Shown in pieces: positions 1 through 64,000 of a DNA stretch of 64,000 nucleotides. The number at the start of each line of letters is the position of its first letter. Within the stretch, counting starts at the first letter, position 1. This DNA is from Acidobacteriota bacterium (GTDB lineage: Bacteria; Acidobacteriota; Aminicenantia; Aminicenantales; Saccharicenantaceae): NCBI GenBank assembly GCA_039683095.1, contig JBDKSB010000011.1, positions 1 to 64,000 on the forward strand, written 5' to 3'. Position numbers and translations under genes: made by a program. Below the pieces are notes generated by a model. The model was not told where the DNA came from, did not search any database, and worked only from the letters and a program-made list of their open reading frames with translations.

Positions 1-14
1 TCGACCCGGAATTC

Positions 15-530
15 ATGACCCTGCCCTTCGGGGATAAGGTCGTTAAGATCCCTCGCGCCGTGGCGCTGTTGCTCGCGGACGGGCCACGGGTGGAGTCGGC
101 TTTTGACGGAACTCTGGACCCCGGCGCCGCGTTCGCGGACATTCCCGAGCCGGTCTTGACGTTCGCTAAGCTGGTTCGACTTATAAAGCATGGCTTGCCG
201 ATCGAGCGTGCGGCGGACCTGGTGGGGCTACCTCGTGATCGGGTGAGGCCGTTCTATGGATATGGCATTAAGGTATTGATGCCGCTATCGGGAACCTCGG
301 CGATCTTGTCGAGGCTAATGGCCGAGGATGAACTCCCCGTTTTCGAAGAGAACGCACGCGGTGACCGGGTACCCGCCGGCGTCAAGACGATCCTCATCTG
401 CGACCTCCTGGGTGCCTTCAAGTCAGGCCATAGCGAGGACGAGCTGGCGCGGGTGTGGCATGTCGAACTCGATGCCCTCCGAGCGTACGTCGCTCGGAAC
501 ACTTCGCTCATCGATGCCTTGAGACGATAG
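15..530 (+). CDS. Hypothetical protein of the integrated element (possibly 5'-partial)
   Basis: Protein of 171 residues from the first ATG. The frame stays open to the left edge and no convincing Shine-Dalgarno precedes this ATG, so the true start may be outside the window. I do not recognise the family. It is soluble and mostly helical, with a middle part (about residues 48-72, around the words AADLVGLPRDR) that could be a helix-turn-helix. A small DNA-binding protein just before a terminase large subunit could be a small terminase subunit, but that is inferred from position only. Confidence 0.6.
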   Translation: MTLPFGDKVVKIPRAVALLLADGPRVESAFDGTLDPGAAFADIPEPVLTFAKLVRLIKHGLPIERAADLVGLPRDRVRPFYGYGIKVLMPLSGTSAILSRLMAEDELPVFEENARGDRVPAGVKTILICDLLGAFKSGHSEDELARVWHVELDALRAYVARNTSLIDALRR

Positions 531-649
531 CCTGATCTCCTAGTCCGGCCGTTTCCTAATCGCGGCCCTCGGCGGGGCGCTAGACCGCGAGGGGCCTGGC
601 TGGTCACCGGGTCCCTCCCTCGCTGAAAACATTTTACCAAAGAGGAATT

Positions 650-2041
650 ATGGATATCGTACAGGCATTCGAAGACCCCAAGCTTTTTGGGTCCATGATA
701 AAAGACCAGGCATCCTGGGCGAACTGGAAAATCTTTCTCCGCGCCCTTTTCGGTCTCGAGCTGTCGTCGGCGGACCTCATCGCGTTCGAAAGGTTCACGG
801 GTCGGACGAAGCCGCCGGCGGGGCGCTTCAACCGGGCCCTGGCCCTCTGCGCAAGACGGGCTGGCAAGTCGCGGATGGCCGCCTTCATCGCCGTCTACTT
901 GGCCCTGTTCTACGATTGGAAGCCGTACCTCGCGCCTGGAGAGACGGCCGTGATCGCTTGCGTCGCGGTGGATCGCGTCCAAGCCAAGGTGATCTTCCGT
1001 TATATCGCCGAGATCCTCAAGCTGCCGGCGTTCCGGTACGCTAAGGCGAAGGAGCTGTCTGATGAGATCCAACTCGCCAACGGCATCACCATCAGCGTCC
1101 GGACATGCGACTTCCGTTCGCTTCGTGGGCCGTCATACTGCGCGATAATCATGGATGAGGCCGCCTTCTTCCGTGTCGATGGCAGTAACCCGAGCGAGGA
1201 GATCCTGCGGAGCGTGGAGCCGGGCATGGCATCCCTGCCAGGGTCTCTCCTGCTTATCCTATCCTCCCCATACGGGAAGTTCGGTATCGTGTGGGAGGAG
1301 TACCGCCGATCGTTCGGAAACAACGACGCCGAGACACTCGTGTGGAAGGCCCCGACGCTCGACATGAATCCGACGATCGGCAAGGGCATCGTGGACAAGG
1401 CGCTGGCGACAGACTACGTCTCGGCCAGATCGGAGTACCTCGCGGAGTTCCGCGACGATATCGAGACGTTCCTGACGACGGAGTCTATCGAAGCCGTTAT
1501 CGTCCCCGGCCGGAAGGCGCTGCCGAGACTCGACGGCGTCAGATACTTCGGCTTCTTGGATAGTTCGAGCGGGATGGCTGACGCGGCGGCGGCGGCAATC
1601 GCCCACCGCGAGACGGGCGGCAAGGTGATCCTTGATAGGCTGGAGGTTCGCCCGTCCCCGCACTCGCCGCTCGACGTGCTAAAGGGCTTTATGGGGATTT
1701 TCAAGGAGTACGGGATCTTCGAGGTCCGCGCCGACCGGTATGCGGTGGGATTCACGAGCCAGGCTATCGCGGAGTCCGGGCTAAAGTATGTCCCGTCCGA
1801 CCTCGACAAGTCATCCATCTTTAGGGAGTTCGAGCCGCTTGTGACCACGGGCCAAGTAGAGCTCCTAGATCACAAACAGCTCTTCCAAGAACTGCGTGGA
1901 CTCGAACGCCGGACGCGGTCAGGCGGCAAGGACATTGTCGACCACTTCCCCGGAGCCCACGACGATGCGGCCAACGCCGCGGCCGGCGCCTGTGTCCTGG
2001 CGCAGAAGCCGCCCATGCGCAGGGAGATCATATGGCTATGA
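650..2041 (+). CDS. Phage terminase large subunit (TerL-like)
   Basis: Protein of 463 residues with the two-domain plan of packaging motors. The N-terminal ATPase has a Walker A variant RRAGKS (residues 69-74), a Walker B ending in IIMDEA (D169, E170) and a coupling motif SSP (205-207). The C-terminal RNase H-like nuclease shows the acidic residues expected of this fold in FLDSSSG (about 300) and HDDAAN (about 440). TerL translocates phage DNA into proheads and cuts it. The start is supported by a strong ribosome binding site (AGAGGA) a few bases upstream. It follows the 171-residue ORF after a 119-base gap in which nothing else is evident. The gene looks intact, yet no structural genes follow it before the integrase. 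Confidence 0.85.
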   Translation: MDIVQAFEDPKLFGSMIKDQASWANWKIFLRALFGLELSSADLIAFERFTGRTKPPAGRFNRALALCARRAGKSRMAAFIAVYLALFYDWKPYLAPGETAVIACVAVDRVQAKVIFRYIAEILKLPAFRYAKAKELSDEIQLANGITISVRTCDFRSLRGPSYCAIIMDEAAFFRVDGSNPSEEILRSVEPGMASLPGSLLLILSSPYGKFGIVWEEYRRSFGNNDAETLVWKAPTLDMNPTIGKGIVDKALATDYVSARSEYLAEFRDDIETFLTTESIEAVIVPGRKALPRLDGVRYFGFLDSSSGMADAAAAAIAHRETGGKVILDRLEVRPSPHSPLDVLKGFMGIFKEYGIFEVRADRYAVGFTSQAIAESGLKYVPSDLDKSSIFREFEPLVTTGQVELLDHKQLFQELRGLERRTRSGGKDIVDHFPGAHDDAANAAAGACVLAQKPPMRREIIWL

Positions 2042-2145
2042 GGCGGGGGAGGCGGCCTGGGCCGGAGCTCCCCGGTGGATTCGGAATGCCTTTGCGGCGG
2101 AAGATTAGCCTCTCTTGGATAGACGCTCGGAGCTGGCCCTCATTC

Positions 2146-2463
2146 TCACTTGGCCCGAAGCCGAAGGAGCGCCTCACGAGCGGCGACGTATTCTACCAGG
2201 ACATCTTTGACGGCCCGCGCTTGGTTGAAGTCGAGGTAGAGTTCCATCGAAACGTCGTTCCCGTCGCGGAGACGGATTGCATAATTCCCGTAGACCGAGT
2301 CCTCAGGCTTGCCGCCGCGGCCGTCATGCTGTTCGTGCTCCAGGCGGAACTCCTTCGCGTCCGTGAAGAACAAGATCAGGTCCGCCCGGTGGACCTCCGT
2401 CGCCTTCTCGACCTCGATGCCGTTGCCGTTGCCGTTAAGAGCGATGCTGCCGGCGAGTTTCAT
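2146..2463 (-). CDS. Small hypothetical protein of the element
   Basis: Protein of 105 residues on the reverse strand. It is probably real because an AAGGAGG ribosome binding site lies just upstream of the ATG and a promoter-like pair of boxes lies 30-60 bases beyond. It is acidic, starts MKLAGSIALNGNGNG, and has a predicted beta-rich first half and a helical C terminus. No signal peptide or membrane segment is seen. I do not recognise the family. It is the only gene here pointing against the rest of the element, as cargo genes often do. Confidence 0.65.
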   Translation of the reverse strand: MKLAGSIALNGNGNGIEVEKATEVHRADLILFFTDAKEFRLEHEQHDGRGGKPEDSVYGNYAIRLRDGNDVSMELYLDFNQARAVKDVLVEYVAAREALLRLRAK

Positions 2464-2491
2464 AAGGGCCTCCTTAAAAAGATTTTCACCT

Positions 2492-2522
2492 ATTCTATGA
2501 GTTAAAAATGCCCGGCCGTCAA
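2492..2522 (-). promoter_or_regulatory. Putative promoter of the small reverse-strand gene
   Basis: On the reverse strand TTGACG (2517-2522) is followed after 19 bases by TAGAAT (2492-2497). The long spacer lowers confidence. Between this promoter and the one at 2712 lies about 190 bases of A+T-rich DNA in which I see no gene. Confidence 0.45.
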
Positions 2523-2711
2523 GAGGTAAGTTGTTGCTGTATCAAGAGTTATGCAATATGACCAATATATGAAACAAAATGATTGAATCGTTGGTCTTGG
2601 CAGAATGGCGGACAATCAACACCCCGGCCCCGCCCGAGATCAAAAGCATGAGAATCAGAAACCCGCATGGATAAAAATGGTTATTTATAATCAGCGACTT
2701 ATAGAAATTAG

Positions 2712-2741
2712 TTGACAAATAGTGATACTTCATGGTATAAT
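2712..2741 (+). promoter_or_regulatory. Consensus sigma-70-type promoter of the regulator/integrase operon
   Basis: Perfect TTGACA (2712-2717) and perfect TATAAT (2736-2741) are separated by 18 bases. It would start transcription near 2748, serving the HTH/zinc-ribbon gene and the overlapping integrase gene. Confidence 0.85.
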
Positions 2742-2773
2742 TAAGATGTAAGATGAAACAAGGGGATAAAACC

Positions 2774-3448
2774 ATGAAGGACGAATTCCTCCGGGTATCC
2801 GACATTATGAGGTTGCTGAAGGTAAGTCGGATTTCAGTCAACCGCTATTTCCAGCGCGGTCTCGTCTACCACAAGGTCGGGGGTTTGGTCCGGGTGAGTC
2901 GTGCGGACCTCTCTGCTTTCCTTGATGCCCGGCGAGTCTCGCGCCGCGGGGACAAGATCATCCATGTGGGCCGCGAGTTGGCCGAAGAGGAAAGGGCCGA
3001 GCTTGAAAGGCTCAAGAGATTCCGTACCGCCCTCGGGCATCAGATGGCCCTCCTCGCGCCGCCTGGGCCGCGTGGCGTCGACGCTCTTCGGTGGTGGATG
3101 GAGTTGCCGCTTGAGCAGTTCAAGCGCGTCATGGCGATCCAGGGCGAGGTCACCGAGGGCAAGGTTGGCAAGGAGCCCGTCACTATAGAAAATGCGGTTT
3201 ATCTCGTCTATTTGGCGGAGCCTTCGATAATCTCGTTCTTCACCCGCAAACGCGACGGGCAACAATTCTTTTATTGCCGCGATTGTCCCGACCGTGAAAC
3301 GAGTCCGACGATGGTCTCGGTCAAGCTCGTCGGGAGCGGGACGAAGGCGACGTGCAAACATTGCGGCACGACATGGGGTGTGTCGCGGGTCAATGGAGCG
3401 TTGTCAATCCTACGGTGGCCTCTAGAGGAGGGTAGCGATGGCAAATGA
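2774..3448 (+). CDS. Excisionase-like HTH protein with C-terminal zinc ribbon
   Basis: Protein of 224 residues. Residues 6-55 read as a MerR/excisionase-type winged helix (RVSDIMRLLKVSRISVNRYF), the fold of Xis and of small helix-turn-helix regulators. About residues 165-200 hold two Cys-x2-Cys pairs (YCRDC and CKHCG) that look like a zinc ribbon. The ATG at 2774 is preferred over the one at 2753: it has an AAGGGG ribosome binding site at the right distance, while 2753 is only about five bases after the predicted transcript start. The last 11 bases overlap the integrase start, so the two are translationally coupled. A role in excision or in controlling the integrase is inferred from this coupling. 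Confidence 0.7.
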   Translation: MKDEFLRVSDIMRLLKVSRISVNRYFQRGLVYHKVGGLVRVSRADLSAFLDARRVSRRGDKIIHVGRELAEEERAELERLKRFRTALGHQMALLAPPGPRGVDALRWWMELPLEQFKRVMAIQGEVTEGKVGKEPVTIENAVYLVYLAEPSIISFFTRKRDGQQFFYCRDCPDRETSPTMVSVKLVGSGTKATCKHCGTTWGVSRVNGALSILRWPLEEGSDGK

Positions 3449-4700
3449 ACATCTCGGGCGCGTGTATGCAAGGCCGGAAACGAAGACGGCCCTTGACCCG
3501 AAGACGCACAAGAAGACCAGGGTCCCCGTGCCGAAGGGGCGGACGTATTGGTACCTGGCCTATCGGGATCACACCGGAAAACTGATTCGGCGTCGGAGCG
3601 AGAACGCCCGGACTAAACTCGAGGCCCTGGCCGAGCTCCATGACGTTGAGACGGACATCCGGCGCGGCGTTCTGCGCTATCCCAAGAAGGTCAAGTTCGG
3701 TGCCTTCGCAGACCAGTACCTCAAGATCAAGGGGACCGAGGTCGAAGCCGGGAAGATCGAGGCATCGAGTCTCGACCGCATCAAGAGGTCGGTGGATTGG
3801 CTTCTGGTCTACTTCGCCGACTCCATGCTCCACTCTATTACACCGGCCGACATTGAAGACTACAGGACTGCCCGGCTACGCGGAAAGCTTGAGTTGCCTA
3901 AGGTCCCCGGACGCCGGCGGACCGACCACGGCGCGGTCGTTCCTCGGACGGTGAATAGGGAATTGGCTCAGATGAAAAACCTATTCAACGAGGCGGAGAA
4001 GCGGGGCGTCTTCACCGGCAAGAACCCAGTTTGCCGCGTAGATTTCGCGCCCGAGCCTCGCCGCGTCCCGCCGCCGATCGGCGTGTACCAATTCCAGCAG
4101 ATCATCCAAGTCGCTCACCCCCGGCTCCGCCAACTGATAGTCGTCGCCGCCCACACCCTCAAGCGAAAGACGGAGGTCTTGACGCTTCGGTGGGAGAACG
4201 TGAACTGGGAAGAGGGCCGGATCTACATCCCGAAGACGAAGTCGGGCGAGGCCAACTGGGTCTCCATGAACGACGAGCTCCGGGCCGTCCTGTCGGAGAT
4301 TCAGTCCGAGTCGCCGAAGACGAAGGACGGCAGCCTGCGGTCGCCGTGGGTTTTCTGGAGCCCGCTATCGGCCGATCGCCGCCTCAGAGGATTCACGGGT
4401 TGGATGGCCGACCTCAAGGCCAAGCTTCGCGAGGTCTCGACACCCGAGGACTACAAGCGGTATTACGAGCGCCTATGGTTCCATAACCTTCGCCACTTCG
4501 CGGCCAGTCTGTTAGAGAAGAACGGCGTCGATATACTGACTCTCTCGAAACTCCTCGGCCACAAGAGCACGCGCACGACGGAGATCTATCTGCACGGCGT
4601 GGACGAGGACCAGCGTAGGGCGACGGCCCGCCTGGGGCAACTCCTCGGGACAGGCACAAATGGCGCACACCAAGACGGGACAAGCGGCGCAAATAATTGA
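3438..4700 (+). CDS. int: Tyrosine recombinase / integrase
   Basis: Protein of 420 residues with an N-terminal arm-binding part (about 1-90), a SAM-like core-binding domain (about 85-200) and a catalytic domain. All catalytic residues are identifiable: R243 in the LKRKTEVL helix, a lysine in PKTKSG (266-268), H349 and R352 in HNLRH, H375 in LLGHKS, and the nucleophile Y384 in EIYLHG. The arginine motif is unusual: the typical G-L-R-x-G-E is L-K-R-K-T-E, but the arginine position is kept. The gene ends 28 bases before the tRNA-Leu fragment, the normal place for an integrase relative to its attachment site. It probably catalyses insertion at, and excision from, the tRNA-Leu gene. Confidence 0.93.
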   Translation: MANEHLGRVYARPETKTALDPKTHKKTRVPVPKGRTYWYLAYRDHTGKLIRRRSENARTKLEALAELHDVETDIRRGVLRYPKKVKFGAFADQYLKIKGTEVEAGKIEASSLDRIKRSVDWLLVYFADSMLHSITPADIEDYRTARLRGKLELPKVPGRRRTDHGAVVPRTVNRELAQMKNLFNEAEKRGVFTGKNPVCRVDFAPEPRRVPPPIGVYQFQQIIQVAHPRLRQLIVVAAHTLKRKTEVLTLRWENVNWEEGRIYIPKTKSGEANWVSMNDELRAVLSEIQSESPKTKDGSLRSPWVFWSPLSADRRLRGFTGWMADLKAKLREVSTPEDYKRYYERLWFHNLRHFAASLLEKNGVDILTLSKLLGHKSTRTTEIYLHGVDEDQRRATARLGQLLGTGTNGAHQDGTSGANN

Positions 4701-4728
4701 TAAGCGAATAAATAGAACGATAGAAATC

Positions 4729-4786
4729 TGGACTCAAAATCCCGTGCCTAGCGATAGGCGTGTGGGTTCGATCCCCTCCACCGGCA
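4729..4786 (+). other. tRNA-Leu(CAA) 3' fragment: attachment site of the element
   Basis: The sequence starts in an anticodon arm with loop CTCAAAA (anticodon CAA). It continues through a long variable arm (GCCTA-GCGA-TAGGC, 4746-4759) typical of class II tRNAs such as Leu, a T loop TTCGATC (4767-4773), and an acceptor strand CACCGGC plus discriminator A ending at 4786. The matching 5' half (acceptor GCCGGTG and D arm) is absent upstream; instead there is A+T-rich DNA running up from the integrase stop. It is therefore a partial copy, as left by integration at a tRNA 3' end with crossover near the anticodon loop. Confidence 0.85.
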
Positions 4787-4860
4787 CTCTTTAATCTCTT
4801 TATAATTCAGCAATTTATGAGCAATCTTGGCGCAGCCTTCACGACTGAGCCCTTTCCCGG

Positions 4861-4888
4861 TTGACTTCCCGCCCCCGCGGCATTATCC
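4861..4888 (+). promoter_or_regulatory. Putative promoter of the Ser/Thr kinase gene
   Basis: TTGACT (4861-4866) and TTATCC (4883-4888) are 16 bases apart. The same weak -10 word appears with TTGACT at 51740. It lies just outside the element, about 80 bases before the kinase ATG. Confidence 0.45.
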
Positions 4889-4965
4889 ATCTATTAGAGA
4901 GGGCCGCTCGAGGGAGATCCCGGCTCCTCGACAGCCCGGCCGCGATCCTCTCGGGGGGCGATCGC

Positions 4966-7380
4966 ATGGAAAAGGACAAACCCGTCGACAGGACCAGAAC
5001 CCTGACCGAGGCGGGAGCCGCCGCCCGGACCATCGGTCCCTACCATCTCTTCGAGAAGATCGGGGAGGGCGGGATGGGGGAGGTCTGGGTCGCCGAGCAG
5101 CTCAGGCCCATTCACCGGCGGGTGGCCCTGAAGCTCATCAAGCCGGGAATGGATACCAAGCGGGTCATCGCCCGGTTCGAGACCGAGCGCCAGGCCCTGG
5201 CCCTGATGGACCATCCGGCCATCGCCAAGGTCTACGACGCCGGGGAGACCGCGGACGGCCGGCCGTATTTCGTCATGGAGTACGTCCAGGGCATCCCGAT
5301 CACGGCCCACTGCGACAAGAACCGCCTGACCACCCAGGAGCGCCTGGAGCTTTTCAAACAGGTCTGCGACGGCGTCCAGCACGCCCACCAGAAGGCCATC
5401 ATCCATCGCGACCTCAAGCCGTCCAACATCCTCGTCGCCATCCGGGACGGCGCCGCCGTGCCCAAGATCATCGACTTCGGCGTGGCCAAGGCGACGGCCC
5501 AGAGCCTGACCGAGCGGACGCTGTACACCGAGCTCGGGATGATCATCGGCACGCCCGAGTACATGAGCCCGGAACAGGCCGAGATGTCCGGGCAGAACGT
5601 CGACACCCGGACCGACGTCTATTCGCTCGGCGCCATCCTCTACGAGCTCCTGGTCGGGGCCCTGCCCTTCGACCCCAAGGAGCTCCGCCGGGCCGGCTTC
5701 GAGGAGATCCGGCGCCGGATCCGCGAGGTGGACCCGCCCAAGCCGAGCACCAAGCTCAGCACGATGGGGGAGGCCTCGACGACCCAGGCCCTCAATCGCC
5801 GGACGGACCGCCCGGCCCTCATCCGCGCCCTCCGCGGCGATCTCGATTGGATCACGATGAAGGCGCTGGAGAAGGACCGGACGCGCCGCTACGGAACGCC
5901 GTCGGATCTCGCGGCCGACATCGATCGCTACCTCCATCACCAGCCGGTCATCGCCCGGCCCCCGAGCACCGTCTACAAGACCCGGAAGTTCGTCCGCCGG
6001 CACCGGTTCGGCGTCGGCGTGGCCTCGGCCGCCGCGCTCCTCCTCGTCGGCTTCTCCGTGACCACGGCGTTCCAGGCCCGGCGCATCGCCCGCGAGCGCG
6101 ACCGGGCCAACCAGGAAGCCGAGGCCTCGCGCCGGGTCTCCGATTTCCTGACCGGGCTGTTCAAGGTCTCCGACCCGGGCGAAGCCCGGGGCAACAGCGT
6201 CACGGCCCGCGAGATCCTGGACAAGGGCGCGGCCAGGATCGCCGCCGACCTCCAGGGCCAGCCGCTCGTCCAGGGCAGGCTGATGAGCACGATGGGAACG
6301 GTCTACGACAGTCTCGGTCTCTATGCGCCCGCCCGGACCCTCTTGGAGCAGGCATTGGAGACGCGGCGGAAGGCCCTCGGGCCGGACGATCCGGACGTGG
6401 CCGGCACCTTGAGCCAGCTCGGCACCGTCCTCTGGCACAAGGGCGACTTCGCCAGGGCGGAGACCTTCATGAAGCAGGCCCTGGCCATCAACGAGAAGCG
6501 CTTCGGGCCGGGGGCCGTCGAGACCGCCGCCAGCCTCCACAACCTGGGGAATGTCTATTGGCGATGGGCGAGATACGACGACGCCCGCCGGGCCATCGAG
6601 CGCTCCCTGGCCATCCGCGAGAAAGTCCTCGGTCCTGATCACGCCGATGTCGCCGACACGCTCAACTCGCTGGGCGCGATTTTTTATAAGGAAGGCGATC
6701 TCGGCCGGGCCGGCGAGATCTGGGAACGGGCGCTGGCGATCCGGGAGAAGTCCCTCGGCCCGGACCACCCCTACCTGGCCCAGACGCTCAACAATATCGC
6801 CATCTGCTATACCTATACGGGGGACCCCCGGCGGGCCGTGCCCCTGCTCCGGCGCGTGATCCAGATCCAGGAAAAGGTGCTGGGTCCCAAGCACCCCGAC
6901 TTGGCCGCGGGCCTGATGAACTTGGGCGACGCCCTTTATCGGACCGGCCGGACCGCCGAGGCCAGACCCTGCTACGAGCGGGCCATCGAGATCATGGAAG
7001 CCGCCAGCCCGGACAATCCGGAGCTGGGCCGCTTCCTCGACCGGAAAGCCGTCATCCTGCTCGAGGAAAACGATATCCCCGGGGCCCGGCGGCTTTATGA
7101 GCGGTCCCTGGCGCTTCGTCAAAAGGCCCTCGGCCCGAAGAATCCCGAGGTGGCGGAGAGCCTGGGCGGCTTGGCGAATTGCGACTTCCGGAGCGGGCGG
7201 ATCCGGGAGGCGGAATCCCTGTATGAGCGGGGACTGGCCCTCGTCCGCAAGCCGGACGGGACGTACTTCCCCGGGGCGTACGATCTTCTCAAGGGATTCG
7301 CGGCGCTCCTCCGGGCCACGCACAGGGACGCCCGGGCCGCCGAGATGGAAGCCCGGGTCAAGGCTTTGGAATCGAGGTGA
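4966..7380 (+). CDS. Membrane Ser/Thr protein kinase with TPR sensor/scaffold domain
   Basis: Protein of 804 residues. A complete Hanks-type kinase domain occupies about 25-320: glycine loop GEGGMGEV (33-40), K56, HRDLKPSN with catalytic D149, DFG (170-172) and a TPEYMSPEQ activation segment. One membrane helix lies near 345-365 (GVASAAALLLVGFSV). The rest (about 390-790) is a run of kinesin-light-chain-type tetratricopeptide repeats with recurring A-L-x-I-R-E-K-x-L-G-P-x-H/D-P words. By analogy with such kinases the catalytic part is cytoplasmic and the TPRs bind partners across the membrane. The frame is open from a TTG at 4861, but that codon sits in the -35 box and the ATG at 4966 leaves a normal N terminus. 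The partner is unknown. Confidence 0.9.
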   Translation: MEKDKPVDRTRTLTEAGAAARTIGPYHLFEKIGEGGMGEVWVAEQLRPIHRRVALKLIKPGMDTKRVIARFETERQALALMDHPAIAKVYDAGETADGRPYFVMEYVQGIPITAHCDKNRLTTQERLELFKQVCDGVQHAHQKAIIHRDLKPSNILVAIRDGAAVPKIIDFGVAKATAQSLTERTLYTELGMIIGTPEYMSPEQAEMSGQNVDTRTDVYSLGAILYELLVGALPFDPKELRRAGFEEIRRRIREVDPPKPSTKLSTMGEASTTQALNRRTDRPALIRALRGDLDWITMKALEKDRTRRYGTPSDLAADIDRYLHHQPVIARPPSTVYKTRKFVRRHRFGVGVASAAALLLVGFSVTTAFQARRIARERDRANQEAEASRRVSDFLTGLFKVSDPGEARGNSVTAREILDKGAARIAADLQGQPLVQGRLMSTMGTVYDSLGLYAPARTLLEQALETRRKALGPDDPDVAGTLSQLGTVLWHKGDFARAETFMKQALAINEKRFGPGAVETAASLHNLGNVYWRWARYDDARRAIERSLAIREKVLGPDHADVADTLNSLGAIFYKEGDLGRAGEIWERALAIREKSLGPDHPYLAQTLNNIAICYTYTGDPRRAVPLLRRVIQIQEKVLGPKHPDLAAGLMNLGDALYRTGRTAEARPCYERAIEIMEAASPDNPELGRFLDRKAVILLEENDIPGARRLYERSLALRQKALGPKNPEVAESLGGLANCDFRSGRIREAESLYERGLALVRKPDGTYFPGAYDLLKGFAALLRATHRDARAAEMEARVKALESR

Positions 7381-7452
7381 CGCCTGGATTCCGTCGCCCT
7401 GGAGGTGATAACATAGGCTCGAACAGCGGGAAACCGGATAAAAAGCCGAACG

Positions 7453-9804
7453 ATGGCGTCCGTGGTGGTCGGCCTATTCCTGGTGTCGTTCTCCCTTCTC
7501 TCGCTGGAGATCGTCTTTACCCGGGTCCTTTCGGTCCTGCTGTCGTACCATTATGTCTTCCTCGCCGTCTCTCTCGCTTTGATGGGATTGGGGCTGGGGG
7601 GCCTTTGGGCTCACTTCGCCAGGCCGCGGACGGCGGGCCAGGACGGAGGCCCGAGGTCCCTTTCTCTCCACGCCAGTCTCTATGCCTTCTGCGTCGCCGC
7701 CGCGCCGCTCCTGATCATCTTCGTCAGCCGGCAGGAGAGGATCCGGGACAATGTCCTAATATTCAGCCTGATCCTCTTCTTGCCCTTTCTTCTGGCCGGC
7801 CGGGTCCTGGCCGAGGTTTTCCGCGCCTTTTCCGCCATGAGCGCCCGGCTGTACGGAGCCGATCTGGCCGGGGCGGCCGCCGCCGCGGTCGGGGCCGTCC
7901 TGACCCTGAACGCGTTCGGCGGAATGACCGCCATTTTCTTTCTGGCCGTGATCGCTTCGGTGGCGGCCCTTCTCTTCGCCCTCGCCGGCCGTGACGGGAA
8001 GAACGGGCCCGTCTTGCCGCCCCTCGCGGCCCTGGCGCTCTCCGTCGTTCTCCTTGGCGCGGGCTTGACCGGCCGTTTGGCGGCCGGGCTGGCGGGCGGG
8101 GCCAACCCGGCCAAGGAGATCCATGACGTCCTCTCCAGGCCTGAGTTCAGGGGGAAGATCGTCGAGTCCAGGTGGAGCGCTTTCGGGCGGACCGATCTCG
8201 TCGAGTTCGAAGGCTACCCCGATCAGATGGAGATCTATCTGGACGGCACCGCCGGGACGCCGATGTACAGGTTCTCGGGGGCGGTGGATGATCCGGAGCC
8301 GGCGGTCCGCAGTCTCAGGACCTCGTTTTCGGGATACTTCCCCTTCCTTTTCCTGAAGGAGAACGAGCGGGATGACGCCCTGATCATCGGGCCGGGCGGC
8401 GGCCGGGATATCCTCGTGATGCTCCTGGGGGGAGTGAAAAGGATCACGGCCGTCGAGGTGAACAAGGATCTCGTGGATATCGTCCGCGGCCATGCCCGGT
8501 ATAACGGCGGCATTTATTCCGGGTTCGCGAACGTCCGGATCGTCGTCGACGATGGAAGGAATTTCCTGAAGCGCCAGAAAAGCCGATACGACCTGATCAT
8601 GCTGAGCCTTCCCGTCACCGCCACCAGCAGGAGCCTCGAAGGGTTCGCCCTGACCGAGAACTATCTCTTCACCGCGGATTCCATCAAGGACTATGTCGGC
8701 CATTTGACCGACGAAGGGCGCCTGATCGTCGTCTGCCACGGCGACGCCGAGGTCTCGCGGCTCCTGATCCTCTCGCTCTCCGCGCTCAAGGACATGGCGA
8801 TCGGTCAGGCGGAAGCGATGACGCGCATCTGCGTCCTGGGCTCGGAAAAGTACCCCGTCTTCGTCCTGAAGAAGACGCCCTTCGACCCGGAGGTCGCGTC
8901 TTCCATGGCCGATTCCCTCGGGCATTTCGGGGTCCGCCCGGACGCGTCCTATTTTCCCTATGTCAGAAAAGGCGAGACGCGGAGATCCATGCTCACGGCC
9001 CTGGGCGACGGCCGGCTGAGCCCGGAGGGTTTCGAGCGGAGGATCCGGGCGCTCGGCTATGACGTCGGCCCCGTGTCGGACGACCGGCCTTTCTTCTACA
9101 AGCTCGAGCCGGGCCTGCCGAAAGCCGTCGCGCGGGGGCTCTGGATCTCCGCTCTCCTGGCGTTGATCGCTCTGGCCGCGCCTCTCCTGGACCGCGGGAC
9201 ACGGAAAGGCCCTTCGCCGCGGGATCCCCGGTTGATCGTCCTGTTCCCGCTGCTCGGCCTGGGGTTCATGCTGGTCGAGATCTCCCTGATCCAAAAGTTC
9301 GTGCTTTTTCTCGGGCAGCCCGTCCTCGCGATGTCGGTCATCCTGTTCTCGCTCCTGGCGGGCGCCGCGGGAGGCAGCCTGAGCAGCGGCAGGATCGCGA
9401 CAGGCCGTTTGACCGGAAGCCTGGCCCGGGCGTCGCTCGCCGTCTTCGCGGTCGTCCTGGTCTACAGCGCCGTTCTGCCTCCGGCCCTCGGGCGCATCCT
9501 GGGCTTGAGCCCGCCCCTTCGCCTGATCATGGCCGGCATCCTTCTCGTCCCCCTGGGTTTCTTCATGGGTTTCCCCTTTCCCTTGGCCCTCAGGGCTCTG
9601 GATGCGAGGAAGGCCGGGGATCTCATCCCCTGGATGTGGGGATTGAACGGCGCCTGCTCCGTCCTCGGCTCGACGGCGGCCGTCGCCATCGGCATCCTTG
9701 CGGGATTCAGCCGGGCCTTCCTCGCCGGGGGATTCTGCTATCTCGCGGCCTTCGCGCTGTTCGTCGGATCCGGGCCGGCGCGCGCCCGACACGGCCGGGG
9801 GTGA
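7453..9804 (+). CDS. Polytopic membrane protein with spermidine-synthase-like methyltransferase-fold domain
   Basis: Protein of 783 residues. About six to seven membrane helices at the N terminus (1-230) are followed by a Rossmann-fold domain (about 240-500). This domain has a nucleotide-binding glycine motif IGPGGGRD (near 313), an acidic strand end VEVNKD, and DDGRNFL, the pattern of SpeE-type aminopropyltransferases. Another block of helices follows (560-783). Such fused proteins are common and mostly uncharacterised, so true spermidine synthase activity should not be assumed. It lies 72 bases after the TPR kinase in the same direction and may share its transcript. The ATG at 7453 has no good ribosome binding site. 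Confidence 0.75.
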   Translation: MASVVVGLFLVSFSLLSLEIVFTRVLSVLLSYHYVFLAVSLALMGLGLGGLWAHFARPRTAGQDGGPRSLSLHASLYAFCVAAAPLLIIFVSRQERIRDNVLIFSLILFLPFLLAGRVLAEVFRAFSAMSARLYGADLAGAAAAAVGAVLTLNAFGGMTAIFFLAVIASVAALLFALAGRDGKNGPVLPPLAALALSVVLLGAGLTGRLAAGLAGGANPAKEIHDVLSRPEFRGKIVESRWSAFGRTDLVEFEGYPDQMEIYLDGTAGTPMYRFSGAVDDPEPAVRSLRTSFSGYFPFLFLKENERDDALIIGPGGGRDILVMLLGGVKRITAVEVNKDLVDIVRGHARYNGGIYSGFANVRIVVDDGRNFLKRQKSRYDLIMLSLPVTATSRSLEGFALTENYLFTADSIKDYVGHLTDEGRLIVVCHGDAEVSRLLILSLSALKDMAIGQAEAMTRICVLGSEKYPVFVLKKTPFDPEVASSMADSLGHFGVRPDASYFPYVRKGETRRSMLTALGDGRLSPEGFERRIRALGYDVGPVSDDRPFFYKLEPGLPKAVARGLWISALLALIALAAPLLDRGTRKGPSPRDPRLIVLFPLLGLGFMLVEISLIQKFVLFLGQPVLAMSVILFSLLAGAAGGSLSSGRIATGRLTGSLARASLAVFAVVLVYSAVLPPALGRILGLSPPLRLIMAGILLVPLGFFMGFPFPLALRALDARKAGDLIPWMWGLNGACSVLGSTAAVAIGILAGFSRAFLAGGFCYLAAFALFVGSGPARARHGRG

Positions 9805-9850
9805 TATTCCTCGCCGCAGCGAGCGGGCTGCCCGGAGATCGGAGCAGGAC

Positions 9851-9880
9851 AAAAAAGAGGGAGGGGCCGCCCCCTCCCTC
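9851..9880 (-). terminator. Rho-independent terminator of the Oar-like receptor gene
   Basis: A perfect 10-bp stem (9857-9866 with 9871-9880, GAGGGAGGGG and its complement) with a 4-base loop is followed on the reverse strand by six T (9851-9856). It lies 16 bases past the stop codon. Confidence 0.9.
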
Positions 9881-9895
9881 GGTTCCCGGGCCGGT

Positions 9896-12800
9896 CTAGA
9901 AGCTGTAGCGGAAGGACAGCCGGATGCGCCGGGTTAGCTGGGTGATGCCGTAGATCTTCTTGTAAGTCCCGCTGATGGTGTACGTTCCCGTGCTGACGTT
10001 GTTATCCGTCGGCTGCCATGTTCCGGCAGGGTCCTGGTAGAGATCGTAGTAGTGATTGCCGAGCAGGTTGAAGACATCGGCGAAAAAGGCGATGGTGCCG
10101 TAGTGCTTCAGGGTGAACGTCTTCTCCAGCCGGACGTCCATGTTCTGCCAGGCGTAATATCTTCGGGCGCCGTTGACTTCGAGCGCGACGGTCTGCTCGC
10201 CTCCCGAGACGAGGACGTTGTTGGCCTCCGCCCAATCCGCGGGCGGCACGACGGTCACGCTCCTGGCCCAGGGGGTTCCGCTGGCGTACTGGTAGTTGAA
10301 GGAGGCCAGGATCCCCAGGGGGATGTCGAACGAGCCGAAGAGCTTGATGACCACCGGCCTGTCCTCGCCCGTCCGCCCGCCCCAATTGACGAACCAGTTG
10401 GCATTGTTCCCGACGGAGGTCGTCGCGTGGATATCCCCATAGCCGCCCTGGATGTTGCCCCACGTCTTGGATAGATTGAGGGAACCGCCCAGTTCCCAAC
10501 CCTTGGCCCGGCGCTTCTCGAAGGTCAGCTCGACCCCGGAGTATTTCCTGAAGGCCTCGGGCACATTGGCGACCCGCAGGATCCAATTGCCGGGAGAATC
10601 GTTGCTCAGGAAGTACATGTTGACCGTCGTCGCCGGGAAGGTCGTCCCGACCGCGGGGACCGTGGTCGTGAAGGGGACCCAGTAGTTTTCGCCGGGCGAC
10701 GTGGTCGGATTGTACCAGTACTTTCCGGTATCGAGGTCGTACAGGACGTCATCGATGATGTTCTTTTTGCATTTGTAGATGTAGTTCAGCCCGACCTTGA
10801 AGTCCTTGAACAGCTCGTGGTCGATCCCGGCGGAGAACTGGTTGTCATAAGGGGACTTGATACCCGGGGCGACGCCCGTGATCCAGCTGTCCCTCAGCAT
10901 GCCTCCGGGATTGCCCCAACTCCAGTACATCTCATATTGGTCTCCGCCTTCGCCCGGGGCGCTGGGGAGCCTGTCCCCGTTGTCGTCCCACCAGGCGAAA
11001 TAGTACGTATTCCAGCGAAGAGGGTGGATCCGCTCGAAGATGGACACCCAGATGTTGTCGCTGTACATCCCGTAATGCAGCTTGAGGGCCGTCTTCCCGT
11101 TGCCGAAAAGGTCGTAGGTCAGCCCGATCCTCGGCGTGAGGATGTCCCACTTGATGATGTTCTTGACGCCTTCCATGTCGAACGCGGCGTAGGGATTGAA
11201 GCCGTCCAGGTACGGCGCGATGTACGTCTCTCCGAGCGCATAGGCGATGCCGCCGGTCTGATCATGATGGATATCCGGGAGCCAGCCGCGGACGTTGTCA
11301 TAGCGGGCCCCGAAATTGACGGTCAGCCTTTTCCTGATGGTGAAGGAATCCTGGATATAGCCCCCGACCCTCAGGAAATTCCCCTGCGCCATGTAGCCCT
11401 TCTTTTCGGGCGTGTACATGTTCACGCCGATGAAGCTGTCGCCCCATTCGTTCGTGCCGTACACCTCGTCATAATAATAGGGGCTGCCGTTGTACCAGTA
11501 CATCTCGACCGGCTGGCTCTTCCAGACCGCCCAACTGTCGGCTCCGCCCTGGACTTCGATCCCCGCCTTGGCCTCGTGATCGCCGCCGAGGACATTGTCC
11601 AGGAAGCGGATCACATGGGCCGAGGCCTGCCACGAGGGCCGTCCGGTCCACTCGTTGGCCCCGCGGTAGCCGGTCCCGAAATATTCCCCCGTGTAATAAT
11701 CGTAATTGTAATAGGAATTGGTCAGCTCCGGACGGGTCAGGAGGATCGTGGCGTCGACGTCCGTGTATCCCCCTCTCAATTCCAGGATCGTATTCTTGTC
11801 GATGAGCCAGTTCATCGCTCCCGTGAAGGCGTAGTTGGCCCAGGGGTCGTCCTTCTGGCTGACATCAAAGGGGATATTCCAGCCCAGGCTTCCGTTCGCT
11901 CCGGCGTTGTCGAAGGCCTTTTGGATGTTCCCCATCAGCGCGAACCGCAGGGATTTTGACAGCTGGAACGTGAGTTTCAGGAAGGTCGCCCAGTTCCAGT
12001 TCTTTTGATCGTAGGTATCATAGAACGTCCCGTAGGGGTCGGTGAAAGGGACGAATGCCGTGCCGTACTTGTTGCGGGCATAGCGGCCGCTGGCATAGAA
12101 CCACAGCTTGTCCTTCAGGATCGGTCCGCCGAGGCCCAGGATGCCCTGCCAATCAAAGACCGGGGCGCTCGGTTTCGCCAGCCCCAACGCCGAGAGCTGA
12201 TCCAGGGGCAGCACGGATCGGGTCATGTTCTTATCGGTATAGAAACCCTGGAAGATGCCGGAAAACGTGTTCCCGCCCGACTTGGTGATGACGTTGATGA
12301 AGCCTCCGGAGGTCGTGCCGACCTCGGCCGGCATCCCTCCGGTCATGATCTCCACTTCTTCCATCAGGTTGAATTCGATGGGGATGTTCAATTGCTGCTG
12401 GCAGGGGTCGTTGGCATTGAGGCCGTCGATCTGATAGGTGTTGCCGCCCGCGGTGGAGCCCTTCACATTGGTCGAGTCGACCGTGCCGGGCGTCAGGGCG
12501 ATGATGCTCGCCAGGTTGCGGCCGATGGGCAGGTTCTGAAGCAGATCGGCCTTCATGATGACTTCCGTCTTGGAGGCCTTCACGTCCACGGCGGGCGACG
12601 CGCCCACGACCGTGACCTGTTCCTCGAGCCTGGTTTCGGGCAAGGTGAAGTTGAGGGTGACGGTCAGGCCCAGCCGGACGTCGATCTTTTCCTGCCGGAT
12701 CGTCTGGAACCCCTTCAGCTCGGCCACCAGGGTATATTCCCCGGGAGGAAGGAGGACGAACCTGAACGCTCCGTCCTGCCTGGTCACATCCGTCGCTTTG

Positions 12801-12973
12801 CCCATCAGCGCCGGACTCGTCAGAGTGATGTTGACCCCCGGGATCGGGGCCTTCGCCTGGTCCGTCACGATGCCCCTGATCGAACCGGTTTCCCGGCTCG
12901 AGATCTGGGCCGTCGCCAGATAAGCCAAGGAGAAGAACAGGAGGACCGCCGCCGCAACCTTCAGACTTTTCAT
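9896..12973 (-). CDS. TonB-dependent receptor with carboxypeptidase-regulatory domain (Oar-like)
   Basis: Protein of 1025 residues for the outer membrane. A signal peptide (about 1-22, ending ATAQ) is followed by a CarboxypepD-type beta-sandwich (about 30-115, GSIRGIVTDQAKAPIPGV). Next come a plug domain (about 125-235, with LPIGRNL and NVITKSGGNTF) and a long beta-barrel ending in RIRLSFRYSF, the terminal aromatic of outer-membrane barrels. This is the Oar/OmpA-related class rather than siderophore receptors; the substrate cannot be told. AGGGGG precedes the ATG. It is a monocistronic unit with its own promoter (13073-13101), a roughly 90-base leader and a strong terminator. No SusD or TonB/ExbB neighbour is present. 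Confidence 0.9.
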   Translation of the reverse strand: MKSLKVAAAVLLFFSLAYLATAQISSRETGSIRGIVTDQAKAPIPGVNITLTSPALMGKATDVTRQDGAFRFVLLPPGEYTLVAELKGFQTIRQEKIDVRLGLTVTLNFTLPETRLEEQVTVVGASPAVDVKASKTEVIMKADLLQNLPIGRNLASIIALTPGTVDSTNVKGSTAGGNTYQIDGLNANDPCQQQLNIPIEFNLMEEVEIMTGGMPAEVGTTSGGFINVITKSGGNTFSGIFQGFYTDKNMTRSVLPLDQLSALGLAKPSAPVFDWQGILGLGGPILKDKLWFYASGRYARNKYGTAFVPFTDPYGTFYDTYDQKNWNWATFLKLTFQLSKSLRFALMGNIQKAFDNAGANGSLGWNIPFDVSQKDDPWANYAFTGAMNWLIDKNTILELRGGYTDVDATILLTRPELTNSYYNYDYYTGEYFGTGYRGANEWTGRPSWQASAHVIRFLDNVLGGDHEAKAGIEVQGGADSWAVWKSQPVEMYWYNGSPYYYDEVYGTNEWGDSFIGVNMYTPEKKGYMAQGNFLRVGGYIQDSFTIRKRLTVNFGARYDNVRGWLPDIHHDQTGGIAYALGETYIAPYLDGFNPYAAFDMEGVKNIIKWDILTPRIGLTYDLFGNGKTALKLHYGMYSDNIWVSIFERIHPLRWNTYYFAWWDDNGDRLPSAPGEGGDQYEMYWSWGNPGGMLRDSWITGVAPGIKSPYDNQFSAGIDHELFKDFKVGLNYIYKCKKNIIDDVLYDLDTGKYWYNPTTSPGENYWVPFTTTVPAVGTTFPATTVNMYFLSNDSPGNWILRVANVPEAFRKYSGVELTFEKRRAKGWELGGSLNLSKTWGNIQGGYGDIHATTSVGNNANWFVNWGGRTGEDRPVVIKLFGSFDIPLGILASFNYQYASGTPWARSVTVVPPADWAEANNVLVSGGEQTVALEVNGARRYYAWQNMDVRLEKTFTLKHYGTIAFFADVFNLLGNHYYDLYQDPAGTWQPTDNNVSTGTYTISGTYKKIYGITQLTRRIRLSFRYSF

Positions 12974-13072
12974 TTTTTCCCCCTAAACAAGGATTAAAAA
13001 ATGACAGACTTGATCCGTTGATGCTGTTTGTGTCTGTTCCCCATGGTCCGTTCCCGGGACGCTTTAATCAAA

Positions 13073-13101
13073 CTTATAGGGCCGATTTATTGTCCTGTCA
13101 A
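13073..13101 (-). promoter_or_regulatory. Promoter of the Oar-like receptor gene
   Basis: On the reverse strand TTGACA (13096-13101) and TATAAG (13073-13078) are separated by exactly 17 bases. Transcription would start near 13066, giving a leader of about 90 bases before the ATG at 12973. Confidence 0.8.
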
Positions 13102-13166
13102 CGTCTTTTTATGAGGACCGATGCCCGTCGCCCCGCCGGGCGGCCGGGCGACCGAACGGTCCTCTC

Positions 13167-13337
13167 TCAGGCTTTCAGCCTGGCCAGCAGGCCGCGGACG
13201 AGCGCTTCCCGCTCCTTGAGGCTCTCCTTGAAGTCGAGAGCCTGGGTATGGTGGAGCTCGGAGCGGACGTCGTCGAGCTCGGTCTGCAGGAGATCCACGA
13301 GGAATTCCTGTTCGGACTTGCTCAGGTCGATGGCCAT
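13167..13337 (-). CDS. Small conserved-looking helical protein (56 residues)
   Basis: Reads MAIDLSKSEQEFLVDLLQ at the start and ends LLARLKA. It is charged, predicted to be a helical hairpin, and without signal or membrane segment. GGAGGGG lies at the right distance before the ATG and a good promoter lies 35 bases beyond, so I take it as real. I know no function; similar short proteins with a DLSKSEQ-F-L start and an L-K-E-R-E-L-V-x-L-L-x-K-L end are familiar from related genomes, but I cannot name a family. Confidence 0.7.
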   Translation of the reverse strand: MAIDLSKSEQEFLVDLLQTELDDVRSELHHTQALDFKESLKEREALVRGLLARLKA

Positions 13338-13371
13338 GTTCCCCTCCCGTCGCCCGGGATTCCCTGATCAG

Positions 13372-13400
13372 AATATAGGGCGAAAAGCCCCGTTTTGCAA
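13372..13400 (-). promoter_or_regulatory. Promoter of the 56-residue protein gene
   Basis: On the reverse strand TTGCAA (13395-13400) and TATATT (13372-13377) are 17 bases apart. It is divergent from the promoter at 13466. Confidence 0.6.
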
Positions 13401-13465
13401 TACGGCCCGCGCGCCGGCCACGCAGCCAGCGGCGCCCGGAGCGGAACCATTCCGCCGCCGGTCCG

Positions 13466-13494
13466 TTGACCGCCTCCTTCCCCGGTGATATCAT
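13466..13494 (+). promoter_or_regulatory. Promoter of the OmpA-domain protein gene
   Basis: TTGACC (13466-13471) and TATCAT (13489-13494) are 17 bases apart, the same arrangement as at 19428. The leader to the ATG at 13605 is about 100 bases. Confidence 0.75.
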
Positions 13495-13604
13495 TCCGTC
13501 TGTCCGGCCGGCAGGGGAGACGGGATAGAAGATCCCCCGACCATCAGACGGCCGGTCCGAGATCGCCGGCCATGCCGGCCAGGCCCGTTGTTCAAGGAGG
13601 TCCC

Positions 13605-15044
13605 ATGTCCAAGCGCCATGCCGTCGTTCTGGCCGTCATGCTTCTCGCCGTCTCGTCCGCGCTCGCGGCGGCCGAGATCCCGCTGACGGCCCTGACCCTC
13701 CAGCCCGGCAAGACCTTCACGCTCACCTTCGCCAAAACCAACCGGGCCCCGTCCGGGGCGTCCATGCAGGCGACCATCGGCTATGACAAGGGGCAGGCCT
13801 CGGTCAAGCTGACCTATAAGAAGATGGAGCCGGCCGTCCTCTTCGCCGGCGACATCGCGGCCTACGTCCTCTGGGCCGTCACCCCCGACGGCACGACCGA
13901 GAACCTGGGCGAGGTGATCGCCGACAAGAAGAGCGCTTCCGGCCTCCTTCAGGCCTACACCGGCAAGCGGACGTTCGCCCTGATGGTGACGGCCGAGCCC
14001 TTCGCCACGGTCACCCGGCCGACCGAGCTGGCCCTGTTCCTCTCCGGCGAGGTCCAGGGCGTGGGCGCCGCCAACAACGCCTTCACCTATAAGGATTTCT
14101 CGACCGCCTACAAGCCGGCCATAGATTCGATCTCTGGCATCCAGTACAACGATCCCACCCCGGCGGCCGTCAAGCAGGCCCAGAAAGCCATGGAGATCGC
14201 CGGGCGGCTCAAGGCCGCCGAGGTCAATCCCAAGGCCATGGACGAAGCCCAGGTCGCTTTCGGCGCGGCCATGGCGGCGAAGGACAAGAAGGTCATGGCC
14301 GACCAGGCCCGGGTGGCCGTCCAGCTGGCTTCGCAGGCGATCAAGGACACGATCAAGGCCGCCGAGGCCAAGGCCGCCGCCGAGGCCGAGGCCAAGCGTC
14401 AGGCCGAGCGGGCCGCCCTCGAAGAGCGGGCGGCCACGGCCGAGAGCGAGGCGGACCGCATCGCCCGGGAGCTCGGCGAGGTCAAGGCCCAGCGCGAGGC
14501 CCTGGCCAGCGAATCGGCCAGCCTGGCCAAGCAGACCGAGACCCTGGCCGCGGAGCGCGACGCGCTCGCGGCGGAGCGGGACGCGCTGGCCAGGGACCGC
14601 GACGCCATCAAGAAGGAGCGCGACGAGCTGGCCGGCATGCTGAAGGGGGCCCTGTCCTCCGTCGCCGAGACGACCGAGACCGCCCGCGGCGTCATCGTCA
14701 GCCTCTCCGGCATCCTCTTCGACGTCGGCAAGGCCACGCTCAAGCCTGCCTCCCAGCTCACGGTGGCCAAGCTGGCCGGCATCCTCATGGTCTTCCCCCG
14801 CATGAACCTGAGCATCGAGGGCTACACCGACTCGACCGGGTCGGCCGAGCTCAACATGAAGCTGTCCGTGGACCGGGCCCGGGCGGTCTATGATTTCCTG
14901 CTGACCCAGGGCATCTCGAACGACCGGATGAAGTTCCAGGGCTTCGGCCCCGAGAACCCGGTCGCGCCCAACGACAGCGAGGCCAACCGGGCCCGGAACC
15001 GCCGGGTCGAGGTCGTCCTGACCCAGGCCGTCCGGAGGCCCTGA
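13605..15044 (+). CDS. Exported coiled-coil protein with C-terminal OmpA peptidoglycan-binding domain
   Basis: Protein of 479 residues. A signal peptide (about 1-22) is followed by a beta-rich N-terminal domain, then a long Ala/Glu/Lys-rich coiled coil (about 215-385, with repeated ERDALAAERDAL words). A complete OmpA-family domain follows (about 395-475, with LSIEGYTDSTGS, LSVDRARAV and NRARNRRVEV). The family binds peptidoglycan non-covalently, so the protein probably links an envelope structure to the cell wall. AAGGAGG just before the ATG fixes the start, although the frame is open from 13485. It is a single gene with its own promoter. Confidence 0.88.
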   Translation: MSKRHAVVLAVMLLAVSSALAAAEIPLTALTLQPGKTFTLTFAKTNRAPSGASMQATIGYDKGQASVKLTYKKMEPAVLFAGDIAAYVLWAVTPDGTTENLGEVIADKKSASGLLQAYTGKRTFALMVTAEPFATVTRPTELALFLSGEVQGVGAANNAFTYKDFSTAYKPAIDSISGIQYNDPTPAAVKQAQKAMEIAGRLKAAEVNPKAMDEAQVAFGAAMAAKDKKVMADQARVAVQLASQAIKDTIKAAEAKAAAEAEAKRQAERAALEERAATAESEADRIARELGEVKAQREALASESASLAKQTETLAAERDALAAERDALARDRDAIKKERDELAGMLKGALSSVAETTETARGVIVSLSGILFDVGKATLKPASQLTVAKLAGILMVFPRMNLSIEGYTDSTGSAELNMKLSVDRARAVYDFLLTQGISNDRMKFQGFGPENPVAPNDSEANRARNRRVEVVLTQAVRRP

Positions 15045-15131
15045 CGTTCCATTTAACGATCACAAAAGAATAGCGATAGCGCCCAACGGTGACGCCGGGC
15101 GCGTCTCCGTGAACGTTTTGCCCTCCCAATT

Positions 15132-15151
15132 CGTCTATCCGGGTATAGACG
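15132..15151. promoter_or_regulatory. Dyad symmetry before the ABC exporter operon
   Basis: CGTCTAT (15132-15138) and ATAGACG (15145-15151) form a perfect 7-bp inverted repeat with a 6-base centre, ending 13 bases before the first ATG. It could be an operator or an RNA hairpin near the ribosome binding site. No -35 box fits the TATAGA within it. Confidence 0.4.
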
Positions 15152-15164
15152 CCTAGGAGCAACC

Positions 15165-16244
15165 ATGAAACGATGGATCATCCGCGGTCTTTCGCTTGTC
15201 CTGCTCGTCACGTTCTTCTACTTCCTCTTCGCCTGCGGCCGGAAGAAGGCGGAGATCAAGCTGGTCGCCGCGACCCGGGGCGACATCGTCGAGAAGGCCC
15301 TCGCCGTGGGCACGATCGAGCCCGAGAAGGAGATCAGGGTCAAGTCGACCATTCCCGGCATCGTCGCCGAGGTCCTGTTCAAGGTCGGCGACCGGGTCAA
15401 GGAGGGGGCGGCCCTGTTCAAGATCTCCCCGAACCCGACCCCCCTCGAGTACGTGGAGGCCCGCCGGGCCATGGAGCTGGCCGAAGTGACCATGCTGAAG
15501 CTCAAGGGCGACTGGACCCGGCAGCTCGAGCTCTATAAGGGCAGTCTCGTCTCCAAGTCCGAGATGGAGGCCATCGAAGGGGGGTACCGGGAGGCCGAGC
15601 TGCGCTATCGCACTTCCGCCGAGCGCTTCGAGCTGCTCGAGAAGGGCCGCATCCGCATGTCCAACCGGGACATCAACTCCCTGATCAACGCGCCTATCAG
15701 CGGCGTCATCCTGTCCCAGAGTGTCTTCCAGGGCGACCCGGTCGTCCCGCTGACGAACTACCAGCCCGGCACGGAGATGTGCTCGCTGGCCGACATGGGC
15801 AGCCTGCTCTTCAAAGGCACGGTCGACGAGATCGACGTCGGCAAGATCTCCGACGGCCTGCCGGCCGAGATCCAGATCGGAGCCCTGCCCGACGCCAAGA
15901 TCCCCGGCCGGGTGGACCGCATCTTCCCCAAGGCCAAGAAGGAGGGCAACGCCACCCTCTTCGACATTTGGGTCTTGATCGAGGACGCCGGCGGGGCGAC
16001 TCTCCGGGCGGGCTTCTCGGCGACGGCCAGCATCCGCATCCATGAGCGGCGCGGCGTCGTCCTCCTCCCCGAGCGCCTGGTCCTGTTCGAGGACGGCAAG
16101 AAGTTCGTCGAGGTCCCCGACGGGGAGAAGACGAAGAAGGTCGAGGTCCGGACCGGGCTCTCCGACGGTCTCAACATCGAGGTCCTCGACGGGCTCAAGG
16201 AAAGCGACCAGGTCGTCGAGCGTCCGCCCCGGGAGATCAAGTGA
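15165..16244 (+). CDS. Periplasmic adaptor lipoprotein of an ABC exporter (MacA/HlyD-like)
   Basis: Protein of 359 residues. The N-terminal hydrophobic segment ends in a lipobox-like LFAC, so it is probably membrane-anchored. Residues about 40-90 form the first half of a lipoyl/barrel-sandwich domain (GTIEPEKEIRVKSTIPG), followed by a helical hairpin (about 100-165), the second half (LINAPISGVILS), a beta-barrel and a membrane-proximal part. This is the membrane-fusion-protein plan used to connect an inner-membrane pump to an outer-membrane channel. Two permeases and an ATPase follow, overlapping or closely spaced. AGGAG precedes the ATG. The substrate is unknown and no TolC gene is adjacent. 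Confidence 0.85.
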   Translation: MKRWIIRGLSLVLLVTFFYFLFACGRKKAEIKLVAATRGDIVEKALAVGTIEPEKEIRVKSTIPGIVAEVLFKVGDRVKEGAALFKISPNPTPLEYVEARRAMELAEVTMLKLKGDWTRQLELYKGSLVSKSEMEAIEGGYREAELRYRTSAERFELLEKGRIRMSNRDINSLINAPISGVILSQSVFQGDPVVPLTNYQPGTEMCSLADMGSLLFKGTVDEIDVGKISDGLPAEIQIGALPDAKIPGRVDRIFPKAKKEGNATLFDIWVLIEDAGGATLRAGFSATASIRIHERRGVVLLPERLVLFEDGKKFVEVPDGEKTKKVEVRTGLSDGLNIEVLDGLKESDQVVERPPREIK

Positions 16245-17491
16245 TCGCGACGTTCTTCCGCAACCTCTTCCGGGACCTGGTCCGCCAGCCCCTGCGGACC
16301 GCCCTGACCCTGTCGGGGGTCGTCTGGGGCACCTTTTCCGTCGTTCTGCTCCTGGCCTTCGGCGATTCCGTCTCCAAGGCCCAGATCAAGCGCTTCCACG
16401 GCATGGGCCAGGGCATCGTCCTCGTCTTTCCCTCGCGGACGACCCTGCCCTGGCAGGGCTTCCTCAGGGGCAAGGCCGTCCGCATCACCCCCGAGGAGGT
16501 CGAGGCCATCCCGGACAAGGTCCCCGGCATCGAGCTCATCAGCCCCGAGTTCGTCGGCAGCCGGCTCATCAGCTACGGGCGGGCCGAGTTCCGTAACACG
16601 GTCCGGGGCGTCAATCCCCAGTTCGAGCGCATGCGCAATACCATCGCCGAAAAGGGCCGCTTCATCGATCCCGAGGACATGGCCGCCCGGAAGCGGGTCT
16701 GCTTCATCGGCGACGTCCTGGCCACGGACCTCTTCGGGACCGATGAGCCCGTGGGCAAGGCCGTCTTCATCGACGGCGTCCCCTTCACCGTTATCGGCGT
16801 CATGCGGACGAAGCTCCAGAACTCCAACTACAACGGCCAGCGGGACGAGCGCTGCGCGTTCATCCCTTGGACGACCTACGCTTCGCTCTACGGCACGAAA
16901 TTCGTCTCCAACATCATCTTCCGGCCGCTCGAACTGACCCGGAGCAAGGCGGTCACGGAGGATGTCAAGGTCCACCTGTCCAAGCTCATCGGCTTCTCGC
17001 CGGCCGACCCGGACGCCCTGGGCATCTGGGACACCCTGGACTTCGAGAAGCAGTTCACGACCTTTTTCCTGGCTTTCACCATCTTTCTCGGCGTCATCGG
17101 CTCGTTCACCCTTCTCGTCGGAGGGGTGGGCGTGGCCTCGATCATGCGCGTGGTCGTCGACGAGCGGACCCGCGAGATCGGGGTCAAGCTGGCCGTCGGG
17201 GCCCGCCGCCGGACCATCCTCTGGCAGTTCTTCAGCGAGTCGCTGGCCCTCATGGCCATCGGCGGTCTGGCCGGGTTCGGGCTCGCGGCCGGCGTCCTTA
17301 CGGCGGTCAAGGTCTTTTCGCAGCGCGCCTCCGGGGACATGACCTTCGCCACCTTCATCGGCATCCCCGTTCTCAATCCGCTCGTCGTCGTTTCGACGGT
17401 CCTCATCCTGATCGCGATCGGCGTCATCTCCGGGATCATCCCGGCCCGGACCGCCGCCTCGACTGACCCCATTGAAGCCTTGAGGAAGTAG
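16241..17491 (+). CDS. ABC transporter permease, MacB/FtsX type (first copy)
   Basis: Protein of 416 residues starting at GTG, which overlaps the adaptor stop by four bases and is preceded by GGGAG. One N-terminal helix (about 20-42) is followed by a large periplasmic MacB-core domain (about 50-270). Three C-terminal helices carry the FtsX signature (RTREIGVKLAVGARRRTI and, at the end, PARTAASTDPIEALRK). MacB-type permeases do not move substrate through the membrane themselves but couple ATP hydrolysis to motion in the periplasm. It probably pairs with the next gene as a heterodimer. Confidence 0.88.
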   Translation: MIATFFRNLFRDLVRQPLRTALTLSGVVWGTFSVVLLLAFGDSVSKAQIKRFHGMGQGIVLVFPSRTTLPWQGFLRGKAVRITPEEVEAIPDKVPGIELISPEFVGSRLISYGRAEFRNTVRGVNPQFERMRNTIAEKGRFIDPEDMAARKRVCFIGDVLATDLFGTDEPVGKAVFIDGVPFTVIGVMRTKLQNSNYNGQRDERCAFIPWTTYASLYGTKFVSNIIFRPLELTRSKAVTEDVKVHLSKLIGFSPADPDALGIWDTLDFEKQFTTFFLAFTIFLGVIGSFTLLVGGVGVASIMRVVVDERTREIGVKLAVGARRRTILWQFFSESLALMAIGGLAGFGLAAGVLTAVKVFSQRASGDMTFATFIGIPVLNPLVVVSTVLILIAIGVISGIIPARTAASTDPIEALRK

Positions 17492-17500
17492 GGAAACGCC

Positions 17501-18751
17501 ATGAACCCGACCCTGCCCCGCTTCTTCTGGAGCGAATACCGGAAGCGCCGCAAGCGGGCCGCCCTCATCACCTTCGCCCTGTTCTGGGGCACCCTCTCGA
17601 TCCTCCTGCTCATGGCCTTCGGCCAGGGCATGAGCACCCAGTCCCGGGTCGCCTTCAGCGGGCTTGGCGAGACGCTGGTCATGGTCTACGGCGGGCAGAC
17701 GTCGGTCGTCTTCGAGGGCCTGCCCAAGGGCCGCACGATCCGGCTCTATCCGGAGGACATCGACTACCTCCGGGACAGGATCCCCGAGATCCGGCGCATC
17801 GTCCCCGAATCGTACAACGGCTGGCCGGTCTCGGCGGAGGGCAAGGAGATCAACCGGACCGTCCACGGCACGACGGCCGATTTCGGGGTCATGCGGACCC
17901 AGGTGCCGCAGATGGGCGGCCGCTTCATCAACGCCGACGACGACCGGCAGGGCCGGAAGGTCGCCTTCATCGGCTGGAAGGTCGCCAGCGACCTGTTCGG
18001 GACGAAGGACGCCGTCGGCCGGACGATCGTCGTCAACCGCGTCCCGTTCACCGTGGTCGGGGTCCTGAAGAAGAAGATCCAGGACTCGATGTACAACGGG
18101 CCGGACGCCGACCAGGTTTACCTGCCTTTCCTGGCCTTCCGCCAGATCGACAACCAGCGCTATCTCGACCAGATCCACATACAGCCGTGCGAGGCCTCGC
18201 AGGCGGCCCTCATCGAAGACCGCGTCAAGGCCCTCCTGGGACGCAAGTACCGCTTCGACCCGGCCGACCGGTACGCCGCGAGCTTCTGGAACACCATCGA
18301 GAACAACAAGCAGGGCGAGGCCATCTTCAAGGGCATCGAGGTCTTCCTCGGGATCATGGGCGCCCTGACGCTGCTCATCGGCGCGGTCGGCGTGACCAAT
18401 CTCATGTACGCGGCGGCCAAGGAGCGGACCAAGGAGATCGGGATCAAGCTGGCCATCGGGGCCCGGCGGCGGACGATCGTCGGGCAGTTCCTGCTGGAGA
18501 CCCTGTTCGTCTTCGCCAAGGGCACGTTCTGGGGCTTCATCCTGGCCTTCGACGTCGTCAATCTCGTCCGCCTGGCACCGATCAACTACGACTCCTTCGG
18601 CATCGAGGCCTACCTGCTGCGTCCGGAGTTCTCGCTGCGGACCTTCGTCATCTATATGACCGTGCTGGGCGTCCTGTGCTTCCTGTCGGGCATCTTCCCG
18701 GCCCTCCGGGCGTCGCGGGCCAACCCGATCGAATCACTGCGCTATGAATAG
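17501..18751 (+). CDS. ABC transporter permease, MacB/FtsX type (second copy)
   Basis: Also 416 residues, with the same topology and the same signatures (RTKEIGIKLAIGARRRTI, ALRASRANPIESLRYE), so it is a paralogue of the preceding permease. The first cytoplasmic segment is longer and more basic (SEYRKRRKRA). It lies nine bases after its partner and nine bases before the ATPase gene. Two different permeases with one ATPase suggest an asymmetric membrane dimer, as in Lol-type or some MacB-like systems. Confidence 0.88.
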   Translation: MNPTLPRFFWSEYRKRRKRAALITFALFWGTLSILLLMAFGQGMSTQSRVAFSGLGETLVMVYGGQTSVVFEGLPKGRTIRLYPEDIDYLRDRIPEIRRIVPESYNGWPVSAEGKEINRTVHGTTADFGVMRTQVPQMGGRFINADDDRQGRKVAFIGWKVASDLFGTKDAVGRTIVVNRVPFTVVGVLKKKIQDSMYNGPDADQVYLPFLAFRQIDNQRYLDQIHIQPCEASQAALIEDRVKALLGRKYRFDPADRYAASFWNTIENNKQGEAIFKGIEVFLGIMGALTLLIGAVGVTNLMYAAAKERTKEIGIKLAIGARRRTIVGQFLLETLFVFAKGTFWGFILAFDVVNLVRLAPINYDSFGIEAYLLRPEFSLRTFVIYMTVLGVLCFLSGIFPALRASRANPIESLRYE

Positions 18752-18760
18752 GTACCGACC

Positions 18761-19423
18761 ATGATCGATCTCAAAGGCATCACCAAGGTCTACCGGACGG
18801 GCAGCCAGTCGCTGGAGGCGCTCCGGGGCGTCTCGCTCGCGATCGGCCGGGGGGAGTTCGTCTCCATCATGGGGCCGTCCGGGTCGGGCAAGTCGACGCT
18901 CATGAACATCATCGGCTGCCTGGACACCCCGAGCGCCGGCGACTACGTCCTCGACGGCGAGACGGTGGCCGGGCTGACGTTCGACGAGCTGGCCGCCGTG
19001 CGCAACCGCAAGATCGGCTTCGTTTTCCAGAACTTCAACCTGCTGCCCTACGCCACGACCTGGGAGAACGTCGAGCTGCCCCTGCTCTTCGACGGCAAGA
19101 ACGCCAGGAAGAGGCGCGAGCGGGTGGCCGAGCTCCTCCGCGCGGTCGGCCTATACGACTGGCGCGACCATCGGCCGACGGAGCTCTCGGGCGGCCAGCA
19201 GCAGCGCATCGCCCTGGCCCGGGCCCTGGCCAACGATCCGCCCATCCTGCTCGCCGACGAGCCGACGGGCAACCTCGATTCGAAGAGCGGCGAGGAGATA
19301 ATGGCCATCCTGAGCGGCCTCTGGCGCAGCGGCCGGACGATCGTCATGGTCACCCACAACGATCACATCGCGGCCCGGTCGGGACGGACGATCCGGCTCT
19401 TCGACGGCCAGGTCGTGTCCTGA
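18761..19423 (+). CDS. ABC transporter ATP-binding protein (MacB/LolD family)
   Basis: Protein of 220 residues, the usual size of a stand-alone ATPase of this family. It has Walker [11 protein letters not shown]-loop FQNFNLLP, signature LSGGQQQR, Walker [13 protein letters not shown] and the switch histidine in VTHND. It would energise the two preceding permeases. The operon ends here: a promoter for the next gene begins five bases after the stop. Confidence 0.93.
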
Positions 19424-19427
19424 CGGT

Positions 19428-19456
19428 TTGACTCACCCCCGGGGCAGGGTTATCAT
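19428..19456 (+). promoter_or_regulatory. Promoter of the exported methyltransferase-like gene
   Basis: TTGACT (19428-19433) and TATCAT (19451-19456) are 17 bases apart; the leader is about 50 bases. Confidence 0.7.
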
Positions 19457-19510
19457 GGGGCCATCGCCGGGCGCCCGCCCGGCCCCCTTTCTATCGCGAG
19501 GAGGGACGCG

Positions 19511-20410
19511 ATGAAAAAAGCCCCGCTGCTCGTCACCCTGGCCCTGGCCTGGTCCCTGGGAGGGATGCCGTCCGCGTCTGCCCAGGAGCTGACCTGGGCG
19601 AGCTTCCAGGGCTACGACGTGCCGTTCGTGCCGACGCCGCCCGAGGTCGTGGACGAGATGCTCCGCCTGGCCGGCGTCAAGGCCGGCGACGTCCTCTACG
19701 ACCTCGGCTGCGGCGACGGCCGGATCGTCATCGAGGCCGCCAGGCGCTACGGCGTCAGGGCGGTCGGCATCGACATCGATCCGATCCGCATCCGCGAGAG
19801 CAACGACAACGCCGCCGGGGCCGGGCTGGCCGCCAAGGTACGCTTCATCCAGCAGAACCTCTTCGAGGCGGATTTCCGTGACGCCACGGTCGTCACCATG
19901 TACCTGCTGACGTCGGTCAACCTGCGCCTGCGCCCCAAGCTCCTGGCCGAGCTCAAGCCGGGGACGCGGCTGGTCTCCCATAGCTTCGGCATGGACGAGT
20001 GGCGGCCGGACAAGACATCCGTCGTCGCGACCAGCTTCGGCGACGAGCGCGGCGTTTACTTCTGGATCGTGCCGGCCAACGTCAGCGGGCGCTGGGAATG
20101 GGACCTGGGCGCCGGCGCGGGCCGGAGACACTGCGTCCTCGAGGCCTCCCAGCAGTTCCAGGACGTGACCATCTCGGCCCGCGAAGGAACGCGGCTCCTG
20201 GCCGCGGACGACGTCCGGCTGGCCGGCGACCTGATCGGCTTCCGGCTCGAGGCGGCGGCGCAGGGCCGGGCGCCGTTCGATGTCTATGAGGGCCGGGTCG
20301 CCGGCGACACCATCACCGGCACGGTCCGGCCGGCCGGAGCGGACAAAAGCGCCGCCGTCCCCTGGATAGCGAAGCGGGACCACAGGACCATCGAGAGCAT
20401 CGCCAAGTAG
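19511..20410 (+). CDS. Exported class I SAM-dependent methyltransferase-like protein
   Basis: Protein of 299 residues. The first 24 residues form a clear signal peptide (ending SASAQ), yet a standard methyltransferase fold follows: motif I DLGCGDG (64-70), motif II VGIDIDP, and an NLFEAD strand. The words PTPPEVVDEML and the layout resemble the FAM173/ATPSCKMT lysine methyltransferases and their bacterial relatives. The last 90 residues are a separate beta-rich domain. GAGGAGGG precedes the ATG. A periplasmic SAM enzyme is biochemically odd because SAM is cytosolic; the segment could instead be a membrane anchor, or the protein may bind another ligand. The gene converges with the isoprenoid-synthase-like gene. 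Confidence 0.72.
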   Translation: MKKAPLLVTLALAWSLGGMPSASAQELTWASFQGYDVPFVPTPPEVVDEMLRLAGVKAGDVLYDLGCGDGRIVIEAARRYGVRAVGIDIDPIRIRESNDNAAGAGLAAKVRFIQQNLFEADFRDATVVTMYLLTSVNLRLRPKLLAELKPGTRLVSHSFGMDEWRPDKTSVVATSFGDERGVYFWIVPANVSGRWEWDLGAGAGRRHCVLEASQQFQDVTISAREGTRLLAADDVRLAGDLIGFRLEAAAQGRAPFDVYEGRVAGDTITGTVRPAGADKSAAVPWIAKRDHRTIESIAK

Positions 20411-20426
20411 GCCGGACGGCCCGGCC

Positions 20427-21743
20427 TCAATCGAGCGAGAAGGCCCGCGACGACAGGGCCATGAGGGCAACCAGGCCGGGGTCGAGATCCGCCAGCCGGC
20501 CGCAGCCCTCGGGCAGCGTCGCTCCGAGGCGCCGGCGGAGCTTCCGGAGATAGGAGAAGCGCACCGGGAACGAGCGCCTGGCCCGGCGGACGAAGGCGCG
20601 GCGGAAATATCCCGGCTGCTTGCCGGCCGATTCGCGGAACATCAACGTCAGGCCGGAGCCGATGGCGTCGCAAAGGGCCGAACGGGAGGGCGCCGCGCCC
20701 AGCCGGGACCGTTCCAGAACGGCGGCCAGGTAGGCCTCGAGCCGGAGCGCTGTCGCATCGAGCGGGCCGGCCTCGATCCCCCGGGAGAACAGGGTCCGGT
20801 GGCCGCAGGCCGAGTCCTTGGCCGTGTCCTGGAGATCGTCCGCGAGCTGCAGGAAGGTGCCGAAGCCGAAGCAGAATTCCTGATCCGCGGGACGGAGCGC
20901 GCCGGCCACCAGATAGCCGTCGGCCAGGACCGAGGCGCCTCCCTTTTCCAAGCTGATCGCCAGGATCTCCTCCGCCGACGAGGCGGCGCCGGGCCGCTGC
21001 TGGAGCAGGCTCCGGACCTGGGCGTTGTAGATGGCCAGGAGAGACCTGTGGACGTCCGGGAAACGGTCGCGGGGGAACTGCCGCTCGAGGAGCCGGACGA
21101 GCGAGAGCAGCTTCTCTTCGACGGGCGTCTGCGCCGGAGCCGCCGCGCCCTCGAGCCAGCCGCGCAGACGGGCCGCGGCGGCCAGCTTTCCGGCTTCGGA
21201 GGTCCCGGCGTCGTCGAGCGCGTTGTCGAGGTAGGGGTAGACCATGCTGTAGGCGAAGACGGCGTCTGTGTGCTCGACCGGGAGCCCGAGGTCGAACTGC
21301 AGGGAGTTCATGATCCAGACGTTGCGCAGGGCCTGGTAGGCTGAGGCCAGGCCGAGTGCCGGGTCGAAGTCCCGGGCGGCCTGGATGAACCGCCGGGTCG
21401 AGTTGAGGAAGCGGGCGTCATAGACCTTATCGAGGGGAAGGCCGGTGAGCCGCAGGAGGCGCCTGAACGACGGCCGCAGGGCGGCGCCGATGGCCTCGAG
21501 ATGGGCCGCCTCGAGCCGGCCTTCGAGGAAGGCCTTCCTCATGGATTCGGAGGACAGGCCGGCGACGATCCGCGAAAGCTCGCCCTCCGCGGCCAGCTTG
21601 TCCGCGCGGGCGCAGCGCCGCCCGGGAGGCAGGGCTTCGACCGGGGCGGCGTGCCAGAGGCGAACGTGGTCCCGGACGAGCTCCGCGACGCGGTCCCCGA
21701 GGGCGCCGGTCCGGGTCGACAGGAACGAAGCGAGGTCGGTCAT
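20427..21743 (-). CDS. Class I isoprenoid-synthase-like protein of unknown product
   Basis: Protein of 438 residues, all helical. It has the two Asp-rich metal sites of class I terpenoid synthases: DNALDD (173-178, D-x3-D) and ADDLQD (301-306), separated as in trans-prenyltransferases and squalene/phytoene synthases. I cannot assign it to a named subfamily, and the C-terminal 90 residues are very Arg-rich. The ATG at 21743 is preferred although the frame runs on to 22007, because the upstream part is low-complexity and Arg-rich. Genes for a prenyl diphosphate synthase and IspH lie just upstream on the same strand, so a prenyl diphosphate substrate is a reasonable inference. Confidence 0.6.
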   Translation of the reverse strand: MTDLASFLSTRTGALGDRVAELVRDHVRLWHAAPVEALPPGRRCARADKLAAEGELSRIVAGLSSESMRKAFLEGRLEAAHLEAIGAALRPSFRRLLRLTGLPLDKVYDARFLNSTRRFIQAARDFDPALGLASAYQALRNVWIMNSLQFDLGLPVEHTDAVFAYSMVYPYLDNALDDAGTSEAGKLAAAARLRGWLEGAAAPAQTPVEEKLLSLVRLLERQFPRDRFPDVHRSLLAIYNAQVRSLLQQRPGAASSAEEILAISLEKGGASVLADGYLVAGALRPADQEFCFGFGTFLQLADDLQDTAKDSACGHRTLFSRGIEAGPLDATALRLEAYLAAVLERSRLGAAPSRSALCDAIGSGLTLMFRESAGKQPGYFRRAFVRRARRSFPVRFSYLRKLRRRLGATLPEGCGRLADLDPGLVALMALSSRAFSLD

Positions 21744-21859
21744 GGGCCTCCGCGACTCCAGATTATAGGTCAAAAGCCCGCGGACGGGAACCGCGCCTCG
21801 ACGTCGTCTTTGTTTGGATCGAAGGACCGGGGGGGGACCCGGCGGGAGCGCGGTCCGGG

Positions 21860-22240
21860 TCAGCGCGAAATGGCGGTCGGGATGCCGCCGCCGTTCTTCT
21901 CGGCATAGAGGTGCTTGATCAGGGAGAGCAGCGTCTGGGAGATGCTGTGGAGGAACTCGACGCCGCTCTCGAAGAGATCGTCGTCCTCCTCGCTCTTCTT
22001 CGTCCACTTGACCTCGCCGTCCACCTTGACGGACTGATGGGTCCGCTCGAGGTCGATGACGATGCGGACGACGCTGCCGACGGGGAAATAGTGCGGCGTG
22101 CAGATCCGGGCCCCGGACAGGGACAGGTCGTGGGTGTGGGCGTTGATGCCGCGGCCGCTGAAAGCCTCGGCCCCTTCGGAGGTCGACTTGATGAAAACGG
22201 TGTTGCGCTCCATGAACCGCTTGTCTTTACGGTTGTCCAT
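21860..22240 (-). CDS. PilZ domain protein (putative c-di-GMP receptor)
   Basis: Protein of 126 residues that is essentially one PilZ domain: a basic Arg-containing N-terminal stretch (RKDKRFMERN, residues 4-13) and DLSLSGARI (38-46), the D/N-x-S-x-x-G motif. The usual R-x3-R spacing is only approximately kept, so c-di-GMP binding is likely but not certain. The start at 22240 is chosen for its position just before the basic motif and for a GGAAGG sequence upstream. It lies between lipid genes; there is no obvious c-di-GMP enzyme in the window. Confidence 0.75.
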   Translation of the reverse strand: MDNRKDKRFMERNTVFIKSTSEGAEAFSGRGINAHTHDLSLSGARICTPHYFPVGSVVRIVIDLERTHQSVKVDGEVKWTKKSEEDDDLFESGVEFLHSISQTLLSLIKHLYAEKNGGGIPTAISR

Positions 22241-22305
22241 CGTCCACGTCCTTCCAGAGGTTCTCGGATCGTTGCAGCCCCATCCTCGCCTGGGGGGGCC
22301 GCAAG

Positions 22306-22350
22306 GGTCAATCACCCCTAAGGGTGATTCATGAGGTGATATCTCACCCC
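22306..22350. repeat. Tandem small hairpins between the PilZ and prenyl synthase genes
   Basis: AATCACCC (22310-22317) pairs with GGGTGATT (22322-22329) around a four-base loop. A second short dyad GGTGA-TATC-TCACC follows at once. On the reverse strand a TTGACC box overlaps the left edge, so this could be an operator for the PilZ gene, or simply RNA structure after the prenyl synthase gene. Confidence 0.35.
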
Positions 22351-22370
22351 CCGCGGGCCGGGCCGGCCGT

Positions 22371-23438
22371 TCAGCGCCGGCGGCTCATGATATAGGCATG
22401 GAGGCCGCGGAGGATGTCCCGATGCGCCGGCCGGACCGGCAGGGCCGCGATCTCGACGAGGACCCGGCGGCCGAAGCGGTCCATGGCCTTCCCGGCCTCC
22501 GCGCGGACGCCGAGCCGCTCGGCCAGGCCCTGGACGAAGCGGATGTCGGCGTCGGTCGCGGCGGGGCAGCCGAAAAGGCGGGACAGCCGCTCCGCGTCCG
22601 GCCCGGCGGCCCGTTCGAGCAGGCCCGTCGCATAGAGTGTCTTCTTCCCTTCGCGGATGTCGGAGCCCACCGGCTTTCCCGTCGCCGAGGGAAGGCCGAA
22701 CAGGCCCAGCTCGTCGTCCTTGATCTGGAAGACGAGCCCCAGGTCCTGGCCGAGCCGTTCGAAGGCTGGCAGGGCCGCGCGCCGCCCTCCGCCGAGGAGC
22801 CAGCCCGCGGCCAGGGGCAGGTAGAACGAGTAACGGGCGGTCTTGACCCTGTAGATCTCGAGGATGCGGCGGCGGGGGACGGGCCGCCGCGACGCTCCGG
22901 CCTCGATGTCGAGCATCTGGCCGAGCCCGACCAGCCCGAATTCCGAGGCGAAAAGCCTGTCGACGGCCGCCGTCCGCCCGGCCGGGCCCGGCAGCCCGGC
23001 GATGGCCTCGAAGGCCAGGAAGATGGCGATCTCGCCGGCGCAGATGGCCAGGCTCGTCCCGAAGTGAGCCGCCTCGGGCCCGGCGGGGAACGGGGCCAGG
23101 CGGGCATATTGCTCGTGGACAGAGGGGCCGCCGCGGCGCCGGGGGTCCCGGTCCATGATGTCGTCGTGGATGAGCAGACCGGACTGGATGAGCTCGAAGG
23201 CGGCGCCGGCCCGGACGGCGGCGGGGGCGGCGGCCCGCCCCCCGGCCATCTCGCAGCCGAGCGCGACCAGGCCGCCCCGGATCGCCTTGCCCTTGCGGGT
23301 GAACCTTTCCAGGCGCCGCAGGACGTCGGGCCCCCACGGCCGGAGGCGGGCCGCTTCGGCGCGCTTGGCCGCCAGGAAAACGGACAGGTCCGCTCTCAGG
23401 CGCCGGCCCGCGGTCTCGAAAAAGGCCTCGAAGGTCAT
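22371..23438 (-). CDS. Polyprenyl diphosphate synthase (trans-prenyltransferase)
   Basis: Protein of 355 residues of the FPP/GGPP synthase family. The first Asp-rich motif is HDDIMDRD (D92, D93, D96), and the second is KDDELGLFG (D241, D242). A KAIRGG stretch at 51-56 stands where GKRLRP is usual, and R-R-R-G-G-P-S follows the first motif as expected. It condenses IPP with allylic diphosphates; chain length cannot be read safely. The ATG overlaps the IspH stop by four bases, so the two are one transcription unit: IspH makes IPP/DMAPP and this enzyme uses them. Confidence 0.88.
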   Translation of the reverse strand: MTFEAFFETAGRRLRADLSVFLAAKRAEAARLRPWGPDVLRRLERFTRKGKAIRGGLVALGCEMAGGRAAAPAAVRAGAAFELIQSGLLIHDDIMDRDPRRRGGPSVHEQYARLAPFPAGPEAAHFGTSLAICAGEIAIFLAFEAIAGLPGPAGRTAAVDRLFASEFGLVGLGQMLDIEAGASRRPVPRRRILEIYRVKTARYSFYLPLAAGWLLGGGRRAALPAFERLGQDLGLVFQIKDDELGLFGLPSATGKPVGSDIREGKKTLYATGLLERAAGPDAERLSRLFGCPAATDADIRFVQGLAERLGVRAEAGKAMDRFGRRVLVEIAALPVRPAHRDILRGLHAYIMSRRR

Positions 23439-24310
23439 GGCGCCCCGTCCCTCCCATGCCCGTTCTTCCCGCGGGCCTCGAGGCGCCGGACAACCTCGGC
23501 GACGAGCTCCATGGGCGTCGAGGCGCCCGAGGCGATGAAGACAGTGGCGCCGGCCGGGATGGCGATGCCTTCGACGCTCTCGGGCCGGTCGATCAGGCGG
23601 GTGGCCGGATTGATGGCCCGGGCGATGTCGTAGAGGTGCATGGTGTTGGCGCTGTGGCGCGAGCCGATGATGATGACGCAGTCGGCTCCGCGGGTATGCC
23701 CGGCGACCTCGCGCTGCCGGATCTTGGTCGGCCGGCAGATCGTGTCGTGGTAGACGACGTCGGGGACGAGGGCCCGGAGGCGCTCGACGATCCGCCGGGC
23801 GTCCTCCTCGACGAACGTGGACTGGGCGACCACCCCGGCCCGGAGGACGCCGGCGAAGAGCTCGGGAGTCACATCGCCGGGCGACCCGACGACGACCGCC
23901 CGGGCGACCTGGCCGACGATGCCCCGGACCTCCTCGTGCCCGGCCTGGCCGATGACCACGGGCAGGCGTCCCTCGGCTTCGACCTCGCGGAGGCGGTCGT
24001 GGATGATGCGGACCATGGGGCAGGTGGCGTCGACGAACTCGAGGCCGCGGGCGGCCAGCTCGTCGTAGCGCTTCCGGGTCGAGCCGTGGCTCTGGAGGAT
24101 GACGACCCCGCCCGGCGGGACCTCGTCGAGGCTCTGGACGATGCGCAGGCCCTGGGCCTTCAGGGCCTCGACGACGTGCTCGTTGTGGACGATCTCGCCG
24201 AGCATGTAATAGGTCCGGCCCCGCCCGTCAGCCAGGAGGCGCTTGGTCAGATCGAGGGTCTGGCGCACGCCGACGCAATAGCTGAGGGTCTCCGACAGAA
24301 GGATCTTCAC
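23435..24310 (-). CDS. ispH: 4-hydroxy-3-methylbut-2-enyl diphosphate reductase
   Basis: Protein of 291 residues, normal for IspH/LytB, the last enzyme of the MEP pathway, which reduces HMBPP to IPP and DMAPP. The three cysteine ligands of the iron-sulfur cluster are at C12 (YCVGV), C97 (ATCPM) and C192 (TICRP). Substrate-binding histidines and the catalytic glutamate are in VHNEH, QSHG and GHEEVRG (H125, E126). It starts at GTG, with its own strong promoter 22 bases upstream, so it is transcribed independently of the SDR operon to its right. Confidence 0.95.
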   Translation of the reverse strand: MKILLSETLSYCVGVRQTLDLTKRLLADGRGRTYYMLGEIVHNEHVVEALKAQGLRIVQSLDEVPPGGVVILQSHGSTRKRYDELAARGLEFVDATCPMVRIIHDRLREVEAEGRLPVVIGQAGHEEVRGIVGQVARAVVVGSPGDVTPELFAGVLRAGVVAQSTFVEEDARRIVERLRALVPDVVYHDTICRPTKIRQREVAGHTRGADCVIIIGSRHSANTMHLYDIARAINPATRLIDRPESVEGIAIPAGATVFIASGASTPMELVAEVVRRLEARGKNGHGRDGAP

Positions 24311-24331
24311 CTGGGTTTTCCCGACGCGGGC

Positions 24332-24360
24332 ATTCTATGCGCGGGCCGCGGCCCTGTCAA
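24332..24360 (-). promoter_or_regulatory. Promoter of the ispH-prenyl synthase operon
   Basis: On the reverse strand TTGACA (24355-24360) and TAGAAT (24332-24337) are exactly 17 bases apart. It separates ispH from the preceding five-gene operon, whose last stop is at 24382. Confidence 0.8.
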
Positions 24361-24381
24361 CGCGCCCGACCCCCTCCGGTC

Positions 24382-25380
24382 TCAGGATCTGAAGTGGTCG
24401 CGGAAATAGGAGCAGCCGTCGGCGATGGTCCTGTCGGCGTCGATGTAGGCGTGGTCGAACTCGCGCCGGCTCTTGGCGTTGTCATAGTAGGCCGTCCAGC
24501 CGCTCAGCCGGCCGTAGGCGGCGGTGATGAGCGGCCTTTTTCCGGTCAGGCGGGCCGCCAGCTCCAGGACGAAGCCGGCCGCCGTGACGAGCGGGCCGGG
24601 GATGCGGAACGGATAGGCCTTGCGGCCGCAGGCCCGGCTGATGCGCCGGACGACCTCGGGGTAGGGGAGGTTGGCCCCGACCACGAGATAGCTCTCCCCG
24701 TCCCGGCCGCGGCCTTCGAGGGCCTTGACGATGATGGCGACGAGATCGCGGACGTCGACGATGGCCAGGCCGCCGGCGAACGATCCGATCTGCGTGCCGC
24801 CGCAGATCATCCCGTAGAGCCGGTTGTGGGGCGTCTCCGGGTTATGGTCGCCCGGGCCCATGATCGAAGCCGGATTGAGGATGACCGCCCGGAGCCCCCG
24901 CTCGCGGACGGCCTGCTCGACGATGTCCTGGCCCCGGCGCTTGGACGTCATATAGAGGATGTCCGCCGGCCAGTTGTAGGCCGCCGTCTCGCCGGCCGGC
25001 GTCCCGTCCTCGTGGAAACCAACCGCGCCGACGGAGGAGACATGGATGAGCCGCTCGACCCCGGCCGCGAGGCAGGCCTCGACGACCGACCGGACGCCGT
25101 CCTCGTTGACCTTCTTCAGCTTCGCCTCGTCGCCCCGCCAGTAGGAGATAAGGCCGGCCATGTGGACGACCCGGTCATGCCCGCGGACGGCGGCCGCGAC
25201 CGAGGCCGGGTCGGCGATGTCCCCGGGGAAGAGCCGGACGCCCGCGTCCCTCCAGGACGCCGGGACGTTGTCGCCGGGGAGGATGAAGGCGTCGACGGCC
25301 CCGGCCCCGCAGCGCCGGATCAGCTCGGGCATGAGGACCGCGCCGACGAAGCCCGTCGCGCCGGTGACCAGGATCCTCAC
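24382..25380 (-). CDS. Extended short-chain dehydrogenase (dihydroflavonol reductase/3-beta-HSD-like), third copy
   Basis: Protein of 332 residues. NAD(P)-binding motif GATGFVG (7-13) and active-site Y143-x3-K147 with S115/S116 upstream show a complete extended-SDR active site. Sequence words (HVSSVGAVG, NPASIMGPG) resemble dihydroflavonol reductases and 3-beta-hydroxysteroid dehydrogenases rather than nucleotide-sugar epimerases. A hydrophobic stretch near 265-280 could bind membrane or a lipid substrate. The GTG start overlaps the stop of the CPBP gene by four bases. It is the last gene of the operon that starts at 28999. Confidence 0.85.
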   Translation of the reverse strand: MRILVTGATGFVGAVLMPELIRRCGAGAVDAFILPGDNVPASWRDAGVRLFPGDIADPASVAAAVRGHDRVVHMAGLISYWRGDEAKLKKVNEDGVRSVVEACLAAGVERLIHVSSVGAVGFHEDGTPAGETAAYNWPADILYMTSKRRGQDIVEQAVRERGLRAVILNPASIMGPGDHNPETPHNRLYGMICGGTQIGSFAGGLAIVDVRDLVAIIVKALEGRGRDGESYLVVGANLPYPEVVRRISRACGRKAYPFRIPGPLVTAAGFVLELAARLTGKRPLITAAYGRLSGWTAYYDNAKSRREFDHAYIDADRTIADGCSYFRDHFRS

Positions 25381-26087
25381 GGCCGGACCTTTTTCCGGCC
25401 GAGGAAGATGAAGGTGTCGGTGGCTATCCCCGTCGCCGCGTGGAGGACGAGGGTGTAGAGGAACGATCCGGTGAAGAACGCGACCAGCCCGAAGGCCAGG
25501 CCGGCTGCGGCCGCCGCGAAGACCTCCGAATCGGGATGGCCGATGTGGAGGAGCGTCGAAACGAGGGCCTGGACGGCCAGGGCCGGGACGAGCCCGATGA
25601 CCGGGACAAGGGGCAGGAACAGGACACCGCGGAAAACGGATTCCCAGGGCAGGTAATAAAGGACAAGATACAGGATCTGGTAGCGGACGAAAGCCCCGGC
25701 GTCGGCGCAGGCGGCCTTGGCGAACGGGTACATCTTCTTGAGGCCCGGGTCCCTGGAAGCGATGGAGCCGGCCAGCACGGCGAGCGGCAGCCCGGCCGCG
25801 ACGAGTCCCGCTCCCAGGCCGGCCCGGCCGAAGGTCCAGCCGAACGAGGCCAGCCGCTCCAGCGGCCGGCCGTCGGTCGCGGCGACGATGACGCCGGGAA
25901 CGGCGAGCATCAGGACGAAGAAGGCCAGGAAGTAGAGGCGCACGGCCGCGAGCTCCTCCCGGCGCTCCTTCAGGCGGCGGAAATGGAGCACGGTCGCGAG
26001 CAGGGCCATGGCCGCAAGCAGCTCGAGATAGATCAGGGCCAGGGTCAGGCCGCCCGGCCCGACGGCGCGCTCAAACCAGCCAGCCAC
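25377..26087 (-). CDS. CPBP-family (CAAX protease-like) membrane protein with altered active site
   Basis: Protein of 236 residues with about seven membrane helices. The C-terminal half matches the CPBP/Abi fold: ESVFRG (149-154) in place of E-E-x-x-F-R-G, LLHIGHP with H181/H184, and VLHAATG with H216. The first, catalytic glutamate of motif 1 is a tryptophan (W148), so peptidase activity is doubtful. The GTG at 26087 is chosen because GGAAGGAG sits seven bases upstream; the frame runs to 26312 but that part overlaps the previous gene. It shares 17 bases with the upstream SDR and four with the downstream one, so it belongs firmly to the operon. Confidence 0.7.
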   Translation of the reverse strand: MAGWFERAVGPGGLTLALIYLELLAAMALLATVLHFRRLKERREELAAVRLYFLAFFVLMLAVPGVIVAATDGRPLERLASFGWTFGRAGLGAGLVAAGLPLAVLAGSIASRDPGLKKMYPFAKAACADAGAFVRYQILYLVLYYLPWESVFRGVLFLPLVPVIGLVPALAVQALVSTLLHIGHPDSEVFAAAAAGLAFGLVAFFTGSFLYTLVLHAATGIATDTFIFLGRKKVRP

Positions 26088-27072
26088 AGGCCTTCTCCTT
26101 CCGGTACCAGGCGATGATGGCGGCGAACTGCTTCTCGAGATCGTCGTCCGGCGCGTAGCCCAGGTCGGCGATCGTCCGCGAGATGTCGTAGGTCGTCTCG
26201 GTCGTGACGCGGCGGATCCGGTAGGGGTTGAGCCCGGCCTTGAGGCCCGGGAAAACCGCCGCGGCGGCGCGAAGGGCGCCGGAGAGCAGCCGGGCCGCGA
26301 AGACCGGGACATAGAGCCTCTGTTTTTTGCCCATGCCGGCCTGCAGGGCGTGGAAAAAATCGCCCCAGTTGGGGAGCACGCGGTTCGTCACCGTGTAGGC
26401 CCGGCCCTCGATCCCAGGCACGGTCAGGGCCAGTTCGACGGCTCGGCAGAGATTGTCGACGTAGCAGTAGCCGAAGCGCCATTGGCCGCGCCCGGCGACG
26501 AGCGGCATGCCCTTTTCACAGCCCCGGAGGAGCCTGGCGCAGGTGATCCGGTCGTTCGGCCCGAACACGTCGCCGGGGCGCAGGATGACCGCGGGGAAGC
26601 CGCGGCTCGCCTGCCAGTCCCGGAGCTCGTTCTCCGCCCTGACCTTATGGCGCACATAGGGCACGAACAGCGCCGACCGGCCCGGCCGCTCCTCCGAGAT
26701 GTCCCGTCCGTCCTGGCCGAGCGTCAGCGCCGTGGAGATGTAGACGAAGCGCCGCAGGGGCGCCCCGGCCGAGCGGAGCCGCCGGACCAGGCCGAGCGTG
26801 GCGTCGAAGATGTTCCGGCTGCACTCGTCGTCGCCGGCCGTGTCGGAGACGAGGGCCGCGGCGTGGACGACGTGGGTCGTCCCGGACGGCAGGTCGATCA
26901 GGTCGGCCCGGCGGAGATCCCCCCGGACGAGCCGCACGTCGAGGCCCTCGAGGAAGTGGAGATCTGAAGAGGTCCGGACCAGGGCGTCGACCTGCCAGTC
27001 CCGCGCGAGGAACCAGCGGCAGAGGTTGGAGCCGACGAAGCCGTTCGCGCCGGTGACGAAGACCCTGTTCAC
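26071..27072 (-). CDS. Extended short-chain dehydrogenase, second copy
   Basis: Protein of 333 residues. GANGFVG (8-14) and Y139-x3-K143 with S113 give a complete SDR active site; RPGDVFGP is the usual later strand. It is of the NAD-dependent epimerase/3-beta-HSD group and clearly paralogous to the other two SDRs of the operon, though diverged. The start is GTG at 27072, overlapping the stop of the PAP2 gene as GTGA, with GGAGAAG upstream. The open frame to 27780 is not used since it would run through the PAP2 gene. Confidence 0.85.
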   Translation of the reverse strand: MNRVFVTGANGFVGSNLCRWFLARDWQVDALVRTSSDLHFLEGLDVRLVRGDLRRADLIDLPSGTTHVVHAAALVSDTAGDDECSRNIFDATLGLVRRLRSAGAPLRRFVYISTALTLGQDGRDISEERPGRSALFVPYVRHKVRAENELRDWQASRGFPAVILRPGDVFGPNDRITCARLLRGCEKGMPLVAGRGQWRFGYCYVDNLCRAVELALTVPGIEGRAYTVTNRVLPNWGDFFHALQAGMGKKQRLYVPVFAARLLSGALRAAAAVFPGLKAGLNPYRIRRVTTETTYDISRTIADLGYAPDDDLEKQFAAIIAWYRKEKACGWLV

Positions 27073-27983
27073 GGCGCTTCTCCCGGGGCCCCGGCCGGCG
27101 GCCGGTCCCAGGCCCGCTCGATCGCCGGCGCCACGCCGATGACCAGGAGCCCGGCGGCGATGCCGACGACCGCGTCGGTCAGGTAGTGGAAGCGGAGGTA
27201 GACCGTCGAGACGTAAAGCGAGAGGATGACGGGCGCGAGCCACAGGGCGGCGCGCCTGGTGTACTTCCGGGACATGAACCACATGACCGTGGCCACGGCG
27301 CAGTGGGGGCTGGGGATGGAGCCGCCCGGCGTGTGCACATCGCTCCGGATCCACTCGCCGATCGCGCCGAAGAGGCGCCCCGTCAGCGGCTCCGTCAGCT
27401 GCGTCCGGATCTTGTCCCAATGCATCGGGCTGGCCACCGGGAAGAGGACGAAGCCGATGCTGCAAACGAGGTTGACCAGGCCCAGTTGATACAGGTAATC
27501 CTCGTTGGCGTCCTCGCCCCGCTTGAAGAAGATGACGGCCCCGAGGGCCGGATAGATCAGGATGTAGAAAACATAGACGAAGAACATCCATTCGTCGAGG
27601 ACCGGGGTATAGAGCTTCTGAATGGCCACCAGCGGCTGGACGCCGAACAGGGCCCGCTCCCAGGCGAGAACGCGGTCGTCCTGCCAGGGGAAGAAGAGAA
27701 GCTGGACCCGGCACGCGGCGCTGTAAACCTGGAGGAAGGTCAGCTGGACCATCGCCGTCCGGACGAGGAAGCGGAGCCACGGCCGGCGGAGCCGCGGCAG
27801 AACGGCCAGCGCGGCCAGGTAGACGCCGATCCAGGCCAGACCGCCGGCGATGGCCGCGGCCGGCCGTTCGAGGCGGCCGCCGAAGACGGCGCCCAGCAGC
27901 GTGAAGGCGAGGAACCCGCCGAGGGCGACGATATCGGTCAGCCCGAGCGCCAGGCCGGCCAGGCGGACGCGTCTCGCGGTCAT
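27069..27983 (-). CDS. PAP2-superfamily membrane phosphatase/phosphotransferase
   Basis: Protein of 304 residues with about six to seven membrane helices. PAP2 motifs are visible late in the protein: SIPSPHCA with H227 (the P-S-x-H motif) and R264-x-H266-x3-D270 (motif 3). The first Lys/Arg motif is unclear. The size and the long N-terminal helices recall inositol-phosphorylceramide-synthase-like and lipid phosphatase members. It probably removes or transfers a phosphate head group on a membrane lipid or prenyl phosphate. It overlaps its neighbours by four bases on both sides, between two SDR genes. Confidence 0.8.
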   Translation of the reverse strand: MTARRVRLAGLALGLTDIVALGGFLAFTLLGAVFGGRLERPAAAIAGGLAWIGVYLAALAVLPRLRRPWLRFLVRTAMVQLTFLQVYSAACRVQLLFFPWQDDRVLAWERALFGVQPLVAIQKLYTPVLDEWMFFVYVFYILIYPALGAVIFFKRGEDANEDYLYQLGLVNLVCSIGFVLFPVASPMHWDKIRTQLTEPLTGRLFGAIGEWIRSDVHTPGGSIPSPHCAVATVMWFMSRKYTRRAALWLAPVILSLYVSTVYLRFHYLTDAVVGIAAGLLVIGVAPAIERAWDRPPAGAPGEAP

Positions 27984-28999
27984 CGTCCGCCGGCCCCCTG
28001 TCCGGGAGCCGCCGCCGGGCTGGCCGGACGTCCGGCCCGGGAGGCCTCGACTGTCCGGCGGACCGCGTCGCGCATGGGGAAACGGGGCAGGAAGCCCAGC
28101 TCCCGGACGATCTTCGACCCGTCGTAGATCCAGAAGTACTCCCGGCCGGACCTGACGATCTCCCGGGTCAGGGCGGGCGGCCGTCTCGTCAGCCGGGCGG
28201 CGGACTCGGCCAGGGCCGCGGCGGCGATCTGGGCCCGGTAGGGGACGCGGAGCCTGAGCCGCCCCAGGCCGAGCTCCTCGGCCAGCGCCGCCGTGATCTC
28301 GGGCCAGGCATAGGCCCGGCCGTCGGTGACATAGTAGGTTTGTCCGGCGGCGCGGGCGTCGGTGGCCGCCAGGATGAGCGCCTCGACGAGGTCGTCGACG
28401 TCGATGAGGCTCGTCCGCGGCCGGTCGTCGCCGAGGACGGGCACGATCCTCCTGCGCAAGAGCCCGATGGCCTGTTCCAGCTCTTTCGAGCCCGGCCCGA
28501 TCACGTTCGGCGGCCGTATGATCGTCGCCGGGAGCCGGCCGGCCGCGCCGAGGACGATGCGCTCGGCCTCGAGCTTGCTGCGGCCGTAGGCCGAGACGGG
28601 CCGGGGTTCGTCGGCCTCGGTCGCCGGACGGTCCGGGCCGCTCGGCCCGCCGGCGGCGATGCTGGAGACGAGCACGAAGCGGGCCAGGCGCGGGGCCGAG
28701 CGGAGGCAGGCTTCGACGAGATGGCGGGTCCCCCGGGCGTTGCCCGCCTCGAACTCCCGGTCGTCGACCGCCTGGACGACGCCCGCCAGGTGGAAAACGA
28801 CATCCCGCCCCGCGACCGCCGCGTCGAGGGAGCCCGGATCGCGGAGATCGCCGACCGCGAGCTTGACAGGCAGGCGGGCCAGAGCGCCGGTCCGGCTCGT
28901 CCGGCGGACGAGGCCGACGACATCGTGGCCCCGCCTGGCGAGCTCGGCCGCCAAACGGCCCCCGATGAAGCCGCTGGACCCCGTGACCAAAGCTTTCAT
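27980..28999 (-). CDS. Extended short-chain dehydrogenase, first gene of the lipid operon
   Basis: Protein of 339 residues with GSSGFIGG (7-14) and Y138-x3-K142, VSSIAAGG upstream and RPPNVIGPG downstream: a complete active site of the 3-beta-HSD/dihydroflavonol reductase group. The C terminus ends in an Ala/Gly/Pro-rich tail. ATG 28999 is chosen because the Rossmann motif follows at once; the frame is open to 29218 but that part has no family look. A weak promoter (TAGAAT at about 29045, poor -35) lies upstream. The gene leads a run of five overlapping genes down to 24382. Confidence 0.85.
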   Translation of the reverse strand: MKALVTGSSGFIGGRLAAELARRGHDVVGLVRRTSRTGALARLPVKLAVGDLRDPGSLDAAVAGRDVVFHLAGVVQAVDDREFEAGNARGTRHLVEACLRSAPRLARFVLVSSIAAGGPSGPDRPATEADEPRPVSAYGRSKLEAERIVLGAAGRLPATIIRPPNVIGPGSKELEQAIGLLRRRIVPVLGDDRPRTSLIDVDDLVEALILAATDARAAGQTYYVTDGRAYAWPEITAALAEELGLGRLRLRVPYRAQIAAAALAESAARLTRRPPALTREIVRSGREYFWIYDGSKIVRELGFLPRFPMRDAVRRTVEASRAGRPASPAAAPGQGAGGR

Positions 29000-29120
29000 C
29001 ACGCTAGCCCTGTCTTTTTCCCTGGGATTTCTTCGGACGTTCGATTCTAGCAAAATCCCCCGGGGGAATCCAGGGAAGCCGGCCCTTCCGCCGGCGCCGC
29101 CCGCCCCGGCCGGCGGCTTG

Positions 29121-29150
29121 TTGACATTCGCTTTTGTCCGGTGATAGGCT
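29121..29150 (+). promoter_or_regulatory. Putative promoter of the second Oar-like receptor gene
   Basis: Perfect TTGACA (29121-29126) is followed after 18 bases by a poor -10, TAGGCT (29145-29150). The leader would be about 108 bases, similar to the roughly 90 bases predicted for the other receptor gene. The rest of the 265-base intergenic region toward 28999 shows only a weak reverse promoter. Confidence 0.45.
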
Positions 29151-29264
29151 AATCGACAGAATACGGCGGATAGGGGTTCGCCCGGTGATGCGCGTGACGG
29201 CGCCATATCGTCGATCATGGGGGATAGCCCTGCCTGCTGGATTCAATCCAATTGGAGGTAGGGA

Positions 29265-32030
29265 ATGAGTCCCAAGAACAAGTTCGTGCCGTGGAGTCTG
29301 GTTCTCTGTCTCCTTCTTGGCGCCGCCTCTCTCGCGGCCCAGGAACGGGGGTCCGTCCGGGGCGTCGTCAAGGCTCCAGCGGGCGGCGCGCTGGAGGGCG
29401 CCAAGGTGTCGATCACGGGCTCCTTCCTCCCGCAGGGCCGGGAATTCCTGACCAGCAGGGATGGCGTCTTCCTGTTCCAGGCGGTGCCGCCCGGCAAGTA
29501 CACGCTTCTGGTCACCCATCCGGAGATGATGGATTACGCCGCCGAGGTCCTGGTCAACGTCGACCGCCAGACCACGGTCAACGTCACCATGTCCGAGGTC
29601 GGCCGCGTCTCCGAAGAGGTGACGGTCCAGGCCATCTCGCCCGTCGTCGACCTGAAGTCGACGGAGATTTCGGCCAGCTGGCAGAAGGACCTGGTCGAGA
29701 AGCTGCCCATGGGCCGGTCCTACTCCTCGCTCTTCCAGCTGGCCCCCGGCGTCGCCGACAACCGCGATTTCGCCCCGAACGCCGGCGGCAACAAGCAGGA
29801 CAACGTCTACCTCTACGACGGCTCGAACATCACCAACCCGCTCTTTGGCTACCTGGGCGCCAATTTCTCGGAGATGGACGTCCAGGAGGTCAATATCAAG
29901 AGAGGCGGCATCAGCGCCGAGTTCGGCCGGGCCGCCGGGATGGTGACCAACGCCATCACCAAGTCGGGGTCCAATTCCTTCGCCGGCTCGCTCCGGTTCA
30001 TCTTCGAGCCGTCGGGCTTCACCTGGGGCTCCAAGGACCCGACCCTGGTCACGAAGTACAACCAGAGCTCCCCGTCGTTCGGCCTCGGCGGGCCCATCAT
30101 CAAGGACCGCGTCTTCTTCTACGCGTCCGGGAACCTGCCCTATTCCAAGACGACGGGCCGGATCAACAACATCGGGGCCGTCCCCGACGCCAAGTCGACC
30201 TCGTCGGAGTTCTTCGGCAAGATTACGGCCAATCCCTTCAAGGCCCACCTCTTATCCGTGAGCTTCCGCAACAACGACTACACGGACAAGAACGCCGGGA
30301 TCGGCGTCAACGACGCGCCGAGCGCGGCCATGAACGGCAACGGCGTGTCGCGGATCATCTACGGGTCCTGGGTCTGGACGATCTCGCAATCGACCCTCCT
30401 CGAGGCCCGCTACGATCACGTCAACGAGAACTATGCCAGCGTGCCCATCACCGACCTGGGCTATCAGCCGGCCTTCGACATCAACAACCTGCCGGCCATG
30501 GGCTACTTCCGCACGGCCTCCGGCTATATCTTCCCGCCGGCGACGCTCAGCGGCCAGTACGTCGGCGGGTATTCCGAGTTCAACACCCAGAACTTCTTCC
30601 GCGACGAGGCCCGCCTCGTCCTCAGCCAGTACCTGGATTTCCGCGGCCATTCCCATGTCATCAAGGTCGGCGCCTCCTACGACGACGGCGGCGAGCACCT
30701 CGAGCGGCTGGGCAACGGCTGGGGCTCGATCACCACCACCACGTACAGCGGCACCCCGGCCTTCCGCGCCCGGACCTACACCCGGCAGGACCCGCAGGAC
30801 TCCCGCGGCCGGACCTATTCGATCTTCGCCCAGGACAACGTGACCATCGCCGAGCGGCTGACCCTGACCCTGGGCGTCCTGCTCAACCGGGACGAGTTCA
30901 GCGCCAAGACCGCCGGCGAGAAGAACACCTTCCTCAAGTTCGATTTCGGCAAGGAGATCCAGCCCCGGCTGGGCTTCACCTTCACGCTCTTCCCCAAGGT
31001 GGGGGACAAGATCTACGCCAACTGGGGCCGTTACAACAACATGGACAACCGCAGCCTGGCCCGCGCGGCGGCCCCTATCCGGATCTACCGGACCGACTTC
31101 TACTTCAGCCGGGCCGACGGTACGCTGCTGGCCACGGTCATCCAGGCCGGCGAGACCGGCAAGGTCATCCTGCCCCAGGCGAGCGTCACGCCGGAGAGCT
31201 CGAACTATCTCAAGCCGACCTATACGGACGAATTCGTCGCCGGGTACAGCCGGCCGATCGCCCGCAACTGGACCGTCGAGGTCTGGGGCCAGTACCGGAA
31301 CGTCAAGCACGTCATCGAGGACTTCCCGACCGTCGCCCGCGATACCTCCCCGGGGACCTATGTCTACGGCAACCTCGACGGCCAGACGATGTCCTTTGCC
31401 GGCAATCCTTCGTTCACGGTCGGCAAGGCCAAGCGGGTCTACGAGGCCGCGAACATCGAGGTCAAGAAACAGTATTCCGACGACTGGTCCCTCACCGTGA
31501 TGTACACCTGGAGCAAGCTCTTCGGGAACTGGGACCTCGACTACGCGGCCGGCACGTCCCTGTTCTACTCCTCCTCCTACATCGAGGACGCTCCCGGGCT
31601 TTACATCGGCGACCCAGGCGACCCGAACAACCTGCGGGAAGGCATCATGACCGGCAGCCGCGCCCACGTCCTGAAGGTCTTCGGCACCTGGCAGTTCTTC
31701 AAGAACGCCACCCTGGGCTGGTTCGGCCGCCTCCAGAGCGGCCGGCCCTGGGAAGCCCGCATCCAGGATTATTACGGCAACTACTACAACTACGCCGAAA
31801 AGGCCGGTTCGAGGACGCTCAAGACCTGGATCAACCTGGACCTCCAGCTCTCCTACGTCATCCCCCTCGGCCACAGGATCACCGGCACGCTAGAGGCCCG
31901 CATGATGAACATCTTCGATACCCAGACGGTCCTGAACATCGACGTCCGCTCCGACCAGCCGACGTTCACGAATCCGACCTCGTACGCGCCGCCCCGGAAG
32001 TTCGCGCTGTCTTTCTACCTCAACTTCTAG
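29265..32030 (+). CDS. TonB-dependent receptor with carboxypeptidase-regulatory domain (Oar-like), second copy
   Basis: Protein of 921 residues. A signal peptide (about 1-25, ending SLAAQ) is followed by a CarboxypepD-type sandwich (GSVRGVVKAPAGG, about 29-115). Then come a plug (about 120-245, LPMGRSYSSLF, NAITKSGSNSF) and a beta-barrel ending KFALSFYLNF. It belongs to the same class as the receptor at 9896 but is shorter and well diverged. GGAGGTAGGG precedes the ATG. It is monocistronic, closed by a GC-rich terminator. The substrate cannot be predicted. Confidence 0.9.
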   Translation: MSPKNKFVPWSLVLCLLLGAASLAAQERGSVRGVVKAPAGGALEGAKVSITGSFLPQGREFLTSRDGVFLFQAVPPGKYTLLVTHPEMMDYAAEVLVNVDRQTTVNVTMSEVGRVSEEVTVQAISPVVDLKSTEISASWQKDLVEKLPMGRSYSSLFQLAPGVADNRDFAPNAGGNKQDNVYLYDGSNITNPLFGYLGANFSEMDVQEVNIKRGGISAEFGRAAGMVTNAITKSGSNSFAGSLRFIFEPSGFTWGSKDPTLVTKYNQSSPSFGLGGPIIKDRVFFYASGNLPYSKTTGRINNIGAVPDAKSTSSEFFGKITANPFKAHLLSVSFRNNDYTDKNAGIGVNDAPSAAMNGNGVSRIIYGSWVWTISQSTLLEARYDHVNENYASVPITDLGYQPAFDINNLPAMGYFRTASGYIFPPATLSGQYVGGYSEFNTQNFFRDEARLVLSQYLDFRGHSHVIKVGASYDDGGEHLERLGNGWGSITTTTYSGTPAFRARTYTRQDPQDSRGRTYSIFAQDNVTIAERLTLTLGVLLNRDEFSAKTAGEKNTFLKFDFGKEIQPRLGFTFTLFPKVGDKIYANWGRYNNMDNRSLARAAAPIRIYRTDFYFSRADGTLLATVIQAGETGKVILPQASVTPESSNYLKPTYTDEFVAGYSRPIARNWTVEVWGQYRNVKHVIEDFPTVARDTSPGTYVYGNLDGQTMSFAGNPSFTVGKAKRVYEAANIEVKKQYSDDWSLTVMYTWSKLFGNWDLDYAAGTSLFYSSSYIEDAPGLYIGDPGDPNNLREGIMTGSRAHVLKVFGTWQFFKNATLGWFGRLQSGRPWEARIQDYYGNYYNYAEKAGSRTLKTWINLDLQLSYVIPLGHRITGTLEARMMNIFDTQTVLNIDVRSDQPTFTNPTSYAPPRKFALSFYLNF

Positions 32031-32055
32031 CCGGGCCTGTTCGAAGCTTTTTCGA

Positions 32056-32090
32056 GGGGGGACGGCCGCCGGCCGCCCCCCCCCTTTTTT
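32056..32090 (+). terminator. Rho-independent terminator after the second receptor gene
   Basis: A G run at 32056-32061 and a C run at 32076-32084 flank a GGCCG/CGGCC inner stem, followed by six T (32085-32090). Confidence 0.85.
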
Positions 32091-32137
32091 CTTCCGCGGG
32101 GGGAGATCGGCCTTTCGTCCGGCCGGCATCGTTACGG

Positions 32138-32166
32138 TTGACGCGCCGGGTCCGTTCTGGGATAAT
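32138..32166 (+). promoter_or_regulatory. Promoter of the metal-efflux operon (leaderless start)
   Basis: TTGACG (32138-32143) and GATAAT (32161-32166) are 17 bases apart, and the ATG at 32176 follows after nine bases. The transcript would begin at or within about three bases of the start codon. Confidence 0.75.
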
Positions 32167-32175
32167 CGCACTCTT

Positions 32176-32481
32176 ATGAAACAGGCTGTGGCCCTCGCGC
32201 TCGCGGCTCTCTTCATCGCCGGCCTGATCCATTTCTACTACGCCGAGGATCACTGCCCCGTCCATTGCCCGTCCCGGGGCGGGCAATTCGGCCATGTCCA
32301 TCCCCATCATCTCGGCGGGTCGGTCTGCCTCTGTTTCTGGTCCTCGCTCATGGGACCGGAGGCGGACGACGCCCCGCCGCTCGACGCCTTCCTGACGTTC
32401 CTAGTTCTGCCCTCCGCCGACGATGTCCTCGGCCGGGCGGCCGCCGACATCACTCCGCCTCCCCGATCCCTCTTCGTCTGA
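32176..32481 (+). CDS. Small exported or anchored Cys/His-rich protein before the RND operon
   Basis: Protein of 101 residues. One hydrophobic N-terminal segment (about 4-20) is followed by a dense cluster of possible metal ligands between residues 26 and 53: H26, C27, H30, C31, H40, H42, H44, H45, C51 and C53. The C terminus is unremarkable. It has no ribosome binding site but a promoter whose -10 ends nine bases before the ATG, so it is probably translated from a leaderless mRNA. It comes 46 bases before a TolC-adaptor-RND operon of the metal-exporting class. A periplasmic metal-binding or sensing role is inferred from ligands and position; I do not recognise a named family. Confidence 0.65.
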   Translation: MKQAVALALAALFIAGLIHFYYAEDHCPVHCPSRGGQFGHVHPHHLGGSVCLCFWSSLMGPEADDAPPLDAFLTFLVLPSADDVLGRAAADITPPPRSLFV

Positions 32482-32527
32482 GCACCGTCCCGGTCGCGTC
32501 CCGACGTCCCAGACAAGGAGGATCGCT

Positions 32528-33778
32528 ATGCCGGTCAGAAGACCGTTCGTCCTGATCTTGATCGCCGCCGCGGCGGCCCTGGCCCTCGCGCCGCCGCTTT
32601 CCGCCCAAGGGGAAGGTTTGACCCTTGAGAAGGCGGTGGAGACCGCCCTGGCCCGGAACCCCGATGTCCTGGCCGCCCAGGCCTGGGTCGATGCCGCCCG
32701 AGGCCGGACGCTCCAACTCCGGGCCCGTCCCGAGCCGGAAGTGACCGCCAGCGTCGAGGGGGTGCCCATCCCCGGGTTGAAGAAGGGAGGCGACGAGGCC
32801 GAGATCCACCTCGGCCTCGAACAGGCCTTCGAGTACCCGGGGAAACGCCGCCTGCGGTCCGAGATCGGCCGCCGGGGGGAAGACGTCGCCCGGGCCGAGC
32901 TCGACCGGGTCCGGCTCCTGCTTGGGGCCAGGGTCAAGAGGGCCTACTGGGCCGCTGTCTTCGCCGGGAGCGCCGCCGCGGCCCTGGAGCGCTCCTCGGC
33001 CCGGCTCGACGCCCTGATCGAGGACCTCCAGGCCAAGTACCGTACCGGCGCGGCTGCCTACGCCGACCTCCTGCGGGCCCGGGCGGAGAAGGCCCGGCTG
33101 AAGAACCAGATCCTCGACCAGGCCAGGGAGAAGCGCGCGGCCGAGCTGGCCCTCGACGAGCTTCTCGGCCGCCCGGCGGAAGAGCCGCTGACGCTGGCCA
33201 CGCCCCTGTCCTTCGCTCCGCTTCGGGCCGAGGCCGCGGCCCTCGTCGAGCGGGCCCGGACGAGCCTTCCGTCCTTCCGCATCGCGGCGCTCCGGGCGGC
33301 GCAGGCGGACTCGGCCGTCAAGCTGGCCGGGCTCGGCCGCCGGCCCGACCTCCTGGCCGGCTTCCTCCTGCCGAGCATACGGCCCAATGGCTGGGGCGTC
33401 TCGTTGGGGCTGACCCTGCCTTTCCTGCGCCCCGGCCGGGCCAAGGGGCAGGTCCTGGAGGCGACCGCGGAGGCCGAGGCCGGCCGATGGGCCGCCGCGG
33501 CCCTCGACCGGCGGGTCCGCACAGCCGTAGAAAGCGCCTACGCCGCCGCCAAGTCGGCCGAAGAGCAGGTCCTGGTCTATGAAAAGAGCCTGCTCAAGGA
33601 GCTCGAGGACGAGCTGGCGATCGAGATCGAATACTTCCGCTATGGCAAGACCGAAGCTCTCGGGCTCCTCGACCTGCACCGGACCTTCGTCCTGGCCCAG
33701 GTCGAGCATCTGCGCGCCCTGTTCCTCTACAACCTCGCCCTGGCCGACCTCGAGGCGGCCGGCGAATCCGCCGACTGA
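32528..33778 (+). CDS. Outer-membrane efflux channel, TolC family (CusC/CzcC-like)
   Basis: Protein of 416 residues with a signal peptide (about 1-27, ending PLSAQ). Two outer-membrane-efflux repeats follow, each beginning with a long helix and rich in Ala/Leu/Arg (LTLEKAVETALARNPDV near the start is the typical family opening). It would form the trimeric channel through which the RND pump expels its substrate. The ATG at 32528 is chosen for AAGGAGG at eight bases. It overlaps the adaptor gene region, so the operon is continuous from 32176 to 38020. Confidence 0.9.
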   Translation: MPVRRPFVLILIAAAAALALAPPLSAQGEGLTLEKAVETALARNPDVLAAQAWVDAARGRTLQLRARPEPEVTASVEGVPIPGLKKGGDEAEIHLGLEQAFEYPGKRRLRSEIGRRGEDVARAELDRVRLLLGARVKRAYWAAVFAGSAAAALERSSARLDALIEDLQAKYRTGAAAYADLLRARAEKARLKNQILDQAREKRAAELALDELLGRPAEEPLTLATPLSFAPLRAEAAALVERARTSLPSFRIAALRAAQADSAVKLAGLGRRPDLLAGFLLPSIRPNGWGVSLGLTLPFLRPGRAKGQVLEATAEAEAGRWAAAALDRRVRTAVESAYAAAKSAEEQVLVYEKSLLKELEDELAIEIEYFRYGKTEALGLLDLHRTFVLAQVEHLRALFLYNLALADLEAAGESAD

Positions 33779-33789
33779 TGGAGAAACCC

Positions 33790-34911
33790 ATGAAGACACC
33801 GTCCCGATACATCGTCCTGGCCGCTCTCGCGGCGCTCGCGGTCCTGGCCGGATGCCGGTCCGGACGCCCGGCCGACCCCGCCGCGGCGCCGGCCGAAACC
33901 GCGGCTCCCGATGCCGCCCCGGCCTCCGTGACGCTGACGGCCGAGGCCGTGACCGCGGCCGACCTCAAGACCGTGAGCGCCGTCGCGCGCCTCGTCGAGC
34001 GGCGGATCGCGGCCGCTGGCGAGCTCGAGTGGAACCCCCGACGCGTGGTCCATCTCACGGCCAGGACGCCGGGCCGGCTCGAGCGCGTGCTGGCCGTCCG
34101 CGGCGACCGGGTCCGCGATGGCCAGCTCCTGGCCGAGATCTACAGCCCCGATTTTCTGACCCTTCAGGCGGAGTTCCTGCAGGCCGCCGCCAGGGCCAGG
34201 CGCCAGGCCGGAGACCCCGCGGAGGCGGCCGCGGCTCTCGCCGTCCTGAACGGCGCCCGCGAGCGGCTGGCTCTTCTTGGCCTGGCGGCCTCGGAGATCG
34301 AGGCCCTCGCGGCCGCGGGCGAGCCGCGGCCGCTGCTGGCCGTCCGCGCCCCGCTCTCCGGGACGGTGACCGAGAGCGGCGCGGTCGCCGGCGACGCCGT
34401 CGAGCTCGGCGCGAGCCTGTTCCGGCTGGCCGACCCGTCGGTCCTCTGGGCCTGCCTGCACATCCAGGAGAAGGACCTCGGCGCGCTGAAGGCCGGGGCC
34501 GAAGTCGTCCTGAAGACCCAGGCCTATCCGGGCGAGGAGTTCCGCGGCCGGCTGGCCCTCGTCGGCGACGTCGTCGAGGCCGGGACCAGGACGGTCGAAG
34601 GCCGGGTCGAGGTCGCCAATCCCGCCGGCCGGCTGAAGGCGGGCATGTACGTCGAATCGTCGACGCCGGCGGGAGGCGAGCGGCGGGCGCTGGTCGTGCC
34701 CGAGGAGTGCGTCCAGGACGACGAGGGACGGTCCATCGTCTTCGTCAAGACGGGGGAGAGGACCTTCACCCGGCGCCCCGTCGAGACCGGCGAGCGTTTT
34801 GCCGGCCTGGTCGAGATCGCGAAGGGGCTGGCGGACGGCGAATCCGTGGTCGCGTCCGGCAGCTTCCTCCTGAAATCCGAGCTCCACAAGGGCGCCCTGG
34901 GGGAGGATTAG
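33790..34911 (+). CDS. RND efflux periplasmic adaptor lipoprotein (CusB/CzcB-like)
   Basis: Protein of 373 residues with a lipoprotein signal (LAVLAGC at about 18-24). A barrel-sandwich half (LTARTPGRLERVLAVRGDRV), an Ala-rich helical hairpin (about 120-180), the second half (VRAPLSGTVTESG), a beta-barrel and a membrane-proximal domain complete the family plan. An ATG at 33778 overlaps the previous stop, but 33790 has a GGAG at six bases and places the signal peptide correctly. It bridges the inner-membrane pump encoded next and the channel before it. There is no obvious Met-rich N-terminal metal site. Confidence 0.88.
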   Translation: MKTPSRYIVLAALAALAVLAGCRSGRPADPAAAPAETAAPDAAPASVTLTAEAVTAADLKTVSAVARLVERRIAAAGELEWNPRRVVHLTARTPGRLERVLAVRGDRVRDGQLLAEIYSPDFLTLQAEFLQAAARARRQAGDPAEAAAALAVLNGARERLALLGLAASEIEALAAAGEPRPLLAVRAPLSGTVTESGAVAGDAVELGASLFRLADPSVLWACLHIQEKDLGALKAGAEVVLKTQAYPGEEFRGRLALVGDVVEAGTRTVEGRVEVANPAGRLKAGMYVESSTPAGGERRALVVPEECVQDDEGRSIVFVKTGERTFTRRPVETGERFAGLVEIAKGLADGESVVASGSFLLKSELHKGALGED

Positions 34912-34912
34912 C

Positions 34913-37900
34913 ATGGGTTTCGTCGACCGGATCGTCGAATCGTCTCTCAAGAAGCGGGCCCTGGTCGTGTTCGGGGTCCTGGTCCTCGTGGGACTCGGCG
35001 TCTGGGCCATCCTGCGCATCCCCATCGACGCTTTCCCGGACGTGACCAACATCCAGGTGGAGGTCCTGTCCACGGCGCCGGGGATGTCGCCGCCCGAAGT
35101 CGAGCGCTTCGTCACCTTCCCGGTCGAGATGGCCATGCGCGGCCTGCCCCGGCTCGAGCAGGTCCGCTCCGTGTCCAAGGCCGGCCTTTCGGTGGTGACG
35201 CTCATCTTCGAGGACGGGGTCGACGTCTATTTTGCCCGGGACCGAGTCCTCGAGCGGCTGATCGAGGCCCGGGAGCGCGTCCCCGCCGGCACCGAGATCG
35301 CCATGGGGCCGGTCTCGACGGCCATGGGCGAGATCTACCAGTACACGCTGGCGGGCGCGCCGCCGCCCGGGATGAGCCAGGTCGAGTACCTGACCCAGGT
35401 CCGGACGGTCCAGGACTGGGTCCTGTCGCCGCTCATCAAGTCCATCCCCGGCGTCAACGAGATCAACTCTTTCGGCGGCTACATCCGGCAATTCCACGTC
35501 ACCGTGGACCCGGACAGGCTCCTGGCCTACGACCTGACGCTGGGCGACGTCGGCGAAGCCCTGCGCCGGAACAATCTCAACGTCGGCGGCAACATCCTCG
35601 AACGGGGCGAACAGCAGTACCTCGTCCGGGGCATCGGCCTCGTCCAGTCCGTCGACGACATCGCCAGCGTGGCCCTGAAGACGGAGCGGGGGACCCCCGT
35701 CCTCGTCCGCGACGTCGCCGAGGTCAGGGCCGGCCAGGCCGTCCGCCAGGGCGGGGCCATCAAGGACGGCCGCGGCGAGGTCGTCGGCGGCGTGGCCATG
35801 ATGCTCCGCGGCGCCAACGGCCGCGAGGTCGTCCGGGCCATCCAGGGCCGGGTGGCCGAGATCAACGGCTCCGGCGTCCTGCCGCTGGGCCTGCGGATCG
35901 AGCCCTATTATCAGAGGTCGGACATCATCCACCGGGCCATCGGCACGGTCACCGAGGCCCTGCTCATCGGCTGCGTCCTCGTCGTCCTCATCCTCCTCGC
36001 CTTCCTGCGCAGCTTCCGCGGGGCCTTCATCGTCGTCCTGGCCCTGCCGCTCTCGATCCTGTTCACCTTCGTCATGATGCGCGTCTTCGGGCTCTCGGCC
36101 AACCTCATGTCGCTCGGCGGCCTGGCCATCTCCCTGGGCATGATCATCGACGCGACCATCATCCAGGTGGAGAACGTCCAGAGGCACCTCTCGGAGAAAG
36201 GGGCGGAGGGGCGCCGCTTCCCGACCGTGCTCAAGGCCATCCTCGAGGTCCGCAAGCCGTCGATCTACGGCGAGCTCATCATCGCCCTGACCTTCATCCC
36301 GATCCTGGCCCTCCAGGGGATGGAAGGCAAGATGTTCATGCCCCTGGCCTTCACCCACATCATCGCCCTGTTCGCCTCGCTGATCCTTTCGCTCGTGGCC
36401 ATCCCGGCCTTCTGTTCCATGGTCCTGAAGCCCCAGGGCGACAAAAAGAGCTTCCTCGTCGAGGGGGCCAAAAAGGCCTACCTGCCGGTCCTGAGGTGGA
36501 GCCTTCGGCGCAAGGCCATCGTAATCGCGGCCGCGGTCGCGCTCCTGGCCGGGACGGCCGCCCTCATCCCCCGACTCGGCACCGAGTTCATGCCCATCAT
36601 GGACGAAGGCGCCCTGGACACGGACGTCCAGTTCCTGCCCGGCATCTCCCTGGCCGAGTCCCTGGAGATGAGCCGCAAGGTCGAGGCCCGGCTGATGGAG
36701 TTCCCGGAGCTGGTGACGATCATCGGCAAGACCGGTCAGACGGGGGTCGCCCTGGAGGCCCGGGGCGTGGAGAAGACCGGCTACGTCGGCGTGCTCAAGC
36801 CGCGGCGCGAATGGACCTCGGCCAGGACGCGGGAAGAGCTGACCGACAAGATGCGGGCGGCCATGGAGGAGTTCCCGGGCATGGCCTTCTCCTTCAGCCA
36901 GCCCATCTCCTGCCGCATCGACGAGCTCGTCGCCGGGACCCGGGCCCAGCTCATCATCAAGCTCTTCGGCGAGGACCTCGGCGTCCTCAAGGCCAAGGCC
37001 GACGCGATCGCCGCGGTCCTCGGCCGGATCGAGGGGGCCGAGGACATCAACGTCGAGCGCGTGGCCGGGCAGCCGTACATCACCGTGCGGCCCGACCGGG
37101 CCCGCATCGCCCGGCTCGGCCTCAACGTCGAGGACGTCCAGGCGGTCGTCGAGGCGGCGGTCGGCGGCAAGACCGTGACCCAGGTCTATGAAGGGGACCG
37201 CTACTTCGATCTGCAGATCCGCTACCCCGAGGCGCGAAGGAACTCCGTCGAGACGATCGGGGCCATCCTCGTCCGGACGCCGGGCGGGGCCCGGGTGCCC
37301 CTGAGCCAGACGGCCGACATCGCCGTGCTCGAGGGCCCCAGCCAGATCAGCCGCGAGTCCGGCCAGCGCCGCATCGGCATCGAATGCAACATCAGCGGCC
37401 GCGACCTGGGCGGCTTCGTGGCCGAGGCCCGGCGGGCGATCGGCCGCGAGGTCGGCCTGCCGGCCGGATACTTCCTGACCTGGGGCGGTCAGTTCGAGAA
37501 CCAGCAGCGGGCCATGCAGCGGCTGGCCTTCATCCTGCCGGCCACGATCGGGCTCATCATCCTGCTGCTCTTCCTGACGTTCGGCTCGCTGCGGCTGTCG
37601 CTGCTGGTCCTGCTCGACCTGCCCTTCGCCCTGATCGGCGGCGTGCTGGCGCTCTGGCTCTCCGGGCTCTACCTGTCCGTGCCGGCCTCGGTCGGCTTCA
37701 TCGCCCTGTTCGGCATCGCCGTCCTCAACGGCATCGTCCTGCTCTCCTACATCACCCAGCTCGAGGAGGAGGGGATGGCGACGGGGCCGGCCATCGTCCA
37801 GGGCTGCCTCAACCGGTTGCGGCCGGTCCTGATGACGGCGACCATCACCGTACTCAGCCTGGTGCCGCTGCTCTTCGCCCAGGGCCCGGGATCGGAGATC

Positions 37901-38020
37901 CAGCGCCCGCTGGCCGTGGTCGTGGTCGGCGGCCTGATCTCCTCGACCGCCCTGACGCTCCTGGTGCTGCCGGTGCTGTACAGCTGGATCGGGCGCGCCA
38001 AGCGTCCGGCCGGCGATTAA
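34913..38020 (+). CDS. Heavy-metal-type RND efflux pump (CusA/CzcA family)
   Basis: Protein of 1035 residues, full length for the family, with twelve membrane helices and two large periplasmic loops. The opening (PIDAFPDVTNIQVEV) and TM4 segment (GLAISLGMIIDATIIQVENV, about residues 400-420) with an Asp and a Glu in the proton path are typical of the heavy-metal subgroup rather than drug pumps. It would export metal ions from periplasm or cytoplasm using the proton gradient. The particular metal cannot be read: I could not confirm the Cus-type methionine relay. GGAGG precedes the ATG. Confidence 0.92.
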   Translation: MGFVDRIVESSLKKRALVVFGVLVLVGLGVWAILRIPIDAFPDVTNIQVEVLSTAPGMSPPEVERFVTFPVEMAMRGLPRLEQVRSVSKAGLSVVTLIFEDGVDVYFARDRVLERLIEARERVPAGTEIAMGPVSTAMGEIYQYTLAGAPPPGMSQVEYLTQVRTVQDWVLSPLIKSIPGVNEINSFGGYIRQFHVTVDPDRLLAYDLTLGDVGEALRRNNLNVGGNILERGEQQYLVRGIGLVQSVDDIASVALKTERGTPVLVRDVAEVRAGQAVRQGGAIKDGRGEVVGGVAMMLRGANGREVVRAIQGRVAEINGSGVLPLGLRIEPYYQRSDIIHRAIGTVTEALLIGCVLVVLILLAFLRSFRGAFIVVLALPLSILFTFVMMRVFGLSANLMSLGGLAISLGMIIDATIIQVENVQRHLSEKGAEGRRFPTVLKAILEVRKPSIYGELIIALTFIPILALQGMEGKMFMPLAFTHIIALFASLILSLVAIPAFCSMVLKPQGDKKSFLVEGAKKAYLPVLRWSLRRKAIVIAAAVALLAGTAALIPRLGTEFMPIMDEGALDTDVQFLPGISLAESLEMSRKVEARLMEFPELVTIIGKTGQTGVALEARGVEKTGYVGVLKPRREWTSARTREELTDKMRAAMEEFPGMAFSFSQPISCRIDELVAGTRAQLIIKLFGEDLGVLKAKADAIAAVLGRIEGAEDINVERVAGQPYITVRPDRARIARLGLNVEDVQAVVEAAVGGKTVTQVYEGDRYFDLQIRYPEARRNSVETIGAILVRTPGGARVPLSQTADIAVLEGPSQISRESGQRRIGIECNISGRDLGGFVAEARRAIGREVGLPAGYFLTWGGQFENQQRAMQRLAFILPATIGLIILLLFLTFGSLRLSLLVLLDLPFALIGGVLALWLSGLYLSVPASVGFIALFGIAVLNGIVLLSYITQLEEEGMATGPAIVQGCLNRLRPVLMTATITVLSLVPLLFAQGPGSEIQRPLAVVVVGGLISSTALTLLVLPVLYSWIGRAKRPAGD

Positions 38021-38025
38021 GGAAG

Positions 38026-38135
38026 AGGGGTCAAACCCACGGCGGGGAGCGAAGTCATCGGAGCGGACCTGCAGAATCGGGCTGGACGCCCGAAGACCGA
38101 TTCCGCGAGATATCTGAGGCGAGGGTTTGACCCCT
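38026..38135. repeat. Inverted-repeat element with GGGGTCAAACC core (copy 1)
   Basis: AGGGGTCAAACCC (38026-38038) and its exact complement GGGTTTGACCCCT (38123-38135) flank an 84-base centre. That centre has its own inner stem: GAATCGG (38074-38080) with CCGATTC (38097-38103), extended by GCGGA/TCCGC. A related hairpin occurs at 53201. The form suggests a REP- or MITE-like interspersed element. Its right arm holds the -35 box of the following promoter. Confidence 0.65.
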
Positions 38136-38156
38136 TCTTTATTCCTGTGGTATAAG
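38127..38156 (+). promoter_or_regulatory. Promoter of the amino acid transporter operon, -35 inside a repeat arm
   Basis: TTGACC (38127-38132), lying within the right arm of the inverted repeat, and TATAAG (38151-38156) are 18 bases apart. The ATG at 38166 follows nine bases after the -10, so the mRNA is predicted to be leaderless. Confidence 0.75.
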
Positions 38157-38165
38157 TTCGCCCTC

Positions 38166-39617
38166 ATGAAAAGCCCCCTGTTAGCCACCAAGTCGATCGA
38201 GCAGCTGACCCAGGAGGCCGCCTCCGAAACCTCCGGGCTCAAACGTGTCCTCGGCCCCTGGCATCTCATCTTCCTCGGCGTCGGGGCCATTGTCGGCGCC
38301 GGGATCTTCGTCATCACCGGCCACGCCGCCGCCCAATACGCCGGGCCGGCCGTCACGCTCTCGTTCATGCTGGCCGGCTTGACCTGCGCCTTCGCCGGCC
38401 TGTGCTACGCCGAGTTCGCCTCCCTCATCCCGATCGCCGGCAGCGCCTACACCTATGCCTACTCGACCCTGGGCGAGATCTTCGCCTGGATCATCGGCTG
38501 GGACCTCATCCTGGAGTATTCGCTGGGCGCCACCACCGTGGCCATCGGCTGGTCAGGCTACGTCGTCAGCTTCCTCAAGGGCATCGGCGTCGACTTCCCG
38601 GCTTTCCTGGCCGAGGCGCCGTTCGCCTTCGACCCGCGGACCGGCGCCTGGACCAGGACGGGAGCCCTGATGAACCTGCCGGCCCTCCTCGTCATCGCCC
38701 TGATCACGCTCATCCTCGTCCGGGGCATCAAGGAATCGGCCACGGTCAATTCCATCATCGTCTTCCTCAAGATCGCCATCATCCTCGTCTTCATCGGGGC
38801 GGGCATCTTCTTCATCAAGCCCTCCCTGTGGAAGCCGTTCATCCCGCCGAACCAGGGTCAGTTCGGCTTCTTCGGGCTGAGCGGCATCCTGCGCGGCGCC
38901 GGGGTCATGTTCTTCGCCTACCTCGGCTTCGACGCCGTCTCGACGGCCGCCCAGGAAGCCAAGAACCCGAAGCGGGACATGCCCGTCGGCATCCTGGGCT
39001 CGCTGGTCGCCTGCACGCTCATCTACATCGTCTTCTCCCTGGTCCTGACCGGCGTCGTGCCCTACACCCAGCTCAACGTCCCGGCCCCGGTGGCCGTGGC
39101 CATCGACGCCATGAAGCTGTTCTGGCTGTCGCCGCTGGTCAAGATCGCGGCCATCGTCGGCCTGATGTCGGTGATGATGGTCCAGCTGATGGGCCAGCCC
39201 CGGATCTTCTTCACCATGGCCAAGGACGGCCTCCTGCCGCCCGCGGCGGCCAAGATCCACCCGAAGTACGGCACGCCGCACGTCACGACGATCGCCACCG
39301 GCCTGGTCGTCGCCGTGGCCGCCTCGCTCCTGCCCATGGGCATAGTGGGCGAGCTGGTCAGCATCGGCACGCTCTTCGCCTTCGTCATCGTCTGCGGCGG
39401 CGTCCTCGTCCTCCGCTACACCCGTCCCGACATCCCCCGGCCGTTCAAGACCCCGTTCGTTCCCTTCGTCCCGATCATGGGCATCCTGTGCTGCATCTAC
39501 CTGATGTCCGGCCTGCCCGCGGGCACCTGGATCCGCCTCCTGGCCTGGATGGCGATCGGGCTGGTCATCTATTTCACCTACGGCATCCGCCGGAGCAAGC
39601 TCAGGAACAAGCCATGA
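38166..39617 (+). CDS. APC-family amino acid permease (cationic amino acid transporter type)
   Basis: Protein of 483 residues with about twelve membrane helices. The first helix carries the broken-helix motif [15 protein letters not shown] (about 38-52) that binds the amino acid backbone. [13 protein letters not shown] after TM6 is typical of the CAT/YfnA subgroup. Substrate is probably an amino acid, but which one is not visible. The ATG at 38166 is chosen over the frame start at 38127, which would lie inside the promoter. The stop overlaps the next start by four bases. Confidence 0.9.
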
Positions 39618-41134
39618 ACGAGCCAGTCACGCCGTCCGCCCCCGCCTCCGCGACCGGCGCGCACGTCTTCAAGCGCGAGATGTCCCTTTTCGACGCGATG
39701 ATGATCGTCATCGGGGCGATGATCGGCTCCGGCATCTTCATCGTCAGCGCCGACATCGCCCGCACGGTCGGGTCGCCCGGCCTGCTGATCCTGGTCTGGG
39801 TGATCACGGGCCTGGTCACGGTCATCGGGGCCCTGAGCTACGGCGAGCTGGCCGGTATGATGCCTCACGCCGGCGGCCTGTACGTCTACCTCCGCGAGGC
39901 CTACAGCCCGCTCATCGGCTTCCTCTACGGCTGGACGACCTTCCTGGTCATCCAGACCGGTACCATCGCCGCGGTCGGGGTCGCCTTCGCCAAGTTCACA
40001 GGCCTCCTCGTCCCCTGGTTCAGCGAGAAGCACATCCTGGCGACGGTCCTGGGCCTCCGGATCTCGGCGGCCCAGGTCCTGGCCATCGCCAGCATCGTCG
40101 TCCTGACCTGGCTCAACATGCGGGGCGTCCGGACGGGCAAGACCATCCAGGGCGTCTTCACCGTGACCAAGACCGCGGCCCTGGCCGGGCTCATCCTGCT
40201 CGGCTTCTTCGTCGGGGCCAACGCCGCGGCCATCAAGGCCAATTTCGGCGCCTTCTGGAAGGCCAGCTGGACCCACATGGCCGGGGGCCAGATCGCGTCC
40301 GTCGAGCCGCTCACTGGCCTGATGCTCCTGGCCGCCATCGGCGCGGCCATGGTCGGTTCGCTCTTCGCCTCCGATGCCTGGTACACGGTCACCTACATCG
40401 CCGGCGAGGTCAAGAACCCCAAGCGCAACATCCCCCTGAGCCTGGTCCTCGGGGCCGGGACCGTCGTCCTGCTCTACGTCCTGGCCAACATCGCCTACGT
40501 CCTCATCCTGCCCGTCCACGGCAGCCCGGACGCGGCCGGCGTCATGGGCCGGGGCATCCAGTTCGCGTCGTTCGACCGGGTGGGAACGGCGACCGCCGAG
40601 ATGATCTTCGGCCCGGCCGCGGCCGTCATCATGGCCGTGCTGATCATGATCGCCACGTTCGGCTGCAACAACGGCCTGATCCTGTCCGGCGCGCGCGTTT
40701 ACTACGCCATGGCCCGGGACGGCCTGTTCTTCACCGCGACCGGCCGGCTGAACCGCAAGGCCGTCCCCGGAACGGCCCTGGTCGTGCAGTGCGTCTGGGC
40801 CTCGCTCCTGTGCCTGAGCGGGACCTACAGCGACCTCCTGGACTACGTCGTCTTCGCGGTGCTGATCTTCTTCGTCCTGGTCGTCTCGGGCATCTTCATC
40901 CTGCGGAAGAAGCGGCCCGAGTGGGAGCGCCCGTACAAGGCCTGGGGCTATCCCGTCGTGCCCGCCCTATACGTCCTCCTGTCGGCGGCCATCGCCGTCG
41001 ACCTGCTCATCTTCAAGAGCAAGTACACCCTCCCCGGGCTGCTGATCGTCCTGCTGGGCATCCCCGTCTATCTTGTGCGCCAGCGGTTCGCCAAGCCGGC
41101 GGCGGCCGCGGCCGACGAGACCTCGACGGATTAG
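39614..41134 (+). CDS. APC-family amino acid permease/antiporter, second copy
   Basis: Protein of 506 residues, about twelve membrane helices. Motif [15 protein letters not shown] (about 33-47) marks TM1; [15 protein letters not shown] follows TM6. It resembles the LAT/SteT branch (obligate exchangers) more than the preceding CAT-like protein: [19 protein letters not shown] is typical there. The ATG overlaps the previous stop as ATGA, so both are co-translated. A pair of different amino acid carriers in one operon suggests peptide or amino acid feeding. Confidence 0.9.
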
Positions 41135-41199
41135 GCGCGAGCCCGGATCCCGGCTCGACTGAGGCGTTTCCCGGGAACGACGCTCCGGGCCGCCCCGCC

Positions 41200-41415
41200 T
41201 CACTTCCGATCGTCGCTTCGAGGGCTTCGCTCCCTGTCGGCGGCCAGCACTCCGGCGATCATGAATTCCTTCGGGGAGAACTCCTGGACCCAGACCCGGA
41301 TCGAATCGAGGGGGGCGCCGATCGAGCCGTGAACAGCCGCGGTCACCGCCGTGAGCAGGGCCTTCTTCTGGTCGTCCGTGCGGCCTTCGAGCAGGTGAAT
41401 CTCAACGAGGGGCAT
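41200..41415 (-). CDS. 4-oxalocrotonate tautomerase family protein
   Basis: Protein of 71 residues starting MPLVEIHLLEGRT. After Met removal the catalytic Pro1 is exposed, and R11 and R39 (numbered without Met) are in place. It would catalyse keto-enol tautomerisation of an unknown small molecule. AAAGGAG precedes the ATG at 41415; the frame is open to 41463 but the longer form would bury the proline. The C terminus (ADRERSPRSDDRK) is longer and more charged than in the classical 62-residue enzyme. It converges with the transporter operon. Confidence 0.85.
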   Translation of the reverse strand: MPLVEIHLLEGRTDDQKKALLTAVTAAVHGSIGAPLDSIRVWVQEFSPKEFMIAGVLAADRERSPRSDDRK

Positions 41416-41497
41416 GGCAGTCTCCTTTCGCGCCCATTTTAGCAGGACGGCGGAGGGGAGCAACCGTTCCGCGCCCGCCGCGGGCGGCCCGGTTGGT

Positions 41498-41526
41498 TTG
41501 ACTTTGCGGGGGGCTCCTGATATACA
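41498..41526 (+). promoter_or_regulatory. Promoter of the partner-switching operon (leaderless start)
   Basis: TTGACT (41498-41503) and TATACA (41521-41526) are 17 bases apart and the ATG at 41536 follows after nine bases. No ribosome binding site fits between them. Confidence 0.75.
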
Positions 41527-41535
41527 AGTCCTGAA

Positions 41536-41895
41536 ATGGCGATACCCCTGGTGATAAAAACGCGCGAAGTCTCGAGCATCGTCGTCTTCGACATCGAAGG
41601 CGAGATCGCCCGTCAGGACACTCCCCAGGTCACGCTGTCCAGCCTGGTCCAGGGAGAGCTCGACCGGGGCCGCCGCAACGTCCTGTTCGATCTCTCCGGC
41701 GTGGGTTTCATCGACAGCTTCGGCGTCGGCGAGATCCTGGCCAGCTATAAATCGATCCAGAACCTGGGGGGGCAGCTCAAGCTCTGCCGCATCTCGCCCA
41801 AGCTCCTCCTGATCTTCAAGATCACCGGCCTCGACCGGGTCCTCGACATCCGGGAAGATTGCGGCCGGGCCCTGGAGAGCTTCGAACGGCCCTGA
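41536..41895 (+). CDS. STAS-domain anti-sigma factor antagonist
   Basis: Protein of 119 residues, a single STAS domain. The phosphorylation site S61 lies in FIDSFGVGEIL, equivalent to the serine of SpoIIAA/RsbV. In partner switching the RsbW-type kinase phosphorylates this serine and a PP2C phosphatase removes the phosphate; both enzymes are encoded downstream (46195 and 44519). It is the first gene of a four-gene unit from the promoter at 41498. No sigma factor is encoded in the window, so the final target is unknown. Confidence 0.88.
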   Translation: MAIPLVIKTREVSSIVVFDIEGEIARQDTPQVTLSSLVQGELDRGRRNVLFDLSGVGFIDSFGVGEILASYKSIQNLGGQLKLCRISPKLLLIFKITGLDRVLDIREDCGRALESFERP

Positions 41896-41923
41896 ACTTC
41901 GGGGCGCCTGAGAGGGGAGCCGC

Positions 41924-44479
41924 TTGACCGACGGCCGGCTCGAACGGTTGCTGCGGGGCTTCGGCGACGTCCGCGGCCGCGAGGCCCGGACGGCCCTGGC
42001 CCTGTCGGCCTACTTCTTCCTGATCACCGCCGCTTTTTACATCATCAAGCCGGTCAAGGAGAGCCTCCTCATCGGCATCCACCCGGCCTGGTGGTCGTAC
42101 GCCGACCTGGCCACGGCCCTGCTGATCGGCTTCGTCGTGGCCCTCAACGCCCGGCTCCTCGACCGCCTGCCGCGGCGGACCTACCTCACGGCCTCGCTCC
42201 TGTTCTTCATCGCCTGCTCGCTCGTCTTCTGGTTCGTCTTCGACGTGATCCGGACGAGCCAGATCCAAACGCCCGTGGCCGACTCCTCGGGGATCCTCTT
42301 CCTCCTCTGGGCCCAGACGGTCATCCTGGGGTCCAAGATCGTCCCAGTCTTCGTCTTCTGCTTCTGGGTCGACGTCTTCATCGCCATGGCCGTGACCCAA
42401 TTCTGGATCGCCGTCAACGACGTCCTCCATCCGCACCAGGCCAAGCGGCTCGTCGGCCTGTTCGTCGCGGGCGGCCTCTTCGGCGGCATCGCCGGCTCGG
42501 CCATCGCCTTCGGGGCGACCTCCCTCAGGGTCGTCCGGGCCGAGGACCTGCTGCTCGTCTGCCCGGTCCTGCTCGTCCTGGCCCTGGCGACGGTGAACCT
42601 CGTCTACGCGGAGCGGCAGAGGGTCGATGCCGGCGCGGGCGACGCCCGTCTCGCGCCCTCGTCCAAGGTCGGCTACCTGAAGAGCTTCCGCACGGTCCTG
42701 CAGAACCGCTATCTCAAGCTCCTGGCGGGGATGCTCGCCTCGGCCATCGTCGCCGGCACCCTGATCAACTATCAGTTCAAGACGGTCGTCAAGACCGCCT
42801 ACCCCGGCGAGCAGGCCCGGACCTCGTACATCGCCGTCTTCTTCCTCGTCATCCTGGCCGTTTCCACGGTCTTTCACCTGCTCACGACCGACCGGTTCCT
42901 CAAGACCTACGGCATCCGCTGGGCCATCTCGCTCGCGCCGCTGGTCCTGCTCCTCGGGTCCTCGGCGGTCTTCGTCATCCCGGCCGCCCTGATGCTGCCG
43001 TGGGCCTCGGTCGTCCGGGGCGCCGACAAGGGCTTCGACAACACTCTCAGCCAGTCCGTCCGCGAGCTCCTCTATATCCCGGTCGCGGCCGACATCAAGT
43101 ACAAGGCCAAGATCTTCATCGACATGTTCGTCAGCAAGTTCGCGACCGGCTTCGGGGCCGCGCTCTTCCTGGCCCTGCGCGCCGTCCGCCATTTCGATTA
43201 TCGCGAGGGCCAGGACCTGGCCATCATCCGCGAGATCGGGGTCCTGACGCTCGCTTTCATCCTGGGCTGGCTTGTCCTGACCAGGCTCGTCTACCGGGAA
43301 TACCCGGCCGTCCTGAAGCCGGCCATCCGGAAGAGGTGGCGCCGGGGCGACGAGGTCCTGGCGGAGCACGTCGACGAGGACCTGACCCTCAAGATCTTCA
43401 ACACCATCCAGAGCCGGGAGCGGAGCACCACCCTCTACCTCATGAACGTCTTCGACCTCGTCCGCCGCAAGGACCTGACACCGGAGCTCAAGTCCATCCT
43501 CGGCTTCAAGCGGGACGAGATCCGGGCCCGGGGCATGGATGCCCTCTTCGACGTCGGCGGCACGGGCTTCTTTCCGGGCCTCGAGGAAGCCATCGAGGAT
43601 CCGGCCTTCCAGCGGGAGATCGACCTGGTTTTCCTCCTGCCGGTCTACCAGGAGATCATGACCCGGCGGCTCGGCGAGATCGCGGCCTCGCCCTTGGATC
43701 TCGACCGGGTCGAGGTGGCCAAGCTCATCGGCCGCATGGTCCCGAACCCGCCCACGCTCGGGGCCCTGGGCCGGCTCCTGCGGGACCCCTCGTCCGAGGT
43801 CGCCCTCTACGCCCTCGAGAGCGCCGCGATACACCGCCATCCCGGCCACGTCCCCCTGATCCTGGCCCTGCTGGCCAATCCCATGCTCCGGGCCGAGGCC
43901 CAGGCGGCGCTGGCCGCCTACGGGCCGGGCCTCGAGGCCCTGGTCGCCCCGACGCTCCGCTCGGCCGACGCGCCCCTCGAGGTCCGCCGGGCCGTCCCCG
44001 AGGTCCTGGCCCGGGTCGGCACCCAGACCGCCGCCGATCTCCTGCTCGGAGAGCTGGCCCGCCGCGAGGAGGCCATGGAACAGGCCCTCGTCGACGCGCT
44101 CTGCAAGATCCGCCGCGGCCGGCCCGAGGTCCGGTTTCCCCGGAAGGCCGTCCGGCCGGAGATCCTGCGCCTCGTCCGGAAGGCCTGCGACATGGTCCTC
44201 GAGCCGCCGCCCGGACGGCCGGCCGAGGCCAAGGCCCTGCTCGAGATCCGGATCAAGATCGTCTTCGACCTCCTGACCCTGGTGCATCCGCCGGAGGACA
44301 TCGTCAAGGCCTACCAGAACATCCTGAGGGGAACGGCCCAGTCGACCGACTACTCGCTCGAGCATCTCGACACGCTCCTCGACCGGGAGCTCAAGGGCCT
44401 CCTCCTGCCGCTTGTCGACGAGGGGCTCTCGCCGGAGCAGCGGGCCCAGCGCGTCCGGAAAGCCCTGAGGTTGAAATGA
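41924..44479 (+). CDS. NTT-type nucleotide carrier fused to HEAT-like repeats
   Basis: Protein of 851 residues. About residues 20-440 form some twelve membrane helices with ATP/ADP-translocase-family features: an opening FFLITAAFYIIKPVKESLL and IKYKAKIFIDMFVSKF near 390, which recurs in the carrier at 48327. From about 470 to the end the protein is soluble and helical with HEAT-like repeats (LGRLLRDPSSEVALYALES and similar). Such proteins occur in free-living bacteria and their transport activity is largely untested. The start is TTG with GAGAGGGG upstream. It lies 28 bases after the STAS gene and 39 bases before the phosphatase gene, so the carrier seems tied to the regulatory switch. Confidence 0.8.
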   Translation: MTDGRLERLLRGFGDVRGREARTALALSAYFFLITAAFYIIKPVKESLLIGIHPAWWSYADLATALLIGFVVALNARLLDRLPRRTYLTASLLFFIACSLVFWFVFDVIRTSQIQTPVADSSGILFLLWAQTVILGSKIVPVFVFCFWVDVFIAMAVTQFWIAVNDVLHPHQAKRLVGLFVAGGLFGGIAGSAIAFGATSLRVVRAEDLLLVCPVLLVLALATVNLVYAERQRVDAGAGDARLAPSSKVGYLKSFRTVLQNRYLKLLAGMLASAIVAGTLINYQFKTVVKTAYPGEQARTSYIAVFFLVILAVSTVFHLLTTDRFLKTYGIRWAISLAPLVLLLGSSAVFVIPAALMLPWASVVRGADKGFDNTLSQSVRELLYIPVAADIKYKAKIFIDMFVSKFATGFGAALFLALRAVRHFDYREGQDLAIIREIGVLTLAFILGWLVLTRLVYREYPAVLKPAIRKRWRRGDEVLAEHVDEDLTLKIFNTIQSRERSTTLYLMNVFDLVRRKDLTPELKSILGFKRDEIRARGMDALFDVGGTGFFPGLEEAIEDPAFQREIDLVFLLPVYQEIMTRRLGEIAASPLDLDRVEVAKLIGRMVPNPPTLGALGRLLRDPSSEVALYALESAAIHRHPGHVPLILALLANPMLRAEAQAALAAYGPGLEALVAPTLRSADAPLEVRRAVPEVLARVGTQTAADLLLGELARREEAMEQALVDALCKIRRGRPEVRFPRKAVRPEILRLVRKACDMVLEPPPGRPAEAKALLEIRIKIVFDLLTLVHPPEDIVKAYQNILRGTAQSTDYSLEHLDTLLDRELKGLLLPLVDEGLSPEQRAQRVRKALRLK

Positions 44480-44518
44480 CCGGCCGCGTCATCTAGAATG
44501 GCCCCGGAGAGCGCGCTC

Positions 44519-46198
44519 ATGGCCACGTTGTACATCTACCCGAAATCGGGGGAGCCCTCGACCTACCCACTGGCCGGGAGCCGGGTCACGGTCGGCCGGT
44601 CGTCGGCCAACGACATCGTCCTGTCCGACCAGTTCAGCTCGGGCATCCACGCCGTCATCGCCCCGACCGAGCGGGGCTACGCCCTGATCGACCAGGGCAG
44701 CAAGAACGGCACCTTCGTCAACGGCCGCCGGGTCACCGGCGAGATCGACCTGGCCCGGGGCGACGAGATCCTGATCGGCTCGACCCGCTTCTACTTCGAC
44801 AAGGACTTCCAGCCGCCCGTCGAGACCGTCGAAGGGACGACCTTCACCCACAGCTCGAACACGATCATCCAGGTCAGCGACATCCTCAAGAAGCCGCCCG
44901 GCACCGGCGTCGTGATGAAGACCCCCGGTGGCGGGCTGGACCTCGAGCGCCTGCAGAAGGACCAGAAGACGAGCTCGATCCTGAGCGCCGTCAGCCAGGC
45001 CCTGATCTACCACATGCCGCTGGAGAAGCTCCTCGGCCACGTCATGGACGTCCTCATCCAGCACCTGCCGATGGACCGCGGCGTCATGATGCTCAAGAAC
45101 GAGGAGACCCAGGCCCTCGAGCCCAAGGTCGTCCGCATCCAGAACGGGGCCCTGCGGAACCAGAGCATCTTCGTCAGCCAGACCATCGTCCGGACGGCCC
45201 TGGAGCGCAACTCGGCCATCCTCGTCTCCGACATCCAGGCCGACGAAGGCCTGCGCGAGCAGTTCAGCGTCATCCAGGCCCAGATCCACTCGGCCATGTG
45301 CGTGCCCCTGTGGAACAACCAGGACATCATCGGCCTGATCTACTGCGACCGGGCCTCGCTCCTCGAGCAGTTCAGCGAGGACGACCTGCGGCTCCTGACT
45401 CTACTGGGCAACCTGGCCGCGGTCAAGATCGAGAACGCCCGCCTCTACGAGCTGTCGCTGAAGAAGGCCCAGCTCGACCGGGAGCTGGCCCTGGCCGTCC
45501 AGATCCAGAAGAACTTCCTGCCCCAGGCCGATCCGGACTTCGCGCCCTACGAGATCAACGGCAGCGCCCGGGCCTGCCGCCACGTCGGGGGAGACTACTT
45601 CGATTACATCGCCGTCGACAAGGACCGCCTGGCCGTGGTCATCGCCGACGTCTCGGGCGTCGGCGTCAGCGCCTCCCTGCTCATGGCCTCGCTTCGCGGC
45701 GGGTTGCACGAGCGGTTCCCCGGGGCCATCAACGTCAGCGAGCTGGCGTCCCGGCTCAACGACTTCGTTTACGCCAGCTCGGACAGCCACGTGTTCATCT
45801 CGTTCTTCCTGGCCATCATCGACCGGTCCCGGGACGAGGTCCGCTACGTCAACGCCGGCCACAACCCGCCGCTCGTCGTCGGCCGCAAGGGCCCGGCCCG
45901 GGCCCTCGGAACGACCGGCCTCTGCCTGGGGATGTTCCCCGACCAAGCCTACGGCGAAGAGACCGTCAGGCTCGCTCCCGGCGACGTCCTCTGCCTCTAT
46001 ACGGACGGCATCGTCGAGAGCCGCCAAACGGACGGCGAGGAATACGGCGAGGAGCGCCTGACGGAAAAGGTCCGGGAGCTCCGGGCCAGGCCGGCCCGGG
46101 AGATCCTCGACCGGGTCTTCGAGGACGTCTTCGCCTTCGGCGGCTCGACCGAGGCGTGCGACGACATGACCCTGGTCGTCGTCAAGCGGAATCCATGA
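44519..46198 (+). CDS. FHA-GAF-PP2C (RsbU/SpoIIE-type) phosphatase
   Basis: Protein of 559 residues with three domains. An FHA domain (about 1-95) has GRSS at 26, SSGIHA and NGTFVNG, a phospho-threonine reader. A GAF sensor domain follows (about 145-320). The C-terminal PPM/SpoIIE phosphatase (about 340-559) has metal-binding aspartates in GGDYFDY, ADVSGVG, TDGIVESR and DDMTLVVV. It most likely dephosphorylates the STAS protein at 41536. The FHA domain would let a Ser/Thr kinase, such as the one at 4966, feed into the switch (inference). An in-frame ATG at 44498 lacks a ribosome binding site; 44519 has CGGAG upstream. The stop overlaps the next gene. Confidence 0.9.
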   Translation: MATLYIYPKSGEPSTYPLAGSRVTVGRSSANDIVLSDQFSSGIHAVIAPTERGYALIDQGSKNGTFVNGRRVTGEIDLARGDEILIGSTRFYFDKDFQPPVETVEGTTFTHSSNTIIQVSDILKKPPGTGVVMKTPGGGLDLERLQKDQKTSSILSAVSQALIYHMPLEKLLGHVMDVLIQHLPMDRGVMMLKNEETQALEPKVVRIQNGALRNQSIFVSQTIVRTALERNSAILVSDIQADEGLREQFSVIQAQIHSAMCVPLWNNQDIIGLIYCDRASLLEQFSEDDLRLLTLLGNLAAVKIENARLYELSLKKAQLDRELALAVQIQKNFLPQADPDFAPYEINGSARACRHVGGDYFDYIAVDKDRLAVVIADVSGVGVSASLLMASLRGGLHERFPGAINVSELASRLNDFVYASSDSHVFISFFLAIIDRSRDEVRYVNAGHNPPLVVGRKGPARALGTTGLCLGMFPDQAYGEETVRLAPGDVLCLYTDGIVESRQTDGEEYGEERLTEKVRELRARPAREILDRVFEDVFAFGGSTEACDDMTLVVVKRNP

Positions 46199-46641
46199 GG
46201 GACGGGGCGGGAGGGAGCGCCGTGGCCGAACAGGACCCCAAGGAGCTCCGCGTCCAGGCCGACCTCAAGGAGATCGATCGCGTCCGGGCCTTCCTCCGGG
46301 AGGCCATCGCCGGCCTGCCCCTCGACGACGAAGCCCGGCTCAAGGTCGAGCTGGCCCTGCACGAGATCTGCGTCAACATCGCCCGCTACGCCTATCCCCG
46401 GGGCCGGCCCGGCGAGATGGCCGTCCGCATCTGGCGGGAGGGGGATTCGCTCTTCATCGAGGTCCGGGACCGCGGCATCCCCTTCAATCCCGTCCGGAAG
46501 AAGAACCCTGACCTGATGGTCAAGCTGCGGCGCGGAGTGCCCGGCGGCCTGGGCGTCTACTTCTTCAAGACGCTCATGGACGGCCTGTCCTACCGGCGGG
46601 CGGGCGGCCAGAACATCCTGACCGTGCGCAAGGCCATCTGA
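46195..46641 (+). CDS. RsbW-type anti-sigma factor / Ser kinase (GHKL fold)
   Basis: Protein of 148 residues. N box ELALHEICVNIA (E57, N61), G1 box VRDRGIPFNP and G2 box PGGLGVYF give a complete GHKL ATP site of the SpoIIAB/RsbW family. It should phosphorylate the STAS protein and, when free, bind a sigma factor or another target. The ATG overlaps the phosphatase stop as ATGA; a GTG at 46222 with GGGAGGG upstream is an alternative that would remove nine residues. Its stop abuts the end of the opposite-strand operon. Confidence 0.88.
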   Translation: MRDGAGGSAVAEQDPKELRVQADLKEIDRVRAFLREAIAGLPLDDEARLKVELALHEICVNIARYAYPRGRPGEMAVRIWREGDSLFIEVRDRGIPFNPVRKKNPDLMVKLRRGVPGGLGVYFFKTLMDGLSYRRAGGQNILTVRKAI

Positions 46642-47496
46642 TCAATAGAGGACCTTGTCCTTCCCGTTGACCTCGATCAGCCGGTCGATCTCCGCCAGGA
46701 CGAGGTCCCGCCGGACGATGACGGCGCGGACCTCCTCGTCGGTCAGATAGTCGCCGACGGCCGCCCGGATGGCGGCGGCGTCGAGGGCCCTGACCTTGGC
46801 CACCACGTCCCGGGGCAGCTCGCTCATGAGCCTCGGCCCCTCCGGCGACTTGGCCGAATAGATGAGGCTCCTGACGAAGCGGCCCGAGGTCCGGAACGAG
46901 CGCGAGTGGTCGATCAGGACCATCCGCCAGTCGCTGGTGATCAGGATCTGGTTCATGTGGCGGTCCTCGTTGGCGATGAGGTTGTCGAGGAGTCGCTGGA
47001 GGTAGGTCGCCCGGTTCCAGCCCAGGACCTTCCGCGGCGGGATCTTGAGGCCCTTGTCCTCCTTGTCCCGCACCGAGATGCAGTCGTCGACCCAGTACTG
47101 GCAGGAGCCCCGGTCATCGCGGAAGCGGCGCTCGACCGTGGGCGGCACGAGTCCCAGGCCGAGGAGCTTGTCCAGGCGGTAGGCGGCGATCTCGTACTGC
47201 CAGCCCTCCCAGTAGCCGCCCATGCGGCCCTCGGCATTCTTCCACAGCCCGCGGTGCTTGACGCCGTCGAGCTCGAGCATCAGGACCCAGGGCGAGGTCA
47301 CGGCTTCGGACCCCGTCATCTGCCGGCTCTCGCTCTCGATGACCGCGGCCCCGGACAGGAAGGCCTCCCAGCGGCCGCGCTGGGCCAGCTCCTCGGCCGG
47401 GAATTGCCGGGCCGCGGCCGGGTCCTCGCACCCGGCCGGCAGGGCCGCGGCCAGCGCCGCGACCAGGGCCAGGACGGCGGCGGCCCGCGGGCTCAA
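46642..47496 (-). CDS. Lipoprotein with atypical (PI3K/Fam20/HipA-like) kinase domain, paralogue 1
   Basis: Protein of 284 residues. The signal ends in a lipobox LPAGC (C23), so it is probably a lipoprotein. The rest shows an atypical kinase pattern: K86 in GLWKN, E102 in the WQYEIAAYRLDKLLGL helix followed by VPP, a catalytic loop NEDRHMNQ (176-183) and a metal-site aspartate D196 in LIDHS. These match the D-R-H and D-x-G-like motifs of PI3K/HipA/Fam20 relatives. However, the asparagine normally six places after the loop Asp is Gln here, with Asn one place earlier. It begins at TTG, overlapping the stop of its paralogue by three bases. The C-terminal tail R-D-L-V-L-A-E-I-D...V-L-Y is shared with both other paralogues. 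Kinase activity and target are unproven. Confidence 0.6.
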   Translation of the reverse strand: MSPRAAAVLALVAALAAALPAGCEDPAAARQFPAEELAQRGRWEAFLSGAAVIESESRQMTGSEAVTSPWVLMLELDGVKHRGLWKNAEGRMGGYWEGWQYEIAAYRLDKLLGLGLVPPTVERRFRDDRGSCQYWVDDCISVRDKEDKGLKIPPRKVLGWNRATYLQRLLDNLIANEDRHMNQILITSDWRMVLIDHSRSFRTSGRFVRSLIYSAKSPEGPRLMSELPRDVVAKVRALDAAAIRAAVGDYLTDEEVRAVIVRRDLVLAEIDRLIEVNGKDKVLY

Positions 47497-48326
47497 TAGA
47501 GCACTCCCTGACCCTGCTCCCGGACCATCAGGTCGATCTCCCGGAGCAGCAGGTCCCGGCGGGCCAGGATGCCCCGGACCTCCTTGTCCGTCAGTGTCTT
47601 TCCGGCGGCGGCGCGGACGTTGTCGAAGGTCAGGGCCTTGATCCGGTCGACGAACGAGCGGGGCAGCTTGCGGAAGAGGAAAGGCGCTCCCGATTCGCCC
47701 GTCTTGATGCCGTTGCGGCCGAACATCAGCCTCTCGTCGAATTCGCCGCCGCTGCGGAAGGCCCGGGAGTGGTCGAAGAGGATGACCCGCCAGTCCTTGG
47801 TGTATAGGATGTTCTGCTGGGTCCGGTCCTCGTTGGCGATCAGGCTGTCCCAGGCCCGGGCCAGGTACTTCATCTTCTCCGTGTGGTCCTGGGCCTCGTC
47901 GGGGATGCGGATGCCCTGTTCGACGATCGTGAGCAGGCTGTACTTGTTCTCGACCCAGAGGACCAGGGCGCCGGCCTGGCCCTTGAAGCGGCGCTCGACG
48001 GCCGGCGGGACCATGTTCAGCCCCAGGAGCTTGTCCAGGCGGTAGGCGGCGATCTCGTACTGCCAGCCCTCCAGGAAGCCGTTCAGGTAGCCGCGGGGAT
48101 TTTTCCAGGCGGCCTTGCGCTCGAGGCCGTCCTTTTCGAGATAGAGGCGCCAGGGATTGGTCACGCCCTCGCCGATCTGCTCGAACTTGACGATGCGGGC
48201 CGTCCGGAGGAACTCCTCCAGGGCCGGGCGCTGGGCGATCTCCTCGGCCAGGAACTGGGCCCGGGCGGCCGCCGGTCCGGCCGCCGCCGCCAAGGCCAGG
48301 GACAGGAGGACGACGGATCGTTTCAT
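47493..48326 (-). CDS. Exported protein with atypical (PI3K/Fam20/HipA-like) kinase domain, paralogue 2
   Basis: Protein of 277 residues with a cleavable signal peptide (about 1-23, ending AARAQ). Kinase-like motifs are K75 in AAWKN, E91 in WQYEIAAYRLDKLLGL, VPP, catalytic loop NEDRTQQN (165-172; Asp and Asn correctly spaced, His replaced by Thr) and D185 in LFDHSRAF. The end reads R-R-D-L-L-L-R-E-I-D...V-L-Y. GGAGG precedes the ATG, which directly follows the stop of the nucleotide carrier gene. Being exported, it would need ATP or another nucleotide outside the cytoplasm. I identify the fold from motifs only. Confidence 0.65.
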   Translation of the reverse strand: MKRSVVLLSLALAAAAGPAAARAQFLAEEIAQRPALEEFLRTARIVKFEQIGEGVTNPWRLYLEKDGLERKAAWKNPRGYLNGFLEGWQYEIAAYRLDKLLGLNMVPPAVERRFKGQAGALVLWVENKYSLLTIVEQGIRIPDEAQDHTEKMKYLARAWDSLIANEDRTQQNILYTKDWRVILFDHSRAFRSGGEFDERLMFGRNGIKTGESGAPFLFRKLPRSFVDRIKALTFDNVRAAAGKTLTDKEVRGILARRDLLLREIDLMVREQGQGVLY

Positions 48327-49823
48327 TCAGACCTCCCCGGCGGCCGCGTCCAGGGCCGCCTTCCGCTTTTTGTAGGCGGGAATGATCCTGAGGCAGATGC
48401 CCAGGAGCGCGATGACGACGACGACGTTGAGGAGGGCGAAGCGCTCGATCGGCAGGCCCATGAGCCGGGTGCCGGCCAGGACGGCCAGGGCCGAGAGCGT
48501 GTCCCCGCCGCGGACGAAGAAGGTGTCGATGGCCGCCTTGGCCTTGTACTTCTCCTCGCGCTTCGTGACCAGGAAAAGGGCCGCCTTGGTCGTGTTCTGA
48601 AGGGAGTAGTCCGTGCCGTTCTCCAGGGCCTTGACCCAGCGGACGAGGACCAGGACGGCGCCGAAGGAGATCAGGGCGTAGCCGCCCAGGGCGATCAGGG
48701 GCAGGAAGAGGAGGGCCCCGCTGACCCCGATCCATTTGAAAACGCGCGAGACGACGAAGAGCTGGATGATCAGGGCGATCAGGTTGGTCAGCAGCTGGTA
48801 GTCCATGAAAGCGTCGTGGATGGCCTTCTCCCCGGTCCGGGCCGGCAGGTCCTGGACCGCGGCCCGCGGGCCCTCCGTCGCCGCCGCCTCCGCCGGAGCC
48901 GGCGCCGGGGCCGCGGCGGCGATCGACCGGTCGACGGTGACCTTGGTGATGATGAACTCTCCGGTCGCGTTGACGAAGTTGTAGAGCCCGATCATCAGGG
49001 CGATGAGCAGGAGATAGCGGCTCCGGAAGACGAGCCGGAAGCCGCCGCCGGCCTTCAGCGGCTGCTCCTGGAGCCTGGCCCGCGCCTCGGCTCCGGCCTG
49101 GCCGCTCTCCCGGGCCTCGCGGGCGGTCCGGACCTCGCGGCGGTGGATCGAACGGGCCAGGAGGATGCAGGCGAAGAGGATGCCCCCGGCGAGGAGCATG
49201 AGCTTGAATTCCCAGTGGCTGCCCAGGAGGTCCCGCAGCTTCTTCATGAACGGCAGGGTGGCGACGAGGCCGCCCGAGGTCGCGCCCAGGGCCACGAGGG
49301 GAAAGGTCCGTTTGCCGACCTCGTCGGAATAGAGGTCGTTGGCGAAGCCCCAGAACTGGGCGATGACGAAGTAGTTGAAGATGCCGATCCAGATGAAGAA
49401 CAGGATGCCCATGGGCTTGTCGGCCAGGCCCCCGAGGTCCAGAAAATAGAAGATAACCAGGTTGGAGATGAAGAATGACGTCGTCCAGGTGATCAGGACG
49501 TGGCGGGGGACCCTGGAAGACAGGCGGCTGAAGGCCTTGACGACGAAGACGAAGAGGACGGCCTGGGCCCCGCTCAGGCAGCTCTTGACGACGGCCGAGT
49601 CCTTGTCGACGAGGAGGAGGGCCTCGCGCAGCGGCTTGAGGATGTAATAGGCGAGGAGCAGGAGGAAGACGTTCAGGGCCAGGAGCAGCGCCTTGGCCGC
49701 TTCGCCGGGCCGGATGTCGGCGAAGATCCGCAGGAACCGGTAGCCCAGGCTGTAGCGCGGCGCCGCCTCTGAAGCGGCGGCCGGGGCGGCCGTCTGCGGG
49801 GGATCGGGCAGCGGGGTTCCCAT
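48327..49823 (-). CDS. NTT-type nucleotide carrier (ATP/ADP translocase family, MFS fold)
   Basis: Protein of 498 residues with about twelve membrane helices. Family words include AYYILKPLREALLL (about 57-70) and YKAKAAIDTFFVRGGD (near 420), the latter shared with the carrier at 41924. The known members exchange ATP for ADP or import nucleotides in plastids and intracellular bacteria; homologues in free-living bacteria are poorly studied. A low-complexity Ala/Pro/Glu loop lies near 300. It sits nine bases after the phosphatase-kinase gene and directly before kinase-like paralogue 2, so it is co-transcribed with exported kinase-like proteins. No good ribosome binding site precedes the ATG. Confidence 0.8.
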   Translation of the reverse strand: MGTPLPDPPQTAAPAAASEAAPRYSLGYRFLRIFADIRPGEAAKALLLALNVFLLLLAYYILKPLREALLLVDKDSAVVKSCLSGAQAVLFVFVVKAFSRLSSRVPRHVLITWTTSFFISNLVIFYFLDLGGLADKPMGILFFIWIGIFNYFVIAQFWGFANDLYSDEVGKRTFPLVALGATSGGLVATLPFMKKLRDLLGSHWEFKLMLLAGGILFACILLARSIHRREVRTAREARESGQAGAEARARLQEQPLKAGGGFRLVFRSRYLLLIALMIGLYNFVNATGEFIITKVTVDRSIAAAAPAPAPAEAAATEGPRAAVQDLPARTGEKAIHDAFMDYQLLTNLIALIIQLFVVSRVFKWIGVSGALLFLPLIALGGYALISFGAVLVLVRWVKALENGTDYSLQNTTKAALFLVTKREEKYKAKAAIDTFFVRGGDTLSALAVLAGTRLMGLPIERFALLNVVVVIALLGICLRIIPAYKKRKAALDAAAGEV

Positions 49824-49832
49824 GTGGCGCGG

Positions 49833-51692
49833 TCAGAACAGGACCCGGGCCTCGCCCGCGGTCCTGATCAGGAAGCGGATCTGCCGGATGAGGAGGTCCT
49901 TCCGGGAGTTGAGGGCTTCGATCTCCTCCCGGCCGAGGTAGCGGCCCATGTAACGGGCGACGGCCCGGTCGTCCCAGGCCAGGAGCCGGCCGAAGAGGAG
50001 CCGCGAACAGCGGCTCAGCTGGCAGCCCGAGCCGGCGCCCCTGTCCGGGGCGAAGGCCTCGGAGAAGTCGACGCGGAAGACGCTGTCGTCGTCGTCGCGG
50101 ACGAGCGTGTCGTTCTCCTTGCGGCAGTCGTCATTGACCAGGGCCTGGAAGACGACGAGGTCCGCCCGGGCCCGGTCGTAGGCCTCGGGGTCCCTCGGCG
50201 CGATCCGCATGTCCCGGCGCTCGGCCGGCGTCCGGGCCCCGGAGACAAAGGCCTGCACGGCCCCCGGAACGCCCTCGACGGTCCGCTCGACGATCGGCGG
50301 GACGACCTCGAGACCGAGATACTTGCTCAGGGCATAAGCGGCCAGGTCGTAGCGCCAGCTGTCGGCCAGCGGATCGGGCCGCGGCCGGTCGATGTACTTG
50401 AACACGGCCGGCAGGCTGATCCCCTGTCCCTCGAGGCTCAGCTTCCAGGCGTCCGTGCGGCCGCCGATGCCGGGGCCGCGCTTGACGACGGCGGCGGAAC
50501 GCAGGAAGGCCTCCATCTCCCGCGGGGAAAGGGGCTTCGGCGGGGGCGGCCGGATGCCGCTTCGGGCGGCCACTTCCTCGGTCTCTCCCCAGACCTTGAA
50601 CTCGCCGCGGTCGTAGATGAGGGCCGAGGGGATGCCGCCGTAGCTGCCGGAGATGCCGGTGTCCATGATCCAGACCTTGCCCTGGAAGCGGACGACGCTC
50701 GTCCGTTCGACGGTCGCGCTGGGCCCGGCGTTGAAGCGGAAGTAATTATGGCCGACGACCATGGCCCTGGCGCCGAGGTTGGCCAGGGTCCGGTCGATCT
50801 CGGCCTGGGCCGAGGCCTCGTTCTTCGTGGCCAGCCCCCGGAACCAGAGCGGGCTGTCCGGGTCGTAGACCAGCCGGGGATGGAAGGGCCGGGCGTATTC
50901 CTGCGGGTTGCGCATGCCCCCCTGGAAGAACTCGAGCTCGCTGCGAATGACGCGGTTGATCTCCCGGATCGGCCACCTGGAGATGGCCTCGCTGAGGCCG
51001 CCGTGGGCGTAGACGACGTCGTTGATCTTGATGACCGCGTTCTGCCGGACGAGCCAGCCGCCGCAGGTCGCGTTGAAGCCGAGGACGTAGGCCCGCCGGG
51101 CCTCGGCGTCCCTGGAGGCCATGACCTTGCTCCAGAACTCGGCCAGCCCCTCGTCGCTCTGGATGTCGAGGCCCTCGATCTCGGCCCGCTGCCGTTCGCC
51201 GGGGGAGAGGGTCTTGAGATACTTTTCCTCCCGCTGCCGGCGGAAATCCTCGGGCAGGAAGGCGACGAACTGCTCGACGGGGACATAGCCCGGGTAGTCG
51301 AGGGCGATGCCCGTGATGTTCATCTCTTCGTGGTTGCCGAGGATCATGTGGACCGCGCCGCCGGCCTCGGCCGCTTCTTTCTCGAGACGCCGGAGGAGGT
51401 TGAAGATCTCCCTGGCCCGCGGCCCCCGGTCCATGACGTCGCCGAGCTGGACGAGGTGCGTCCGGCCGCCGGTCCAGTGGAGATCGTTGTCGACGAGCCC
51501 GATCTGGGGGTGGGCCAGGATGAAGACGAAGCGGTCGTAGTCGCCGTGGAGGTCGGCGACGGCCACAACCCGCTCGACGCCTTTCCATTCGTAGGGGATC
51601 TCGTCGGCGTGGGAGAGGAGAGGCAGGAGGGCGAGGGACAGCCCCAGGAGGAGCGAACGGAACCCCGGGCGGCCTTTCCTGCTGATCACCAT
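49833..51692 (-). CDS. Exported PPP-type metallophosphatase fused to an atypical kinase-like domain
   Basis: Protein of 619 residues. A signal peptide (about 1-29, ending SHA) is followed by a calcineurin-like phosphatase domain (about 38-370): DLHGD (47-51), GDVMDRG (84-90), GNHEEMN (119-125), AHGG (229-232) and VVGHN (312-316). The GNHE-x-M-N form is that of Shewanella-like PPP phosphatases. After a Pro-rich linker (380-390) comes a kinase-like domain (about 395-619) paralogous to the two downstream proteins: K432, D449 in place of Glu in the WRYDLAAYALSKYLGL helix, loop NDDCRKEN (520-527), D542 in RVDFSEAF, and the shared C-terminal tail ending V-L-F. It leads the four-gene operon. A GTG one codon after the ATG could be the real, leaderless start, given the promoter position. 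Confidence 0.75.
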   Translation of the reverse strand: MVISRKGRPGFRSLLLGLSLALLPLLSHADEIPYEWKGVERVVAVADLHGDYDRFVFILAHPQIGLVDNDLHWTGGRTHLVQLGDVMDRGPRAREIFNLLRRLEKEAAEAGGAVHMILGNHEEMNITGIALDYPGYVPVEQFVAFLPEDFRRQREEKYLKTLSPGERQRAEIEGLDIQSDEGLAEFWSKVMASRDAEARRAYVLGFNATCGGWLVRQNAVIKINDVVYAHGGLSEAISRWPIREINRVIRSELEFFQGGMRNPQEYARPFHPRLVYDPDSPLWFRGLATKNEASAQAEIDRTLANLGARAMVVGHNYFRFNAGPSATVERTSVVRFQGKVWIMDTGISGSYGGIPSALIYDRGEFKVWGETEEVAARSGIRPPPPKPLSPREMEAFLRSAAVVKRGPGIGGRTDAWKLSLEGQGISLPAVFKYIDRPRPDPLADSWRYDLAAYALSKYLGLEVVPPIVERTVEGVPGAVQAFVSGARTPAERRDMRIAPRDPEAYDRARADLVVFQALVNDDCRKENDTLVRDDDDSVFRVDFSEAFAPDRGAGSGCQLSRCSRLLFGRLLAWDDRAVARYMGRYLGREEIEALNSRKDLLIRQIRFLIRTAGEARVLF

Positions 51693-51696
51693 CTTT

Positions 51697-51725
51697 CTTA
51701 TAGCCGCTTTCCGGGAGGGAATCAA
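51697..51725 (-). promoter_or_regulatory. Promoter of the exported kinase/phosphatase operon
   Basis: On the reverse strand TTGATT (51720-51725) and TATAAG (51697-51702) are exactly 17 bases apart. The ATG at 51692 begins only five bases after the -10 and a GTG eight bases after it, so the mRNA is predicted to be leaderless. The boxes lie back to back with the namZ promoter. Confidence 0.65.
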
Positions 51726-51739
51726 GGCCCGGCCGGGGT

Positions 51740-51768
51740 TTGACTCGCCGGAGGCGGTCCTGTTATCC
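51740..51768 (+). promoter_or_regulatory. Promoter of the namZ-like gene
   Basis: TTGACT (51740-51745) and TTATCC (51763-51768) are 17 bases apart. The two divergent -35 boxes are only 14 bases apart, so one regulator could affect both operons. Confidence 0.5.
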
Positions 51769-51840
51769 TTCCCCTCCCGGACACGGGACCCGAGATCACG
51801 GCCGCGGGCGACCGGATCACGAGCGAAAGGACGGACGATC

Positions 51841-53184
51841 ATGAGACAACGAACGGATCTCGCCGCGAACGCCCTGGCCGTCATCCTGGCCGCGGGCCTG
51901 GGACTGGCCCTCGCGGCCTGTGCCGGCCGGGAGAAACCGTCCGGGCCGCCGGCGGCCGCCTCCGTCAGCCGGGTCAAGCCCGGGCTCGAGGTCTTCCTCG
52001 AGAAGCATCTCGACCTGGTCAGGGGCAAGCGGGTCGGGTTGATCACGAACCAGACGGGCACGGACGCGGGCCTGCGCTCGACCGTGGAGCTCTTCCAGGC
52101 CAACCCGGCCATCCGGCTGGTGGCCCTCTACGGCCCCGAACACGGCGTCCGGGGCAACGCCCAGGCGGGCGAGTACGTGCCCTTCTATTACGACGAGGCC
52201 TACAAGCTGCCGGTCTTCAGCCTCTACGGGCAGTCCTTCAAGCCCGATCCGGGCATGCTGAAGAACATCGACGAGTACATGCGCTCCTTCGACACCCGGG
52301 AGGCGGGCAAGGTGCCGGAAGCGGCCATGGTCCAGGGGGTGGACGTCCTCGTCTACGACATCCAGGACGTCGGGACGCGCGTCTATACCTATATCGCGAC
52401 CATGGCCTATGCCATGCAGGCCGCGGCCGAGGCGGGCATCGACTTCATCGTCCTCGACCGGCCCGCGCCCATCGACGGCGAGGACATGGAAGGGGCGGTC
52501 CTCGAGTGCCCGAGGTTCAGCTCGTTCGTCGGGCTGTACCCGATCCCCCTGCGTTTCGGCCTGACGATGGGCGAGATGGCGCGCCTGTTCAACGACAAGT
52601 TCCAGTCCCGCCCGGCCCGGCTGACGGTCATCCCGATGGAAGGCTGGTCGCGGTCGATGTGGTTCGACGAGACCGGGCTGCCGTGGGTCATCCCGTCGCC
52701 GAACATGCCGACCCTGGGCACGGCGACCGTGTATCCGGGGCTGGTGGCGCTCGAGGGGACCAACCTGTCCGAGGGCCGGGGCACGACCCGGCCGTTCGAA
52801 TACTTCGGAGCGCCCTGGATAGACGGCCACGCGCTGGCCGCGCGGCTGAACGCCCTCAACCTGGCCGGGGTCCGCTTCCGGGAGGCCTGGTTCACGCCGT
52901 ACTTCTCGAAGTTCCAGGGCCAGCTCTGCGGCGGCTGCCAGATCCACGTGACCGACCGGAAGACCTTCCGCCCGGTCGCCGTGGCCCTGCACATCCTCAA
53001 GGCGGCGCGGGAGATGGCCCCGGACAAGTTCGCCTTTCACGCCGACTACTTCGACAAGGTCATGGGCACGGCCTCGGTGCGCCTGGCCCTCGAGGCGGGG
53101 ACGGACGTGGCCGCCATCCTGGAGAGCATGCGGCCGGGGCTCGAGGCCTTCGCTTCGCTCCGCAAAGAATATTTGCTTTATTAA
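51841..53184 (+). CDS. namZ: DUF1343 lipoprotein, exo-beta-N-acetylmuramidase (NamZ) family
   Basis: Protein of 447 residues with a lipobox LALAAC (about 22-27). The family features are clear: VGLITNQTGTD, LYGPEHGVRG, YDIQDVGTRVYTYI, PSPNMPTL and EGTNLSEGRGTTRPFE. NamZ removes terminal N-acetylmuramic acid from peptidoglycan fragments, in cell-wall recycling or feeding on foreign wall. The lipoprotein signal places it in the periplasm or on the outer membrane. The gene is divergent from the exported kinase operon and is followed by a terminator-like repeat. Symbol given by family, not proven orthology. Confidence 0.87.
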   Translation: MRQRTDLAANALAVILAAGLGLALAACAGREKPSGPPAAASVSRVKPGLEVFLEKHLDLVRGKRVGLITNQTGTDAGLRSTVELFQANPAIRLVALYGPEHGVRGNAQAGEYVPFYYDEAYKLPVFSLYGQSFKPDPGMLKNIDEYMRSFDTREAGKVPEAAMVQGVDVLVYDIQDVGTRVYTYIATMAYAMQAAAEAGIDFIVLDRPAPIDGEDMEGAVLECPRFSSFVGLYPIPLRFGLTMGEMARLFNDKFQSRPARLTVIPMEGWSRSMWFDETGLPWVIPSPNMPTLGTATVYPGLVALEGTNLSEGRGTTRPFEYFGAPWIDGHALAARLNALNLAGVRFREAWFTPYFSKFQGQLCGGCQIHVTDRKTFRPVAVALHILKAAREMAPDKFAFHADYFDKVMGTASVRLALEAGTDVAAILESMRPGLEAFASLRKEYLLY

Positions 53185-53200
53185 ATCAACAAGAGGGTTA

Positions 53201-53260
53201 AGAAGGGGTCAAACCTGCTTTTGCCCAAAACCGAGTAAAAAGTAGGTTTGGCCTTCTCTT
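53201..53260 (+). repeat. Inverted-repeat hairpin with GGGGTCAAACC core (copy 2), probable terminator
   Basis: AGAAGGGGTCAAACCTGC (53201-53218) pairs with the nearly complementary stretch at 53238-53256 (two mismatches and a two-base gap), leaving a loop of about 20 bases. A T-rich run follows (53259-53263). The core is the same as in the arms of the element at 38026. It lies 16 bases after the namZ stop, so it may serve as terminator. Confidence 0.6.
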
Positions 53261-53320
53261 TTTGCTAAAATAGGAATCTTCCCCTTCACGGGACGATCAT
53301 CCGGCAAGGAGACCGACGCG

Positions 53321-54892
53321 ATGGCGATGAAGACTCCCCGATACGCCCTGGCCAACCCCATGTCCCTGATCCTCGACAAGCCGGCCGCGGATTTCACCCG
53401 GGCCGACCTGCTAGAGGTCATCGGATCGAAAGAGATCGAGCGGGTCACGTTCCACTACACGGCGATCGACGGCAAGCTCAAGGAGCTGACCATCCCGGTC
53501 ACCGACCGCTATCACGTCGAGTCCATCCTGGCCGAGGGCGAGCGCGTCGACGGCTCGTCCCTGTTCAAGGGCATGGTCGACATGGGGCTCTCGGACCTCT
53601 ACGTCGTGCCCGTCTACCGCTCGGCTTTCTTCAACCCCTTCGACGAAGGCAGCCTCGACCTCGTCTGCCGCTACCTGACCAAGGACGGCGCGCCCGCGCC
53701 CTTCACCTATGACGGCATCCTGGCCCGGGCCGCGTCCCTCTTCCGCAAGGTCTCCGGCCTGGAGCTGCGGGCCATGGGCGAGCTCGAGTTCTTCCTGCTG
53801 ACCTCGCCGGCCGACCGGTCCTTCCCGATCGAGAACCAGCGGAACTACCACGGCTCGGCGCCGTTCGCCAAGAGCGGCCCCATCCTCCACGAGATGATCC
53901 GGCATATCGCCCGGGCGACCGGGGCGGTCAAGTACGCCCATTGCGAGAACGGCGTCATCGACGCCGTCCGCAGCGACGTCCCGGAGATCGCCGGGCGCCT
54001 GGCCGAGCAGCTCGAGATCGAGTTCGTGCCCCGCCCGATCGAGGAGGCGGCCGACGACCTCGTCCTCGGCCGCTGGATCATCCGCAACACGGCCTTCCAC
54101 CACGGCGCCGTGGCCACCTTCACCCCCAAGCTCGAGGAAGGCGTGGCCGGCAGCGGGCTCCATTTCCACCTCGAGCTGGCCAAGGACGGCCGCAGCGTCA
54201 TGCGCGGCCCGGACGGCAAGCTCTCGGTCGAGGCCCGCAAGATCATCGGCGGCCTGTGCGAATACGCCGACTCCCTGACCGCGTTCGGCAACACGGTCTC
54301 GTCGGCCTACCTCCGCCTGGTGCCGAACCAGGAGGCGCCGACGCGCATCTGCTGGAGCGACCTCAACCGCAGCGCCCTGATCCGCGTCCCGCTCGGCTTC
54401 GCCGACGCCGGCGACATGGCCCGCACGGTCAACCCGGCCGAGCCCGGCGGCTACCGGGACGAGCGCGGCGGCCGCCAGACCGTCGAGATCCGCAGCCCCG
54501 ACGGCAGCGCCCTCATCCACCTGATGCTGGCCGGCATCGCCATGGCCGCCAACTGGGCCTTCGGCGGCGACAAGTCGCTGTTCCGGGACATCGGGCCCCT
54601 CGACCTGGCCGAGATGTACTATGTCAAGGGCAACATCTTCACCGACAAGGACCTGCTCAAGCGGCTGCCGGCGCTGCCGGCGAGCTGCGTCGAATCGAGC
54701 CGGGTCCTGCTCGCCAAGCGCGGCCTCTACGAGCGCGACGGCGTCTTCCCGCCGGGCGTCATCGACTACGCGGCCCGGATGCTCGAGGCCGAGGATGACG
54801 AGTTCATGAACAAGCGGCTGGCCGACCTGCCGGCCCATGACCGCCTGCACCAGATCCGCCAGATCATGCACAAGGATCTGCACAAGCATTGA
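53321..54892 (+). CDS. Glutamine synthetase family protein
   Basis: Protein of 523 residues in the GS type I superfamily. An N-terminal beta-Grasp part (about 35-110, ending VDGSSLFKGM) is followed by the catalytic barrel: GELEFFL (metal Glu), HCENG, GSGLHFHL (the G-x-G-x-H of the ammonia/ATP site), NRSALIRVP and VEIRSPD. It is longer and more diverged than GlnA, so a gamma-glutamyl ligase acting on another amine is possible. AAGGAG precedes the ATG. An A+T-rich stretch with TAAAAT lies upstream, but I could not match a -35. The URO-D-like gene follows after 11 bases. Confidence 0.85.
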   Translation: MAMKTPRYALANPMSLILDKPAADFTRADLLEVIGSKEIERVTFHYTAIDGKLKELTIPVTDRYHVESILAEGERVDGSSLFKGMVDMGLSDLYVVPVYRSAFFNPFDEGSLDLVCRYLTKDGAPAPFTYDGILARAASLFRKVSGLELRAMGELEFFLLTSPADRSFPIENQRNYHGSAPFAKSGPILHEMIRHIARATGAVKYAHCENGVIDAVRSDVPEIAGRLAEQLEIEFVPRPIEEAADDLVLGRWIIRNTAFHHGAVATFTPKLEEGVAGSGLHFHLELAKDGRSVMRGPDGKLSVEARKIIGGLCEYADSLTAFGNTVSSAYLRLVPNQEAPTRICWSDLNRSALIRVPLGFADAGDMARTVNPAEPGGYRDERGGRQTVEIRSPDGSALIHLMLAGIAMAANWAFGGDKSLFRDIGPLDLAEMYYVKGNIFTDKDLLKRLPALPASCVESSRVLLAKRGLYERDGVFPPGVIDYAARMLEAEDDEFMNKRLADLPAHDRLHQIRQIMHKDLHKH

Positions 54893-54903
54893 GCCGCGAC
54901 GCC

Positions 54904-55947
54904 ATGACCTCCCGCGAGCGCTGGCAGGCCGTCCTGGCCCGCCGGACGCCCGACCGCGTGCCGCTCGACTACTGGGCCACGCCGGAGTTCGACGCCAAGC
55001 TCGAGAGGCATCTCGGCTGCCGCACCCGGCGCCAGGCCCTCGACCGGCTCGGGATCGACTACGAGGTCCTGCTCCGGCCCGCCTACGCCGGACCGCGCCT
55101 GCCCCGGATGCAGGACGAGTTCGGCCGCCGCTTCCGCAGCGTCGGCTACGGCCCGGGCGCCTACCGCGAGTGCGTCCACAACCCCCTGGCCGGGTTCGCG
55201 TCCGTGGCCGAGATCGAGAAGGCCTACGTCTGGCCGACGGCCGACTGGTGGGACTTCAGCGGCATCGCGGCCCAGACCCGCCGGAACGAGAGCCATCCCC
55301 TCCGCGGCGGCGGTTCGGAGCCCTTCCTCATCTACAAGGAGCTGCGGGGCATGGAGCAGGCCTACGTCGACCTGGTCGAGAACCCGGAGATCGCCCATTA
55401 CTGCCTGGACAAGCTCTTCGGCCTGGCCTACGAGTGCGCCGCCCGCATCTACGAGGCCGCGCCCGGCCGGGTCGACATCTCCTACATCGCCGAGGACATG
55501 GGCGGCCAGGCCGACCTCATGATCTCGGTCCGCCACATCCGCGAGTTCCTGCTGCCGGGCATGAAGCGGATGATCGGCCTGGCCCACCAGGCCGGGGCTT
55601 ACGCCTTCCACCACAACGACGGCAGCTGCTGGCGCATCATCCCCGACATGATCGGCCTGGGCATCGACCTCCTCAATCCCCTCCAGTGGCGCTGCCCGGG
55701 CATGGAGCGGGAGCGGCTCAAGAAGGAGTTCGGGCCGCACGTCGTCCTCCACGGCGGCATGGACAACCAGTATACCCTGCCCTTCGGAACGGTCGACGAG
55801 GTCCGGCGCGAGGTCGCGGACAACCTGGGGATCCTGGGCCGGGGCGGCGGCTACATCCTGGCGCCCTGCCACAACATCCAGGCCATCACGCCGGTGGAGA
55901 ACGTGCTGGCCATGTACGAAACCGCCCGCGAGCTCGGGCCTTCGTGA
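54904..55947 (+). CDS. Uroporphyrinogen decarboxylase (URO-D) superfamily protein
   Basis: Protein of 347 residues with a TIM-barrel of the URO-D/corrinoid methyltransferase group: TSRERWQAVLARRTPDRVPLDYW at the start is the superfamily opening, and HNDGSCW, LNPLQW and GGYILAPCHNIQ are typical of the C-terminal half. It lacks the family signature of true HemE, and no heme genes are near, so a methyltransferase-like or unknown role is more likely. In-frame TTG at 54889 overlaps the glutamine synthetase stop; ATG 54904 is used here, though neither has a clear ribosome binding site. Probably co-transcribed with the preceding gene. Confidence 0.8.
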   Translation: MTSRERWQAVLARRTPDRVPLDYWATPEFDAKLERHLGCRTRRQALDRLGIDYEVLLRPAYAGPRLPRMQDEFGRRFRSVGYGPGAYRECVHNPLAGFASVAEIEKAYVWPTADWWDFSGIAAQTRRNESHPLRGGGSEPFLIYKELRGMEQAYVDLVENPEIAHYCLDKLFGLAYECAARIYEAAPGRVDISYIAEDMGGQADLMISVRHIREFLLPGMKRMIGLAHQAGAYAFHHNDGSCWRIIPDMIGLGIDLLNPLQWRCPGMERERLKKEFGPHVVLHGGMDNQYTLPFGTVDEVRREVADNLGILGRGGGYILAPCHNIQAITPVENVLAMYETARELGPS

Positions 55948-55972
55948 AAAAGCCGGCCCCGGGCGAGGCCGG

Positions 55973-57484
<1,512 letters not shown>

Positions 57485-57575
57485 GACGAACCTCTTTCTT
57501 TCCCGCCGATTCTATGGGAGAGGAGTCGGGCGAGTCAATCCTTTTTCCGCCCCGGCGGGAGTTCGCCGGCGCTTG

Positions 57576-57605
57576 ATGACAGAGGGCCGCGAAATGCGAT
57601 AAAAT
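57576..57605 (+). promoter_or_regulatory. Promoter of the barrel-TlpA-polyferredoxin operon (leaderless start)
   Basis: ATGACA (57576-57581) and TAAAAT (57600-57605) are 18 bases apart and the ATG at 57615 follows after nine bases, the same spacing as at 32176, 38166 and 41536. Confidence 0.6.
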
Positions 57606-57614
57606 AGATGAACC

Positions 57615-58181
57615 ATGAGAAAAGCCATCTCAGCCGCCGCCACCCTTTTCCTGGCTCTGGCCGGGCTCTGCCTGCCGGCCCGGGGCGCCGAAACGGCCGC
57701 GACCCTCAAGGCCGGCTTCTTCCTGCCCTCGGACAGCGTCTTCCGCGACGTCTACGCCAGCGGGCCGCTCTTCGGCGTCGACCTTTCGATCCCGATCGCC
57801 GGGCCCCTGCAGATCTGGGCCGGCGCGGAATACTTCGCCAAGACCGGCCGGCTCACGGTCTCGGAGGAGACGACCAAGGTCCGGATCACACCCATTTACG
57901 CGGGGCTGCGGGCCCAGTTCGGCAAGAAGAAAGCCAGGCCGTACATCGGCGCCGCGGCCGCGTATTTCCTGCTCCACGAGGAGAATCCGCTCGGCGAGGC
58001 CAGCAAGAACGCGCTGGGGTTGCTGACCCAGGCCGGGGTCCAGCTGCGGCTGGCCGGGCCGGCCTGGCTCGATCTCTTCGCGGGATACCGCCTCTGCACC
58101 ATCAAGTCGGACGACGGCGAGTCCTTCGAGGCCGGCCTGGGCGGCCTGTCCTCCGGCCTCGGCGTCACGTTCAAGTTCTGA
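57615..58181 (+). CDS. Small outer-membrane beta-barrel-like protein
   Basis: Protein of 188 residues. A signal peptide (about 1-24, ending ARGAE) is followed by alternating amphipathic strands and a final GLGVTFKF, typical of eight-stranded barrels of the OmpW/OmpX kind. No enzymatic motif is visible. It starts the operon that continues with a thioredoxin-like protein 13 bases later. I call it by architecture only. Confidence 0.65.
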   Translation: MRKAISAAATLFLALAGLCLPARGAETAATLKAGFFLPSDSVFRDVYASGPLFGVDLSIPIAGPLQIWAGAEYFAKTGRLTVSEETTKVRITPIYAGLRAQFGKKKARPYIGAAAAYFLLHEENPLGEASKNALGLLTQAGVQLRLAGPAWLDLFAGYRLCTIKSDDGESFEAGLGGLSSGLGVTFKF

Positions 58182-58194
58182 TAGACTTGAAGCC

Positions 58195-58824
58195 ATGAAC
58201 ACAGCCGTCAAGACCCTGGCCGCCCTGGCCGCCCTGCTCATCCTTGTTTCCCCGTCGTTCGCGATCCTCAAGGCCGGCGACAAGGTCGTCCCGTTCTCCC
58301 TGAAGAACGTCGACGGCAAGGATTACACCGTGACCGTCGAGGACGGCCGGCTGACCCTGACCGTCGCCGAGACCGCCGGAGGCGGGACCAACGTCGTCAA
58401 GACGCATCCGGCCGCGGTGCTCATCGATTTCTGGGCCACCTATTGCGTGCCCTGCCGCAAGGCCATGCCGCACATGCAGAAGCTCCACGAGGACTTCAGG
58501 CCGGCCGAGGGCCAGGCCGCCGGCGGCCTTCACGTCATCGGCATCGCCCTCGACGAGGCCGGCGGCAAGGTCGTCAGGCCCTTCTACCAGAAGCTCAAGA
58601 TCACCTATCCTCTCCTGGCCGATCCGCCCACGGCCGGGCCCGCCGCGGGCGTGGCCGCCACGGCCAAGGACATGAAGAAGCGTTACGGCATCCAGGAGAT
58701 CCCGGTCGTTTACCTCATCGACGCGTCCGGCACCATCACCCACGCCCACGTCGGCGCGACCGAAGCGCAGATGGCCGAGCTCGACGCCGCCGTCAAGGCG
58801 CTTGTCGGGGGAGCGGCCCGTTGA
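58195..58824 (+). CDS. TlpA/ResA-like exported thioredoxin
   Basis: Protein of 209 residues with a signal peptide (about 1-23). The thioredoxin fold has the redox site WATYCVPC (C84, C87) and the cis-proline in EIPVVYLI. The peroxiredoxin/TlpA-type opening (KAGDKVVPFSLKNVDGK) and an insertion near 90-150 are usual for the group. It would reduce disulfides outside the cytoplasm, for example during cytochrome maturation, and needs an electron source; the next two genes could provide it. No ribosome binding site is evident. Confidence 0.85.
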   Translation: MNTAVKTLAALAALLILVSPSFAILKAGDKVVPFSLKNVDGKDYTVTVEDGRLTLTVAETAGGGTNVVKTHPAAVLIDFWATYCVPCRKAMPHMQKLHEDFRPAEGQAAGGLHVIGIALDEAGGKVVRPFYQKLKITYPLLADPPTAGPAAGVAATAKDMKKRYGIQEIPVVYLIDASGTITHAHVGATEAQMAELDAAVKALVGGAAR

Positions 58825-58955
58825 GGCGCCGGCTCCCCTGGATCCTGCTCGGGGTCTCGCTGGCGGTCATGGCCGCCGGTCTCCTGCTCGGCGAATATCA
58901 GAACGTCCTCGAGAAGGCCGTCACGGTCTGCCTCGACTGCATCGGCATCGGGTGA
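58821..58955 (+). CDS. CD1871A-like CXXC mini-protein
   Basis: Protein of 44 residues: a basic start (LRRRLPW), one membrane helix (about 6-24) and a C-terminal tail ending CLDCIGIG. The C-x2-C end and overall form match the CD1871A family of tiny membrane proteins found beside TlpA-like thioredoxins and polyferredoxins. It starts at TTG, overlapping the TlpA stop, with GGGGGAG upstream, and would be missed by a minimum-length filter. The cysteine pair could relay electrons or bind metal; this is inferred from context. Confidence 0.75.
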   Translation: MRRRLPWILLGVSLAVMAAGLLLGEYQNVLEKAVTVCLDCIGIG

Positions 58956-58962
58956 GCCGCGG

Positions 58963-59910
58963 ATGAGCGCCAGCGCCCGCCCCCCCGTCCCCCGCAAACC
59001 GCGGGACCGCCGTCATTGGTACCAGGCCTTTTTCGCCCTCGGCCTCAACGCCTGGCTGCCGTCCTGGTTCAAGGGCGAGATCTTCCAGGGCGGGATCAAG
59101 GGCGTCTGCGTGCCGGCCCTTAACTGCTACTCCTGCCCCTCGGCCATGGGCGCCTGCCCGGTCGGGGCCCTGCAGACGTTCTTCGGCGGCCTGCGCTTCA
59201 ACCTGTCGATCGCCGAGAAGAAGTTCGGCCTCTATGTGGCCGGCTTCATGGCCGCCGTCGGCAGCGCCGTGGGCCGCCTGCCCTGCGGCTGGGTCTGCCC
59301 CTTCGGCTTCGTCCAGGACCTCCTGCACAAGATCCCGTCGCCCAAGCTCCGCATCCCGCGGGCCATGACCTTCCTGCGCTACGCCGTGCTGGCGGTCATG
59401 GTTGTCGCCCTGCCGCTCCTCATCGTCGACGAGGTCGGCTACGGCCAGACCTGGTTCTGCAAGTGGATCTGCCCGGCCGGGACGCTCGGGGCCGGCCTGC
59501 CGCTCATGCTCATCAAGCCGGACATCCGGCCGCTCATCGGCTTCATGTACTACTGGAAGGTCGGGCTGCTCGCCCTCTTCCTGGCCTGGTTCGTCGTCAG
59601 CCGTCGGCCGTTCTGCCGGACGATCTGCCCGCTCGGCGCCGTCTGGGGCCTGTTCAACAAGGCCAGCCTTTTCCGCATGGCCGTGGACGACGGGAAGTGC
59701 ACCCGCTGCGACAAGTGCCGCCGGGATTGCCCGGTCGACATGAAGATCTACGAGTCGGCCAACTCGCCCGACTGCGTCCGCTGCCTGAAGTGCATTTCCT
59801 CCTGCAAGTTCGGGGCGGTCAGCTACGGGTTCCTCGGAAAGACGGAGACCGCGCCGGACCTGCGGGCCGGGAAGGCCGCGGGGAGCGGCGCCGCCGGAAC
59901 GGGCCATTAG
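58963..59910 (+). CDS. Membrane polyferredoxin (NapH/YccM-like 4Fe-4S protein)
   Basis: Protein of 315 residues with about five membrane helices. Cysteine motifs are numerous: CVPALNCYSC plus ACP near the N terminus, then CGWVCP, CKWICP and CRTICP at membrane boundaries, and two ferredoxin-type clusters CTRCDKCRRDCP and CVRCLKCISSC at the C terminus. The family passes electrons from quinol or cytoplasmic donors across the membrane. Coming seven bases after the CXXC mini-protein and behind a TlpA thioredoxin, it probably supplies reducing power to an exported thiol pathway (inference). The final 20 residues are a low-complexity Gly/Ala tail. Confidence 0.9.
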   Translation: MSASARPPVPRKPRDRRHWYQAFFALGLNAWLPSWFKGEIFQGGIKGVCVPALNCYSCPSAMGACPVGALQTFFGGLRFNLSIAEKKFGLYVAGFMAAVGSAVGRLPCGWVCPFGFVQDLLHKIPSPKLRIPRAMTFLRYAVLAVMVVALPLLIVDEVGYGQTWFCKWICPAGTLGAGLPLMLIKPDIRPLIGFMYYWKVGLLALFLAWFVVSRRPFCRTICPLGAVWGLFNKASLFRMAVDDGKCTRCDKCRRDCPVDMKIYESANSPDCVRCLKCISSCKFGAVSYGFLGKTETAPDLRAGKAAGSGAAGTGH

Positions 59911-59946
59911 GGCCTCGGCGGAGCGTCCCGGAGACGCGGCCGGACC

Positions 59947-62900
59947 CTAGAGCGTCTTCACCAGCGCGCCCCAGCGCTTGTCCAGCTTGAAGCCGTGCCG
60001 GAGGAAGAACCCCGGCAGGTAGAGGTGGGTCATGACCAGGGGCACGCCCTGGCTGGCCATCCGGCCGCAGAAATCCTCCAGGGCCGCCCCGCCCAGTCCC
60101 GATGACTTCAGCCGCGACGTGACGGCGATGACATCGATCCAGGCCACCCGGCTGGACAGCATCCGGTAACACAGGCCGCCGACGATCCGCTCCTGGGCGT
60201 CCTTGAGCACGAAATGACGGTCCTGCTGCGAGACGATCTTGGGGAAGTTCTCCTTGAAGAAAAGGCGGTAGTTCTGGCCGATCTCGGCCGGGTCGAGCGT
60301 CTCGCTGAACGTGTAGGTCCGTCCGGCCCGGTCCTGGAGGAAGGACTGGACGACGACCCGGCGGCCGCCCTCCTCGCCCTGGGTCACGACGTCCAGGCGC
60401 CGGTCGGGCTCCATGCGCGGGAAGACCATGCGGCTGAAGACCAGAAGGTCGCGCTCGTCATGGAGGGCCGACTGCAGGTCGGACAGCTCGACCTGCTGGA
60501 CGGCCGGCTCGTCGAGCGAGGCGTTCATCCGGGCCAGCAGGCGGTCGAACAGGGCCTCGATCTTCTCGCTCCGGCCGGCGAAGTAGGTGTGCCGGTACAG
60601 GTAGTAGCGGACGATCTCCGGATAGCGGTCGAGGGCGTAGCGGCGGGCCAGGTCGAGGACCCTGCGCTCGCGGTCGCGCGGCGGGGCCAGCGGGGTTGCC
60701 TGCCGCCATTCCTGGTAGGCCTCGACGGCCTGCTCGGCCGGCAGGGGGATGGCGTAGGAACTGTCGAACTCGGCCCGGTAGTGGCGCAGCCGCACGGCCA
60801 GGTCCTCGCCGGGGACGAGGGGGGCTGCGGTCCGGTCGAGCGCGGCCTGCAGCTCAGCGAAGAACGCCGAAGCCTTGTCCCGTCCCATGGCGTCGTAGGC
60901 GGCGTCGAAGATCCAGTCGAGATCGAGCTGATCCCTGATCCAGGGGTAGTTGGCCGAGGCCCGGCGGTAGAAGCCGTCGATGAGCGGCCGGACGATCGAG
61001 AGCGGGCCCGTCGAGGGACGCCAGCCGTCGATCGAGGCCAGGAAGGTGTCGTCGCGGAACTCGAGCTCGGGGACGACGACGTTGACCGGGGAGATGCGGC
61101 CGGGCAGGATGCGGCGGCCGCTCGTCTGCCAGGCCCGGAAGAGGGCCGACATGGCCTCGACGTAGAGCTTCCGCCAGATCGAAGGGGCGGGGAGGGGAGC
61201 CTCGGCGGTCCGCCTCCCGGCGAACTCGCGGATCTTCTCCCAGACGGTCAGGTCGCCGAGGTGGCGCCAGATGACGGCGCCGGTCTTCTCGTCGGTGGCG
61301 CCGAGCGGCGGCAGGACGCGCGGCCCGGCGGGCTGGTCCGACAGGACGGCCGACCAGAGACGGGTCTCGTGTTCCGCCCCGTCGCGGCGGCCCTCCGGCA
61401 GGACGAGCTTGAGGTCGTAGTGCCGCCCGGCCGCGGTGTTGACGCTGATCCGGAAGGTCGTCCGGCGCGGGGCGCTGTAGATGCGCGAGACCCAGATGCC
61501 GTCGGGCGCGATCCCGGCCGTCTCGAAGCTCTCGGCGCCGCAGGCCAGGCGGACCGAATCGCGGAGGAAACCGGGCAGGTCGAGAACGGTCCGGATGCGG
61601 CGCGCCTCGGCCGGGGTGACGCTGTCGTCGCAGACGGCGCGCGGCGGGCGCCTGCCGCCCGCGGCGCCCGCCCGGCGGGACTTCTCGGCGTAGCGCCCGT
61701 AGCGGCGGACCATGCGGTCGAGCTCGCGCTCGGCCTCCTCCGCCAGAGCCGGGTCGGCCCGGTGCAGGACCCAGCTCGCTAGCTCGGCCCGGACGGAGCT
61801 GAAATAGGACGGTTCCCGGATAGCCAGGTCGGCGAGCAGCCGGAAGATGCGCACGAACTGCAGCCGGCCGCTCTCGTCGACCGGCCAGGGCAAGGTTTCC
61901 CGGTAGGCCCGGAGCCGGATCCTGAAGGCGTCGAGACGGCCGCGGCCGAGGCTGGCCGAGACGATCTCGTCCATGCTCTCCCGGTTCAGGAACGGCAGGC
62001 CCGAGCGGACGAAGGCCGCGGCCCCGCCCTGGCCGTAGTCGATATCGGGATCGAAGAGGAGGAGGATGCGGTAGGCCCAGCAGCGGAGCCTTTCGCGCGG
62101 GTGGCGGGCCAGGGCCCGGAGACGCGCCCGGACGAGCTCCTCCGTCCGCAGCGGGCTCTCGAAAAAGACCCGCTCGACCTCGGCCAGGAGGGTCTCGGGC
62201 GGCTGATCGGCGGAGAAAAGAAGCTCGGACAGCCGGACGTGGAGGCGGGCCAGGCCGGGGTCGCCGAGCTTGGCCGGCTCGGCGATGTCCGCGGCCGCGT
62301 AGGTCCGGGCCCGGCGCCAGGGCAGGGACATCCGGCCCGTCGCCGGCTCGAGCGGCAGGTCCCAGCCCTCCTTGACCGGGGCGAAGGCGGCGAACGACGG
62401 GTTGCCGACCCAGAGCGCCGGCTGGCGGGCGAACAGGCCCAGGTCGAGGACGCCGCCGTCGATCTCGTATTCCAGGTCGCCGACAAGCCAGGTCCGCTCG
62501 TCGGCGCCGCGCCGGAGAGGCAGGCGCAGGCCGCGGTTGGTGTCCACGAGCCCCTGGCGGTCGCGGACGATCTCGTCGTGCAGGATGCCCAGGTCGCGGA
62601 AGAACCACAGCGGGATGCGAACCAGCAGGCCGGGGCCGGCGAGGTCGATGGCCCGGCGCCGGTAGAGGTCCTCGATGGCGGCGGCGAACGAGGCCTCGAT
62701 GCGCTTGCGGTTGTACGAGCCCTTGCCGGTGAGCTCGCCGCGCTCGGCGCTGAAGTCGCGGTCCAGGACCTCGAAATTGACGACCCGCTCGTAGGGCGCC
62801 AGGCCCTCGTTGGCGGCGGTGACGATGCGGCGGTAGTACTCGCGGGCGTTCTCCCGGGCCAGGCCCTCGGCCAGGACCCGGTCGCTGTAATCGGGAACGA

Positions 62901-63999
62901 TGAACAGGACGTTGTAGGGCTGGCCGTCGCCGACGAGGAAGGTCCGCCTGATCCCCGGCACGCCGGCGAACTTGTCCTCGACCTTTCGCGGCGCGATGGT
63001 CTGGCCGCGGTTGTTCTTGTAGATGTCCTTTATCCGGTCGACGATCTGGTAGTAGCCGTTCGCCTGGCGCTCGAAGACGTCGCCGGTCCGGAGCCAGAAA
63101 TCATCCGCGGGCTCGCCCGGATAGGGGATGATGTCCCCGGGACCGGCGTCCTCGAGATACCTGGCGACGTAGTGGCCGCTGACCTGGAGCTCGCCCTCGG
63201 GGCCGAGCCGGGCCTTCAGGCCCGGCAGGGGACGGCCGTGCGAGCCGTCGACGTAGCCGCCCGGGGGGGTCATGGTGATCCCGCCGGTCCCTTCGGTCAT
63301 GCCGAAGCCGCTCATGAGCTCGATGCCGTGGCTCGTGAAGAAGCGGAAGACGCGCGGGTCGAGGTAGCCGGCGGCGGAGAGGCCCCATTTCAGGCGCGGC
63401 CCGACGATCTCCCGGACGACGGCGGCCGGATCGGTCCCGGCCGGGGCGGCGTCGATCCGCTCCAGGCACCTCTCGTGGAGCTGGGCCCAGCGGATCGGGA
63501 CGCTGATGAAGCCGGTCGGCCGGACCTTGGGCATGAGGCTGAAGAGCGTCTCGGCCGAGGGATTCCCGGCGAAAACATAAGTGCCCCGCCAGTAGATCGC
63601 GCCCAGCATCTCGAGGTAGCGGCCGAAGGTGTGGTAAAGCGGCAGGAAGCTCAGGAAAACCTCGTTCGGGCCGACCGCGGGCAGGGCGGCCGCCCGGGCG
63701 AAGCGCTTGGCCACCAGGTTGTAGATGGAGAACGAGACGCCCTTGGGCCGCCCGGTCGTGCCCGAGGTGAACATGACCGTGGCCACCTCGTTCAAGCGGA
63801 AGCGGCGGCGCTTCTCCAGCCGGGCGTCGATGTCCCGGCCGCTGAGCCGCTTGCCGAGCTCGGTCAGGAAGACGACCCCGCCGTCATCCCGCAGGGCCGG
63901 GTCGGTGACCAGGATGAGGAAGGGCCGGGCGGTCCGGCCCCGGGCTTCCTTGAGCAGCTTGATACGTTCGCGGTCGTTGGCCAGGGCCATGTTGATGGA
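59947..63999 (-). CDS. Giant ANL (AMP-binding) synthetase with kinase-like middle and C-terminal GNAT domain, 5'-partial
   Basis: At least 1350 residues; the frame is open through the right edge and the canonical N-terminal part of the AMP-binding domain is missing, so the gene begins outside. Visible domains, counted from the ATG at 63990: the adenylation core with TSGTTGRPKGV (about 74-84), FGMTEGTGG, WLRTGD and DRIKDIYKNNRGQ (to about 480); then roughly 700 residues I cannot assign; then a GNAT acetyltransferase domain at the end (about 1220-1347). The central part shows faint kinase-fold words around 830-1010 (DLKLVLP, EHETRLW, GRISPVNVVV, SIDGW), with a Ser where the catalytic Asp would be. 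The adenylation part resembles long-chain fatty acyl-CoA ligases. Substrate unknown. Confidence 0.75.
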   Translation of the reverse strand, partial: SINMALANDRERIKLLKEARGRTARPFLILVTDPALRDDGGVVFLTELGKRLSGRDIDARLEKRRRFRLNEVATVMFTSGTTGRPKGVSFSIYNLVAKRFARAAALPAVGPNEVFLSFLPLYHTFGRYLEMLGAIYWRGTYVFAGNPSAETLFSLMPKVRPTGFISVPIRWAQLHERCLERIDAAPAGTDPAAVVREIVGPRLKWGLSAAGYLDPRVFRFFTSHGIELMSGFGMTEGTGGITMTPPGGYVDGSHGRPLPGLKARLGPEGELQVSGHYVARYLEDAGPGDIIPYPGEPADDFWLRTGDVFERQANGYYQIVDRIKDIYKNNRGQTIAPRKVEDKFAGVPGIRRTFLVGDGQPYNVLFIVPDYSDRVLAEGLARENAREYYRRIVTAANEGLAPYERVVNFEVLDRDFSAERGELTGKGSYNRKRIEASFAAAIEDLYRRRAIDLAGPGLLVRIPLWFFRDLGILHDEIVRDRQGLVDTNRGLRLPLRRGADERTWLVGDLEYEIDGGVLDLGLFARQPALWVGNPSFAAFAPVKEGWDLPLEPATGRMSLPWRRARTYAAADIAEPAKLGDPGLARLHVRLSELLFSADQPPETLLAEVERVFFESPLRTEELVRARLRALARHPRERLRCWAYRILLLFDPDIDYGQGGAAAFVRSGLPFLNRESMDEIVSASLGRGRLDAFRIRLRAYRETLPWPVDESGRLQFVRIFRLLADLAIREPSYFSSVRAELASWVLHRADPALAEEAERELDRMVRRYGRYAEKSRRAGAAGGRRPPRAVCDDSVTPAEARRIRTVLDLPGFLRDSVRLACGAESFETAGIAPDGIWVSRIYSAPRRTTFRISVNTAAGRHYDLKLVLPEGRRDGAEHETRLWSAVLSDQPAGPRVLPPLGATDEKTGAVIWRHLGDLTVWEKIREFAGRRTAEAPLPAPSIWRKLYVEAMSALFRAWQTSGRRILPGRISPVNVVVPELEFRDDTFLASIDGWRPSTGPLSIVRPLIDGFYRRASANYPWIRDQLDLDWIFDAAYDAMGRDKASAFFAELQAALDRTAAPLVPGEDLAVRLRHYRAEFDSSYAIPLPAEQAVEAYQEWRQATPLAPPRDRERRVLDLARRYALDRYPEIVRYYLYRHTYFAGRSEKIEALFDRLLARMNASLDEPAVQQVELSDLQSALHDERDLLVFSRMVFPRMEPDRRLDVVTQGEEGGRRVVVQSFLQDRAGRTYTFSETLDPAEIGQNYRLFFKENFPKIVSQQDRHFVLKDAQERIVGGLCYRMLSSRVAWIDVIAVTSRLKSSGLGGAALEDFCGRMASQGVPLVMTHLYLPGFFLRHGFKLDKRWGALVKTL

Positions 64000-64000
64000 C

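Follow-up and report, generated by a model that had tools for sequence, protein, structure and literature searches.

FAM20 kinases have been described as conserved across animals (PMC7948968) and as specific to eukaryotes or Metazoa (PMC9758233); in one of them, FAM20B, the catalytic Asp299 and His301 touch xylose (PMC5865150). Among nucleotide transporters (NTTs), the characterised proteins of intracellular bacteria are ATP importers, and those found outside parasites and plastids have yet to be characterised (PMC5381601). Two further groups of described proteins are close to those reported here, namely the Shewanella-like protein phosphatases and the RsbU-RsbW-STAS modules. ATP-dependent phosphorylation is generally taken to end at the inner membrane, the periplasm having no ATP pool. 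Here we analysed a 64,000-nucleotide stretch of DNA from an Acidobacteriota bacterium of the class Aminicenantia (the window; contig JBDKSB010000011.1), in which genes for exported FAM20-like kinases lie together with genes for a phosphatase and an NTT-family carrier.

Results

Four tightly packed genes occupy the minus strand at 46642-51692, with spacing of 9 and 0 bases and one 4-base overlap, all of them present as given in an earlier sequence-only reading of this DNA. They encode an exported Shewanella-like metallophosphatase joined to a FAM20-like domain without the catalytic Asp, here called Dk (49833..51692, 619 aa); an inner-membrane carrier of the NTT (ATP/ADP translocase) family (48327..49823, 498 aa), recognised by Pfam TLC, profile and fold; kinase B (47493..48326, 277 aa), FAM20-like and exported, with an active site found intact by model and motifs; and kinase A (46642..47496, 284 aa), FAM20-like and exported, identified by TIGR03843 and its catalytic residues, with a D-R-H catalytic loop. 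The kinase A gene has a TTG start overlapping the TGA of the kinase B gene. The single promoter that the reading had given the cluster was not borne out, as a search upstream of the four genes found no minus-strand sigma-70-like site. Chance open reading frames were ruled out by synteny and homologues. We also considered a defence island, for which PADLOC matches were merely marginal, and a plasmid-borne locus, for which a kinase B search against plasmids gave no match.

An alignment-based AlphaFold (AF2) model of kinase B (pLDDT 95.2, pTM 0.92) was compared with solved structures using Foldseek. The best PDB match was the Fam20C protein DrFam20C1 (E 3.2e-9, TM by query 0.65), followed by PI4KII, in the form of PI4KIIalpha (1e-7), and by CtkA (9.5e-7); the predicted fold of kinase B is thus that of a FAM20/PI4K/HipA-type kinase and not an unrelated one. 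Sequence profiles matched FAM20A/B/C at 9e-6 to 3e-4, and at 3e-11 when the out-of-class profile was used, with FAM20B and PI4KII among the matches. The curated Pfam cut-off for Fam20C was not reached: the window proteins had no Fam20C match (FAM198, 0.017), and the best value among the out-of-class members, 4 of 14 of which matched, was 7e-4. All three kinase-like proteins of the window, which share the kinase-like core as first proposed, matched the PI3K-like SCO1664 family TIGR03843 below its curated cut-off of 172.4 bits (43, 28 and 29 bits; 2.4e-11 for kinase A), as did, without regard to the cut-off, all 48 members of the kinase alignment. The proteins resemble the SCO1664 family, HipA_2 and other PI3/PI4-kinase-like bacterial proteins, but score only 28-43 bits against 172 and are exported. 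They resemble animal FAM20A/B/C in a predicted fold nearest to Fam20C, in the profile matches and in export; unlike these they are bacterial, have ~255 residues compared with ~380-430 in solved Fam20C chains, and are encoded alongside a carrier and a phosphatase of their own.

In an alignment of relatives, the full catalytic set of kinases A and B was intact, with the canonical Lys/Glu/Asp/Asp, and in kinase B the W-K-N, the alphaC Glu, NEDRTQQN and DHS were conserved. The FAM20 catalytic residues (Lys, Glu, D-R-x and metal Asp) were also present in most out-of-class copies, and were incomplete in the phosphatase-linked domain of Aminicenantia. This domain, the C-terminus of the protein encoded at 49833-51692, matched the A2 profile at 8e-53, and the Dk domains formed one clade (100/100). 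In essentially all relatives its catalytic Asp was replaced, and the Lys was often Arg. Because the catalytic Asp is lost, Dk is probably a pseudokinase, and the idea that all three proteins are active kinases was rejected for the phosphatase-linked domain, even though the kinase-like core was found in each. A predicted pseudokinase beside related kinases with intact active sites recalls FAM20A beside FAM20C. Judged by their fold and intact active sites, A and B would be active kinases.

Every orthologue examined of the exported proteins kept a hydrophobic N-terminus, as scored by a simple hydrophobicity test rather than SignalP, a test that favours starts giving a hydrophobic N-terminus; the export signals seen earlier held up in this comparison. 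Omp85 was found, indicating a diderm envelope. Kinase A, with a lipobox-like LPAGC (LLAC or GLAC in near relatives), is probably a lipoprotein in this genus.

The phosphatase domain (residues ~1-375) matched Pfam Metallophos at 1.4e-8 and the Shewanella tyrosine phosphatase (PDB 1v73/2zbm/2z72) at 2.4e-30 over the catalytic domain. Its metal-site motifs, D-x-H, GDxxDRG, GNHE and H, were invariant in 10 relatives, so that the sequence match and the intact metal site together identify a Shewanella-like phosphatase. It differs from the described members (PDB 1v73, 2z72) in being fused to, or adjoining, a FAM20-like (pseudo)kinase. The fusion proposed from the sequence is present in this window, but phosphatase and kinase-like domain are separate genes in most Aminicenantia relatives, so fusion as the usual Aminicenantia state is unsupported. 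Phosphatase-kinase fusions also occur elsewhere in the phylum, in other classes.

Of 20 related loci, nearly all had, contigs permitting, the genes arranged as phosphatase - Dk - NTT - B - A, and the set is conserved in synteny across Aminicenantia; the bacteria that carry it are for the most part uncultured. In 142 Aminicenantia genomes, where counts are inflated by shared ancestry, kinase and NTT occurred together in 56, the kinase alone in 14, the NTT alone in 1 and neither in 71, and the corresponding counts for kinase and phosphatase were 60, 10, 3 and 69. The expectation that carrier and phosphatase would adjoin the homologues in other genomes was confirmed, other classes of the phylum included. 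In 31 genomes of those classes, a kinase gene lay within 5 kb of a phosphatase gene in 17 of 56 cases (expected 0.14) and within 5 kb of an NTT gene in 10 of 56 (expected 0.38), phosphatase and NTT lay this close in 8 of 30 (expected 0.19), and all three families fell within 7 kb in 8 genomes; the clustering is about 25-120x above chance. Outside Aminicenantia, the NTTs beside kinases are HEAT-type proteins instead of plain ones. The NTT does not adjoin the kinases in several genomes, and genome G074 has an NTT without kinase or phosphatase. One weak match outside Acidobacteriota (L023, labelled Lentisphaeria) was not confirmed by profile, and a search of that phylum, run without a positive control, found the kinase in 0 of 145 genomes.

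The assignment of the carrier to the ATP/ADP-translocase family was upheld (Pfam TLC 6e-14; 52.2 bits against a cut-off of 21 for PF03219). Its profile matched PDB 9j3n at 2.9e-12 and AtNTT1 at 1.2e-5, and its model, of moderate confidence (pLDDT 72.7), adopted the fold of solved NTTs, the top four Foldseek matches being 9j3m, 9j3l, 9j3n and 9j3o (AtNTT1/Chlamydia NTT1; E 5e-11 to 5e-9). The motifs FWGFAND, DYSL and REEKYKA were strongly conserved, and one column near carrier residue V169 in the alignment, occupied by Glu in the two solved NTTs, was variable in this family. The carrier thus resembles the NTT transporters and NTT-HEAT fusions of PMC5381601, the consulted passages of which do not mention a kinase/phosphatase neighbourhood such as the one found here. 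Since the characterised NTTs of intracellular bacteria take up ATP (PMC5381601) and Chlamydia NTT1 and AtNTT1 are the nearest NTTs of known structure, the carrier might instead import outside nucleotide, as in Chlamydia and Rickettsia, with the kinases using environmental ATP or acting on taken-up material in a scavenging or host/prey module. We give this reading a slim chance: the genome has 3.3 Mb and those of relatives 2-10 Mb, unlike obligate parasites, and plain uptake fails to explain the tight linkage with an exported kinase and phosphatase.

Convergent with the kinase operon, a plus-strand operon at 41536-46641 encodes a STAS-domain anti-anti-sigma-like protein (41536..41895; Pfam STAS 4e-15), a fusion, NTT-HEAT, of another nucleotide-carrier homologue to HEAT repeats at its C-terminus (41924..44479; Pfam TLC 1.8e-11 and HEAT_2), an FHA-GAF-SpoIIE (PP2C, RsbU-like) phosphatase (44498..46198; SpoIIE 7e-49, FHA 2e-18, GAF 7e-15) and an RsbW-type HATPase or anti-sigma kinase (46222..46641; Pfam HATPase_c_2 8e-26). 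SpoIIE phosphatase, HATPase_c_2 kinase and STAS protein are encoded together as in RsbU-RsbW-STAS partner-switching modules, here with an NTT-HEAT carrier added and next to an envelope kinase operon. The RsbW-type gene abuts the kinase A gene and adjoins it in most Aminicenantia loci, 16 of 30 loci had a STAS gene close to those for the kinases, the NTT-HEAT gene is in the same neighbourhood in many relatives and beside kinases in other classes, and the FHA-GAF-SpoIIE gene is conserved in near relatives. This operon belongs to the conserved neighbourhood, which is larger than first thought. In near relatives the adjoining, divergently oriented gene codes for a NamZ exo-muramidase; NamZ and glutamine synthetase were left out as parts of the system because they are kept in near relatives only.

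NTT-HEAT genes adjoin STAS, cNMP-binding and response-regulator genes. This arrangement would also fit carriers that act as membrane sensors or transducers without nucleotide flux, with kinase-like proteins that use another donor or chemistry such as AMPylation or glutamylation; kinase folds with other chemistry exist, SelO and SidJ being examples. We consider this very unlikely, as the charged and aromatic carrier motifs are strongly conserved and the canonical Lys/Glu/Asp/Asp residues are retained in both A and B.

A decorating pathway rather than signalling would result if the kinases modified an envelope glycan or lipid, in the manner of the FAM20B xylosylkinase or PI4K, and the phosphatase trimmed the same group. 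The profile matches to FAM20B and PI4KII, the second place of PI4KIIalpha in Foldseek, the nearby NamZ gene and the D-R-H loop of kinase A, as in FAM20B though not unique to it, speak for such a pathway. It is nevertheless unlikely in our judgement: solved Shewanella-like phosphatases are described as protein tyrosine phosphatases, the presence nearby of genes for a partner switch, response regulators and cNMP-binding proteins points to signalling, and the recurrent neighbours included no recognisable glycosyltransferase or lipid gene.

Discussion

We think it fairly probable that these genes specify machinery for reversible phosphorylation in the cell envelope, served by a nucleotide carrier of its own. 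Exported kinases A and B would move phosphate from ATP onto an envelope substrate, and the exported Shewanella-like phosphatase would take it off again. The catalytically dead Dk domain probably docks the phosphatase to the kinases or to the substrate, comparable to FAM20A with FAM20C. The inner-membrane NTT would exchange adenine nucleotide, passing ATP into the periplasm and ADP back, and the convergent operon (STAS, NTT-HEAT, FHA-GAF-SpoIIE and RsbW) probably links envelope state to cytoplasmic regulation. The sequence-only reading had proposed phosphorylation outside the cytoplasm; its fold and neighbourhood expectations were confirmed, while the direction and substrate of the carrier, and with them ATP delivery to the periplasm, as well as a protein as the phosphorylated target, are what we infer.

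A bolder version, whose chances we put somewhat below even, is that an NTT in export mode serves as a dedicated source of periplasmic ATP for exported FAM20-like kinases, which work with a phosphatase tethered by a pseudokinase. Such a system would be a bacterial counterpart of the machinery for phosphorylation in the secretory pathway of animals, and possibly related to it by descent, with the cytoplasmic partner switch reading the state of the system through NTT-HEAT. The open-licence literature on bacterial Fam20/SCO1664 kinases and on periplasmic ATP or kinases contained no described bacterial system with such a set, in agreement with what had been said from the sequence. If true, exported kinases and a phosphatase paired with a nucleotide carrier would break the inner-membrane limit on ATP-dependent phosphorylation, FAM20-like kinases would be placed in a bacterial phylum, and the uncharacterised NTT proteins of free-living bacteria, or at least some of them, would gain a suggested role.

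Results

The sequence-only reading had placed a four-gene operon on the minus strand, and we found it there, comprising a phosphatase gene fused to a kinase-like domain (D, 49833-51692), an ATP/ADP-translocase-family carrier gene (NTT, 48327-49823) and two free kinase-like genes, B (47493-48326) and A (46642-47496). D and NTT are 9 bases apart, NTT and B adjoin directly (0 bases), and the TTG start of A overlaps the TGA of B (4-base overlap). The window is part of contig C11 of a 3.29-Mb genome in 13 contigs, and its nearest named relatives are Candidatus Aminicenantes genomes. Omp85 proteins are present in the host genome, indicating a two-membrane envelope and thus a periplasm. The N-terminus was hydrophobic in 23/23 B, 18/18 A, 9/9 Dk (the kinase-like domain of D) and 9/9 phosphatase orthologues, and A carries lipobox-like sequences in the window's genus; since this simple hydrophobicity scan is biased to starts yielding a hydrophobic N-terminus, the result is supportive, not proof, of export. 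Divergent from the operon lies a NamZ exo-muramidase gene (51841-53184) with glutamine synthetase adjoining, both kept in near relatives only.

In single-sequence searches, all three kinase-like proteins matched TIGR03843/SCO1664 weakly, far under the cut-off, with other weak matches to PI3K, FAM198, HipA_2 and FAM20B (5xom), and the kinases exceeded no tested existing family cut-off. Sequence alone sufficed for a kinase family profile to match FAM20A/B/C (9e-6 to 3e-4), and a profile built from relatives in other Acidobacteriota classes reached FAM20A at 3e-11. The AlphaFold2 model of B (alignment of 48 relatives; pLDDT 95.2, pTM 0.92) bore out the kinase-like fold proposed for 47493-48326, with Fam20C structures as the top matches in the whole PDB (E 3e-9) and PI4KIIalpha and the HipA-like CtkA next. 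Kinase B also gave a weak PADLOC match to the candidate defence family PDC-M66A (E 0.0017). At its N-terminal end, D matched Shewanella tyrosine phosphatase structures (2.4e-30), and the metal-site motifs there were unchanged in 10/10 relatives. NTT exceeded the Pfam cut-off and matched solved NTTs at 2.9e-12, and the four best PDB matches of its model, which is of moderate confidence, were the four solved NTT structures. The conserved blocks FWGFAND, DYSL and REEKYKA in the family alignment speak for a working carrier. Overall, no component of the set is a new fold.

The same kinase-like core had been assigned to all three proteins; the core itself was confirmed in all of them, but the loss of the catalytic Asp from the phosphatase-linked domain of Aminicenantia corrects that reading. 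In A and B, the Lys (W-K-N/D/G), alpha-C Glu and metal Asp (D-H-S) were kept in essentially all orthologues, and the catalytic loop read N-E/D-D-R-T-x-x-N in B and N-E-D-R-H-x-N-[NQ] in A in nearly all; members from other classes mostly have D-R-N-x-x-N ... D-H/F-[ST], with some variation. In Dk of Aminicenantia, the catalytic Asp is replaced, usually by Y-D-x-C or unrelated residues, several copies have Arg for Lys, and the later Asp (D-F-S) alone is retained, so we read Dk as a pseudokinase from these substitutions. The Dk domains formed one clade with full support, with a copy from another class (L050) inside.

Phosphatase, Dk, NTT, B and A kept this order in nearly all sufficiently long loci (20 relatives, in most of which phosphatase and Dk are separate genes), with an additional B copy in L011/L013/L014 and NTT relocated downstream in L012/L022. 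Of 142 genomes in the class, 56 had both kinase and NTT and 71 had neither (exceptions, 14 and 1); for kinase and phosphatase, 60 had both and 69 neither (exceptions, 10 and 3). One genus (g4; G059-G077, n=19) had all three in 6/19, none in 12/19 and NTT alone in 1/19 (G074), suggesting loss or transfer of the set as a unit. In other classes, where shared operon ancestry is a lesser concern than within the class, a phosphatase lay within 5 kb of a kinase in 17/56 cases (0.14 expected), NTT within 5 kb of a kinase in 10/56 (0.38 expected) and NTT within 5 kb of a phosphatase in 8/30 (0.19 expected). The predicted adjacency of carrier and phosphatase to kinase homologues was thus found elsewhere, all three lying within 7 kb in 8 other-class genomes. 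In these other classes the NTT next to kinases is NTT-HEAT, a homologue with C-terminal HEAT repeats. Some other-class phosphatase-kinase fusions carry an intact kinase (L056, L077, L078) and one carries the pseudokinase (L050); L083 has a fusion, a cNMP-binding protein and NTT-HEAT consecutively, and at L081, a locus on a complete 7.48 Mb chromosome, the phosphatase gene is flanked by two kinase genes. The genome of the window also has a solitary fourth exported FAM20-like kinase with an intact active site (G000:C12:24434-25183; L026, L028), encoded between secA and the gene for a probable exported peptidase, with no carrier or phosphatase nearby.

Convergent with the kinase operon, a plus-strand operon (41536-46641) encodes a STAS protein, NTT-HEAT, an FHA-GAF-SpoIIE phosphatase and an RsbW-type ATPase, a partner-switching module joined with a nucleotide-carrier homologue. 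ARAGORN called a tRNA-Pro (cgg) inside the NTT-HEAT gene (41925-42010, minus), probably a false positive. The RsbW gene abuts kinase A here and is its neighbour in most Aminicenantia loci, many loci have STAS and NTT-HEAT close to the kinase genes, and near relatives have FHA-GAF-SpoIIE there; some other-class loci have response-regulator, histidine-kinase or cNMP-binding genes instead, and in L083, L086, L059, L079 and L087 such genes accompany NTT-HEAT near kinase/phosphatase genes. These loci thus repeatedly come with a cytoplasmic signalling partner. At L068 (6629-9028), an M28 peptidase gene adjoins RsbW and the FHA-GAF-SpoIIE gene is absent from its usual place.

Discussion

The set most likely serves reversible envelope phosphorylation, a scheme whose every catalytic step we infer: NTT would swap cytoplasmic ATP for periplasmic ADP, exported A and B would add phosphate to a target in the envelope, and the phosphatase, tethered by pseudokinase Dk, would undo the modification. 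We favour a protein target over glycan or lipid, since the structures known for the phosphatase family include protein phosphatases and signalling genes accompany the set. Dk beside A and B parallels the animal pair of pseudokinase FAM20A, which activates Fam20C (PMC5865150), and FAM20C. NTT proteins are known to be common among free-living bacteria, where they have no assigned function (PMC5381601).

The FAM20 cluster was eukaryote/Metazoa-specific in one survey (PMC9758233), and FAM20 conservation across animals is described in a review (PMC7948968). Given this literature, the family cut-offs, and our finding no description of a bacterial system with this set in the open-licence literature searched, we consider this a new category of system among bacteria; it would work like the animal FAM20 system, but we do not file it as a FAM20 member.
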